A DNA stretch of 38,150 bases from a virus, in IMG/VR virus record IMGVR_UViG_3300034200_000800, positions 1-38,150 of that record. One strand, 5' to 3'. Below are positions 1 through 38,150 of the stretch, piece by piece (position 1 is the first letter of the stretch; each line of letters opens with the position of its first letter). Both the position numbers and the translations under genes were made by a program. Under the pieces are notes generated by a model. It was not told where the DNA came from and made no database searches. It was given only the letters and a program-made list of their open reading frames with translations.

Positions 1-11
1 AATCAATTCCG

Positions 12-218
12 ATGAAAGCATCTGAAATATCCCGAGAACAACTCTTGAAGGAAGCTCCGCGCCTCATTGACTATGCGATTCTTCGAGGTTGGATGAGCAA
101 GCCAGCGAAGCCAAAACGCAGCGTGGATGGCGGATGGCAAGCGGTTGGAGTCGGCCATCTCGACGACGCTTCTGAAGATGAAATACAAGAACTCAGGAAA
201 CAGCTCAGTGGAAGTTGA
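12..218 (+). CDS. Small hypothetical protein
   Basis: A 68-residue soluble, charged protein that I do not recognise. It has no membrane segment or Cys motif. The N-terminal half looks helical (ISREQLLKEAPRLIDYAILRG) and the C-terminus is acidic (residues 50-62). It opens the chain of overlapping plus-strand genes that ends in the primase-helicase, so a DNA-metabolism accessory role is possible but only by neighbourhood. The start lies 12 bases from the window edge, so an upstream ribosome site cannot be judged. Its 3' end overlaps the next gene in another frame. Confidence 0.6.
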   Translation: MKASEISREQLLKEAPRLIDYAILRGWMSKPAKPKRSVDGGWQAVGVGHLDDASEDEIQELRKQLSGS

Positions 219-363
219 ACTCCTGTCCGACGACGTAGAAATACGCATCGGAGAAACCAAGTGGTCAGGCGTGGCCTACATGCGCGAGGGCAAGGCCAAG
301 ATCTACGTTCGAACGAAAGCTGAATTCAAAGCTAAGTTCGTCCTGATAGATGCGAAGCCCTAA
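178..363 (+). CDS. Small hypothetical protein upstream of primase
   Basis: A 61-residue protein rich in beta-type sequence (VEVELLSDDVEIRIGETKW, then KIYVRTKAEFKAKFVL). I do not recognise the family. I chose the ATG at 178, with GAAG directly before it. An in-frame ATG at 127 would add 17 residues but overlap the preceding gene by 92 bases rather than 41. The end overlaps the following gene by 14 bases, typical of translational coupling. No catalytic motif is visible. Confidence 0.55.
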   Translation: MKYKNSGNSSVEVELLSDDVEIRIGETKWSGVAYMREGKAKIYVRTKAEFKAKFVLIDAKP

Positions 364-574
364 ACTTTACATCGCCGCACAAGAGCAGCTCTTTGCGAAG
401 TTTCAGTCACGCTCCATCGCCATCCAGCATTGGAGCAAATATCTGATGACTCCCAAAGAGCTTGCTCTCCTTTTCAGCAAGTTAGAGAAATCAAATTCAG
501 TCCTCTCCGAAATCGCCAAGACTGATCTTGGTCGAAGCGGGGAGATAGCGAGAAAACAACTTGGAATCGAATGA
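350..574 (+). CDS. Small hypothetical helical protein
   Basis: A 74-residue, probably all-helical protein (long Leu/Lys/Glu-rich stretch from about residue 33 to the end). It overlaps its upstream neighbour by 14 bases, and its stop overlaps the primase-helicase start by 4 bases (ATGA), so it is almost certainly in the same operon and may be translated in a fixed ratio to the primase. No family was recognised and no DNA-binding motif is clear. Confidence 0.6.
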   Translation: MRSPKLYIAAQEQLFAKFQSRSIAIQHWSKYLMTPKELALLFSKLEKSNSVLSEIAKTDLGRSGEIARKQLGIE

Positions 575-2403
575 ATCAATCAAAAGTAGATCGTGCGCGC
601 GCATGGCTGCGTAACACGCCAGGAGCCGTCTCAGGTCAGAATGGGCATGGAGCAACCTTCGCTGTTGCCACCTCGCTCATACACGGTTTTGAGCTGAATG
701 CGGGGGATGCCGAAACGCTCATGCATGAGTACAACGCGAAATGCCTCCCACCGTGGAAGCCGCATGAACTGGCCCACAAGCTGAGCGAGGCTGCAAAAGT
801 AGCGCACGACAAGCCGCGCGGATGGCTTCTGGAATCGCATCCCAGCATCGGCCAGGGCGGCACTCCAGTATCTCCAACCGGTAAGTTCGTGGTGCGAAAG
901 ATCCAAGCAATTCCGCAATCGGATTTCCGATTTTCAACCATAGATTTCTTAAAAGCCTGCTTCGAACCGGACGAAGTTGTCTGCATTTGCAATGACATCG
1001 TAAGCGACGAGGAAGGCCGCACTCGGCCAAACTCCAAGGGTACATTCCTCAAGCGCGACGAATGGATTGAGAAGCATTTCACGCCGCCAATTAGTTCCAT
1101 GTGGAACGGTCCTGACAGCCGTGGCGCATACGTCCGCGTCAACCCGTGCTTCGACGAGAGTGGTTCTGATTCAGGCGTGGCAGCATTCCGCCATGTCCTC
1201 GTCGAGATGGACGAGAAGACCAAGGACGAGCAATGGACGATCCTCAAGGAGTCCAAATTGCCGATGTCCGTCGTCATCGATTCCGGCGGCAAGAGTCTGC
1301 ACGGATGGGTGCGCGTCGATGCAGCGAACAAGGAGGAATGGAGCGAGCGTCGTGATGTCGTTTATCGCCAGCTAGAGACGCTCGGCATCGATCCGAAGAA
1401 CAAGAACGCAAGCAGGTTCAGCCGTCTTGCCGGTGTAATGCGCGATGGCAAGGAGCAGAAGCTGTTGGCCATCAATGTGGGTTCTGTGAACTGGGATGCA
1501 TTCACGGACTATCTGGAGTCGCAGGACATGCCTCAGGAGTTCTCGCTCGATAGCATCATCGAGTACGACCCTAAGAATGATCCTGATAACCTGATCGGCG
1601 ACAGATGGTTACGTCGCGGTTCATCGCTTCTATTCGTCGGCCAAAGTGGTTGCGGCAAAAGCTCGATGGCCGCGTATCAGGGGATGAAGTGGGCGTCCGG
1701 TGAAGCGTGGTTCGGCGTCAAACCTGTGCGCGCGCTGAAGGTGGCCTACATCCAAGCTGAGAACGACATTGCCGATCAGCATGACGCACTCAAAGGCGCT
1801 GCTCAGATGACGTTCGGCAAAGAGAACTGGGAGCGAGGATTGCGGAGTGTTGACATGCTCTTCTTCCGCGAGACGGTTAGGACCGGCTCCGACTTTGCCA
1901 CAATGCTTCGCCGTCTCGTTCGCAAGACCAAGGCTGACGTTGTTTACATCGATCCGCTGCTCTCCTACATGGGCGGCAATCCTGCGGACATCGAGGTCTG
2001 CGCGAACTTCACGCGGCATCTGCTCCAGCCGATTATGATGGAGACAGGCGTTGTCCTGGTGCTTGTCCATCACTTCCCAAAGCCGAAGGGCAAGGATGAC
2101 AAGCCTGAGAGCGTGGCAGATTTGGCCTACTCAGGATTCGGATCGTCGGATCTGACGAACTGGGCGAGAGAGGTGATTGTGATGAAGGAGGTTGGATTCA
2201 ACAATCCGCGCAAGTTCATGCTCGGCATGGCAAAACGGGCAGACCGTTCCGGCATGACTGACAAGGAAGGAAAAGTCACCGGATCGATTATGATCCAGCG
2301 TGGAACTGGCGGCGACATCTCATGGAACTACGCAGAGCCTGAGAAGTTTGTCGTCGATAAGGCAGCGGCGAAAAAACCGTGGACAGGAAGACCTAAGCGC
2401 TAG
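571..2403 (+). CDS. Primase-helicase (AEP-like primase fused to RecA-like ATPase)
   Basis: A 610-residue fusion expected to prime and unwind DNA at the phage fork. Residues 1-90 resemble the small helical domain often found in phage primases (WLRNTPGAVSGQNGHGATF, PPWKPHEL, KPRGWLL). The middle carries archaeo-eukaryotic primase signatures: an acidic pair E212/D214 (LVEMD), an SxH-type motif at 242-244 (SGGKSLHGW) and FSRLAGVMR near 280. The C-terminal half is a RecA/RepA/DnaB-type ATPase with Walker A GQSGCGKSS at 357-365 and Walker B VVYIDP at 457-462. Its ATG overlaps the preceding stop by 4 bases. The 3' end overlaps the 3' end of the minus-strand gene 2393-2581 head-on. Role in replication is well supported; primer-synthesis activity is inferred from the motifs. 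Confidence 0.9.
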   Translation: MNQSKVDRARAWLRNTPGAVSGQNGHGATFAVATSLIHGFELNAGDAETLMHEYNAKCLPPWKPHELAHKLSEAAKVAHDKPRGWLLESHPSIGQGGTPVSPTGKFVVRKIQAIPQSDFRFSTIDFLKACFEPDEVVCICNDIVSDEEGRTRPNSKGTFLKRDEWIEKHFTPPISSMWNGPDSRGAYVRVNPCFDESGSDSGVAAFRHVLVEMDEKTKDEQWTILKESKLPMSVVIDSGGKSLHGWVRVDAANKEEWSERRDVVYRQLETLGIDPKNKNASRFSRLAGVMRDGKEQKLLAINVGSVNWDAFTDYLESQDMPQEFSLDSIIEYDPKNDPDNLIGDRWLRRGSSLLFVGQSGCGKSSMAAYQGMKWASGEAWFGVKPVRALKVAYIQAENDIADQHDALKGAAQMTFGKENWERGLRSVDMLFFRETVRTGSDFATMLRRLVRKTKADVVYIDPLLSYMGGNPADIEVCANFTRHLLQPIMMETGVVLVLVHHFPKPKGKDDKPESVADLAYSGFGSSDLTNWAREVIVMKEVGFNNPRKFMLGMAKRADRSGMTDKEGKVTGSIMIQRGTGGDISWNYAEPEKFVVDKAAAKKPWTGRPKR

Positions 2404-2581
2404 CTTTCTCACGCTCAGCACGGCGACGACCTTTCGCAGCGAGCGATTGGAACTTCGCCTTGCCTAGCTTCTTGCGTCCGATGTAAGCCGCAAGTGCGCG
2501 AGGTTCTCTCACACCCTTCTTCTCAAGACTGCCGATCAGCTTCTCGTAACGACCTCCACCGCCAAGTTTCATCTTGTCCAT
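2393..2581 (-). CDS. Small basic conserved phage protein
   Basis: A 62-residue, strongly basic protein. The core (GRYEKLIGSLEKKGVREP, then ALAAYIGRKKLGKAKFQ) matches a small family I remember from many uncultured-phage genomes, usually beside structural genes; its function is unknown. I chose the ATG at 2581 because the upstream in-frame extension overlaps the neighbouring gene and has no such conservation. It is the last gene of the long minus-strand structural operon, and its stop lies inside the primase-helicase gene on the other strand. The basic charge suggests nucleic-acid binding or packaging inside the virion, which is inference. Confidence 0.75.
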   Translation of the reverse strand: MDKMKLGGGGRYEKLIGSLEKKGVREPRALAAYIGRKKLGKAKFQSLAAKGRRRAEREKASA

Positions 2582-2585
2582 AAAA

Positions 2586-2873
2586 TTACCAGAGGTTGTT
2601 GCAAGCCCAGTAACGAGCCGTTGTTTTATCTTTTGCCGTCTCGCAGTTTTGCCGCGAGCGAAAATTTGCCCGACGTTTCTTGTTGTGATGCTTGGTGAAG
2701 TCGGAATACCGAACATCACCGAAATGCACGACAACCACGTTTCCTTTGGAATTCTTGACGAATGCCGTTTTCTTCTTCGGATACGGAGTAACACCCTCGA
2801 TCTTTCGAGGTGAATTGAGCGTCACCTTACGGCCACGCCAAGTGTTACCTTTTTTGGAGAGGGAGGTTTTCAT
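2586..2873 (-). CDS. Small basic phage protein (FGD…RARNFR-type family)
   Basis: A 95-residue basic protein. The pattern is a Lys-rich N-terminus, KVTLNSPRKIEG, a beta segment ending VVVHFGD, then KKRRANFRSRQNC and ARYWACNNLW at the C-terminus. This layout matches a small protein family common in large marine and freshwater phages, frequently beside capsid or protease genes; I cannot name a proven function. It overlaps the upstream large virion-type gene by 4 bases and lies 4 bases before the 62-residue basic gene, so all three are likely one transcript. Cys-66 and Cys-90 are both preceded by basic or aromatic residues, but there is no obvious zinc site. Confidence 0.8.
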   Translation of the reverse strand: MKTSLSKKGNTWRGRKVTLNSPRKIEGVTPYPKKKTAFVKNSKGNVVVVHFGDVRYSDFTKHHNKKRRANFRSRQNCETAKDKTTARYWACNNLW

Positions 2874-5713
2874 CGTTCAAGGTTTTGAAGTTCGTCGATG
2901 TCGGGTGATTCCTCACCTTCATTGGCGGCAACAGCTTGAGCAGTTCCACGGAGAACAGCGTTCAGTTCATCCTTTGACAATCGACCGATTGGCTTCATCG
3001 CAAGCTCTCTCAACTGAGGTGTTGAAAGAAGGTATGAAGCAATCTTGTATTTTACACGAGGAGCCAACTTAACCATCTGGGCCGCTTGATTCGCAGTTCC
3101 AATAGGACCAACCCGAGCGACGCCACCAACCGCTGCACCAACCGCTGCGCCAGTAGTTCTGGCCATCGCCTCCACAAGCGGATCATTCGATGCGATTGGA
3201 GTCTTTAGGTTTTCGAGTTTTGAAACATTGTCCAAGACTGCCTTGAGTTTAGAAACCTTTCCTCCACCAAGTATTGCATCAGAGTAATTTCGAACATCAC
3301 TTGCTTTTCCGACAATCGACTCACCAGCAAGTTCAGACGCCAACTGCTTTGAATTTAGAACACCCGATGTGGTGTACTTTTCGATCAAATCATTGACGTA
3401 TTGAAACTGAAGTTGCTGAACCAGCATTGGACTTTCGCGTCCAATCATGTCGAGGGCAGCTCGGCTTTGCTCTGGCGTGTATGAACCATCGACAATTCCA
3501 CCGATGAACTTTTTAGGATTCTGAGAAACAATGTCAGTCACATCGCTTGACGATGCTTTCTTAAGCGCGCCAAGAATGGTTCCACGAAACTGCTTATCCT
3601 TTTCTCCAGCAGCTTTTATGGCTTCCGCAATCGTCTTTTGGATTTCGGGAGCTTTTGAGCCAAGCGCATCAGAAAGGACATTTGCATCTACAGTAAGGCT
3701 TGAAACCACCTTGTTAGGATCAAGCCCAGCCAAGGAGGACTGACGTTTTGCCAAGCCAGCAATTTGCTTTGCGTTCGGAAAGAATCGACTTTGGATTTCA
3801 GGCGCAAGCCCATTGATGTAGTTGACGACTTTGGAAACTGAAATCTCCCCAGTAACCGGATCGAGTCCAGACTTTGCGGCCTGATTGAACAAGTATTCTT
3901 TTGCGGTAGAATCGATTGCCGCAGCGTCTTCAGGTCGAGCCGCACTCTTGATTGACTCCAGGAAAGTGGGGGCATCAGCGGACTCTAGCTTGCTTGCGAT
4001 TGACGCAGGTCCAGCACCGCCTTCTGCGCCAACATCTTTGATCAGCGACTGAACTTGACGGCCAACGAACTTGTCTACGTTTTCGCGGTGGAACTTGTTT
4101 GCAACGTCGAGTTTTTCTCGAAGAGTTCCTGTTGGGAGATTAGAAATTGCATTGTCGATGTCCGTGGTGATTGCCTTGTAAAGGTCTTTCTTTGCCTTGT
4201 CTGAAAGGCCTGGAAGCAAGTCGTCCTTTCCGATGGAATCTCCAATCTGAGTGCGATATCTCCGAAGCGCATCAAGCGACTGATCTTCAGTCATGTTTCC
4301 GATAGCGGCCACATATTCGCGCGTACCTTTTGGATAGGTTGAAGGAATTCCGCGAGTTGCAAGAACCTCTTCCTTGGGAATCTGAAATCCAAACTCATCA
4401 ACAAGTCCACCAGCTTGCTCCGGTGTTCCTTTAAACATCTGGACTGCTTGCGCGTCGATGTTGTTGGCCCACTCAGACATGCTTGGTGTTTTTACTGTCA
4501 GATTTTGATAAAAAGCATCATTCCGAAGCGCGTTGAAATTCTTAGTGTCGGTTTGCTTGAAGAAATCGTATCCAGCCTGTTGAAGTTCTCGAAACCTGTT
4601 TCCAAGAAACGAAGGTGTTGCGGCAGTGCCTGGAATCAGCGCATTGGCCGAGTTCTGAACATCGATCAAACCTTTGTCGATTGAAGGCTTCAACTGCGCT
4701 GAAAGCGTTCCGATTGCGTCTTCGTAAGGCTTAGAAACGGCTCCAAGTCGCCTCCTCAAAATATCGACAGCACTCTTTGCCAGCTCGTCGGTTGTGATTC
4801 CAGTGTTCTTTCCGCCAAGCTCGGTGGCATTCAGGACGATCAGCCTCTTAAGGCTTTCCATGTGTTGAGGTGTCACCTCTGCACCAACTGGGGCGTTCTT
4901 GATTGCCTCAGTAAGCCCCGGCTCGCCAATCGCTTCGGCGACGCCAACCGGAACTCTAACTCCGGTAGACGATTCAATGATGTCGCGAAGCTGAGTAGTC
5001 TCTAGCGAACCAACTCTCGGAGAATATCTTGGCCGGAAGAATGTCGCCATTGCACCTTTGAATCCTTCTCCAGTGAGAAATTCTTTTGCAGCGATTGCTG
5101 GCTTTACGAACGCTCTTCCAGTTTCAGTAAGAAGTGGGCCACCGATTGCTCCTACAGCAGTTTCCCTCAATCCAGTTTTTGCCGCTTCGCCATACTCCCC
5201 TCGAAGCAGTTCTGGGATAGCTTGAAACGCTCCAGCAGTTGCTCCTGCTGTTCCACCTACAGCTCCACCGGCAAGCAACCTTGTTCCTAGTGTTCCCGTT
5301 GTTGCAGCGGCAGTTAAAGCCTCTGGCAAAAAAGCAGGAGCAATGGCACTGCCAACCAATCCAGCGGAAATTGCCAACTGTTCAGCAGCCCTTTTCTTTT
5401 CCTCCTCCGATGTTGCAACACTAGGGGGAGCAGTCATAACACCGGGACGCTGGAAATATGGCGTTACATATTGCCCAGCCTGTCCTTGGACAGATTTCTG
5501 TTCTCCGATTTTACCAGCGTCATTAACAGCCGCTTGAAGCTGCTGCGGAGAACCAGCCTGAAACATGCTCGCGTAAGGATCAGCTCCAGTCCTTTGCGGA
5601 ACCTGATACTGAGCAGACATCGCAGACATTTCCTGAGTAGGCTGCGCTGTAACCGGTTGAGCGGGTTGCTCTTCGGCGTAAAACTCTTCCTCAGTAATTT
5701 CCGTAGATGGCAT
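2870..5713 (-). CDS. Large virion-internal/ejection-type protein
   Basis: A 947-residue protein, the longest in the window. The N-terminal 100 residues are Gln/Pro/Glu-rich and probably disordered. A run of about 60 residues around 110-170 is almost entirely Ala/Gly/Leu/Thr (AISAGLVGSAIAPAF, AGGAVGGTAGATAGAF), like membrane-inserting segments of short-tailed phage ejection proteins. The rest is predicted helical. I chose the ATG at 5713, one base after the upstream stop; an in-frame ATG at 5788 would overlap that gene by 74 bases and give a basic, low-complexity extension. No lytic-transglycosylase motif was found. The assignment as an internal virion protein that enters the host envelope rests on size, composition and its place after two similar genes. 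It could instead be another large structural protein. Confidence 0.75.
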   Translation of the reverse strand: MPSTEITEEEFYAEEQPAQPVTAQPTQEMSAMSAQYQVPQRTGADPYASMFQAGSPQQLQAAVNDAGKIGEQKSVQGQAGQYVTPYFQRPGVMTAPPSVATSEEEKKRAAEQLAISAGLVGSAIAPAFLPEALTAAATTGTLGTRLLAGGAVGGTAGATAGAFQAIPELLRGEYGEAAKTGLRETAVGAIGGPLLTETGRAFVKPAIAAKEFLTGEGFKGAMATFFRPRYSPRVGSLETTQLRDIIESSTGVRVPVGVAEAIGEPGLTEAIKNAPVGAEVTPQHMESLKRLIVLNATELGGKNTGITTDELAKSAVDILRRRLGAVSKPYEDAIGTLSAQLKPSIDKGLIDVQNSANALIPGTAATPSFLGNRFRELQQAGYDFFKQTDTKNFNALRNDAFYQNLTVKTPSMSEWANNIDAQAVQMFKGTPEQAGGLVDEFGFQIPKEEVLATRGIPSTYPKGTREYVAAIGNMTEDQSLDALRRYRTQIGDSIGKDDLLPGLSDKAKKDLYKAITTDIDNAISNLPTGTLREKLDVANKFHRENVDKFVGRQVQSLIKDVGAEGGAGPASIASKLESADAPTFLESIKSAARPEDAAAIDSTAKEYLFNQAAKSGLDPVTGEISVSKVVNYINGLAPEIQSRFFPNAKQIAGLAKRQSSLAGLDPNKVVSSLTVDANVLSDALGSKAPEIQKTIAEAIKAAGEKDKQFRGTILGALKKASSSDVTDIVSQNPKKFIGGIVDGSYTPEQSRAALDMIGRESPMLVQQLQFQYVNDLIEKYTTSGVLNSKQLASELAGESIVGKASDVRNYSDAILGGGKVSKLKAVLDNVSKLENLKTPIASNDPLVEAMARTTGAAVGAAVGGVARVGPIGTANQAAQMVKLAPRVKYKIASYLLSTPQLRELAMKPIGRLSKDELNAVLRGTAQAVAANEGEESPDIDELQNLER

Positions 5714-5714
5714 G

Positions 5715-7118
5715 TTATTGCTTTCGGTAGAACTTGTTTCCGACCTTGTACTTGGTTCCAGATGGAACCGTTCTTTCAGCCTCTTCAACCGAATTGAAGA
5801 CAGGAGGCTGTTTCATTGCCGAAAAAACATCCGTAACCTGAACTTGAGATTGAGCCTGTCCTCCCGGCTCTTGCTGTTTGGTGTCAATTTTTAGAACTTC
5901 TTGGCTTCCAATAATACCTTCAAACGGAGATTTCATCCTATCTTTAGCCTCTTGGAAAAGCGATTTTAGCCCATTCAAGCTTTGCCTTACCTGCTCTGGA
6001 CTAGATGTTGCAAAACCATAAGAAAGCAATCGTTCTGCTCTTTTTGCATCACCTTCCGTAAGTCGTCCGGTTTCAGAAAGCAACCCTCTTGCAGACAATC
6101 CCGTTAGTATGCCGAATTTTTGATTTATATCTAATTGAGATTGGTTTAATCCGCCTCCAAATTTTGGAAGCAGTGGTATTTTTTGCCCCAAACTTCTAGC
6201 AGCACCTTTGACATTAAATGCATTCTTAAGTTCTGAATCATTTATGCTGTCTATTAAGTCAATCGCGGCATTGGCCGATTTGATTCCATTGAACAATTGG
6301 GTCTGAACTTGCTGCGGAATGGCCTTTTTGAACTCAAATTCTCCAGAAGGACCGACAATAATGTCCTGACCACTTTTAGCTGCCGCAGCTTTCAGAATCT
6401 GAAACTTAGCATCCTTTTGGTCTTCAGCAGATTGCTGCCAATCAGCAAGTGCAGCTGTCAAGGGGGACTTTTGCGCTTGTTTTGCGCGCATTGTCTGAAT
6501 TGCTTGAAGTTCAATTTCAGGAGCAAGTCCAAGCGCCCTAATCGAATCTTCACTTGCAAGACCTGCAACCGAAGAAATTTTAGCAGCCTTTCCAAGCTGC
6601 TCTTCTTCTAATCGTTTTTTTGCAATCAACGCATCATCAATGACGTACTTTCCGTCAGCGGTTCGTGTTAATGCACCATATTTTCGAGCGTCATCAATTC
6701 GTTTTCCCTCAAGCTGATCAGTAAAAGCGGCAAGTTTTGCCTGCTTCTTCAACAGCTCTGCGCGAGCAGAATACGGCTCAAGGCCGTTGATGAGTCGAGT
6801 AGCCTCCTGATTGAACTGCTTTGATTTAAACCGAGGAAGCGCAGGCATTGCGGCACCCTCTGTCGTGCTGTTCAAAAAGTCTGAAACTTGCTGGTTGAAG
6901 CTCTGAAAAGCGTCGTATTCCAGATTCTGCGCCTCCGACTCTGCAAGTGCATCCGCATACGCTTTCGACTGAATCTTATTCTGAAGATCCGCCTGACGCT
7001 GGCGCATGATCTGATCAGCCGTCTGCATCTGGAACTGCTCCATCATCCGCTTTTGCGTCTGCGCGCGGTCGTAGAGGCTTGCGCCTAGCTGAAATGCTTG
7101 AAGGGTTTCGTCGGCCAT
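5715..7118 (-). CDS. Virion-internal protein, coiled-coil rich
   Basis: A 467-residue, almost entirely helical protein, Gln/Ala/Lys-rich (ASLYDRAQTQKRMMEQFQMQ, repeated KKQAKL and KRLEEEQLG stretches). There is no membrane segment. It sits between a 286-residue Gly/Gln-rich protein and the 947-residue protein with one- to four-base gaps, the same order of small, medium and large internal proteins as in short-tailed phages, so an ejection/internal core role is inferred. The region is visibly richer in A+T than the capsid gene at 28-29 kb. A purine-rich stretch (GGGAAGAATAGG) lies upstream of the ATG. Confidence 0.75.
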   Translation of the reverse strand: MADETLQAFQLGASLYDRAQTQKRMMEQFQMQTADQIMRQRQADLQNKIQSKAYADALAESEAQNLEYDAFQSFNQQVSDFLNSTTEGAAMPALPRFKSKQFNQEATRLINGLEPYSARAELLKKQAKLAAFTDQLEGKRIDDARKYGALTRTADGKYVIDDALIAKKRLEEEQLGKAAKISSVAGLASEDSIRALGLAPEIELQAIQTMRAKQAQKSPLTAALADWQQSAEDQKDAKFQILKAAAAKSGQDIIVGPSGEFEFKKAIPQQVQTQLFNGIKSANAAIDLIDSINDSELKNAFNVKGAARSLGQKIPLLPKFGGGLNQSQLDINQKFGILTGLSARGLLSETGRLTEGDAKRAERLLSYGFATSSPEQVRQSLNGLKSLFQEAKDRMKSPFEGIIGSQEVLKIDTKQQEPGGQAQSQVQVTDVFSAMKQPPVFNSVEEAERTVPSGTKYKVGNKFYRKQ

Positions 7119-7122
7119 AAGA

Positions 7123-7983
7123 TTAACCTATTCTTCCCTGATAGAAAGTTGACGGAGGCACTGCGTAAGTGGCGAAAGGCGACATCGGGTTCGGATATCC
7201 CGTTTCACCTGTGCTGTAATCGATTGTGGTACTGTTTACGCTTGGTGAACCGCCGGGAGTCGTGGCGTACAAATTTGGCATCTGCTGCATCAACCCACGC
7301 TGCGTATACGCGCCACCAGCAAATCCACCGGCAGAGGAAATCGCTCCTCCGATTGCAGCCATCGTAGGATCAGGCATCGCAGCCACTTGAGCAGCTTGCA
7401 AGTCACGATTGTATTGCTGCTGATTTTGCTGCTGCAAAGCTCCGATTCGCTGAGATGGTGTGATGAACATGCTGCTCACCGAGAACGGTTGAGCCATTCC
7501 AAACGCCCGTTGTTGCTGGATGAAGTTCTGAGCTTGCGCCAGACCTTGGTTCTGGATCTGCATCGATGTCAGACCAAAGTCGCGAGCTGACAATGCTCGG
7601 CCCATTCCGCTTCCAGCGCCAAACCCTCCGCCAAGCGCGCGTCCAGCGGCGGAGCGTTGAAGCTGAGATGCAACATCTTGAGAAACCTCGCCGCGCAAAG
7701 CTGACCCAATGTTCTTGCCAGCCTGTTGAATCAACTGGTCATAGCCAGGAATCGCGCGACGAAGCTGCGCCTCAAGCTGAGACTGCTCAGCGGCGGTCGT
7801 CTTTTGAGCGAGTTCCGTGGCAGGTTGAAGCGCTTCGATGTTCTGCTGAATCGCTTGCTTCTGCTCAGCTTGAAAATCAATCGGCTTAAATGCTGGAACT
7901 TTTGGCTTGCTGCCCTTGCTCAGCAATCCGCCAAGCAAGCTCGTTCCGCCAAGGATTGCCGCACCACCTAGAATAGCTCCCAT
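7123..7983 (-). CDS. Internal virion protein, Gly/Ala-rich N-terminus
   Basis: A 286-residue protein beginning with a Gly/Leu/Ala hydrophobic segment (residues 2-23, GAILGGAAILGGTSLLGGLL), followed by a Gln-rich helical part (about 35-85 and 140-205) and a Gly-rich linker (GGGFGAGSGMGRAL). This form is typical of the small internal or ejection protein of short-tailed phages (T7 gp14-like in role; no homology is claimed). It has the clearest ribosome site in the window, AAGGAGG placed 11 bases before the ATG. It is followed closely by two further internal-type genes. Confidence 0.75.
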   Translation of the reverse strand: MGAILGGAAILGGTSLLGGLLSKGSKPKVPAFKPIDFQAEQKQAIQQNIEALQPATELAQKTTAAEQSQLEAQLRRAIPGYDQLIQQAGKNIGSALRGEVSQDVASQLQRSAAGRALGGGFGAGSGMGRALSARDFGLTSMQIQNQGLAQAQNFIQQQRAFGMAQPFSVSSMFITPSQRIGALQQQNQQQYNRDLQAAQVAAMPDPTMAAIGGAISSAGGFAGGAYTQRGLMQQMPNLYATTPGGSPSVNSTTIDYSTGETGYPNPMSPFATYAVPPSTFYQGRIG

Positions 7984-7986
7984 AAA

Positions 7987-8532
7987 TTAAAATACCTCCT
8001 TCACAAGACGATTGCCGTTCTCAATCGAGAACACCTTTTCAGGTTCGTGACGTTGGATGTTCATGGTTACCAAACGTGCAGCTTTTTCCTCTGGAAAAGC
8101 TCGCTCGTTCTGGAAGCAATGAACCCACACCCGCCGCAAAGTATCCACCTTAAAAAGCTCGTTCTCCTCGATTGTCATCACGCCGTGCAAAGATGCCCAT
8201 GCATCCGCGTACTCACGAAGCGCTTGAACCGAAGGAAGGTGAACCTCGTAGCCGAATCGCTCAGTGCATTCTTTGGCCGACGCTTCTGCGTCCTTTTTGA
8301 CGTACACCTTCACCGAATCATGCACGACTGCCTTTGGAAGATATCCGTAAGTCGAGCAGTCAGCGACGTACTTGTAACGAGTCCGGTATTCTTCAATCGA
8401 CTGCTTCCAATTCGGATCGGTCGCACCCTGCTCATGTAGGCCAAGGCAGTCCGCTTCCAACGAGAAAAGGACCGACATGAATGCCGATCCGAATCGAGGC
8501 AGACCGCAAATTTGGAAGAGCTTACCTTTCAT
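7987..8532 (-). CDS. Sulfotransferase-like protein
   Basis: A 181-residue protein. Residues 5-25 (LFQICGLPRFGSAFMSVLFS) have the pattern of the 5'-phosphosulfate-binding loop of PAPS-dependent sulfotransferases (usually GLPRSGS/T), followed by the conserved HE (residues 33-34). Residues 70-90 (VHDSVKVYVKKDAEASAKEC) resemble the 3'-phosphate-binding segment, although the usual Arg is replaced by Lys. The family normally has 200-300 residues, so this is a compact version. It overlaps the citrate-synthase-like gene upstream by 11 bases and ends 3 bases before the ATG of the internal virion gene. The substrate is unknown; modification of a virion protein or host glycan is possible. Another P-loop kinase-like protein is an alternative. 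Confidence 0.6.
   Translation of the reverse strand: MKGKLFQICGLPRFGSAFMSVLFSLEADCLGLHEQGATDPNWKQSIEEYRTRYKYVADCSTYGYLPKAVVHDSVKVYVKKDAEASAKECTERFGYEVHLPSVQALREYADAWASLHGVMTIEENELFKVDTLRRVWVHCFQNERAFPEEKAARLVTMNIQRHEPEKVFSIENGNRLVKEVF
7995..8001 (-). promoter_or_regulatory. Strong Shine-Dalgarno site
   Basis: On the minus strand AAGGAGG precedes the ATG at 7983 with a spacing of 11 bases. It lies inside the last codons of the upstream sulfotransferase-like gene. It shows that a canonical anti-Shine-Dalgarno host is plausible, in contrast to the many starts in this window without such a site. Confidence 0.75.
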
Positions 8533-9088
8533 TTTTTATGCACAAAGAAGTCCACGCGGCAGTACGCGCGAGGATAAAGATAGCCGACTCCGAATTAGGA
8601 ATCATACCCAGCTCACTGCAAATTACTGCGGTATAAAGAGCTGCATTCGGATGAACATCCTTTCCAGCTTCCTTTATCCATCCGTGAAGCTGTTCGATTC
8701 GAGCGTTCGCGTTATGGAAGTCCGCAGCGATAATCTCACGCACACGGCTCCATGCCGGATCGATCCGATCCTTAAAGAACGAATTGCCGAAGCCGGGAAT
8801 CTTCATGCCAGCTTCAATGGCCGACTTCAACGCTCGCTCATCGAATCGTTCGTAAACGAATCGAGCAGGTCCAATCGGGCCGTGTGCATCGCCCAAAGTC
8901 AGGATTGCTGAAGCGATTCCATTAGTAAGCTGGGCGCTTCCAAAGAAAGCGTTCACCGCAGCGCCGGAACTAGCGTTCTGATTGTTCCGAGCCGCCATGT
9001 CATGCGCGTCAAAGACAGCCTGAAGCAACTCCAGTTTTTTCGGAGTCGCATCAGCCAGCGCAAAGTCGATGTTGAGGTTCAGAACCAT
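8522..9088 (-). CDS. Citrate-synthase-like protein, catalytic site degenerate
   Basis: A 188-residue protein whose whole length follows the catalytic half of citrate synthase/citryl-CoA lyase: HD…N.NAS at 29-40 (like DHExNAST), then FFGSAQ…AILTLGDAHGPIG at 48-73 (like the ALxGPLHGGA segment), PGFGNSFFKDRIDP at 98-111 (like MGFGHRVYKNYDP), HPNAALYTA at 146-154 (like YPNVDFYTG) and FILARTAAW at 171-179 (like FALxRxPGW). The first catalytic His is kept (H69), but the second His is Asn (N102) and the catalytic Asp is Ala (A150). Enzymes of this family have 270-430 residues. It overlaps the adaptor-like gene upstream by 10 bases and the sulfotransferase-like gene by 11. Citrate synthesis is unlikely; a ligand-binding or structural role is inferred. 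Confidence 0.75.
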   Translation of the reverse strand: MVLNLNIDFALADATPKKLELLQAVFDAHDMAARNNQNASSGAAVNAFFGSAQLTNGIASAILTLGDAHGPIGPARFVYERFDERALKSAIEAGMKIPGFGNSFFKDRIDPAWSRVREIIAADFHNANARIEQLHGWIKEAGKDVHPNAALYTAVICSELGMIPNSESAIFILARTAAWTSLCIKNER

Positions 9089-10050
9089 TGCGAGAATCCA
9101 CCGCCATTCAATCCTACACCGACCATGCGTATCGTCGCGACAGCGTCGCCCAGATACTGCATCGTCTGCTCCTGCACAGCTTGAACCGCTTTGGCTTCGT
9201 AGGCCACTGCTTCCTGAATCAAATCGTTCTCTTCCTTTCGAATGGCCATGACCATCAGCTTGATGGCATCAGCGCACGGAGGAATAAGGTAGTCATTGAC
9301 GCTCGTCGCGTTGATGTGGCGCATCTTCGCCATGACCGTCACCGGCTTATCCTCGTCGTTGTTACAACGATCTGTCAGGTAACTGCGACGATACTGCGGC
9401 AAAGTTTCATCAGGGTCGTAAACTGCCAGATCCGTTTCCAGAGCAGTCGTCGCATCGTACTCGTACAAGCGGCTGACCGTGTTCGTGGCCCCACGAATGA
9501 CGCCGGTCAGTTCGATAAATTTCTTGGTAGACTGAACGTACGGCAAAGCGAGCGTCAGCTTTTCTCCGTCAATCCACGCGCCACTGGATTGCGTTCGAAT
9601 CCACTGACCGTTCTGATCAACACCTTGCAGCGTGATGGTTTTGCCGACATCCGAAGCGTCGCCAGGGTAGACTCGAAGATAGCTGTTAGTACCGCCAGAC
9701 ATGTCGCGGTAAGAAACCACAGTGCCACGATCAATAAGCTGCTTCCCAACGCACACTTGATTGCCATTGAGAAGTCCATATCCGGTTTCCTGAAACTCGA
9801 ACCATTGATTGCGAACCGTTCCGACTCCGCAGCAGTCAGCTACAGCCTCGATGGTTTCGATCTGTCGCGGCCAAGTGATGCAGCCACCTACGGTGTGAAT
9901 CGTGAAGCGTCCGTACGCTCCAGCCCACAACCCTTTGTGTAGAAGCCTTCGACACGCCTGATTGATGTAATCATAAACGCGCTGATCATCGACACATGTG
10001 CCGATGACCCGAGCGATTGTGGAGCGAATGTCCTGAACGATTAGCTTCAT
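9079..10050 (-). CDS. Head-tail adaptor-like virion protein
   Basis: A 323-residue protein. The N-terminus (IRSTIARVIGTCVDDQRVYDYINQA) looks like the helical part of tail-tubular or adaptor proteins, and is followed by beta-rich segments with WPRQIETIEAV (residues 59-69), NQWFEF, IDRGT and a C-terminal helix with EAKAVQAVQEQ. I recall the same order of motifs from uncultured phages, where it lies near collar and fibre genes. A role at the head-tail joint is inferred from this context. It overlaps the fibre gene upstream by 4 bases and the citrate-synthase-like gene downstream by 10, so translation is probably coupled. Confidence 0.7.
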   Translation of the reverse strand: MKLIVQDIRSTIARVIGTCVDDQRVYDYINQACRRLLHKGLWAGAYGRFTIHTVGGCITWPRQIETIEAVADCCGVGTVRNQWFEFQETGYGLLNGNQVCVGKQLIDRGTVVSYRDMSGGTNSYLRVYPGDASDVGKTITLQGVDQNGQWIRTQSSGAWIDGEKLTLALPYVQSTKKFIELTGVIRGATNTVSRLYEYDATTALETDLAVYDPDETLPQYRRSYLTDRCNNDEDKPVTVMAKMRHINATSVNDYLIPPCADAIKLMVMAIRKEENDLIQEAVAYEAKAVQAVQEQTMQYLGDAVATIRMVGVGLNGGGFSQWF

Positions 10051-10847
10051 TTGGTGTAGTAGACTCGGGCAGTTCGCTTGATGAAGTAAACACCGTAGAA
10101 CGGCGGCAGGTTGTTGTGGCCAACAGCATTCTGGCTGTCATTACCAGTCTTGTCGGAAGTGGTCGTTCCGATGTCGCCGGTCGTGATGCTCGGTCCAGCG
10201 CCACCGCCACCGCTTCCAGCAGCACCTTGAAGAATCTGCGTCGGGTACGACCCAAGTCCGCTCCACGACTTGTTGACGAGGTAGTAATCGTCGTTTGCCG
10301 GTGCAATCAGTTGAGCGACACCGTGAGTGTGTTCGTTGAATGCAGTTTCGGGAACTGTCAGCGTGTGCTTGTCCTCGCCAACAACGGAAGTTGTGGTGGT
10401 AGTTCCTTGAACCGAAACAGCTCCGCTTGCCGCAAAAGAACCAACGCCAACCGGAAAACGAGCCTCAAACAACGTGTCAATCATCCACATCGGACCAGTA
10501 ACATCCGTGGCAGTTGCAGTACCGTCGCCACCGTCGTACGAAAGAAGATCGGTCGGTGTTCCTACAAAGATGCGACGATCAAATCCGTTTGGAGCAACAG
10601 GATTCTTGCTTGTCCACCGTCCCTGATTGAACACCCACCAATTCCCATTCTCATCCAACCACGGATAAACCTGATTGTTCAGCGCAGGAACAGTCGGGCC
10701 AAAGTTGAAGAACGAGTTTCCAATCGCGCTGTTAAACGTAGCTTGCGTGCCGCCGATGATATCGTTGGCCAACTGTTGGTAGTTGGACGGACAATAATTG
10801 TACGGAAGGCTTGGAGCTGTGAGCGTGATGAGCGTTAGATTTGCCAT
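10047..10847 (-). CDS. Tail-collar-type fibre protein
   Basis: A 266-residue protein. The C-terminal half carries the hallmarks of phage collar/short-fibre tips: HTLTVPE near 161, an HxH pair H173/H175 (NEHTHGV) that in related trimeric fibres binds a metal ion, a Gly-rich stretch at about 210-220 and the terminal HNNLPPFYGVYFIKRTAR (244-261). The N-terminal part has Trp-rich segments (ENGNWWVFNQGRW) like small beta domains. It lies one base after the nozzle-like gene and overlaps the adaptor-like gene by 4 bases. A host-contact or baseplate role is likely; the receptor is unknown. Confidence 0.8.
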   Translation of the reverse strand: MANLTLITLTAPSLPYNYCPSNYQQLANDIIGGTQATFNSAIGNSFFNFGPTVPALNNQVYPWLDENGNWWVFNQGRWTSKNPVAPNGFDRRIFVGTPTDLLSYDGGDGTATATDVTGPMWMIDTLFEARFPVGVGSFAASGAVSVQGTTTTTSVVGEDKHTLTVPETAFNEHTHGVAQLIAPANDDYYLVNKSWSGLGSYPTQILQGAAGSGGGGAGPSITTGDIGTTTSDKTGNDSQNAVGHNNLPPFYGVYFIKRTARVYYTK

Positions 10848-10848
10848 A

Positions 10849-12696
10849 CTATTCCGATGAGTAGAGAAGTGGATTTATGTCGCAACCTTCAAGAATCTTG
10901 CACCCCTGGAATGTCCTGCACTCGCCAACGGCAGATTCCTGAACGTCGTAAGCGTGAACTCGAATGCTCTTGATGCGGCAGTAACCGGAAATCGAAATGT
11001 TGAGCTGAACCTCGTAAAGATTTCTGGTTGGAGTGCTGATCGTGGAATTACACGGGATATCCGTAGGAGTCGGCAACCGCATCTTCGGCCTGTACTGAGG
11101 CTGAAAGTTGCTTATCGGACAAAGGTTATCACACTGCGTCGTAATCGCGCACTCACTCCATTCCGCCCATTCAAGCCAGCTAGGGTACTGGTCAGGACGA
11201 TACTCCACGTTGAATCCGACGTTGCCATCTAGCGAGTCGATGAAAATGTCGCCCGAATCGAGCTTCTTCAGTCCGAACGGAAGCTCGAAATTGTAGGCGC
11301 GAGTCTGAACCAACCATTGAATCTCCTTCTTTGGATCGGATAGATTCGAATCGAACTTGCTGGTCTTGCTGACCTCCCAAATCTGAATCGTGTTGTCCGA
11401 TCCGCGAGCGATTGCGAAACAAGCGTCTCCGTAAGCGTTCTCGGTCTTGAGAATCTGCAACACATCCAATCCGGTCCAGATTCCAGCCCAAGCAGGAGGA
11501 AATTTTTTCCTCAGCGAGGTAATCAGATCGAAATCAAGAACCATCAACGCCTTGTGGATAACTCCGTCAGCCCTGTAACGAGGCTGTCCAGTCATCAGCA
11601 GACGGTTGTCGAACACAACCGCAGAACTGGCCCACAGCAAATTCGTCTGATCGTTCTCTGCGATGTTTAGGATTTCGTTGCTGATGGGTGTATTCCCCCA
11701 ATCGTTGAACGAACGACGAGCGATGATGAACGAGCGAACCCCATCGACAGCTCGGTAGAAAACGTCTCCGTTAACCGTGATGGCAGACCTAGAGCCAAGC
11801 GCGCCACTGGTCAGCAAGCTGATAGCCTGAATCGGATAATTCAGGTTCTTCCAAGTATCACGATCTACTGGAGCTTGGATGCTGAAGACGTATCGCGGAG
11901 TGAAGATAAGAAGCGGTCCTTGCCCAAGCGACGTATCTGGATTGCCGGGGACGGCCATTGCCGTGATGCCTCCTGAATCCGACGGAACCGCGAAGTCTCC
12001 GCCCTCATTAAGGAAGGTATTCTCGGTTTCCTTGAGAACACTGGCTCGCGTTCCATCCCCATAAACGATGTCAGTCGCTCGAAACGAAAACCCGTCAGGA
12101 AGCGCGTACCAGATGCGTCCATTGACGTAGGACATAATCTTCCCGGTCTTTATTTCGTCGTCGGTTGCGCGGCGCAGATTCGTTCCGTTGAAAATCAGCG
12201 GCTTGCTGAATCCATCTTGAATGACGACAAAGTTCTCCGCTTGAACCATCCATCCATCAAGCAGGTTGGAAGGATTCTCAAGATTCGGAGAAACCGTCAA
12301 ATTCTGGGCGTTATTTTGAAGGCAGTCGTAAAGCCACACTTTACCACTGATCAGCATCAAAATAAACGTCTGACCGTTGTCTCCGATGTATGGAAGCGCG
12401 CACTGGAACGTGCCGGTCAAGCTCTGAGGACCGTAACAATTCTCCGACCATCCATCAGCCGTCACGTTGGTTTGATCCGCCGTAACTTCAGCATTGTCCG
12501 CTGTAATCGTGGTGCAGAGATTGTAATCCTTCTGAATGAAGCCGGGACGAGGAGAAATGAAACTCTGCCGGAAGCTGGCATTCACCGCAAACGCCACCTG
12601 ATTCTTGTCCACCTCAGACGGCATCACGCCAGCGTCAATGCCACCTTCAAAGGTGACAGATCCGTCCGTGTACCTTCGTGGTGCGCGTTCGCTCAT
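10849..12696 (-). CDS. Tail nozzle-like (tubular B-type) protein
   Basis: A 615-residue, beta-rich protein. The N-terminus FEGGIDAGVMPSEVDKNQ, with AFAVNASFR and PRPGF (residues 17-53), follows the pattern of phage tail-tube/nozzle proteins: a Gly-rich opening, an Asn at the end of a strand and an Arg-Pro-Gly-Phe turn. The rest resembles a propeller or tube of repeated strands (WVLVQTRAY, LMTGQPRYRADG). Residues 64-81 hold three TAD-type repeats (ITADNAE, VTADQTN, VTADG), also found in the small protein at 26970-27179. Several Cys in the last 110 residues may form disulfides or bind metal. No clear Shine-Dalgarno site precedes the ATG (AAACC-ATG). Confidence 0.75.
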   Translation of the reverse strand: MSERAPRRYTDGSVTFEGGIDAGVMPSEVDKNQVAFAVNASFRQSFISPRPGFIQKDYNLCTTITADNAEVTADQTNVTADGWSENCYGPQSLTGTFQCALPYIGDNGQTFILMLISGKVWLYDCLQNNAQNLTVSPNLENPSNLLDGWMVQAENFVVIQDGFSKPLIFNGTNLRRATDDEIKTGKIMSYVNGRIWYALPDGFSFRATDIVYGDGTRASVLKETENTFLNEGGDFAVPSDSGGITAMAVPGNPDTSLGQGPLLIFTPRYVFSIQAPVDRDTWKNLNYPIQAISLLTSGALGSRSAITVNGDVFYRAVDGVRSFIIARRSFNDWGNTPISNEILNIAENDQTNLLWASSAVVFDNRLLMTGQPRYRADGVIHKALMVLDFDLITSLRKKFPPAWAGIWTGLDVLQILKTENAYGDACFAIARGSDNTIQIWEVSKTSKFDSNLSDPKKEIQWLVQTRAYNFELPFGLKKLDSGDIFIDSLDGNVGFNVEYRPDQYPSWLEWAEWSECAITTQCDNLCPISNFQPQYRPKMRLPTPTDIPCNSTISTPTRNLYEVQLNISISGYCRIKSIRVHAYDVQESAVGECRTFQGCKILEGCDINPLLYSSE

Positions 12697-12699
12697 GGT

Positions 12700-13908
12700 T
12701 TAAGCCTGAATACGCTGGACGAACAATGAAGAGTCGGTTGATACAGTTAGATTAAAAACCCCTGTAGACTGTATCAACAGTTCGTAGTAATCAGTAATTG
12801 CGGTAGCTTGATCAATATAAGAAACAGATACCGGAGGATCGTTTGGAGATGCGTTTGTTACCGTAAAATTCAATGTTTGCAAAACATTAGAACCATTTTT
12901 TCTTAACAATACAGTCAAGTTTGACGTACCGCCAACTCCTACTAGATTTAAAAACGCATCAATCCGATAGTATCCGGTGTAAGGAACCGTAAAGCGTCCG
13001 GTAGCGGCAGTGAACCCAGCCGATGGGTCCAGTGTCACCCAAGAGCCAGAGGGAAAATCTCCAAGACTGAATGGATTTTTAGTCGTTAATGATGCAACCG
13101 TATTAGAACCAGTCAGCCTCCGCGTAAACGTGACGTAGTTGAATGAAGATCCTCCGGTTGTGGCAGCGATTGAAATAGTTCCAGCACCCGGCGTAATCGT
13201 GACGTTCGAACCAGCGGTCAGACTTGCCAGCGTGTATCCCGTTCCATTGCCAATGAGCAGTTGGCCATTGGTTGGAGTGGAGGACAGATTTGTTCCACCC
13301 TTCGCAATCGGAAGAACACCGCTGATGTCCGCTACAGGAACAGAGGCAACAGTCGAAACAGCACCAAATCCACCAGATCCTTGAGTCTTGAGGTAGCCAG
13401 CAGATAGCGAATCGAGAGCAGTCTCGTTCGTCAGCGTGGCGTCTGAAGTGCGGCAAATGTACGACGCGCCAACCGGAGCGCCGCCCGACGCACCAGGAGC
13501 GCCAGTCGCCCCAATCGCACCAGCCAGAGTGATAAGGGAATTAGCCGGAATCAGGGTGGTTGGAACAGCGTTGGCGATTCCAAGGACACCCGCAGCAGGG
13601 TTTTGAAGCGTCAGTTGCAGTCCATCAACCGACAGCACCTGCATGTATCCAAGACCCTGAATCGATACGAAGAACTGGCCAGCAACCGATTCTGGCAGAA
13701 ATTGGGTATTATCTACGAAAACAAGGACGCTCGCGCCAAGAGCCGGAACAAAAAACGAGGCTGTCGTGTAGGTGAACGAATCGATTCCGTTCGTGCCATT
13801 CGTACCGTTGGCTCCCGCAGCCCCTTGAGGGCCGGGGATATTCACGACTACCGGCTCGGAGTCGCAAGGCTGGCAGCAGCCGGATGAAGAAACAAGTTGC
13901 GACGGCAT
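12700..13908 (-). CDS. Collagen-like tail fibre protein
   Basis: A 402-residue fibre. Collagen-type Gly-X-Y runs occur at about 26-42 (GPQGAAGANGTNGTNG) and again near 137-147 (GAIGATGAPGASGG). The segment PIAKGGTNLSSTPTNGQLLI with SNVTITPGAGTISI is typical of phage tail fibres, and the C-terminal 140 residues look like a C1q/TNF-type jelly roll (GRFTVPYTGYYRIDAFL, LLIQSTGVF). The Cys-rich N-terminus (CCQPC, residues 11-15) may anchor or cross-link the fibre. I chose the ATG at 13908 because AAAGGAAAA lies just upstream. An in-frame ATG at 13932 would place that site inside the gene. It is the first gene of the minus-strand operon and starts 54 bases from the terminase start on the other strand. 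Confidence 0.85.
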   Translation of the reverse strand: MPSQLVSSSGCCQPCDSEPVVVNIPGPQGAAGANGTNGTNGIDSFTYTTASFFVPALGASVLVFVDNTQFLPESVAGQFFVSIQGLGYMQVLSVDGLQLTLQNPAAGVLGIANAVPTTLIPANSLITLAGAIGATGAPGASGGAPVGASYICRTSDATLTNETALDSLSAGYLKTQGSGGFGAVSTVASVPVADISGVLPIAKGGTNLSSTPTNGQLLIGNGTGYTLASLTAGSNVTITPGAGTISIAATTGGSSFNYVTFTRRLTGSNTVASLTTKNPFSLGDFPSGSWVTLDPSAGFTAATGRFTVPYTGYYRIDAFLNLVGVGGTSNLTVLLRKNGSNVLQTLNFTVTNASPNDPPVSVSYIDQATAITDYYELLIQSTGVFNLTVSTDSSLFVQRIQA

Positions 13909-13962
13909 AATTTTCCTTTCGCAGAACCTCAAGTCCAGCGAGAACTATTGCAAGGCCAAACT
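13909..13962. promoter_or_regulatory. Divergent start region (fibre operon and TerL operon)
   Basis: Only 54 bases separate the starts of the leftward structural operon and the rightward terminase operon. Ribosome-site-like stretches are present for both (AAAGGAAAA towards the fibre, CAAGG towards TerL). I see no convincing -35/-10 pair for either direction here. Promoters must overlap the coding ends, be phage-specific, or lie further away. Confidence 0.4.
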
Positions 13963-15648
13963 ATGGCAGAGCAAGCGTCCGAGCATCAACTTATTCAGCA
14001 CAAGTATGGAATTCGTTCACCGGTCAAGATTCCTGACCTAGAACTTGAACTTTACGCATTCCGAAACCGACTCCAGCCAAACGAGGGTGGATTGGGTACT
14101 TTCGAACATTTTCGGAATGCGACGAAAATGCTATGGCCAAAGCTAAGCTGGAATCCGTGGCTGGAAGCTCAGGTCGAAAGCCTCTGCGAGCATGATTACG
14201 TCGGTTGGGCTGGATGCGGTGCGAGCGGAAAGACCTTTGGCGCAACGCTTTTCGCAACAGTCTGGTGGCTGTCTAACCCCGCAAAATCGACCGTCGTTCT
14301 TACGTCCACAACCGCGAAAATGATCCGCAAGCGTATGTGGGCCAATCTTCAGGATCTTGTTCGAAAATCGCGCGGATTTCCCGGCAACATGGTCGATTCG
14401 AAGATGGCGCTTCAGGCCATCAAAGGCGACGACCGTCATTCGATTTCAGCCATTGCCGTCGCCGAAGGCAACACTTCGAAGGCTGTGGCCAACATTCAGG
14501 GTATTCACGCCGAGCGAGTGATGGTCATCATCGACGAAGCGACGGATACGCCCGAAGCAGCTTTCGAGGCTTGTACCAACCTTTCCAAGGGTTGCCGCGA
14601 GTTCAAGATGTTGGTTATCGGTAATCCGGCATCGAAGTACGACCCACACGGTCGATTCTGCACACCGGCAAAGGGTTGGCGCAGCGTAACGATTGAAGAT
14701 CAGCATTGGCTGACCGAGCGTGGCATGTGCCGACGATTTGACGGCATGAAGTCGCCCAACATCAGCGAAGGGCGAACGAAGTACCCATACCTTATAACGC
14801 ATGATCAGGTGTTATCCGCTATGCGACATGAGGGTGAGCAGAGTCCTACATTCTGGAAATACACGCGCGGATTCTGGAGTCCTGACGGCATGGTCAAGAC
14901 GGTGTTGTCCGAATCACTGATCGAGACGCACACACCTACAAGAAAGTTGGTGTTTACTACGAATATTCAGTCGGTAGCCGGTCTTGACCCAGGATTTGGC
15001 GGCGACAGATGCGTTCTCCGCTTTGCCAAGGTTGGCACCGCTAACGATAAAATTAGCATACTTTTTGGCGATGTGGTTCAGATATCTCCAAATGCACAAC
15101 TAACTGAGCCTGTTCACTACCAAATAGCCAATCGGGTCAAAGAGGAGTGCGGCAAGCGGGGCGTGTCGCCCGACAAGTTCGCTCTCGATTCAAGCGGTGA
15201 AGGTGGCGGTCTTGCGGACATTCTGACTCGCGAATGGGGTATTGTTCATCGCGTTGAGTTCGGCGGCTCTCCATCGGCCATTCCGGTCAGCGACGAGGAT
15301 AGTCGGCCATGCAATGAGGCATACGACCGCAAAGTGACGGAACTTTGGTTCTCGATGCGTAAATGGGTTGTCGAGGAGCGAGTTGGTGGAATGGACATCG
15401 AGACGCTGCAAGAGTTCTGCGCGCGCATGTTCGACGATTCCAAGCGGAAGATATCCGTCGAATCGAAGACTGTGATGAAGCAGCGAACCGGCAAATCGCC
15501 TGACTTGGCCGACGCAGCTACAGTCTTGCTTGATCTAGTTCGAAAAACCGCTGTCCTCGAACCGCGAGCAACCAGAATGGACAAAGTCTGGGAAAAGCTC
15601 GTTCGGGACGCCGATTCAATCTACCACGACGAATCAATCGAAGAATGA
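13963..15648 (+). CDS. terL: Terminase large subunit
   Basis: A 561-residue DNA-packaging motor that docks on the portal, hydrolyses ATP and cuts the concatemer. Walker A is AGCGASGKT (83-91), Walker B is VMVIIDEATD (186-195), and the RNase H-like nuclease has D342 (GLDPGFGGD), D409 (FALDSSGEGG) and D517 (DLADAAT). Length is normal for the family. I chose the ATG at 13963, preceded by CAAGG at a spacing of about 7; a longer in-frame start at 13897 would run into the divergent fibre gene. The stop overlaps the next start (ATGA). No small subunit is next to it; the HTH protein at 30286-30729 is a candidate. Confidence 0.93.
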   Translation: MAEQASEHQLIQHKYGIRSPVKIPDLELELYAFRNRLQPNEGGLGTFEHFRNATKMLWPKLSWNPWLEAQVESLCEHDYVGWAGCGASGKTFGATLFATVWWLSNPAKSTVVLTSTTAKMIRKRMWANLQDLVRKSRGFPGNMVDSKMALQAIKGDDRHSISAIAVAEGNTSKAVANIQGIHAERVMVIIDEATDTPEAAFEACTNLSKGCREFKMLVIGNPASKYDPHGRFCTPAKGWRSVTIEDQHWLTERGMCRRFDGMKSPNISEGRTKYPYLITHDQVLSAMRHEGEQSPTFWKYTRGFWSPDGMVKTVLSESLIETHTPTRKLVFTTNIQSVAGLDPGFGGDRCVLRFAKVGTANDKISILFGDVVQISPNAQLTEPVHYQIANRVKEECGKRGVSPDKFALDSSGEGGGLADILTREWGIVHRVEFGGSPSAIPVSDEDSRPCNEAYDRKVTELWFSMRKWVVEERVGGMDIETLQEFCARMFDDSKRKISVESKTVMKQRTGKSPDLADAATVLLDLVRKTAVLEPRATRMDKVWEKLVRDADSIYHDESIEE

Positions 15649-16274
15649 GCAAAGCTACCGGATACAGGGTTCTCAACGAACACATGGTCATCCCCGGCGG
15701 ATGGCATTACCGAGTTCCTGAGACTGGCATTGAAATCATGGGCGGATCATGGCCGCAGCTCCATGAGTTCGTCCGCAACCATTACACGGCGAACGCGATT
15801 CCAATTCCAAGCAACCTCGACACTTTAATCACCGAATATGCGTGTCGTAACGGTGCCGACTGCGCTTACAACGAGGTTGAACTTCCAAAACCCGAAGGTC
15901 GAAAGTCACTCCAGATCGGAGATGTCATCCGATTCAGCATGAGTTTGCTTCATGGCCTGACTGTTGGCGGCGGAAAAGTCGATCAGGCGGAGGCAAATCG
16001 ACGCGCCAGCATCTGCTCAGGCTGTCGCTTCAATCGCAAACCACTTGGATGCACCGGATGCAACGCTCGCGTCCTCAAGGAGGCTGTAAAAACCTTCTCG
16101 CAGCACGGCAATACGCCGTATGACGAGCAGGTTCAGAGCTGTGAATTTTGTGGTTGCTTTATCAGAAGCATGGTGTGGTTTCCCATTGAAACACTCCATA
16201 AATTTACGGACGCTACAGAGAACGAAAACCTTCCGGCTCACTGCTGGAAAAAACGACCATGTACGGAAACCTAG
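15645..16274 (+). CDS. Cys-rich putative zinc-binding protein between TerL and portal
   Basis: A 209-residue protein. The second half holds a regular set of Cys: CSGC, CTGC about ten residues later (SICSGCRFNRKPLGCTGCNA), then CEFCGC and a final HCW. This suggests two zinc sites or a treble-clef/rubredoxin-like fold. The first half (GWHYRVPETGIEIMGGSWPQ) looks like a small beta domain. It overlaps TerL by 4 bases and the portal by 16, so it is built into the packaging operon. I do not recognise a named family. A packaging accessory or nuclease-cofactor role is only a guess. Confidence 0.75.
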   Translation: MSKATGYRVLNEHMVIPGGWHYRVPETGIEIMGGSWPQLHEFVRNHYTANAIPIPSNLDTLITEYACRNGADCAYNEVELPKPEGRKSLQIGDVIRFSMSLLHGLTVGGGKVDQAEANRRASICSGCRFNRKPLGCTGCNARVLKEAVKTFSQHGNTPYDEQVQSCEFCGCFIRSMVWFPIETLHKFTDATENENLPAHCWKKRPCTET

Positions 16275-18508
16275 CCCAACTGCCGCTTGAAACCATCAAC
16301 GAAAACGGCAAAGCGCCTGAAACGCGCATAGCCGATGCGGCATCAGCTCGCGAAATTTTCCAGAAGCTGATCATGGCCGATCAGTTGCGGAACGTGACGC
16401 GCGCCAAGTTGCGCGGTCTTGTTGATGGTAACCCTCCGTACAATCCTGCCGAACTGCGTCGTAACAACCAAGCGTTCCGAACCAATGTGAACTTCCGTGA
16501 ATCGGAAGCGTTCCTCACGTTGGCCATGTCTGCCTTCTACGATGTGTTCGCCGAGGTTCCGACCTACGCCAACATTCGCACCGCTTACGGCAACGACATG
16601 GATAAGCGGGAGGAGTGGTCGAAGATCATTACCGAGGAATTCGACCGTCTCCAGAAGATGGACAAAGACTTCGACTACCTCATGCAGCTCTCGCAGCGTG
16701 AGATGGTCCTTATTGGCGATGGCCCGTTGATTTTCGAAGACAGCACCGATTGGCGGTGTAAGGCTATCATGGCGACGGATCTTCTCGTTCCAGATGGAAC
16801 CAAGTCGAACGTCAGCGACTGGAAAGTGGCTGCTGTCCGAACCCGCATGGGTGTCGATGATCTTTTCGAGAAGATTCAAGACGAGGAAGCCGCTCGCGCC
16901 GCCGGTTGGAACGTGGATTACGTTCGCCAGCGTATTCGCGCTGCGATGCCCGAGCCGTATCGCTCCGGCGTCCAATACGATTGGGAGTTCTTCCAGCGTC
17001 AGCTTCGCTCGAACGACATCACGTTCTCGGCTCGCTCCGAAGTGGTCTTGATGTGCCACATCTTCTACAAGGAGTTCGATGGTCAGATCAGCCATGTCAT
17101 CATCGATGAGCGTGACAGCGAGGACTTCATGTACAAGAAGCTGCGACGCTTCAGCCGGTGGGAACAGGTTATCCATCCGATGTACTACGACCGTGGCGAT
17201 GGCGAGCATCACGGCGTCAAAGGCTTGGGCATCAAGATGCTCCAGGCGATGGAACTGAAGAATCGTCTGCGTTGCTCGATGGTTGATAGCGCATTCGCTC
17301 GCACCCAGATTCTCTTCCGCCCTCTCAACCCGAACGCTCTGAGCAAGACGAGCGTCGTTCAGCAAGGACCGTATGCCATTCTCCCGCCCGACTACGAAGT
17401 CATTCAGCAAAACATTGCTGGCGTTCTGGACGCTCCTATGGCGGTCAACGCGGACCTTGAGAATGTTCTTCAAGGCAACCTCTCTCAGTATCGCCAATCG
17501 CTCAACAAGCCGTCGGGCAATCCTCGTACTGCCACCGAAGTCCAAGCCATCGTGGCACAGCAGTCAGCAATCGGTAAGACGCAGTTGAGCCGGTATTACA
17601 ACCAGTTGGATTCTTTCTTCGAGGAGCGGTACAACCGCGCCTCAAACCCCAATCTGAACCCGATTACAAAGTCGGACAAAGACGCCATCGAATTCCAACG
17701 TCGATGCAAGGAGCGTGGTGTTCCTGTTCAGGCGATGATAGACATCGATTACGTTGAGGCGACTCGCACGGTCGGCCAAGGTTCTCAATTCGCGAAGCAG
17801 CAGCTTCTCGGGACTTTGCTCGGTCTTGCCGGTTCTCTTCCCGAAGGCGGAAAAGTCAACCTGCTCAAGGACTACATCGCCGCTCAGGTTGGCCAACAAA
17901 TGGTGGATCGTTATCTGCCTACTCAGATGCAGTCTGCTCGCGTTCAAGATCAGGCCGCTCTTGCCGTGCTGGAGCATTCCTCGCTGCGCCAAGGCAACAT
18001 GGCAATCGTCACCGATACGCAGAACCACATCGTTCACATCGACACGCATCTTGCTGCCGCGAACGAGGCTGCTGCATCGCTTCAACAGGGTGGAAATCCG
18101 CAGGAGATTGTCCTCTTCCTCCAAGGCATCGGTCAGCACGTTCAGCAGCACTTGCAGCGCCTGTCCACCGATCCTTCACGCCGTCCGCAGGTCGAGGCTT
18201 ACACGCAGCAGCTCCAGATGCTTAGCCAGACCATCGAGCAGCTTGGCCAGTTGATTCAGGAACAGGCTCAGGCAATGGCGCAGCAACAGCAGGCAATGGC
18301 GATTCAGCAGGGTGTCGATCCGAAGACCGCTGTTCTCAACGCTGAAGTTCAGGCAAAAATCGCTCGCCAGAATGCCGAGGTTATGGCCAACATCCAGCGT
18401 CAGAACACGAAGGCGATGGCAGACCTGTCGCGCCGGAATGCGAAGACCACCGCTGATATTCAGCGAGCGAATGCAACTGCCGAGTCTAACTTGGCGCGTC
18501 AGGGATGA
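16259..18508 (+). CDS. Portal protein
   Basis: A 749-residue protein forming the dodecameric vertex that TerL and the adaptor bind. Segments typical of short-tailed-phage portals are seen: NNQAFRTNVNFRESEAFL (about 59-76), the central WRCKAIMATDLLVPDGTKS, then GLGIKMLQAMELKNRLR, GPYAILPPDYEVIQQN and SGNPRTATEVQ. The last 120 residues are Gln-rich and end in repeats of the type [Q/R]NAKxxADxxR (IARQNAEVMANIQRQN, KAMADLSRRNAKTTADIQ), a long coiled coil that could form a barrel. The ATG follows CGACC with no Shine-Dalgarno site; coupling to the upstream gene (16-base overlap) may drive initiation. Its stop overlaps the next gene by 4 bases. Confidence 0.88.
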   Translation: MYGNLAQLPLETINENGKAPETRIADAASAREIFQKLIMADQLRNVTRAKLRGLVDGNPPYNPAELRRNNQAFRTNVNFRESEAFLTLAMSAFYDVFAEVPTYANIRTAYGNDMDKREEWSKIITEEFDRLQKMDKDFDYLMQLSQREMVLIGDGPLIFEDSTDWRCKAIMATDLLVPDGTKSNVSDWKVAAVRTRMGVDDLFEKIQDEEAARAAGWNVDYVRQRIRAAMPEPYRSGVQYDWEFFQRQLRSNDITFSARSEVVLMCHIFYKEFDGQISHVIIDERDSEDFMYKKLRRFSRWEQVIHPMYYDRGDGEHHGVKGLGIKMLQAMELKNRLRCSMVDSAFARTQILFRPLNPNALSKTSVVQQGPYAILPPDYEVIQQNIAGVLDAPMAVNADLENVLQGNLSQYRQSLNKPSGNPRTATEVQAIVAQQSAIGKTQLSRYYNQLDSFFEERYNRASNPNLNPITKSDKDAIEFQRRCKERGVPVQAMIDIDYVEATRTVGQGSQFAKQQLLGTLLGLAGSLPEGGKVNLLKDYIAAQVGQQMVDRYLPTQMQSARVQDQAALAVLEHSSLRQGNMAIVTDTQNHIVHIDTHLAAANEAAASLQQGGNPQEIVLFLQGIGQHVQQHLQRLSTDPSRRPQVEAYTQQLQMLSQTIEQLGQLIQEQAQAMAQQQQAMAIQQGVDPKTAVLNAEVQAKIARQNAEVMANIQRQNTKAMADLSRRNAKTTADIQRANATAESNLARQG

Positions 18509-19236
18509 AAAACATACACTTCGTTCACGGTCTTCACGACGACGGATTCAACATCTGCGAACGCATCGCAATCGCTTCAGCATGGATGAACAATCCTGAC
18601 TGGAGCGTTTTTCTTTGGACTCCACAAGAGCCTACCGGCGAGCAGTGGGAAAAGCTCAAATCGAAGGTTCCGGTTCGCTTGATGCCAATCGGAAATCCGA
18701 AAACATGGAACGGTAACAACATCCCGCAGCATCAGCATCGCGCAGACCTGATTCGGCACACCGTTCTGTACGCAATGGGCGGCGTCTACGCTGACACGGA
18801 CACCATCACGGTTGCTCCGTTTCCAGAAGACTGGCTAAACCATGACACTGTAATCGGTCGTGAATTCTGCGGGGACGAGCCGACCATTGGCCTTTGCAAC
18901 GCAATCATGTTCTCGCAGATGCACAGCCGGTTCCAATGGAAGTGGCTTCAGAAGTGGCAGGAGTTTGACGGGGGAGGGTGGAACGAGATTTCTGTCCAGT
19001 ATCCGTGGAAACTGCACAAAGAAAATCCGGGGTTAGCCAAGGCTGTTGATTTTGAAATGCTTGGGTTCATGCATTGCGGCTCACATAGGTATTGGGATGG
19101 AATCCACTCTCTGGATGGCTGTTCCATTGCCCACTTGTGGCGCACCTACCATGACCAAAAAATGCGCGCACTCACTGAAGCGGAGATTCTAAAACGCGAA
19201 AACACTTACTGTCTGCATGCTTCAAAATATCTTTGA
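18505..19236 (+). CDS. GT32-like glycosyltransferase
   Basis: A 243-residue protein predicted to transfer a sugar from a nucleotide donor. Residues 75-101 (QHQHRADLIRHTVLYAMGGV followed by YADTDTI) match the DXD glycosyltransferase family related to Och1: an Arg-Ala-Asp-x-x-Arg helix, then Gly-Gly-x-Tyr and the metal-binding D97-T98-D99. A histidine near the end (SIAHLWRTYHD) fits the family. It starts on the portal stop (ATGA) and overlaps the following methyltransferase by 20 bases, opening a five-gene sugar-related cassette inside the head operon. The acceptor could be a capsid protein, a fibre or a host surface glycan. Confidence 0.82.
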   Translation: MKNIHFVHGLHDDGFNICERIAIASAWMNNPDWSVFLWTPQEPTGEQWEKLKSKVPVRLMPIGNPKTWNGNNIPQHQHRADLIRHTVLYAMGGVYADTDTITVAPFPEDWLNHDTVIGREFCGDEPTIGLCNAIMFSQMHSRFQWKWLQKWQEFDGGGWNEISVQYPWKLHKENPGLAKAVDFEMLGFMHCGSHRYWDGIHSLDGCSIAHLWRTYHDQKMRALTEAEILKRENTYCLHASKYL

Positions 19237-19783
19237 TCGAATCTACCTGACAGACGAGTGGAATGGAGGATCTGGCCCAGGTTCTCAGCCACAAAACACC
19301 GCAAAATACGTCAAGTTTCTCAACTCGTTCATCCGAGAAAACAAGATCAAGTCGATCTTGGATGTCGGCTGCGGAGACTGGCAGTTGATGTCGATGATTG
19401 ATCTGTCTGGGGTTCGCTACAAGGGCATCGATGTCAGTCCGGTTGCGACGGCATTCGCGAAATCAAAAGCTCCGCTTGGAACCGACATCAGCACCGATAG
19501 CATCGAAGACATTCAAGAATCGTTCGACCTCGTTCACATCAAGGATGTCTTGCAGCATCTTGAGTTTTCAGAGTGCCGAAGGATTCTCGAAATCATCTCC
19601 ACTCGTCACAAGTCGGCATTGATCGTAAACGAACATCCCGGTGCATCGAACGACATTCAAAACGGTCAGTTCAGGCCGCTGAGCATTACCGCAGAGCCTT
19701 TGTGTTGGCCACGGTCCACGGTCATCAAGGTGTTCACGAATCCTCTTTTCAGAAAGTCAGTCACCTATATCCACTCAAAATGA
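19217..19783 (+). CDS. SAM-dependent methyltransferase (class I)
   Basis: A 188-residue methyltransferase. The SAM-binding motif I is ILDVGCGDW at 47-55, motif II is KGIDVSP (about 74-80), and motif IV is FDLVHIKDVLQHLEFSECRR (about 102-121), as in small-molecule methyltransferases. The remaining part ends NPLFRKSVTYI. It overlaps glycosyltransferases upstream and a second methyltransferase downstream (ATGA), so it probably methylates a sugar or its carrier made by the cassette. The substrate cannot be read from the sequence. Confidence 0.82.
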   Translation: MLQNIFDRIYLTDEWNGGSGPGSQPQNTAKYVKFLNSFIRENKIKSILDVGCGDWQLMSMIDLSGVRYKGIDVSPVATAFAKSKAPLGTDISTDSIEDIQESFDLVHIKDVLQHLEFSECRRILEIISTRHKSALIVNEHPGASNDIQNGQFRPLSITAEPLCWPRSTVIKVFTNPLFRKSVTYIHSK

Positions 19784-20403
19784 GCAGCCAATACGATGCG
19801 CTTAGAAATTTTGTCGCCGACCAATTTCCGAAAATGGGCGGTTGGTGCGACGTTGAAAAAGGATTTCAAATCGGAAAGCTGGTCATCGACAGCAAGCCGC
19901 AACGAATCGCTGAAGTTGGAGTCTTCGAAGGCAAATCCACATTAGCACTGGCCTACGCCTGCAAGCTCAATGAAAGCGGCTCCGTCTACGCTATTGATTC
20001 TTGGAAGAAAGAGGACTGCATCGACGACGAGAACAGCGGCAATCAAGAGTGGTGGTCGAAAATCAATCTTGAAGGCCACTACGAGGCTTTCGTTGGCCAC
20101 TGTGTTCGCGCGCAGCTTGTGAAACACATCCAATTCTGCCGCATGTCCTCATGGGATGCGTCGCGATTCCTGCCCGACATGGACATGGTTCACATCGACG
20201 CCAATCACGCCGAATGGCCGTCTACGAGCGATGTCGTCAACTGGCTTCCGAAGCTCAAGGTTGGCGGTTACATCGTGATGGACGATGTGAATTGGGAATC
20301 GACGCAGACTGCGATTCGATTTGTGGAAAAATACTGCACCCTGATTCAGCGGTATGACCTCAAAGAAAGCGTATTTTCAATTTATCAAAAGACCAAAAAA
20401 TGA
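19780..20403 (+). CDS. Second class I methyltransferase (Methyltransf_24-like)
   Basis: A 207-residue protein. Residues 41-56 (QRIAEVGVFEGKSTLA) are the SAM motif I of the class I O-methyltransferase group. YAIDSW (about 68-73), MDMVHIDANHAEWPSTSDV (about 128-146) and GGYIVMDDVNW (about 156-166) match the acidic and metal or substrate segments of that group. I start it at the ATG that overlaps the previous stop; a longer in-frame start would run deep into the previous gene. It belongs to the same coupled cassette. Sugar or lipid O-methylation is the most natural reading, unproven. Confidence 0.8.
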   Translation: MSSQYDALRNFVADQFPKMGGWCDVEKGFQIGKLVIDSKPQRIAEVGVFEGKSTLALAYACKLNESGSVYAIDSWKKEDCIDDENSGNQEWWSKINLEGHYEAFVGHCVRAQLVKHIQFCRMSSWDASRFLPDMDMVHIDANHAEWPSTSDVVNWLPKLKVGGYIVMDDVNWESTQTAIRFVEKYCTLIQRYDLKESVFSIYQKTKK

Positions 20404-20999
20404 TTCCAATTGTCATCACCCAGCGCGGCTCTAAACGCATCGATTTTGTAAAAGAAAGCCTCAAGAAAGCTGGAATTGAAAAGTTCAAGTTCTTCCACGG
20501 TCTGAACGGTGCAAAGTCTGGGCTTAAGGCAACGATTCCGTACATCGAAGATGATCCGATAAATCCCTACTACATCTGCGCCAAGCACATCGGATGCACC
20601 ATGTCGCACATCATGCTCTGGAGTGCGCTTGAGATGTCCGAAGGTGAGAACTACTGGTTGGTTCTTGAGGACGACGTTGTTTTCCGAGATGGGTGGAAAG
20701 AGGCAATCGAGCTTGCGCTGAAGGAGGCTCCAAAAGATTGGGACATGATTTTTGCCGGATCATGCTGCTCCGCCGGTCGTGTTGAGGAAAAAGTTGGCCA
20801 CAACTTGTATCGCTGCCATCCGCTTTGCACTCACGCCTATCTTGTTCGACGGAAAGCGTTGAAGCCACTTCTTGAAACTACTGTCGAAATTTCGGCGCAC
20901 ATTGATTTGCTTATCTACTTCAAAACGAGGCATCTTTTGAACTCTTACTCCATCCTCCCAAGGGTGGCCGACCAGTTCGAAACTGAGATTCCAGATTGA
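20400..20999 (+). CDS. GT25-like glycosyltransferase
   Basis: A 199-residue protein. It starts with IPIVITQRGSKRIDFVKESL, then GCTMSHIMLWSALEMSEGEN, and an acidic E90-D91-D92 (WLVLEDDVVF): the order seen in glycosyltransferase family 25, which builds LPS or collagen-type sugars. Ser/Cys-rich AGSCCS and HAYLVRRKALKPLL follow as usual for the C-terminal half. ATGA overlap with the upstream methyltransferase shows one operon. The acceptor is unknown; a collagen-like fibre is encoded in the window, and GT25 enzymes can act on collagen-type sequences, but the link is speculative. Confidence 0.82.
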   Translation: MIPIVITQRGSKRIDFVKESLKKAGIEKFKFFHGLNGAKSGLKATIPYIEDDPINPYYICAKHIGCTMSHIMLWSALEMSEGENYWLVLEDDVVFRDGWKEAIELALKEAPKDWDMIFAGSCCSAGRVEEKVGHNLYRCHPLCTHAYLVRRKALKPLLETTVEISAHIDLLIYFKTRHLLNSYSILPRVADQFETEIPD

Positions 21000-21013
21000 T
21001 TGGCGAATTCAAA

Positions 21014-22357
21014 ATGAAAGACATCATCCGAGAGCTGTCTCTTAAAGCACTCAAGCGATTTGCAAATGGCGGTGATGGCCAAGCGGATCTTCTGAATGAA
21101 ATTGAAGATCTGAAACGAACGCTTGAGATTCGAACCAAAGAACATGAGGAGCATTTGACCGAGGTCCGCGAGGAACGCGATCATTGGCTTTCTCTCTACG
21201 ACGAAATCAAATTCGCAGCAGAATTCCTAATGAGCTACGCAAAAAATGACGTTCCCAAGTTGGCCGAACAGGTTGACTGGGAGGTAGGCAAAATTGTCCT
21301 GCCTGAAGAAACTGGAACCTATTACTTCAATCCGGCGATTACGCAAGATCCTGACGGAAAGATCCTGCTCTTTGCGCGTCGTTGTCGAAACAAGCGAGAG
21401 AAAGATGAGGATGCCTATGTTGAGAAGAACGACATTGTCATCTTCGAACTCAGCCAGAACCTGCGAGCCACCAAGAAAGCACTCGCAACGCTGGTTTCGC
21501 ATTATCCGAATGAGCAGTTCGAAGACCCGCGTGTCGTTAAGTTCGGCGACAAGTATGGACTAAGCTGCTGCACGTTCGTCCCATTCAAGTCGTACGCGCA
21601 CCAGGGGATGTTCCTGCTCGATAAGCAGTTCCTAAACGTCGGTCGTTTCGATCCGATCTACGGCAACAACTACGCGCAGGCCATGATCAATGATGGCCAT
21701 GAGAAGAACTGGCTCTACTTCGTTCACGACAACGCGCCACACATGGTGTATTCGGCCAATCCTCATGTCGTAGTGCGCCTTAATGGGCGTCTTGAGAAGG
21801 AAGCTGAATACGTTACCGACGAGTTCAACCCTCTTTGGAAGTTTGGAGAGGTCCGAGGCGGTTCAAACCCAATCTACGTTGACGGTCTGTACTGGACCTT
21901 CTTCCACAGCTCTTTGCCGTGGATAAACAAGAAACGTCGCTACTACATGGGCGCATACGCATTCGAGGCAAAGCCTCCATTTCGCATCGCTCGGATGACG
22001 ACTTTGCCGATCCTGACCGGAACAAATCAGCAAGACTGGTGGCCGGGGCTTCCGGCGGTCGTCTTCCCGTGTGGCGCATTCTACGACAGCGCGAAGAATC
22101 AATTCGTCGTCTCGTACGGCATCAACGATGTTGATTGCGGCTACATCAAGCTGCCTCTCGTTGACATGCTTGAGATTACGAAGGTCATTCGACCGAAGCG
22201 CGATGTCGTCAACAAGGAGAACCCAATAAAACTCGACGAGGTTCTCGATCCGATTCCCCAAAGGCACAAACTGAAACGAAACAAGAAAACAAAGTATGAT
22301 CAACTGGCTAAGAGGCTCGAAGAAGGAGAATCCGAAGAACCTGCTGGAGCTGCCTGA
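21014..22357 (+). CDS. GH130-like beta-propeller glycan protein with coiled-coil N-terminus
   Basis: A 447-residue protein. Residues 15-65 form a probable coiled coil (LLNEIEDLKRTLEIRTKEHEE). The rest looks like a five-bladed propeller: YYFNPAITQDPDGKILLFAR, NEQFEDPRVVKFGDKYG, then FGEVRGGSNPIYVDGLYWTF and FVVSYGINDVDCGYIKL. The Glu/Arg/Gly-Gly/His pattern matches glycoside phosphorylases/hydrolases of GH130 (mannoside-active). I chose the ATG at 21014; the only earlier in-frame start is a TTG at 20996 overlapping the GT25 stop. It could bind rather than cleave glycans. Its 3' end overlaps the next gene by 62 bases. Confidence 0.72.
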   Translation: MKDIIRELSLKALKRFANGGDGQADLLNEIEDLKRTLEIRTKEHEEHLTEVREERDHWLSLYDEIKFAAEFLMSYAKNDVPKLAEQVDWEVGKIVLPEETGTYYFNPAITQDPDGKILLFARRCRNKREKDEDAYVEKNDIVIFELSQNLRATKKALATLVSHYPNEQFEDPRVVKFGDKYGLSCCTFVPFKSYAHQGMFLLDKQFLNVGRFDPIYGNNYAQAMINDGHEKNWLYFVHDNAPHMVYSANPHVVVRLNGRLEKEAEYVTDEFNPLWKFGEVRGGSNPIYVDGLYWTFFHSSLPWINKKRRYYMGAYAFEAKPPFRIARMTTLPILTGTNQQDWWPGLPAVVFPCGAFYDSAKNQFVVSYGINDVDCGYIKLPLVDMLEITKVIRPKRDVVNKENPIKLDEVLDPIPQRHKLKRNKKTKYDQLAKRLEEGESEEPAGAA

Positions 22358-22619
22358 CATCAATCTGTCCGACTGGCAGACCGATGGCCAACAGGCTGAA
22401 CTCGCTCAAATTCTGCAAAATCCGATTCTTCGCATGGCATTACGCATCGTTGCCGAATCAATGCCGGTTCCAATGCCGTCACATGGCAGTAAGGAATCGG
22501 ACATTATTTTCGCTGCCGGTGTAACCGCTGGCTACGCGCATTGTCTTGAAAACCTTCGTAAATTGGCGGTAATTGAAACAGCGAAAGAACCAGAAGCGAC
22601 ATTCGATAAGCAATACTAA
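22296..22619 (+). CDS. Small conserved-looking phage protein before scaffold
   Basis: A 107-residue protein. A helical middle (LAQILQNPILRMALRIV) and a second helix with AAGVTAGYAHCLENLRKL resemble a small protein often found just upstream of scaffold or capsid genes in phages; its function is unknown. No membrane segment. The 62-base overlap with the propeller gene is unusually long, so a later start cannot be excluded. Six bases separate its stop from the scaffold-like gene. Confidence 0.65.
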   Translation: MINWLRGSKKENPKNLLELPDINLSDWQTDGQQAELAQILQNPILRMALRIVAESMPVPMPSHGSKESDIIFAAGVTAGYAHCLENLRKLAVIETAKEPEATFDKQY

Positions 22620-22625
22620 CAAATT

Positions 22626-23810
22626 ATGGAAGAACCACTGAACTCACCTCTCACCAACAACGGAACAACCCCCGACTTCGGCAGCTCGTTCATCGACGCT
22701 TTCAAGGCAAGTGGCATTGATGACGCCGCATTGGCTGATGAGTCGGCCAATTCTGCCTCGCAGGTTACGGAAGAGCCGAAGGCTAAAACTCAGAAGCCAG
22801 CCTCAAAGTCCGCAGACGCCTCCAAGCTCAGCAAGGCTGAGATGGATATCGAGCGGATGTTCGGTACGAAAAAGCAGCAGGCTGAGGCTCCGACTTCTAC
22901 GGACGCTGATTCCGATATTCCCGAGACGATCAAGTCCACGAAAGCCGCTGATGCTTTCCGCAAGATCAAGGAAGAGAAGGCTTTGCTGGCCAAGCAGTTG
23001 GATGAGCTGAAGTCTGGAAAGACTGCCAATCCGAACTACGAAGCGCAGCTCAAGACATTGCAGGAAGAGCGTGATGCGCTTTCCGAGCGTGTTCGCATCC
23101 TCGATGTCGAGCGTCACCCTGAGTTCGTCAAGAAGTACGAAGGCAAGATTAGCGGCGTCTTTGATTCCGTGAAGAACCTTGTTGGAACTGACGGGGAGCG
23201 ACTTGTTGATTTGCTCAAGTCGCCCGAGAGCGATTATCGCAACTCGCAGATTGATGACATTGTCGAAGGTCTTTCACCGTCCAAGAAGGCAAAGCTCGGT
23301 GCGCTGATTGTGAAGTACGAAGAAATCAATGGCGAACGCGCGTCAGAGATTTCCGAGGCGAAAGCTGATTACGACGCCATCATCTCGAAGTACCAGCAAG
23401 ACAACGAGGAGGGTACTAAGGCTGCGTTAGAGTCGGCCACCAAGACCTGGGCTAAGGTGAGCGAGAATGCTCGCGCGCTTGAAATCTTTGAACCGCGCGA
23501 AGGAGATGAGGAATGGAACACCGAGTTGAATGGCCGACTGAGTCTCGCCCAGCAGATCTTCAACGGCGAGAACAGTGAAGAAGACCTCGCCAAGGCGGCT
23601 CTGTGGGCCGCTGCCGCGCCAAAGTACCGCGAACTGCTCTATGCTCAGGTCGAGGTGAACAAACGCCTGCAAGCTGAACTCTCAAAGTATCGCGGAAGCG
23701 AGCCTGGAGTTACCTCGAAAGCGACATCTGGAGGTTCCAGGCCTGCCAGCACAAACGCCGCGAAGAGCGAAGACTTTGTCGCCAGTGTGATGAAGTCGCT
23801 CGGACGCTAA
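22626..23810 (+). CDS. Scaffold-like protein
   Basis: A 394-residue, highly charged and helical protein rich in Glu, Lys, Ala and Ser. The first 110 residues are Ser/Ala/Pro-rich and likely disordered; two coiled-coil regions follow (KIKEEKALLAKQLDELKSG; LKTLQEERDALSERVRIL), and the C-terminal half is acidic (EPREGDEEWN). It has no enzyme motif. Length, composition and position after the portal suit a capsid assembly scaffold. What is odd is that the capsid gene does not follow: the operon stops at the terminator 9 bases on, and the candidate capsid gene lies on the other strand. Confidence 0.75.
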   Translation: MEEPLNSPLTNNGTTPDFGSSFIDAFKASGIDDAALADESANSASQVTEEPKAKTQKPASKSADASKLSKAEMDIERMFGTKKQQAEAPTSTDADSDIPETIKSTKAADAFRKIKEEKALLAKQLDELKSGKTANPNYEAQLKTLQEERDALSERVRILDVERHPEFVKKYEGKISGVFDSVKNLVGTDGERLVDLLKSPESDYRNSQIDDIVEGLSPSKKAKLGALIVKYEEINGERASEISEAKADYDAIISKYQQDNEEGTKAALESATKTWAKVSENARALEIFEPREGDEEWNTELNGRLSLAQQIFNGENSEEDLAKAALWAAAAPKYRELLYAQVEVNKRLQAELSKYRGSEPGVTSKATSGGSRPASTNAAKSEDFVASVMKSLGR

Positions 23811-23818
23811 AACAATTA

Positions 23819-23854
23819 TCCCCCGATGGTTCTCGTTACCACCGGGGGATTTTC
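23819..23854. terminator. Intrinsic terminator closing the TerL-scaffold operon
   Basis: A stem of eleven pairs with one A-C mismatch (TCCCCCGATGG against CCACCGGGGGA), a 9-base loop and a run of four T on the plus strand. It begins 9 bases after the scaffold-like stop and lies just before the last minus-strand gene, so transcripts from both directions end here. The minus-strand side (AATTGTT) has fewer T, so it should work best for the plus strand. Confidence 0.82.
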
Positions 23855-23865
23855 GTTTAAATCAC

Positions 23866-24009
23866 TTATCTACGGTAAGGACCGCTTCCGCTCGGAACCG
23901 GCTTTGCAACCGGTTTAATCGGAGGCTTCGGCGGAGGAGACTGCTTGTAAGGTCCGCTGCCGCCAACCTTAACAGACGGCGAACCTTTGTATGGTGCGTT
24001 ATTGCTCAT
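23866..24009 (-). CDS. 47-residue Pro/Gly-rich protein
   Basis: A short protein (47 aa) with three repeats of the type (G)xxPYK/R: near residues 6-8 (PYK), 19-22 (GPYK) and 44-47 (GPYRR), separated by a run of Pro and Lys (SPPPKPPIKPVAKP). It is probably disordered and basic. The ATG overlaps the stop of the upstream gene (ATGA). It is the last gene of the minus-strand lysis/structural operon. Function unknown. Confidence 0.6.
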   Translation of the reverse strand: MSNNAPYKGSPSVKVGGSGPYKQSPPPKPPIKPVAKPVPSGSGPYRR

Positions 24010-24272
24010 AATTTTGCCTTTTTCCGCATCCTATGCTGATAACCGATCTTCTGAAAGCTGGTTTTTTCGCGCTTGAATCGAGCTTTCTCCGCGCTGCTCA
24101 TCTCCATTGTCGTCTTTGGAGTCTTCTCGCTCACACGCTTTGTTGGCCTACAAGCGGGATATCCAGCGCGCTCTTCTCCCTCCTGACGACCGCACGGCTT
24201 GCCGGTCTTGATGTCCACCCACTTCTCGGCGAACCAGCGTCCAAGACCGCCTCTGACTTTCTTATCTGACAT
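24006..24272 (-). CDS. DUF5872-like basic protein
   Basis: An 88-residue basic protein. It begins SDKKVRGGLGRWFAEKWVDI, continues with GKPCGR, GYPACRPTKRVSEKTP, and ends in a Lys/Arg-rich helix. This is the pattern of the DUF5872 family, known in phages and giant viruses, with unknown function. Two Cys in the middle may bind metal. The ATG at 24272 lies inside the previous gene (11-base overlap). Confidence 0.8.
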   Translation of the reverse strand: MSDKKVRGGLGRWFAEKWVDIKTGKPCGRQEGEERAGYPACRPTKRVSEKTPKTTMEMSSAEKARFKREKTSFQKIGYQHRMRKKAKL

Positions 24273-24420
24273 CGGCAACCTTGTATTTGCCGCCGCGCTT
24301 CTTGTACTCACGAACGAGCCAAGCGTTGGCGTATGCTGATGGATAAACGTCGAACTTCGCTTTGGCGGCGGACTTCATCTTGCTGTAGAGCGAAGTGTTG
24401 GTTGGGACGTTCTTTTTCAT
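24262..24420 (-). CDS. 52-residue small conserved phage protein
   Basis: A 52-residue basic protein: a short N-terminal Asn/Thr stretch, then LYSKMKSAAKAKFDVYPSAY followed by ANAWLVREYKKRGG. I recall this motif as a very common small phage protein of unknown function, usually beside lysis or structural genes. It overlaps the lipoprotein gene upstream by 4 bases and the DUF5872-like gene by 11. Confidence 0.8.
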   Translation of the reverse strand: MKKNVPTNTSLYSKMKSAAKAKFDVYPSAYANAWLVREYKKRGGKYKVADVR

Positions 24421-24647
24421 TCCTTCGGCAATGCGTACCAACCCTCATGTATCGTAATCCGGTTCTGACTACGCACCGATTTGCCGCTCGCGTCAACGAC
24501 CCAAACCTTAGCCTTAACGTCCTCAGCGAGGCGTACAGGCTCACCGTGGGGGACGTAAATCACTCGGCTCGCGCAGCTCACGCTCATGCTCGCGCACACG
24601 ATCAAGAAGAGAACGCTTAAGATCAGGTTGTTTCTTGGCGTCTTCAT
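24417..24647 (-). CDS. Small lipoprotein, candidate outer-membrane spanin
   Basis: A 76-residue protein with a lipoprotein signal: charged MKTPRNN, hydrophobic LILSVLFLIVCASM (7-20) and a Cys at 25 in SVSC. The mature part (about 51 residues) contains YVPHGEPVRL, KAKVWV and EGWYALP. Its start lies 107 bases inside the gene for a small membrane protein in another frame, the arrangement of embedded Rz/Rz1-type spanin pairs. Rz1-type proteins are usually Pro-rich, and this one is not, so another phage lipoprotein remains possible. Its stop overlaps the 52-residue gene's start (ATGA). Confidence 0.65.
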   Translation of the reverse strand: MKTPRNNLILSVLFLIVCASMSVSCASRVIYVPHGEPVRLAEDVKAKVWVVDASGKSVRSQNRITIHEGWYALPKE

Positions 24648-24720
24648 TTGTTGTGTCTTTGGTCGTCAGCGCATGAAGCCAGATGACCAGCTTCATAACG
24701 AGGTCGGCCAGGAAGTTCAT
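24541..24720 (-). CDS. Small membrane protein, candidate inner-membrane spanin
   Basis: A 59-residue protein. Residues 2-19 (NFLADLVMKLVIWLHALT) form a weak membrane or amphipathic helix, followed by a charged helix DLKRSLLDRVREHERELREP and a short basic tail. I start it at the ATG at 24720; an earlier in-frame ATG at 24765 lacks support. The lipoprotein gene begins inside its 3' part in a different frame, and the holin-like gene overlaps its start by 4 bases, as expected in a lysis cassette. The hydrophobic part is shorter than in classical Rz proteins. Confidence 0.6.
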   Translation of the reverse strand: MNFLADLVMKLVIWLHALTTKDTTNEDAKKQPDLKRSLLDRVREHERELREPSDLRPPR

Positions 24721-24899
24721 TCCGTCTGTTTGGCGGCTGATTGCTTGTTCTTCCACATAGACCAAGCGACGCCAGAAATGCTGACAGCAGCACCGGCCAA
24801 TTCAGCAACCTGATCGGCGCTGGCCAACCCTTTAGCAACGATGAATCCACCGGCAGCGGTCAGGATATGGCGGAGAAGGGAGGAGATATTAGCGTTCAT
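24717..24899 (-). CDS. Holin-like protein (Pam3-gp28 type)
   Basis: A 60-residue protein with two hydrophobic segments: HILTAAGGFIVAKGL (11-25) and AELAGAAVSISGVAWSMW (28-45), separated by a short Ala-Ser-Ala-Asp turn, with a charged C-terminus. The pattern matches small phage holins (the RHxLTAxGGxxVAKG…GxxWS type). Holins form the pores that start lysis. The start at 24899 overlaps the neighbouring membrane protein gene by 4 bases. The endolysin candidate is not here but on the plus strand at 34101-34466. Confidence 0.75.
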   Translation of the reverse strand: MNANISSLLRHILTAAGGFIVAKGLASADQVAELAGAAVSISGVAWSMWKNKQSAAKQTE

Positions 24900-25090
24900 T
24901 TGTCGTTTTTGAGTTTGCGATAAAGTTCGACTGCTTTGACGGCGCAAGTTAGAAGCGCAGCAAACGCGCCAAGTGCCAATGACGCAGTCTTGAGATGAGG
25001 ATCGGAGAATACCGCGTTCCCCAAAATGCCGATGGCCGGACCACCGACGCCTATTGAGATATCTCGAATGAAAGCGTGGTGGTCCGTCAT
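24896..25090 (-). CDS. Small two-segment membrane protein (second holin or antiholin candidate)
   Basis: A 64-residue protein with two hydrophobic segments: ISIGVGGPAIGILGNAVF (11-28) and LALGAFAALLTCAVKAVEL (38-56), and a basic tail YRKLKNDK. It sits directly upstream of the holin-like gene with a 4-base overlap. Its size and form suit an antiholin or second holin. I do not recognise the family. Confidence 0.6.
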   Translation of the reverse strand: MTDHHAFIRDISIGVGGPAIGILGNAVFSDPHLKTASLALGAFAALLTCAVKAVELYRKLKNDK

Positions 25091-25098
25091 CGTGGTGG

Positions 25099-25257
25099 TT
25101 AGTTAGCGAGCGAAGCCTGAGCCTTGGCGGCGTCGAGGATCAGATCGTAGAGAGGAAGTCCGGCTTTCACATTGTTGATGTTGCCAGCCTTCATTGCGAT
25201 TTCCACGAGTTGCAGCAGGGTGTTCGCTTGTTCGACGGTCAGTTCAATTTTAATCAT
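25099..25257 (-). CDS. 52-residue hypothetical helical protein
   Basis: A 52-residue protein starting IKIELTVEQANTLLQLVEIA, with a second helix LYDLILDAAKAQASLA. I recall similar small helical proteins in phage and prophage lysis/tail-fibre regions, all without known function. It overlaps the gene upstream by 4 bases (ATGA) and lies 8 bases before the membrane protein gene. Too short to carry a clear domain. Confidence 0.65.
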   Translation of the reverse strand: MIKIELTVEQANTLLQLVEIAMKAGNINNVKAGLPLYDLILDAAKAQASLAN

Positions 25258-25685
25258 GCCGCCGGAGCATCCGAAACAACCGGCTGTTCGTCAACAGCGG
25301 CGACAGGAGTTTCCGCATTGACGAGCGGCGGCTCCACCTGAGGCAGCATCGGAGGAACGATCATCACCGGCGGCAACCACGGCAGCGGAGGAGCGATGAC
25401 CGGAGGGTTGATCTGGTTCTCGATTTGCGCGGTGACATTGGCTTCGATGGCGGTCTTATCGACGCCATTGGCGTAGCACCAGCCGAGGACTTGAGCTTCG
25501 GTCAGATCCTCGTATGGCGTGAACGAACCGCTCGGCGGAGCGAACGAGCATGAGCCGTAGCAAGTTCCGCTGAACGATTCCTGCGAGCCGTTGCAACGCC
25601 AGTCGGCGGTGATGACGACATCGGTGAGAGTGCCTTCGACTTTGCGGACGAGAAGGCGTTCGATGATCCAAGAGAGGGTAATCAT
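25254..25685 (-). CDS. DUF7936-like phage protein with Pro-rich tail
   Basis: A 143-residue protein. Residues 18-95 (TLTDVVITADWRCNG, FSGTCYGSCSFAPP, PYEDLTEAQVLGWCYANGVD, TAIEANVTAQIENQINPP) match a family I know from marine phages (DUF7936 as I remember it), usually beside fibre genes. The last 45 residues are Pro/Val-rich (PPLPWLPPVMIVPPMLP) and probably unfolded. Four Cys lie in the domain, an unusual number for this family. It overlaps the following small gene by 4 bases. Confidence 0.68.
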   Translation of the reverse strand: MITLSWIIERLLVRKVEGTLTDVVITADWRCNGSQESFSGTCYGSCSFAPPSGSFTPYEDLTEAQVLGWCYANGVDKTAIEANVTAQIENQINPPVIAPPLPWLPPVMIVPPMLPQVEPPLVNAETPVAAVDEQPVVSDAPAA

Positions 25686-25691
25686 GGGATA

Positions 25692-26939
25692 TTAGGCGAG
25701 GGTCAGGTTGGCAACACGGGTAACACCATCGGAGCCGCGATAAGAGAAGCGGAGGTTGGTGTTGCTGGTGGCGTTGACGGTAAGCTGGCCGTTGGTGGTC
25801 AGCGTTGCGGGGGTGTTTGAAGACAACAGAATCAGATTCCCGCTCGCATCGAGGGTCATTGCTGCCGTCGCGAATGTGGTAATCGGATTGTTCGCGGTTC
25901 CTGAAGCCGCAACAAACCATTGGTGAACGCCAGTCTGTAAATTGTAGTAAGTAGCTGGTCCGGTTCCCTTGTACTCCCAACGCGCATCGGTGTTGTCGAA
26001 GTAAGCGTTGTGGGTAATACCTCCGCTGAAAACGCCTAATCCGCCAGATACAATATCAATAGCTCTTACGCTAGATGTCCACGCACTCGGGGTAACGGCT
26101 ATGCCCACGTTGCCCGCGGAGTCGATCAATAAACGAGTAGCAACAGCCGTTTCATCTCCGATCAAAAACTGACCGGATGTGTTGGATGCTACAACGTATC
26201 TTCGACCTGAACCACCGTTGGAGTTGAGCTGAAGTTGAGCAGAATTGCCGTTGGAGGCTTGAACGAAAACCATTCCGTATCCGCTCGCGCCTTCAACCTG
26301 AATGCGTCCATCCGTGGTTCCACGAGCGTGGATGTTGAACGTAGGACTAACCCCCACGCCCAGCCCCGTGGAGTTCAGGCGCATGGCTTCGGAGCTGTTG
26401 ATAATCCAGCTCAAATTCTCAGACGCAGGGTTTCCCATTCCACAGTTCTGATACCAGAAACCGTACATTGGAACAGTCGAAGAGAATCCGGTTGAAACAG
26501 GAGTTTGAATGTAAGCTGAAGCAACTGGAGCAGTAGGATCAGTGGTCCTAAGAAACAACGCACCAGCACCGGCGGCTCCACGAACATCAAGCGGAAGAAT
26601 TGGACTCGCCGTGCCAATGCCGACACCAGTAGTGGTCGTAGTAAGACGAGTCGTCCGCACCGTCAGATCGCCGGTGATGGTGGCGGAGCCAGCGGTGACG
26701 AGTCCGGCAACGGTCAGCGCATCGGTGGTCTTATTGTAAACCAGACCGGCATCGCCTGCCAGATTTGTTCCGCCATCATTGAAGATGACCTGAGTCGTCG
26801 CGCCGGGAAGGGCGACACCACCGCCAAGAGCGGTGTATATCTCCGTGAAGTTCTGGTTGGTATAATCGAACGAAGTGCGAAGCGGAGTTCCCGTTCCGTC
26901 GTTCGGAGCTGTTCCGATATTGATCGTTTGCTTTGCCAT
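25692..26939 (-). CDS. Tail fibre/spike-like protein
   Basis: A 415-residue fibre. The N-terminus (INIGTAPNDGTGTPLRTSFD, NFTEIYTALGG) is a common anchor motif of phage fibres, followed by TQVIFNDGGTNLAGDAGLVY and a region rich in Thr, Gly and Ala (VGIGTASP, LGVGVSP, NVGIAVTPSAW) resembling peptidase-S74-type or head-fibre shafts, but no terminal chaperone motif is visible. AGGATACACCCAC precedes the ATG. The gene lies after a small ITAD-repeat protein and before a DUF7936-like gene. Adsorption or host-range role is inferred. Confidence 0.78.
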   Translation of the reverse strand: MAKQTINIGTAPNDGTGTPLRTSFDYTNQNFTEIYTALGGGVALPGATTQVIFNDGGTNLAGDAGLVYNKTTDALTVAGLVTAGSATITGDLTVRTTRLTTTTTGVGIGTASPILPLDVRGAAGAGALFLRTTDPTAPVASAYIQTPVSTGFSSTVPMYGFWYQNCGMGNPASENLSWIINSSEAMRLNSTGLGVGVSPTFNIHARGTTDGRIQVEGASGYGMVFVQASNGNSAQLQLNSNGGSGRRYVVASNTSGQFLIGDETAVATRLLIDSAGNVGIAVTPSAWTSSVRAIDIVSGGLGVFSGGITHNAYFDNTDARWEYKGTGPATYYNLQTGVHQWFVAASGTANNPITTFATAAMTLDASGNLILLSSNTPATLTTNGQLTVNATSNTNLRFSYRGSDGVTRVANLTLA

Positions 26940-26969
26940 GTGGGTGTATCCTAAAAGGTTTGTTAATGG

Positions 26970-27179
26970 TTAGATAAATTCGGTCATGTCCGCCGTGATG
27001 ATCGTACTGTCCGCCGTAATCACGGTGTTATCAGCGGTAATATCCGCCGTTCCACCAAGAATCGACGCCTCCCAAAGTAGGCCAATCTCCAGCAGAATGC
27101 GTTCGCGCGGACTCTTGCATGAAGCTCCTTGAGCCTCCGCAATCAATTCAGCCGCTTCAGTGCAGGAGATGATAGGCAT
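26970..27179 (-). CDS. Small protein with C-SPRE domain and ITAD repeats
   Basis: A 69-residue protein. Residues 1-40 (C6, EA, LI, EA, C21, SPRE 23-26) match the N-terminus of the next upstream gene at the same spacing, so the two are paralogous in this part. Residues 43-66 contain three or four TAD repeats (TADITADNTVITADS, TIITADM), similar to residues 64-81 of the nozzle-like protein. It has no membrane segment. The gene lies between two fibre-type genes, and it may be a small virion part. No family name. Confidence 0.6.
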   Translation of the reverse strand: MPIISCTEAAELIAEAQGASCKSPRERILLEIGLLWEASILGGTADITADNTVITADSTIITADMTEFI

Positions 27180-27185
27180 GAGATT

Positions 27186-27623
27186 TTAGAACGGATGCGA
27201 AGTGATGTACCAAGCCGTCCCGTCCGATATGATGGTAATGGAATTCCACTGCGGGGACAGCACATGAGTCAGCGCGCCATCAATCGTCTCAGACGCATAG
27301 GCATCAACCGTAACCGTGTTCGCGCCGCTATTGATGCGCTTGAACACATAGATGCGGCCAGGAACCAACGCAACCGGAGGAAGCGTCAGCGTAATCGAAC
27401 CTCCAGCGGCATTGCAGACAAGCAGATAATCACCGCTCACCACATTGCCAGTTGCGCTAACGCTCCGATACGCGCCGCGCGTCGCACCGCCGCCAGCCAG
27501 ATACGTCGCGATGCGATTCTCAAGGGCCAGCTTGGCCAACTCTACCTCACGGGGCGAGCGACATCCCAGCGACGCCGCCTCATTGATCAGCGTCTCCGCC
27601 TCGTCGCATGTGATGTTTGGCAT
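27186..27623 (-). CDS. Fibre-domain protein with C-SPRE N-terminus
   Basis: A 145-residue protein. The first 38 residues (C6, C21, SPRE 23-26, ALENRI) match the small protein encoded just downstream. The C-terminal part (YLLVCNAAGGSITLTLPPVA, RIYVFKRINSGANTVTVDA, ETIDGA, WNSITIISDGTAWYI) is the beta-sandwich repeat found at the tips of many phage fibres and spikes. It lies in the fibre region, 13 bases after the acidic gene upstream. A small fibre or decoration protein is likely. Confidence 0.72.
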   Translation of the reverse strand: MPNITCDEAETLINEAASLGCRSPREVELAKLALENRIATYLAGGGATRGAYRSVSATGNVVSGDYLLVCNAAGGSITLTLPPVALVPGRIYVFKRINSGANTVTVDAYASETIDGALTHVLSPQWNSITIISDGTAWYITSHPF

Positions 27624-27636
27624 ATCGGTTTATAAT

Positions 27637-27924
27637 TTAAGCCATCGGGCCGCGTCCGCGCTGCATCACCTCAGCGATGAAACCGCCGCCGCCAGGAGTA
27701 GATTCCTCCATCTCCTCGCCCTCCTCATACTCCTCCTCGCCTCTCTCGGCCATCTTCTTACCCTTAGACTTCTTCTCGTAACCGGGTATGGCCATGCCAT
27801 CAATCTCGATGACCTCCGCCTTTCCGTTCTTACCAAGAACGATAGTCGCCATCGTCTGGAAAGCCTCGCCTTCCTTCAAGTTCTCGGGGATTTCGACGCC
27901 TTTGGGAATGGTAAATACCGGCAT
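27637..27924 (-). CDS. Small acidic hypothetical protein
   Basis: A 95-residue protein. The N-terminal half (IPKGVEIPENLKEGEAFQTM, TIVLGKNGKAEVIEIDG) looks folded; the middle is Lys-rich, then strongly acidic (RGEEEYEEGEEMEES, about 62-76), and the end is Gly-rich. I recall the beginning as a small-protein pattern in phages near capsid genes. It is separated from the capsid gene by 225 bases holding two terminators, and no Shine-Dalgarno site precedes its ATG. A scaffold-accessory role is a guess. Confidence 0.6.
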   Translation of the reverse strand: MPVFTIPKGVEIPENLKEGEAFQTMATIVLGKNGKAEVIEIDGMAIPGYEKKSKGKKMAERGEEEYEEGEEMEESTPGGGGFIAEVMQRGRGPMA

Positions 27925-27957
27925 GAAGCGAGCATCAGACTCATGGCATGTATGTCA

Positions 27958-27996
27958 ATCAAAAACCCCCCACCAGCCTTTCGGGCCGATGAGGGG
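27958..27996 (-). terminator. Second terminator downstream of capsid gene
   Basis: On the minus strand CCCCTCATCGGCC pairs with GGCTGGTGGGGGG (13 pairs including G-U), with loop CGAAA and then TTTTTGATT. It sits 30-odd bases upstream of the acidic gene. A TTGACA box follows immediately (fwd 27953-27958), suggesting that transcription restarts here for the fibre/lysis genes. Confidence 0.8.
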
Positions 27997-28060
27997 CTGC
28001 TCCAACAACGGAGCTGTGAGACAAACAACCTATGAGATAATCCGGTGGCCACAATCGCCG

Positions 28061-28104
28061 AAAAGAAAAAACCCGCAAGCATTTTCACGCCTGCGGGTCT
28101 TTTG
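28061..28104 (-). terminator. First terminator downstream of capsid gene
   Basis: On the minus strand ACCCGCAGGC pairs with GCTTGCGGGT (one mismatch), an 8-base loop and a T-rich tail (TTTTTTCTTTT). It begins about 45 bases after the stop of the candidate capsid gene. Together with the next terminator it isolates the capsid transcript from the fibre and lysis genes. Confidence 0.85.
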
Positions 28105-28149
28105 AATGCTTAGCGTCAGATGATCCGCGAAGCGTGAGCGTTTGCAGCG

Positions 28150-29388
28150 TTAGCTGCAAATGATCTGGGTCAAAGCTCCGGTGCAACGACGGAAGATGAT
28201 GGTCATGCCCTGGTTGGTGAAAACAGGCTCAGAAGCGTGAATGAACTCAGCGTAATGCTGACCCTTCTTCTCCAACGGATCTTCGCAGTCCGTATTGAAC
28301 TTGTAGGCACCCGTCACCCACTGCCACTCGCCCATGTAGTTGGTCGGCATCCAGCTCAAATCACCAACACGGTTCACAGGACGCACGATGTGCGACTTGA
28401 ACACATACGGGGTGACGATGAACGCAGCCTCGAACGGGGCGGTCGTCCAGCTCGAGTTGACGCTGAACACCGTACCCTTGGTGCCACTGGAGCTGGTAAA
28501 CGGCTGAACCAACGTGTACTTGCCGCCAGCGTAGGTGAAGCGGGGCGGGAACAGATTCGGAACGTGCCGGAAGTTCTTAATCACCCGATTCGCGCCAATG
28601 CGCTTAAGCAACTCAGCGCCGCTGCCGCTGCCCATATCAGCCTGACGCAGATCCTCACGGAACGCGGGGTTGTTCTGAGCGATGCGCTGCGAAGCCTCCA
28701 GACCGATGTAGAGCGGGAACACCGGGCCGTCGCTGCTGTAGCTGATGAAGCCAGAGCTATCAGGATTGGTAGCGCCGTTGCGGATCAGCGTGGCGGCGGC
28801 GACATCGAGCATCTCCTGAGTCAGCTCGGAGGTGGACTGATTGAGCGCCTGACCAGCGGAGCCGGTCTGAATCCAGGGGAACTCATTCACGCCAGACGGA
28901 ATCGTCTCAACCTGAGTGAAGGACGAGTCGGCCACAGCCTTGATGGCGAACTTGGCGAAGGTGTTCTGGTAACGAGTCTCCCAAGAACGCTGCGCGCGGA
29001 TCGAGAGCTTCTCCAAGTACACGCGCAAGAACGCCTCGACGCGATGGTCGAAGGTCAAATCGTCCTTACACAGGAGCGGACCTTTGAGGGCGAAACGCTC
29101 AGGACTCCAGGTGACGGCATTAAAACCGACCGGAACGTCATTGTAGGTGACATCGCAAGCGCCACCGTTCTCGCCGCTGGCGAGCGTGATGGCCGACCAC
29201 TCCTCAGCCGCAGTCGGCTCGATGCTGGTCGTGTTGTACGAGGTCTGGGTCAGACCAGTACCCTGAGGATACTCGCCGCGCTCAATCATGTTGAGCCACA
29301 TCGAGCGGTACGAGGCGCGTTTATAGACGTCCTGCGCGAGCGACTCAGTAGCCACTGCGAAGGCGTTGAAGACATTAGGACAAGACAT
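28150..29388 (-). CDS. Candidate major capsid protein
   Basis: A 412-residue protein. It has a helical N-terminal part (FNAFAVATESLAQDVYKRAS, SMWLNMIERGEYPQG), a long helix region at about 110-145 (RVEAFLRVYLEKLSIRAQRS), a glycine/serine-rich middle, and a beta-rich C-terminus (GEWQWVTGAYKFNTD, ASEPVFTNQGMTIIFRR). Length and texture suit an HK97-fold capsid protein of uncultured phages, and the same N-terminus is in my memory as such; no direct proof is available. The gene has the clearest signs of high expression: its own long leader and two terminators, and a 7-bp inverted repeat (TTTGCAG/CTGCAAA) over its stop codon. The opposite-strand open frame here is a shadow. Confidence 0.75.
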   Translation of the reverse strand: MSCPNVFNAFAVATESLAQDVYKRASYRSMWLNMIERGEYPQGTGLTQTSYNTTSIEPTAAEEWSAITLASGENGGACDVTYNDVPVGFNAVTWSPERFALKGPLLCKDDLTFDHRVEAFLRVYLEKLSIRAQRSWETRYQNTFAKFAIKAVADSSFTQVETIPSGVNEFPWIQTGSAGQALNQSTSELTQEMLDVAAATLIRNGATNPDSSGFISYSSDGPVFPLYIGLEASQRIAQNNPAFREDLRQADMGSGSGAELLKRIGANRVIKNFRHVPNLFPPRFTYAGGKYTLVQPFTSSSGTKGTVFSVNSSWTTAPFEAAFIVTPYVFKSHIVRPVNRVGDLSWMPTNYMGEWQWVTGAYKFNTDCEDPLEKKGQHYAEFIHASEPVFTNQGMTIIFRRCTGALTQIICS

Positions 29389-29585
29389 GAGATTATGAAA
29401 TTAAACCGACGTTATCTGCGTTATGGTTGGCCATCTATCCACCACACGGTGGCTGATTATCCAACCTACTACATGCGGAGTGTCATTGCCGCTTAGACGG
29501 TTTTGCGATGGCTGACCAAGCCTCCGCATTGCTTAAGGTCGTTACGCGCACTGACGCACAAGGGCGACTAAAGTGTCAATCACAA
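29389..29585 (-). promoter_or_regulatory. Leader region of the capsid gene
   Basis: 197 bases without a convincing gene. On the minus strand there is TTGACA at the upstream edge (fwd 29575-29580) without a good -10 at the right distance, a GATAAT box nearer to the gene (within fwd 29456-29462) preceded about 19 bases earlier by ATGACA, and a hairpin CCACC-GTGT-GGTGG just after it. No Shine-Dalgarno site precedes the ATG (AATCTC-ATG). A strong capsid promoter probably sits here. Confidence 0.4.
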
Positions 29586-30110
29586 TTAGTAATTGGCCTC
29601 AAACTCATCGGTCAGCTCCGACTGCTCCGCCATGTAGCTCTTGTATCCACAAAGTAGGCCAAGTTTGTGGGGTTGGATAATATGCTCCTTCGCGATGACT
29701 CCACGGAATGTGTACGGACCTGGGAAGGTTCCTGTCATCAGAGCGTAGAAGTCCACTCCGTCGGTTTTCGATCCTTTGCGCGCATCGACCAATAGCTTTC
29801 CATTGTCGTACTTGGTCGTTTTCACATCGACGCGAAATCCCGGTGGTGGCGGGACAAGCGCGTCATAGAGCGGATGCGGAGGATTACGATCCGTATCCAA
29901 ATCAGGATAAACATTGAACAGCTTGCAGAAAGCCAGCTCGCCGCAGATTCCCTCAAGATCGACCGTATGTGGATCTTCCGCGCTGATCTTCAGGTTCACC
30001 ACATTGAAATATCGATTCTTACCATTTCGATTCTTGGCTACGAAATGGGCGAGCTTACGCTCCGCTGTTGAGAGAGAAATACTTTGACCAATTTTGATTT
30101 TGTTTAACAT
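29586..30110 (-). CDS. PD-(D/E)XK nuclease-like protein
   Basis: A 174-residue protein. Residues 51-65 (DLEGICGELAFCKLF; E53, E58), D83 (YDALVPP) and D95-V-K97 (FRVDVKTTKYDNGKLLVD) follow the restriction-type PD-(D/E)XK fold: Glu helix, Asp, then D-x-K. The C-terminal region holds DGVDFYALMTG and FRGVIAKEHI, as in that fold's last strand and helix. I start at the ATG at 30110; a TTG two codons earlier is the only longer choice. It lies between an HTH protein and the capsid gene. Roles could include DNA processing or host-DNA degradation; activity is inferred from motif order only. Confidence 0.7.
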   Translation of the reverse strand: MLNKIKIGQSISLSTAERKLAHFVAKNRNGKNRYFNVVNLKISAEDPHTVDLEGICGELAFCKLFNVYPDLDTDRNPPHPLYDALVPPPPGFRVDVKTTKYDNGKLLVDARKGSKTDGVDFYALMTGTFPGPYTFRGVIAKEHIIQPHKLGLLCGYKSYMAEQSELTDEFEANY

Positions 30111-30285
30111 GGTCAAAAAGGCGGAAAATTTTTGAGGGGGGTATCGTAAACGAAGCCCACCCCAAAAGGGGGCGGTCGGTCGGCTCCGCCATGCTCTATT
30201 CTCCAGCCAAAAACAATCCTTTTATGTCATTAGCTTATCTAATCCAGTCTATTAGTCAGCCCGTCTTGTACAATCACTGTTATAT
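30111..30285. other. Structured intergenic region with palindromes
   Basis: 175 bases without a gene. On the plus strand there is a perfect 12-bp palindrome CCCCAAAAGGGG (within about 30163-30174), followed at once by GGCGG…CCGCC with two copies of TCGG between them, and farther right a CTAAT-N7-ATTAG inverted repeat. On the minus strand TTGTAC-N16-TAGACT is a weak promoter candidate for the nuclease-like gene. A protein-binding site or replication-related element is possible. Confidence 0.4.
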
Positions 30286-30729
30286 TCACTCTTTCCCAGT
30301 TTCTCCCGTGACTTGAATTTCTGCGATTCGATCCGGCATCGATCCGAGTAAATTGATCGAAACGGACGCCGCTTCACCTTGTTCGGACCATCCGAACACA
30401 AGCGCCGACCGTTTGGCAACGCTGCCCAGAATAGTCTCTCTCACGCTTTCGTCCTTTATCCCGTCCAACGAATAACCTTCGATCCTTTCAAGCGTCGATG
30501 CCGCATCGGCTGCGAGTTTCGAACGGACTAGTGCGGAGAGGCTTTCTAGGGAAACTGTTTCTTTAGAGGAAACAGTGTTCCGCATCTCCTTCCTCACCTT
30601 GGGCAATCCTTCCCTTGAGGCTTTCGAAAGTAGAGTTGACTGATTCAATCCCAAGTCGCTTGAAATCGCTTTCCATGTTTTCCCCGCAAGGTAGAGGCTT
30701 TTGGCTTTCGTCCACTGTTCACTTGTCAT
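30286..30729 (-). CDS. HTH protein, candidate small terminase subunit
   Basis: A 147-residue protein. The N-terminus (EQWTKAKSLYLAGKTWKAIS, then LGLNQSTLLSKASREGLP, residues 4-43) is a helix-turn-helix like that of phage small terminases and regulators. The C-terminal part (VRETILGSVAKRSALVFGW, SVSINLLGSMPDRIAEIQV) resembles the tail of small terminase-type proteins. It is first in the minus-strand run that leads to the capsid gene, far from TerL, so the assignment is uncertain; a transcription regulator acting on the 30.7-30.86 kb divergent region is the alternative. Confidence 0.6.
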   Translation of the reverse strand: MTSEQWTKAKSLYLAGKTWKAISSDLGLNQSTLLSKASREGLPKVRKEMRNTVSSKETVSLESLSALVRSKLAADAASTLERIEGYSLDGIKDESVRETILGSVAKRSALVFGWSEQGEAASVSINLLGSMPDRIAEIQVTGETGKE

Positions 30730-30825
30730 GTCTAGTACCTTGCAACGCTAGGTAGCCTTTCGCAATCCCCGTTTCCAACCCCACGGGCTTTAACCAGGTT
30801 CCAAAAAAAAGTTTGGAAAAGTTTA

Positions 30826-30855
30826 TTGACGCCTCGCCCCGCCCCGATCTATCGT
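30826..30855 (+). promoter_or_regulatory. Promoter-like element of the rightward early genes
   Basis: TTGACG (30826-30831), an 18-base GC-rich spacer, then TATCGT (30850-30855), only 7 bases before the ATG at 30863. The CGTCAA at 30853-30858 mirrors the TTGACG, so the box is a dyad. The distance implies a start of transcription at or next to the ATG, thus a leaderless message. The same design recurs at 32908-32937. Confidence 0.55.
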
Positions 30856-30862
30856 CAACCCA

Positions 30863-31252
30863 ATGAAAGAAAACCTACTCACCGCCGTCGCCGACAGCGT
30901 GGCAACCGGCCTTCCCGTTGACGTTGCCATTCCGGACGCCAACGTTGACGCTGCAATCGCCTTCCTACGCTCCCGTTTCATGGACGTTGATTGGGACGGT
31001 TTCCCCAATCGCGTCACTATCTTCGGAGATGACCAACGCATCGAAGGCGACGAAGACGCCGGACTTTGGGTTTTAAATCTGGTCATCCCTTCGACTGCCT
31101 TGGTAGCAACCTTCCGCAAGCCAAACGGTGAAACCGTCACCGATTCCCTATCTTATCACGAGCCAATGACCGACGCGTTGGATGCGGCCCGTGAAGATGC
31201 CCATCGATACGGATGGGCTTTCGTCTCCCTTCAAGCCGTCAACGCAATTTGA
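30863..31252 (+). CDS. Hypothetical early protein
   Basis: A 129-residue acidic protein that I do not recognise. It has alternating beta and helix segments (VDVAIPDANVDAAIAFLRSR; LWVLNLVIPSTALVATFRKP) and an acidic helix near the end (DALDAAREDAHRYG). It is the first rightward gene after the divergent region, 7 bases behind a promoter-like box, and is likely expressed early. No catalytic motif. Confidence 0.65.
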   Translation: MKENLLTAVADSVATGLPVDVAIPDANVDAAIAFLRSRFMDVDWDGFPNRVTIFGDDQRIEGDEDAGLWVLNLVIPSTALVATFRKPNGETVTDSLSYHEPMTDALDAAREDAHRYGWAFVSLQAVNAI

Positions 31253-31256
31253 ACCC

Positions 31257-31364
31257 ATGAAACGCTCCACCCTCAAACGCATCATAATTGCAGCTGCAAT
31301 CATCTCTCTCATCCTCATCCAAGCTTATCTAGAGTCTTCCCTAGGCTTCACTCCAAACCATTAA
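31257..31364 (+). CDS. 35-residue single-span membrane protein
   Basis: A very short protein: a basic N-terminus (MKRSTLKR), one hydrophobic segment (IIIAAAIISLILIQAYL, 9-25) and a short polar tail. It fills the gap between two early genes (4 bases before, 4 after). Its start is preceded by GAACCC without a ribosome site. It may be an inhibitor-type or membrane-acting early peptide; a chance frame cannot be excluded. Confidence 0.45.
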   Translation: MKRSTLKRIIIAAAIISLILIQAYLESSLGFTPNH

Positions 31365-31368
31365 TCCC

Positions 31369-32058
31369 ATGACCAAAAACCTCCTATCTATCGACACAAA
31401 CGCCAAGACCGTCAAAGGTCAGCGCAAAGGCTACCTGACCGGAATCCTCTACCTTGCGCCGGGAAAACTATCTGGCCTCATTAATGTCTGTCCCAATGCG
31501 TCCGTCGCTTGTGACAACCTTTGCCTATACTACGCCGGACGCGGCGCTTTTAACTCTGTTCAGCAAGCGCGTACAGCAAAAACTATTTTCTACGTCAAAG
31601 ACCGTGAGGCCTTTCTTGCGACGCTGACCGAAAACGTGGCTTCGGTCATCCGAAAGGCCAAGGCAAAGCGCATGCATCCTGTCATCCGATTAAACGGGAC
31701 ATCCGATATCGGTTGGGAACGCTACACGGTCATCCAAGCGTTTAAAACGACCCGTTTTTACGACTACACCAAAAATTACGACCGCATGGTGTCGTTCCTA
31801 GATGGAAAACTTCCGTCGAATTACAGCCTGACCTTTTCCCGATCCGAAACCAACGAAACCCAATGCCTCGAGGTCTTGAAGCGTGGTGGCAACGTGGCGG
31901 TCGTTTTCCGAAAGTCTTTGCCGACGCATTGGAACGGATATCCGGTCATTAATGGCGACGAAAACGACCTCCGGTTTCTCGATCCTAAAGGCGTGGTCGT
32001 CGGCCTGACCGCGAAAGGTAAAGCAAAAACCGACACGACGGGATTCGTCGTCGGTTGA
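31369..32058 (+). CDS. gp88-family protein (DUF7227-like)
   Basis: A 229-residue protein that follows the phage Gene product 88 pattern closely: KGQRKGYLTGILYLAPGKLS, NVCPNASVACDNLCLYYAGR (C41, C48, C52), QQARTAKTIFYVKDREAFL, VIRLNGTSDIGWE (about 106-117), FYDYTKNYDRM, YSLTFSRSETNE, NGDENDLRFLDPKG, and the terminal GLTAKGKAKTDTTGFVV. The family is widespread in phages and its function is unknown; the conserved Cys, Asp and Arg suggest a metal-dependent enzyme. TTAATCCC precedes the ATG and its TGA overlaps a TTGACG box. Confidence 0.85.
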   Translation: MTKNLLSIDTNAKTVKGQRKGYLTGILYLAPGKLSGLINVCPNASVACDNLCLYYAGRGAFNSVQQARTAKTIFYVKDREAFLATLTENVASVIRKAKAKRMHPVIRLNGTSDIGWERYTVIQAFKTTRFYDYTKNYDRMVSFLDGKLPSNYSLTFSRSETNETQCLEVLKRGGNVAVVFRKSLPTHWNGYPVINGDENDLRFLDPKGVVVGLTAKGKAKTDTTGFVVG

Positions 32059-32113
32059 CGGTCCGCTTCAATCTATTCGAAAGAGTAGGTTGACGCGTCT
32101 CTTCAATCAAAAC

Positions 32114-32132
32114 ATCCAATCCACTCAATCCA
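32114..32132 (+). repeat. AATCC leader repeat (zinc-ribbon gene)
   Basis: The ATG at 32133 is preceded by three ATCC/AATCC units (ATCCAATCCACTCAATCCA). The same kind of leader precedes the genes at 32391 and 32592. No purine-rich ribosome site is present. Confidence 0.6.
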
Positions 32133-32366
32133 ATGTTAAACCGATATCCTGGTCAGTGTGTCCAATGCCACGAATACGTTCCCTCAGGCTTAGGAACCGT
32201 CACAAAACGCAATCGCGCATGGCGCATAGACTGCAATGCATGCACCGGCCGCATGCCCGAAAACTCCGGCCTGGTTTGCGTCAAACTATCCTCCGGTTGG
32301 ACAGGTACGCGCAATGCGCGCGGTCGTTGTGAAGATGCACCATGCTGCGGCTGCTGCTCTTTCTAA
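32133..32366 (+). CDS. Small zinc-ribbon protein
   Basis: A 77-residue protein with ten Cys: CVQC at 9-12 and CNAC at 34-37 (a classic four-Cys ribbon with about 21 residues between the pairs), then a single Cys (VCVKL) and a Cys-rich tail (CEDAPCCGCCSF). It is preceded by an AATCC-repeat leader rather than a ribosome site. Another frame here (32090-32332) lacks such a motif. It may bind DNA or RNA, or act as a protein adaptor. Confidence 0.7.
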   Translation: MLNRYPGQCVQCHEYVPSGLGTVTKRNRAWRIDCNACTGRMPENSGLVCVKLSSGWTGTRNARGRCEDAPCCGCCSF

Positions 32367-32370
32367 GTCT

Positions 32371-32390
32371 CAATCCACTCATCCAATCCA
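32371..32390 (+). repeat. AATCC leader repeat (gene at 32391)
   Basis: CAATCC, CTCATCC and AATCCA lead directly into ATGAAA. Near-identical to the leaders at 32114-32132 and 32574-32591. Confidence 0.6.
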
Positions 32391-32573
32391 ATGAAACTCG
32401 TTGAATTCCTACGCGCGCGCGCATTTGAAGAGCCGTTCCTGATGCATTCTGAAAAGTGGCAGTTCGTCACGATCAGACGCGCGGACGGAGCCGAAGACAT
32501 CGGTGTTTATCGGTTCTCCACGGACCTTTGTTACGACTACGCAGACTTCCGCGCGCTGTTTAATCTCCAATAA
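32391..32573 (+). CDS. 60-residue hypothetical protein
   Basis: A small acidic protein (60 aa) starting MKLVEFLRARAFEEPF, with a beta-type middle (WQFVTIRRADGAEDIGVYRF) and an aromatic end (CYDYADFRALF). I do not recognise it. It is preceded by the AATCC leader and followed 18 bases later by a similar gene start. Confidence 0.6.
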   Translation: MKLVEFLRARAFEEPFLMHSEKWQFVTIRRADGAEDIGVYRFSTDLCYDYADFRALFNLQ

Positions 32574-32591
32574 ATCATCCAATCCAATCCA
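32574..32591 (+). repeat. AATCC leader repeat (gene at 32592)
   Basis: Three tandem copies of ATCCA (ATCATCCAATCCAATCCA) abut ATGAAAACC. The purest copy of the leader found here, a tandem pentanucleotide. Confidence 0.65.
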
Positions 32592-32879
32592 ATGAAAACC
32601 GTTGACGATAGAAACGAAGAGCAAAAGAAAACTCACATTTGGGCAATTGTTGCCAAGGACCGCGCCATGTCCTATTGGGGCGGTGCGACGGGCGGTGTCT
32701 CACGCTGCGCGTGGGCTGTTCCATTCGCAGATTTGGACAAGGTAGACAGATGGGTACGCGCGCGCAGCGACATGTCCCATGTGCGGCCGGTTGCGCTGTC
32801 AAATTACCGCGCGCCGAAAGGCACGGCGCATCTTCATATTTACGCGGTCGACCAGAATCATCCGGCGGTAAACCGTTGA
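32592..32879 (+). CDS. 95-residue hypothetical early protein
   Basis: A basic protein (95 aa) with a Trp/Gly-rich middle (HIWAIVAKDRAMSYWGGATG, WAVPFADLDKVDRWV) and a C-terminal beta segment (GTAHLHIYAVDQNH). No family recognised. It uses the AATCC leader. The gene is followed by a 74-base gap with a promoter-like box. Confidence 0.6.
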   Translation: MKTVDDRNEEQKKTHIWAIVAKDRAMSYWGGATGGVSRCAWAVPFADLDKVDRWVRARSDMSHVRPVALSNYRAPKGTAHLHIYAVDQNHPAVNR

Positions 32880-32907
32880 CCCATCCTCCGCGCGCCATGC
32901 CGCAAGC

Positions 32908-32937
32908 GTGACGCGAAAGGGTAGGCCAATCTATCCG
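32908..32937 (+). promoter_or_regulatory. Second TTGACG-type promoter-like element
   Basis: GTGACG (32908-32913), an 18-base spacer and TATCCG (32932-32937), then CGTCAA (32936-32941) as a mirror of the -35 box. Spacing and the sequence ATCTATC(C)GTCAACC match the element at 30826-30858. The ATG at 32954 is 16 bases behind the -10. Confidence 0.5.
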
Positions 32938-32953
32938 TCAACCAATCCGAAGC

Positions 32954-33553
32954 ATGAAAACAATCCATCAAATCATCCGCGAAATCCAATTCTTCGACCC
33001 TGCAATCCGCGCATTTGACGCGCACGACCTACCGCAATCCGTCCGCGCGTACCTGCACCATAACTACCGCATGGACGCGCGCCTGACGGACGAGGAGCAA
33101 CAACTAGTCGAAACCTCTTTCGAACATTTCGCCGACAATCTGCGCGAATCATTTCAGGACGACCCAAGGCCTGACGCAACTCGCTTCTATCTTTTCGACG
33201 ATCTTAGCCTGTACGTCAGAACCAATGCCGGACCAGAATTATGGGCCGACGCGCAAGTGTTCGTCGTGGAGCGAATCCTGCCAGCTATGCGCCTGACGCG
33301 CCTGGAGGCTGACTTGATGCGTGAAATCGGAATGGACGAGCAGGTGTCGGAGGTTCGCGACGACTTTTTCTCCTCCTTCGCGCATATCCTGCACCGCGAC
33401 TGCGGCATCCCGCATTGCGACGCGCGGGAGCATTGGAACGCCTGGAGCCGCCAAGCTCCCGATTCGCTGACGGAGAAACTAGAACTGGGCGGCGGCGAAT
33501 CAGGCCGCGCGGAAGGCATTCGTTTCGCGTCTGAGTACACCGTTAACGCCTGA
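32954..33553 (+). CDS. 199-residue hypothetical early protein
   Basis: An acidic, helical protein (199 aa), starting MKTIHQIIREIQFFDPAIRA. Two long helices are predicted (EEQQLVETSFEHFADNLRES; WADAQVFVVERILPAMRL) and a Cys/His-bearing region at about 155-165 (HRDCGIPHCDAREHW) might hold a metal. The last 30 residues are Gly-rich. I do not recognise the family. It follows the second promoter-like box. Confidence 0.6.
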   Translation: MKTIHQIIREIQFFDPAIRAFDAHDLPQSVRAYLHHNYRMDARLTDEEQQLVETSFEHFADNLRESFQDDPRPDATRFYLFDDLSLYVRTNAGPELWADAQVFVVERILPAMRLTRLEADLMREIGMDEQVSEVRDDFFSSFAHILHRDCGIPHCDAREHWNAWSRQAPDSLTEKLELGGGESGRAEGIRFASEYTVNA

Positions 33554-33560
33554 AAACACC

Positions 33561-33875
33561 ATGAAATCCCAATTCACCCCCGCCCCCTGGCTAATTCGAT
33601 TCGAAGAGGATCGATTCGACTCGAAACTGTCTGTCCTTGAGGTCATCGATGGAAGCGATGCGTCATTGAATCATCCGCAGGGCGAACTTGTTCTTGCGCG
33701 AGTCAATGTCAGCGCGTTTGCGCCGCACATGGACGAACCGCTTGCCAACGCTCGCCTAATCGCCTCCGCCCCCGATCTTCTCTCCGCTCTCGAACGTCTC
33801 GCGCATCCAATGGCCGACGACGACGACCTGGACTACGCGCGCAAAATCATTGCCAAAGCGAAAGGCCAACAGTGA
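33561..33875 (+). CDS. Small phage protein with NARLIASAPDLL motif
   Basis: A 104-residue protein. It opens FTPAPW (residues 5-10) and has EPLANARLIASAPDLLSALE (about 60-79) before an acidic helix. This layout is common in small phage and prophage proteins near replication or early genes; I do not know a proven function. Its stop overlaps the GTG start of the next gene (GTGA). Confidence 0.75.
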   Translation: MKSQFTPAPWLIRFEEDRFDSKLSVLEVIDGSDASLNHPQGELVLARVNVSAFAPHMDEPLANARLIASAPDLLSALERLAHPMADDDDLDYARKIIAKAKGQQ

Positions 33876-34075
33876 ACCCCGATTCAAAAGACTTCAGGGC
33901 TGGCTTTGCTGTAGGCTTTATCCATGAGGACCTGCCGTCCCACTGGCGTGCGGAAAACGAGCGCAAGGCGTCAATGCCGCATGAGGACAACCATACGCGG
34001 GATTACTGGTCTGGCTATCTTCGCGGCATGGAGTTTCGAAAACTAGATGACGACAGCGGCGATTCGACCCGCTAA
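33872..34075 (+). CDS. 67-residue hypothetical protein (GTG start)
   Basis: A charged small protein (67 aa): PDSKDFRAGFAVGFIHEDLP, WRAENERKAS, DNHTRDYWSGYLRGMEF. It has two short helix-like repeats containing RAGFAVGF and WSGYLRGM, which might be related. It begins at a GTG overlapping the previous stop (GTGA). I do not recognise the family. Confidence 0.58.
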   Translation: MNPDSKDFRAGFAVGFIHEDLPSHWRAENERKASMPHEDNHTRDYWSGYLRGMEFRKLDDDSGDSTR

Positions 34076-34100
34076 AAAACTCCCACGCGCGAACAAAACT

Positions 34101-34466
34101 ATGCATCCCCTCCTTCTATCCGCCCTCATTCAGGTCGAATCCGGTGGAAACGATCAGGCCCGTGGCCGTCACGGCGAGCTTGGCGCGCTTCAGATCAAAT
34201 CGATCATGGTTCGCGATGTGAACCGGATCATGGGGACGCACTACGCGCACCAGCAGGTAACCAACCGCGCCATCTCGATCTTCATCGCGGAAAGCTATTT
34301 CGCGCACTATGGCAAACACCTCAGCGACGAAAGTCTCGCTCGGATCTGGCAAGGTGGGCCAAAAGCCCTTAGAAGATCATCCACGCGCGCGTATGGAAAA
34401 CGGGTCATGCGAAAGCTCCGCTCGATGGATGAATTCACTGAAAAGCCCACTTTCACCGCACGGTAA
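34101..34466 (+). CDS. Lytic transglycosylase-like endolysin
   Basis: A 121-residue SLT-type muramidase domain expected to cut peptidoglycan. LLSALIQVESGGNDQA (4-20) holds the catalytic Glu (E13); GRHGELGALQIK (22-33) and the SYFAHYG and ARIWQGGP segments follow as in other phage lysozyme-like transglycosylases. No signal peptide is visible, so a holin is needed (24717-24899). I choose ATG 34101, since the longer in-frame start at 34047 overlaps the previous gene by 29 bases and adds 18 residues without conserved features. It is away from the holin and spanin genes, and among early genes, so it could also be a virion or injection enzyme. Confidence 0.8.
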   Translation: MHPLLLSALIQVESGGNDQARGRHGELGALQIKSIMVRDVNRIMGTHYAHQQVTNRAISIFIAESYFAHYGKHLSDESLARIWQGGPKALRRSSTRAYGKRVMRKLRSMDEFTEKPTFTAR

Positions 34467-34480
34467 AACAACAGAAACCA

Positions 34481-34714
34481 ATGAAACTAACCATTCAGTC
34501 CAAAACCAACGCCCAAACGATTGTCGATCTGTTCAACGCAATCATCACCGGCGAATGCGAAGCTCAGGGCGTCAAACCGCTCTCTATTTACGACGAGGAC
34601 AAGCATATCTGCTCCATCACGGACGCGGACGGCAATCAAATCCTTGAGCTGATCATCGAACGCGAGCAGGGCGACAAGCTGGTTCAAACCGGCGAACCGG
34701 AGGATGCGCCGTGA
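34481..34714 (+). CDS. 77-residue hypothetical protein
   Basis: A small acidic alpha/beta protein (77 aa): KLTIQSKTNAQTIVDLFNAI, then KPLSIYDEDKHICSITDADG and LELIIEREQGDKLVQ. I do not recognise a family. CAACAGAAACCA precedes ATGAAA with no Shine-Dalgarno site. The stop overlaps the GTG start of the next gene. Confidence 0.62.
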   Translation: MKLTIQSKTNAQTIVDLFNAIITGECEAQGVKPLSIYDEDKHICSITDADGNQILELIIEREQGDKLVQTGEPEDAP

Positions 34715-35055
34715 TTACCGGAACGAACGGACCCTACACTGGGTACGAAATCCAAATGATCGTCGAAAAGAAATATCGGGACGACTCGTTGAAGGCTCGG
34801 AATTTATCTTTGGCCGAGTTGCTGGAAAGGCTGGAATCTGTGCGTAAACGGAATTTGGACGCAATCGCTGGCGAGTCAGCCACACGCCTCGCGCATGTGT
34901 CCGCTGCATTATCCTGCCTTGAAGACGCGCTTTTCTACGTCCGCATGTATCGGTCAGCCGATAATACAGGCGAGGGCGAAAAGCGACGCCAGGAGCTGAT
35001 CGACGACTCGGAAATGATCATCAACCTGATTCGCACCGGAGGACTCTACCCATGA
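34711..35055 (+). CDS. 114-residue hypothetical helical protein (GTG start)
   Basis: Mostly helical (114 aa): SLAELLERLESVRKRNLDAI, THVSAALSCLEDALFYVRMY-like helices (residues 59-80) and a C-terminal helix LIDDSEMIINLI. The pattern suggests a small helical bundle. It begins at a GTG overlapping the previous gene and its stop overlaps the next ATG (ATGA). No function known to me. Confidence 0.65.
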   Translation: MITGTNGPYTGYEIQMIVEKKYRDDSLKARNLSLAELLERLESVRKRNLDAIAGESATRLAHVSAALSCLEDALFYVRMYRSADNTGEGEKRRQELIDDSEMIINLIRTGGLYP

Positions 35056-35309
35056 TCCGCAATCTATTCGCCCCGCCCCGCTTTAAGGTTCAAATCAGCG
35101 GCGCGATTGGCTGGAGCGATTTGAAGGAACGGGTCGTCCGTTTCGAAACGCTCGAATACGCGACGCGCAAGGAGGCGGAAACGACAGCGCGAGAACTGAA
35201 CCCCGGCGAGTACACTCAGGGCCGCATCCGCGTCGTCCCGGTCGAAGTGCCGGAGGATTACGATGTGTATCCGGTCGTGGAGCGAGTGAGCGAAAAGCAT
35301 TCAACATGA
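35052..35309 (+). CDS. 85-residue hypothetical protein
   Basis: A small basic protein (85 aa), starting IRNLFAPPRFKVQISGAIGW, with a helix YATRKEAETTARELN and a beta end GRIRVVPVEVPEDYDVYPV. Its stop overlaps by 4 bases (ATGA) the start of the longer of the two frames that share the methyltransferase locus, which supports translation of that frame. No family known to me. Confidence 0.65.
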   Translation: MIRNLFAPPRFKVQISGAIGWSDLKERVVRFETLEYATRKEAETTARELNPGEYTQGRIRVVPVEVPEDYDVYPVVERVSEKHST

Positions 35310-36163
35310 GTGATACATGGATACTTCCAAAGCAGTTACACACCTTGGCCTATGCGCTGGATACGGAGGCATTGAGCTTGGACTTAAACGAGCAATCCCA
35401 AGTCTGCGCTCAATCGCTCTTTGTGAGGTCGAAGCCTTTGCCATTGCGAACCTGGTTGCGAAAATGGAAGCGGGACAACTGGAGCCAGCACCTGTTTGGC
35501 CGAATCTTAAAACCTTCCCTTGGCAATCGTTTCGCGGATGCGTGGATATCCTCACTGGCGGCTACCCATGCCAGCCCTTTAGCGCGGCAGGAAAACGACA
35601 AGGAGCAGACGACCCGAGACATCTCTGGCCATACATCGCAAGAGGAATTCGGATTCTTCAGCCAAGACTCTGCTTCTTTGAGAACGTCGAAGGACATATC
35701 TCGCTGGGGTTGTCCGACGTCATCGAAGACCTGGCAGGAATGGGTTATCGAACGACGTGGGGCATATTCAGCGCGTCTGAATGCGGTGCGCCTCACCAAC
35801 GCAAGCGGGTGTTCATCTTGGCCAACCGCATCGGCGCGGGATGGGAAGGATTCGCCGGGAGCATGGATGTATGCGGTGACGGATCGGAATCGGGAGGATC
35901 AGTTGGCCAGAAAGGTTTACGCGGTCGAGTTTGGCCGAGCCGTCCTAGCGGAGACAACCGATGCGAATGGGAACCACCCCGTGTCATCGACATATCGCCT
36001 GAATCCGAGATGGGTGGAGACATTGATGGGGATACCCGTTGGATGGGTTATGCCCACTGGGAATCCCTATCGGATTACGAGCGGCTATGCCACGCGCATG
36101 ACAGCCGCATCGACGAACTTCGTCTCCTCGGAAACGGTGTCGTCCCAGCTACCGCCGAGTTAG
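35306..36163 (+). CDS. Overprinted protein at the C5-methyltransferase locus
   Basis: A 285-residue protein in the frame one base shifted from the methyltransferase gene, sharing 847 bases with it. It starts by ATGA overlap with the gene before it. I recall the same kind of Ser/Trp/Arg-rich protein from other phages: RSKPLPLRTWLRKWKRDNWS followed by GRILKPS, TRDISGHTS, WQEWVIERRGAYSARLNAVR, SGCSSWPTASARDGKD (W172 P173), and LNPRWVETLMGIPVGW (232-247). These motifs are too regular for a chance frame. It may assist or modify the methyltransferase, or act alone. The reading is unusual and the biochemical function is unknown. Confidence 0.65.
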   Translation: MSDTWILPKQLHTLAYALDTEALSLDLNEQSQVCAQSLFVRSKPLPLRTWLRKWKRDNWSQHLFGRILKPSLGNRFADAWISSLAATHASPLARQENDKEQTTRDISGHTSQEEFGFFSQDSASLRTSKDISRWGCPTSSKTWQEWVIERRGAYSARLNAVRLTNASGCSSWPTASARDGKDSPGAWMYAVTDRNREDQLARKVYAVEFGRAVLAETTDANGNHPVSSTYRLNPRWVETLMGIPVGWVMPTGNPYRITSGYATRMTAASTNFVSSETVSSQLPPS

Positions 36164-36207
36164 CGTATCGAACTCTTGCGCGAGAACTTGTCGAAAATCA
36201 CGGATAA
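35317..36207 (+). CDS. DNA (cytosine-5) methyltransferase
   Basis: A 296-residue C5-methyltransferase. Motif I is LGLCAGYGGIELGLKRA (10-26), motif IV GGYPCQPFSAAGKRQG with catalytic C85, motif VI FENV (E122, 121-124), motif VIII QRKRVF (161-166), and the C-terminal RLLGNGVVPATAELAYRT is motif IX/X. It methylates cytosine in DNA, probably for escaping host restriction. The target-recognition region (about 175-265) is Gly-rich and short. The 3' part shares its DNA with the overprinted protein to 36163. The start at 35317 has no Shine-Dalgarno site; it lies 11 bases behind the overlapping gene's start. Confidence 0.9.
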   Translation: MDTSKAVTHLGLCAGYGGIELGLKRAIPSLRSIALCEVEAFAIANLVAKMEAGQLEPAPVWPNLKTFPWQSFRGCVDILTGGYPCQPFSAAGKRQGADDPRHLWPYIARGIRILQPRLCFFENVEGHISLGLSDVIEDLAGMGYRTTWGIFSASECGAPHQRKRVFILANRIGAGWEGFAGSMDVCGDGSESGGSVGQKGLRGRVWPSRPSGDNRCEWEPPRVIDISPESEMGGDIDGDTRWMGYAHWESLSDYERLCHAHDSRIDELRLLGNGVVPATAELAYRTLARELVENHG

Positions 36208-36240
36208 CTTTTCCGTTGGCCAATCTGAGCATCCAAAACC

Positions 36241-36498
36241 ATGTCATTTCATCGAATCGATTCTAGCGCGGTCATGGGCGAAACCGTCCGTAGAGCCGCA
36301 AAACACCTTCCGAACGCTCTACGGGCCGTTTCCGCTCCATTAAACAGCATTCTCGAATGTCGATTGAGCGATACAAACGCGTTCCAACCCTTATTCCGAA
36401 ACGGAAGCGGCACCGCCCTCAAAGGCGGGGAGCAAGCTTTCCGATTTCGGAATAAGCCTCTCCCCTTTTTTAGAAAGGGGAGGCTTATCTTTAGATGA
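36241..36498 (+). CDS. Doubtful 85-residue open frame over hairpins
   Basis: An 85-residue frame (ATG at 36241 preceded by CCAAAACC). The first 45 residues are normal in composition, but the second half is read through two large inverted repeats (36391-36455 and 36452-36488) and gives a low-quality Phe/Arg-rich end (FRFRNKPLPFFRKGRLIF). I do not recognise it. It may be a real short gene with a truncated end or just a frame across a regulatory region. Confidence 0.35.
   Translation: MSFHRIDSSAVMGETVRRAAKHLPNALRAVSAPLNSILECRLSDTNAFQPLFRNGSGTALKGGEQAFRFRNKPLPFFRKGRLIFR
36391..36488 (+). other. Two overlapping hairpins (possible RNA switch or terminator)
   Basis: Hairpin 1: TTATTCCGAAA (36391-36401) pairs perfectly with TTTCGGAATAA (36445-36455), with an inner CCGCC/GGCGG stem around CTCAAA. 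Hairpin 2: ATAAGCCT (36452-36459), a CT bulge and CCCCTTT (36462-36468) pair with AAAGGGG and AGGCTTAT (36474-36488). The arms overlap at 36452-36455, so the two compete. The tail after hairpin 2 is only CTTTAG, so a terminator would be weak. An attenuator-like or processing element is possible. Confidence 0.55.
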
Positions 36499-36546
36499 GC
36501 TAGGTAGACCAAGGATAACCAAGAAATAGCCATTGGTAGATTTCCG

Positions 36547-36575
36547 TTGACAAGAGGACAAAGTAGAGTTATCCA
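36547..36575 (+). promoter_or_regulatory. TTGACA-type promoter with leaderless start
   Basis: TTGACA (36547-36552), 17 bases, then TATCCA (36570-36575), a good sigma-70-type pair. The ATG at 36585 comes 9 bases after the -10 box, so transcription would begin at or almost at the start codon. The -10 resembles the TATCCG/TATCGT boxes at 32.93 and 30.85 kb. Confidence 0.6.
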
Positions 36576-36584
36576 TTTTCCACC

Positions 36585-37031
36585 ATGAGTTACCTTCCAA
36601 ATGGTTCGACGCTAAGGGCGACGTTCCGAGAGATGCCGCCGAAGAGGCACAACCTGACCCTCGAAAAGTCGGAGTTACTGGCCTACATCGTCGAGACGAT
36701 TGGCGGTGGTGTTGCCGAGGCGAACCGCGCGTTCAATTCGATGCGGAACGTGAAGAGTCAGGTCTTGGTCTTTGATCGGATCGAACGGGTCTGGCATGGT
36801 TGCGACTGGAAGCCGTCCGATGAGGAGGCGCAGAAGGATCTTGAATCGCGCAAGCTGTCGGATATCCGGCGGGAAATCGCCCAGCTTTGGAAGGCCATCA
36901 ATGCCCTGCGTAAGGCGAGGCAGCGGGGAAGGAGGAGGCAGAAGGAGGAAAAGCAATCAGCCACAACTGAACCAGAAGCCTCTTCGGCAAATGATCTAGC
37001 CGCAGACCTAAAGGAAATTTTCGGAAACTAG
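36585..37031 (+). CDS. Hypothetical protein with basic coiled-coil tail
   Basis: A 148-residue protein. The N-terminal 75 residues (LTLEKSELLAYIVETIGGGV, MRNVKSQVLVFDRIERVWHG) look folded, and the second half is a long basic helix (SDIRREIAQLWKAINALRKA, RQRGRRRQKEEKQ) ending in an acidic tail. The charge pattern suits nucleic-acid binding. It lies directly behind the promoter-like box, with the recombination genes downstream. I do not recognise the family. Confidence 0.65.
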   Translation: MSYLPNGSTLRATFREMPPKRHNLTLEKSELLAYIVETIGGGVAEANRAFNSMRNVKSQVLVFDRIERVWHGCDWKPSDEEAQKDLESRKLSDIRREIAQLWKAINALRKARQRGRRRQKEEKQSATTEPEASSANDLAADLKEIFGN

Positions 37032-37046
37032 TAAACCCTGACAACT

Positions 37047-37475
37047 ATGGAAACAAACCAGCAATTCGTACCCATCGAAAAATTTGAGAAGCTCTCAAAA
37101 TTCCTTGAGAAAATCTCCAATCGCCTCACCGAAATCGAAGCTGAGAACAAGAGAATCGTGGAGCAACTAGAATCCGGTGGTAACACCGACATCGACACCT
37201 GGGAAGGCTTCGGGCCGAAGCCAGAGCGTCAGCCGTTCAATCCGAACGCCGAAACGTACACCCTGGAACTCCGCAACGGCCCGTACACGATCCGACGCGA
37301 CGACGGCGAATCCGACAAGGAATGGCAACGGCGCAAAGAACACCTCATGGACCAACGTGTCACGTTCCTCAATGGCAGCGGACAGAACGGAACACCGGAG
37401 CAGGTGGCCTACCTCCAAAGAATCGAGGCACGACTAGGCCGAAAAATTTTCCAATATCCTCTTGCAACGACTTGA
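37047..37475 (+). CDS. Hypothetical protein with N-terminal coiled coil
   Basis: A 142-residue protein. Residues 8-44 form a heptad coiled coil (EKFEKLSKFLEKISNRLTEI, then ENKRIVEQLE). The C-terminal part (TYTLELRNGPYTIRRDDGES, MDQRVTFLNGSGQNGTPEQ) looks like a small beta domain plus helix. It is 15 bases behind the basic protein. I do not recognise a family; a DNA-replication or recombination accessory is a possibility from the neighbours. Confidence 0.6.
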   Translation: METNQQFVPIEKFEKLSKFLEKISNRLTEIEAENKRIVEQLESGGNTDIDTWEGFGPKPERQPFNPNAETYTLELRNGPYTIRRDDGESDKEWQRRKEHLMDQRVTFLNGSGQNGTPEQVAYLQRIEARLGRKIFQYPLATT

Positions 37476-37502
37476 GACAACTGCAACACTACGTCCGCAA
37501 CA

Positions 37503-37610
37503 ATGACCAATTTTCTGCAATCGGGAATAGTGCGCGAAGGAGAACTCGCGACGGGGTTTTTAATTGGATTTTTATCCCTGATTAAACACCCGATTGCAGT
37601 CGATTTTTGA
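37503..37610 (+). CDS. Possible 35-residue hydrophobic peptide
   Basis: A short frame of 35 residues whose middle is hydrophobic (TGFLIGFLSLIKHPIAV), ending one codon before the Xis-like gene (TGA-ATG). The two arms of an 11-bp inverted repeat lie in its coding part, so either the peptide is real and contains a regulatory element, or this is the noncoding upstream region of the HTH gene. No Shine-Dalgarno site. Confidence 0.3.
   Translation: MTNFLQSGIVREGELATGFLIGFLSLIKHPIAVDF
37515..37599 (+). repeat. 11-bp inverted repeat upstream of the Xis-like gene
   Basis: CTGCAATCGGG at 37515-37525 and its exact reverse complement CCCGATTGCAG at 37589-37599, with 63 bases between. The second arm is followed by TCGATTTTTG. 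A long hairpin, an operator pair for the HTH protein encoded 12 bases on, or binding sites for a phage protein are possible. Confidence 0.6.
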
Positions 37611-37877
37611 ATGAAAGTTTATACGGCCAAGGCCACAGCAGCGATGCTCCAAATCTGCACCGAGACGCTAAGGCGAATCGTTCGCAATGACGGCATCCAG
37701 CATAGGAGAATTGGCCGACGAATCCTTTTCACGGAAGCCGACATCGCGGCGATTCTTGAGAGTCGAGCAATGACCGGAGCTGTGAATCCGTACGCAAAGA
37801 AGACAAACAAACAACCGCAGATAGAGAACACAACCTATGAGCAACCAAGCAGCAACATTGACGGTAATCGCGCCTAG
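37611..37877 (+). CDS. Excisionase-like HTH protein
   Basis: An 88-residue protein. Residues 3-50 (VYTAKATAAMLQICTETLRR, IVRNDGIQHRRIGRRILFTE, ADIAAIL) form the winged helix-turn-helix of the excisionase/MerR type (HTH_17): helix-turn-helix, wing with RRIGRR, then a short helix. The C-terminal 35 residues are polar and probably disordered. It may act as a transcription regulator or recombination directionality factor; no integrase is seen in the window. Its 3' end overlaps the RecT-like gene by 41 bases. Confidence 0.75.
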   Translation: MKVYTAKATAAMLQICTETLRRIVRNDGIQHRRIGRRILFTEADIAAILESRAMTGAVNPYAKKTNKQPQIENTTYEQPSSNIDGNRA

Positions 37878-38150
37878 CCAGCCTCAACCGCTGGAGCAGC
37901 CGCAATCAGGAGCAGAGTTCTATTCCCAGGCATGCACGTCGCTGGACGCCGTGAAGCAGCTTGGCGAGTGGATGGCACACTCTGGACTCTTTGGTCTGAC
38001 CAAACCGGAGCAAGGATTCGTTCTAGCTCTTGAGTGCATCGCCAGTCGCCAAACGCCGCTGACGTGGAAGAAGTCCAATCACGTCATCAATGGCCAGATA
38101 GCCATGAAGTCCGAGGCGATGCTGTCCGGATTGATGGATGCGGGTTGGGA
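37837..38150 (+). CDS. RecT-like single-strand annealing protein (truncated by window end)
   Basis: The first 104 residues are in the window. After a disordered, Gln-rich N-terminus, the segment at about 41-104 (LGEWMAHSGLFGLTKPEQGF, VLALECIASRQTPLTWKK, HVINGQIAMKSEAMLSGLMD) matches the start of phage RecT-type annealing proteins (the pattern of helix, LxAxxxTPLxW, xxVIxGxxxMKxxAML). It anneals complementary single strands in recombination-dependent replication. It starts inside the HTH gene. The rest of the gene and any exonuclease partner lie beyond the window. Confidence 0.78.
   Translation, partial: MSNQAATLTVIAPSQPQPLEQPQSGAEFYSQACTSLDAVKQLGEWMAHSGLFGLTKPEQGFVLALECIASRQTPLTWKKSNHVINGQIAMKSEAMLSGLMDAGW

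Follow-up and report, generated by a model that had tools for sequence, protein, structure and literature searches.

Two overlapping reading frames of a viral locus probably encode the catalytic and specificity chains of one C5-cytosine methyltransferase

We propose that two overlapping genes of a viral DNA very probably encode a two-chain C5-methyltransferase of the M.EcoHK31I kind, in which the specificity chain is overprinted on the catalytic chain. The DNA analysed, here called the window, spans the 38150 bases of an IMG/VR virus record. The catalytic chain, alpha, is encoded on the plus strand by an ORF of 296 amino acids (35317..36207), and the proposed specificity chain, beta, by an ORF of 285 amino acids on the same strand (35306..36163), which lies in the +1 frame relative to alpha, the first base of a beta codon being the second base of an alpha codon. 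The two starts lie close together (35306..35319, plus strand), with the beta ATG at 35306, 11 nt upstream of the alpha ATG at 35317, and overlapping as ATGA with the TGA (35307-35309) of the preceding ORF (35052..35309). Both long ORFs and the ATGA overlap had been noticed in a preliminary description of this DNA and were found again in the sequence. A PHROG search with 10 other ORFs of the window gave three matches at E<=1e-5, to a DNA primase, a terminase large subunit and a baseplate or tail protein.

C5-methyltransferases are built from a large domain, which carries motifs I-VIII and X, and a small domain with the recognition region and motif IX, and the DNA lies in the cleft between them. 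Alpha contains motifs I-VIII including PCQ and ENV and is a C5-cytosine methyltransferase, as the preliminary description had concluded from the PCQ, ENV, QRKR and GNGVVP motifs, all of which are present. It matches phrog_363 (1.8e-50) and the Pfam family DNA_methylase (PF00145, 9.6e-32), the latter over residues 10-173 only, and the match of the alpha profile to M.HhaI covers M.HhaI residues 13-181 only. The solved chain 3g7u_A, a prophage methyltransferase, is matched from alpha profile position 14 to 292. An AlphaFold2 model of alpha (29 sequences) has a mean pLDDT of 66 and a pTM of 0.67, with values below 50 at residues 86-98, 182-247 and 257-271 and better ones elsewhere; it superimposes on M.HhaI with a Z of 20.5 (189 residues, rmsd 3.1, model residues 5 to 296), and its C-terminus aligns to M.HhaI residue 326. 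The catalytic domain is closed by motif X (LGNGVVP, 36127..36147, plus strand, alpha frame), which is assigned from this alignment, from the phase of its substitutions and from its residues G272, N273, V276 and P277, which are invariant in A2. Residues 182-247 (35860-36057) overlap most of the stretch that in the other frame codes for the target-recognition region and motif IX. Because the sequence matches end at motif VIII and the pLDDT falls below 50 at residues 182-247, alpha is, to judge from sequence and model, a large domain with motif X in which no small DNA-recognition domain is visible. Neither a target-recognition region nor motif IX was found alongside motifs I-VIII in alpha; motif IX is in the +1 frame.

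The openness of the beta frame is unusual for its alpha sequence. It remained open in 1 of 20000 permutations of alpha's own synonymous codons and in 79 of 20000 redraws of these codons by genome codon usage, and the +2 frame holds 12 stops at the alpha locus. Viral contigs were scanned with beta, which yielded 88 relatives among 91 candidate stretches; the best 80 of these 88 were kept (L006-L085) and are 41 to 100 percent identical to the window beta, L006 and L007 being copies of the window's sequence at 100 percent. In 80 of 80 loci the best beta ORF is in the +1 frame relative to the best alpha ORF, a uniformity that is partly selection, as the loci were selected by beta; many are also closely related. 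From the alpha start to motif IX (LNPRWVETLMG) the beta frame is open in 60 of the 80 loci (L006 and L007 included), three (L080, L081, L084) have one stop at codon 103-106, and 11 have no motif IX in the +1 frame (nine loci with homopolymers, L030 and L082); the count includes two truncated contigs (L014, L062) and four loci unscored at the alpha start (L076, L077, L083, L085). When the 63 loci having motif IX were shuffled with alpha preserved, a locus acquired 4.2 stops on average, and 133 of 6300 shuffles had none. In a non-redundant set (<95 percent alpha identity) the frame is open to motif IX in 38 of 46 loci, has one stop in two and is without motif IX in +1 in six. Both sets were counted with a looser pattern than the first motif IX pattern, which left 29 of 117 loci unresolved. 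The beta frame is thus free of frequent stops in the relatives, which also bear out the statement in the preliminary description that a similar second protein recurs at this locus in other phages.

The start of beta is conserved as well. We looked for the alpha start in 78 sequences (76 of the 80 loci, C75C1, and L086, the window's own copy) and could place it in 76 of them, 75 viral loci and L086; L084 and C75C1 were the exceptions. In every one of these 76 (L006 and L007 included) the beta frame has an ATG 2-14 nt before the alpha start, uninterrupted by a stop, at spacings of -2 (11 sequences), -5 (24), -8 (30), -11 (10) and -14 (1), and such an ATG is present in 46 of 46 members of the non-redundant set. 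In C75C1 the order is apparently reversed, the beta ATG following the annotated alpha start by a few bases, as judged by eye.

Could the beta frame nevertheless be no gene at all, with its openness and apparent conservation imposed by the motifs and the codon usage of alpha? Three tests bear on this; in all of them the alpha protein is retained while its synonymous codons are redrawn or permuted. For the first, 120 random pairs were taken from the non-redundant pairs at alpha identity.45-.65 and given 30 null draws each. Beta identity was.406 observed against.251 in the null. With the window's codon usage, 120 of 120 pairs exceeded the largest of their 30 null draws, and with the usage of the overlap genes, in a second pair draw, 119 of 120 did; either usage was applied to all loci and was not each phage's own. 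By alpha codons the observed and null values were.436/.254 (codons 1-30),.553/.295 (31-60),.310/.247 (61-92),.251/.217 (93-120),.391/.215 (121-150) and.507/.282 (151-177). The near-null identity at codons 93-120, in the same gene and the same pairs, argues that the excess elsewhere is not residual silent-site ancestry. Beta residues ~65-124 have little or no conservation of their own, and what similarity they seem to show between phages is mostly a by-product of the alpha motifs, as a non-gene would have it throughout. All the motifs that the preliminary description had listed for the 35306 frame are present; GHTS, one of them, falls within this poorly conserved part. A flanking-ORF control, which is weak at low identity and may include wrong-frame ORFs, gave 4-fold differences for overlap and flanks of.471/.525 at.45-.55 and.178/.321 at.85-.96; our conclusions draw instead on the three tests and on the substitution phases described below.

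The second test extended the comparison to 26 representatives across phages. Beta identity was above the null mean in 229 of 320 pairs, with Z above 3 in 25 pairs and below -3 in none; many of the 25 come from the window group and its neighbours or from enterobacterial and Pseudomonas phages. Examples are a Paenibacillus and a Pseudomonas phage (Z 5.5 at alpha identity.42) and C75C1 with a Synechococcus phage (Z 4.9 at alpha identity.36); the window itself reached Z 2.4 with the Synechococcus phage. Thermus phage P23-45, which has no +1 ORF and served as a control, contains 8 stops where 8.3 are expected, with a mean Z of -0.33 and a best listed pair at Z 1.9, and there was no excess in Pseudomonas PS-1 (mean Z -0.02) or Streptococcus CHPC1148 (0.20). 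Over motifs I-VIII the +1 frame contains 1 to 8 stops in 10 of the 26 representatives, so that a full-length overlap is not general.

The third test shows that the partner gene by itself forces part of the likeness between overprinted frames. An HMM was built from +1 ORFs taken from 15 other phage lineages; against it, 500 of 500 alpha-preserving shuffles scored, with a mean of 42.7 and a maximum of 69.0 bits, while the window beta scored 109.5 bits. Because the shuffles score too, PHROG, tblastn and HMM matches of beta were dropped as plain homology, and only the excess of beta over the shuffles was used; the match of beta to phrog_1008, a DNA methyltransferase family (2.2e-18), may likewise owe part of its score to alpha. 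Shuffles that score and a linker with little or no conservation of its own are what a non-gene would give, but the margin of the real beta over the highest shuffle, the upstream ATG in 75 of 75 viral loci with a placed alpha start and the behaviour of the Thermus control make this explanation hardly credible. Beta is a real protein-coding gene: compared across phages, its conservation exceeds the constraint exerted by the methyltransferase.

Which frame is protected can be read from the substitutions, since positions 2 and 3 of a beta codon coincide with alpha positions 3 and 1, respectively, so that the most variable position shows the protected frame. Pairs and matches in these counts are not independent, and the figures are descriptive, not probabilities. 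At alpha identity.85-.96 the ratio of changes at alpha position 3 to those at position 1 was 0.60 (codons 1-30), 1.40 (31-60), 5.50 (61-92), 2.50 (93-120), 0.93 (121-150) and 1.03 (151-177); for the same six bins it was 0.90, 1.16, 3.28, 1.90, 1.04 and 1.09 at identity.65-.85, and 1.36, 1.44, 1.68, 1.44, 0.96 and 1.35 at.45-.65, where the contrast is weak. Together with the beta identities relative to the null, these ratios delimit a first dual-coded stretch, alpha codons 1-60 with the motif I region and the N-terminal domain of beta (35317..35496, plus strand, with edges that are those of the analysis bins), an alpha-dominated stretch, codons 61-120 with the PCQ loop and the beta linker, where beta identity is close to the null (35497..35676, plus strand), and a second dual-coded stretch, codons 121-177 from ENV to motif VIII with the C-terminal core of beta (35677..35847, plus strand).

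Beyond motif VIII the frames change roles. The target-recognition-like module of beta (WPTASARD and following residues, 35819..35998, plus strand) was analysed by frame-neutral blastn between the target-recognition regions of 75 loci, with matches >97 percent or <60 bases excluded, as an earlier count had chosen its matches by beta similarity; the window copies L007 and L086 were left out here and for motif IX. Differences at beta positions 1/2/3 were.093/.096/.239 at 80-85 percent identity (124 matches) and.036/.037/.118 at 90-97 percent (323 matches). This concentration at beta position 3 indicates that beta is constrained there and that alpha is a passenger, and the pLDDT of alpha is low in this part. 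Motif IX (LNPRWVETLMGIPVGW, 35999..36046, plus strand, beta frame only) behaves in the same way: among the 50 loci (34 distinct) of the window group, beta positions 1/2/3 differ by.108/.041/.381. On its 3' side the values become.109/.361/.197; the most variable position is now alpha position 3, so alpha is again the constrained frame. The frames therefore alternate along the locus, from dual to alpha, to dual, to beta over the target-recognition and motif IX region, and back to alpha at motif X. That beta and not alpha is the conserved frame over the target-recognition and motif IX region is a further point against a non-coding beta frame.

What does beta contain? The motif IX assignment is made by motif, place and profile, not by structure. 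The beta alignment was compared by hhalign with the C-terminal halves of five phage methyltransferases (Jarcob, Tweety, Baddon, Rabbitrun and ReT1v-2, with motif IX in the frame of motifs I-VIII in all except Jarcob) and aligned with their motif IX region at a probability of 83 and an E of 8.9e-6. Motif IX is short, and BLASTP of the window beta against Tweety gp72 reached an E of 0.03 only. Beta had no Pfam or NCBIfam match and no PDB sequence relative at E<=1, residues 1-64 gave no match to a family of known function in Pfam, PHROG and NCBIfam searches, and an AlphaFold2 model of beta alone (34-sequence alignment) was uninformative, with a pLDDT of 38 and a pTM of 0.20. Tweety gp72 carries motifs I-VIII, an LLPTPSAASG module and motifs IX and X, all in one frame. 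In Jarcob, gp69 stops short of motif VIII, and a second frame provides motif VIII, three modules and motifs IX and X; this second chain is 70 percent identical to Tweety gp72 over the aligned part. From the one-frame arrangement of Tweety and the likeness of its split counterpart in Jarcob, the beta-frame parts are most plausibly the half of an ordinary C5-methyltransferase that alpha is missing. Beta appears to supply the small domain that alpha lacks, and its WPTPxAxD module, by position and substitution pattern, is a candidate for target recognition.

A beta that is real but serves a separate function, as a regulator, an anti-restriction protein or otherwise, would fit the lack of a known family for residues 1-64. 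It would also fit L080, L081 and L084, in which the stop falls in the linker that joins the two conserved parts of beta and is followed, two codons on, by an ATG; the two parts thus look separable, and the N-terminal part is an ORF of its own. However, beta holds the very domain that alpha is without, and the Jarcob second chain joins motifs VIII, IX and X with the modules, the same parts that Tweety has in one chain. We consider a separate function improbable and retain the reading of beta as a methyltransferase subunit. The preliminary description had suggested a real overprinted gene that might assist methylation or restrict host DNA; the former suggestion is supported by a target-recognition region and motif IX without counterpart in alpha, and nothing was found in support of the latter.

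The target-recognition regions of the relatives differ in the number of their modules. We counted about six in C75C1 and three in Jarcob, partly by eye, and blastp for repeats inside these regions listed none. The window beta has one WPTASARD-type module and thus not the more than one recognition unit of a multispecific enzyme. An identical WPTASARDGKDSPGAWMYAVTDRNREDQLAR stretch (alignment gaps omitted) occurs in L006 and L018, whose alphas are.58 identical over motifs I-VIII. The putative recognition units are exchangeable in the relatives, where the region changes in modular fashion. Some relatives also contain homopolymers of 9-10 C or G in this region, which could be taken as a sign that a single chain is made by programmed frameshifting from alpha, after motifs I-VIII, into the beta frame. 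The list of loci with such a tract does not include the window's sequence, two shifts would be required, one to add motif IX and one to return for motif X, and beta has a conserved start and N-terminal domain of its own. Frameshifting is accordingly a very improbable alternative to two separately started chains.

Related layouts, as far as they can be recognized by motif, occur in phages of varied hosts. We hand-picked 18 phages out of the 60 that were listed among 1000 records matching alpha. The pattern placed motif IX in the +1 frame in seven (Synechococcus Ssp-JY39, Paenibacillus Pahemo, Vibrio 1.003.O, Bacteroides BS-TP4, Klebsiella ST13-OXA48phi12.5, Edwardsiella eiAU-183 and Pseudomonas phita81A), and it was seen there by eye in two more (Pseudomonas PS-1 and, weakly, Nodularia kac68v161). 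Three have motif IX in the alpha frame (Gordonia Baddon and Rabbitrun, Rhodococcus ReT1v-2), with a +1 ORF that still has P-T-P-type modules, Tweety has it in its single chain, and by these patterns none was found in Lactococcus D6867, Streptococcus CHPC1148, Thermus P23-45, Arthrobacter 1191A and Coprococcus NatCom. The sample of 117 loci, which includes three window copies, is biased, as most were fetched by a beta query; motif IX is in +1 and motif X in frame 0 in 76 of them, both are in +1 in two (Jarcob and L033), and motif IX is in +2 and motif X in +1 in 10, next to the 29 without a pattern assignment. The second ORF is annotated in the records of fTaEco01 and Jarcob and unannotated in those of C75C1, RcAqua and Hades. 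One scan of bacterial genome contigs with the beta alignment found one locus, in a Verrucomicrobia MAG, and plasmid searches using two phage betas returned 13 and 3 records.

We envisage that alpha would form the large domain, with cofactor binding, the catalytic PCQ loop, motifs I-VIII and the C-terminal motif X, while beta would contribute the target-recognition module and motif IX of the small domain, preceded by its conserved core. The extra N-terminal domain of beta probably holds beta to alpha. Together the two chains would make up an active, site-specific cytosine-methylating enzyme, with beta setting or sharing the target sequence, and the methylation would most likely shield the phage DNA from host restriction. 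The title of a paper on lactococcal phage methyltransferases reports such a use of methylation for those enzymes (PMC4190342).

Two products of one overlapping stretch are apparently partners in one enzyme here, and for each region there is evidence as to which frame is under constraint. Whether such relay coding is common in phage orphan C5-methyltransferases, with frames taking turns, an overprinted and swappable specificity subunit, exchangeable and tandem-amplified modules and, in some lineages, possible on/off switching by homopolymers, seems to us evenly balanced. If it is common, many annotated phage DNA methylases would stand in databases without half of the enzyme. The two-chain reading, if true, would explain phage proteins that are filed as separate DNA methyltransferases or left unannotated, and methylases of this kind assayed without the second frame are predicted to look inactive. 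It also makes a testable proposal about the seat of sequence specificity and its exchange between phages.

Several known systems share parts of this arrangement. M.SPR, a multispecific Bacillus phage methyltransferase, is a single chain with tandem recognition units between motifs VIII and IX, to which the repeated W/L.TP modules of C75C1 and Jarcob are comparable; the window has one module. Mycobacteriophage Tweety gp72 resembles the window in its LPTPSAASG-kind module and motifs IX and X, and differs from it as a single chain in a single frame. PHROG_1008 (beta) and PHROG_363 (alpha) are separate DNA methyltransferase families, and the descriptions shown omit a two-chain link. A putative Mte8-like protein of coliphage fTaEco01 (L003 1393-2085) is encoded within a cytosine methyltransferase gene, in the same relative frame, and contains LNPAHSRWLMGYPQEW; unlike the window beta, its ORF starts inside alpha, and the record says putative methyltransferase only. 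Mte8 is named, with no function given, in a phage paper (PMC5582158). No prior description of overprinted phage methyltransferases was found in searches of the open-access literature.

The closest parallel is M.EcoHK31I, a YGGCCR C5-methyltransferase of which both chains are needed in vitro. Its beta has 176 amino acids and lies inside alpha, and the beta ORF, reportedly described by Lee et al. in 1995, is said to overlap alpha in another frame. The window shares the overlap in a different frame, +1 in its case; unlike in M.EcoHK31I, its beta of 285 amino acids starts 11 nt upstream, is not wholly inside alpha and has the extra N-terminal domain. M.AquI and M.EcoHK31I are named as natural two-chain C5-methyltransferases in a study according to which the larger chain of M.EcoHK31I has motifs I-VIII and X and the smaller polypeptide only motif IX (PMC3404938), the same division as in the window; a second source terms the enzyme naturally split (PMC3439449). 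The former study places the predicted recognition domain of M.EcoHK31I in the larger subunit (PMC3404938), whereas the recognition region of the window maps to beta, evolving as beta coding sequence. It also describes motifs IX and X together in the smaller chain of M.AquI (PMC3404938); the window is like M.AquI in forming a C5-methyltransferase from two polypeptides and unlike it in that motif X is in alpha. Relative to M.EcoHK31I, the new elements of the window locus would be the conserved N-terminal domain of beta, the near-complete overlap, the occurrence of related layouts across phages with varied hosts, a recognition region carried by beta and the modular change of this region.

Homopolymer tracts of nine or ten bases were found in the target-recognition region (TRD) of several loci related to beta, the ORF overprinted on the methyltransferase chain alpha. 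These are a C10 tract in L031, L032, L034, L035, L043, L046 and L076, a G10 tract in L040, L061 and L068, a G9 tract in L034 and L036, and a C9 tract in L040. All ten of the loci that carry motif IX in the third frame and motif X in the beta frame contain a 10-base tract, and at the 9-base tracts of L034, L036 and L040 the frame is unshifted. Such C or G tracts possibly reflect phase variation, or else an assembly error.

Beta is also found divided. A stop codon, one codon and an ATG (2562-2570 in L080, 2692-2700 in L081 and 312-320 in L084) split it into two ORFs, one N-terminal and one C-terminal, and each retains similarity to the beta of the window.

In phages of Lactococcus, Streptococcus and Coprococcus a +1 ORF also overlies the methyltransferase (L121, 1595-2089; L125, 1652-2074; L135, 1511-2077). 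No motif IX was found in these three ORFs and their excess conservation is weak; close to their ends they carry CSLSDILE..V..KYFLS or KYYLS. Stretches resembling phrog_1008, the PHROG methyltransferase family matched by beta, recur with a spacing of about 8 kb on a single contig of a Verrucomicrobia MAG (L087; L136-L138), which is possibly a phage contig.

In the window, the gene run immediately upstream of the methyltransferase includes a small ORF (34047-34466) matching an SLT transglycosylase (1.5e-6). Downstream of alpha lie two inverted repeats, one at 36280-36332 (17-nt arms, 88 percent complementarity) and one at 36452-36488 (12-nt arms, 92 percent complementarity). The loop of the latter contains TTTTTT, and this repeat may be a terminator-like hairpin.

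A separate repeat search of the TRD regions listed no repeats within them. Partly by eye, we recognized approximately six W/L.TP repeat modules in the beta frame of C75C1 (L001, 1492-2871) and about three in that of Jarcob (L004, 1498-2484), a sequence arrangement that suggests multispecific recognition.
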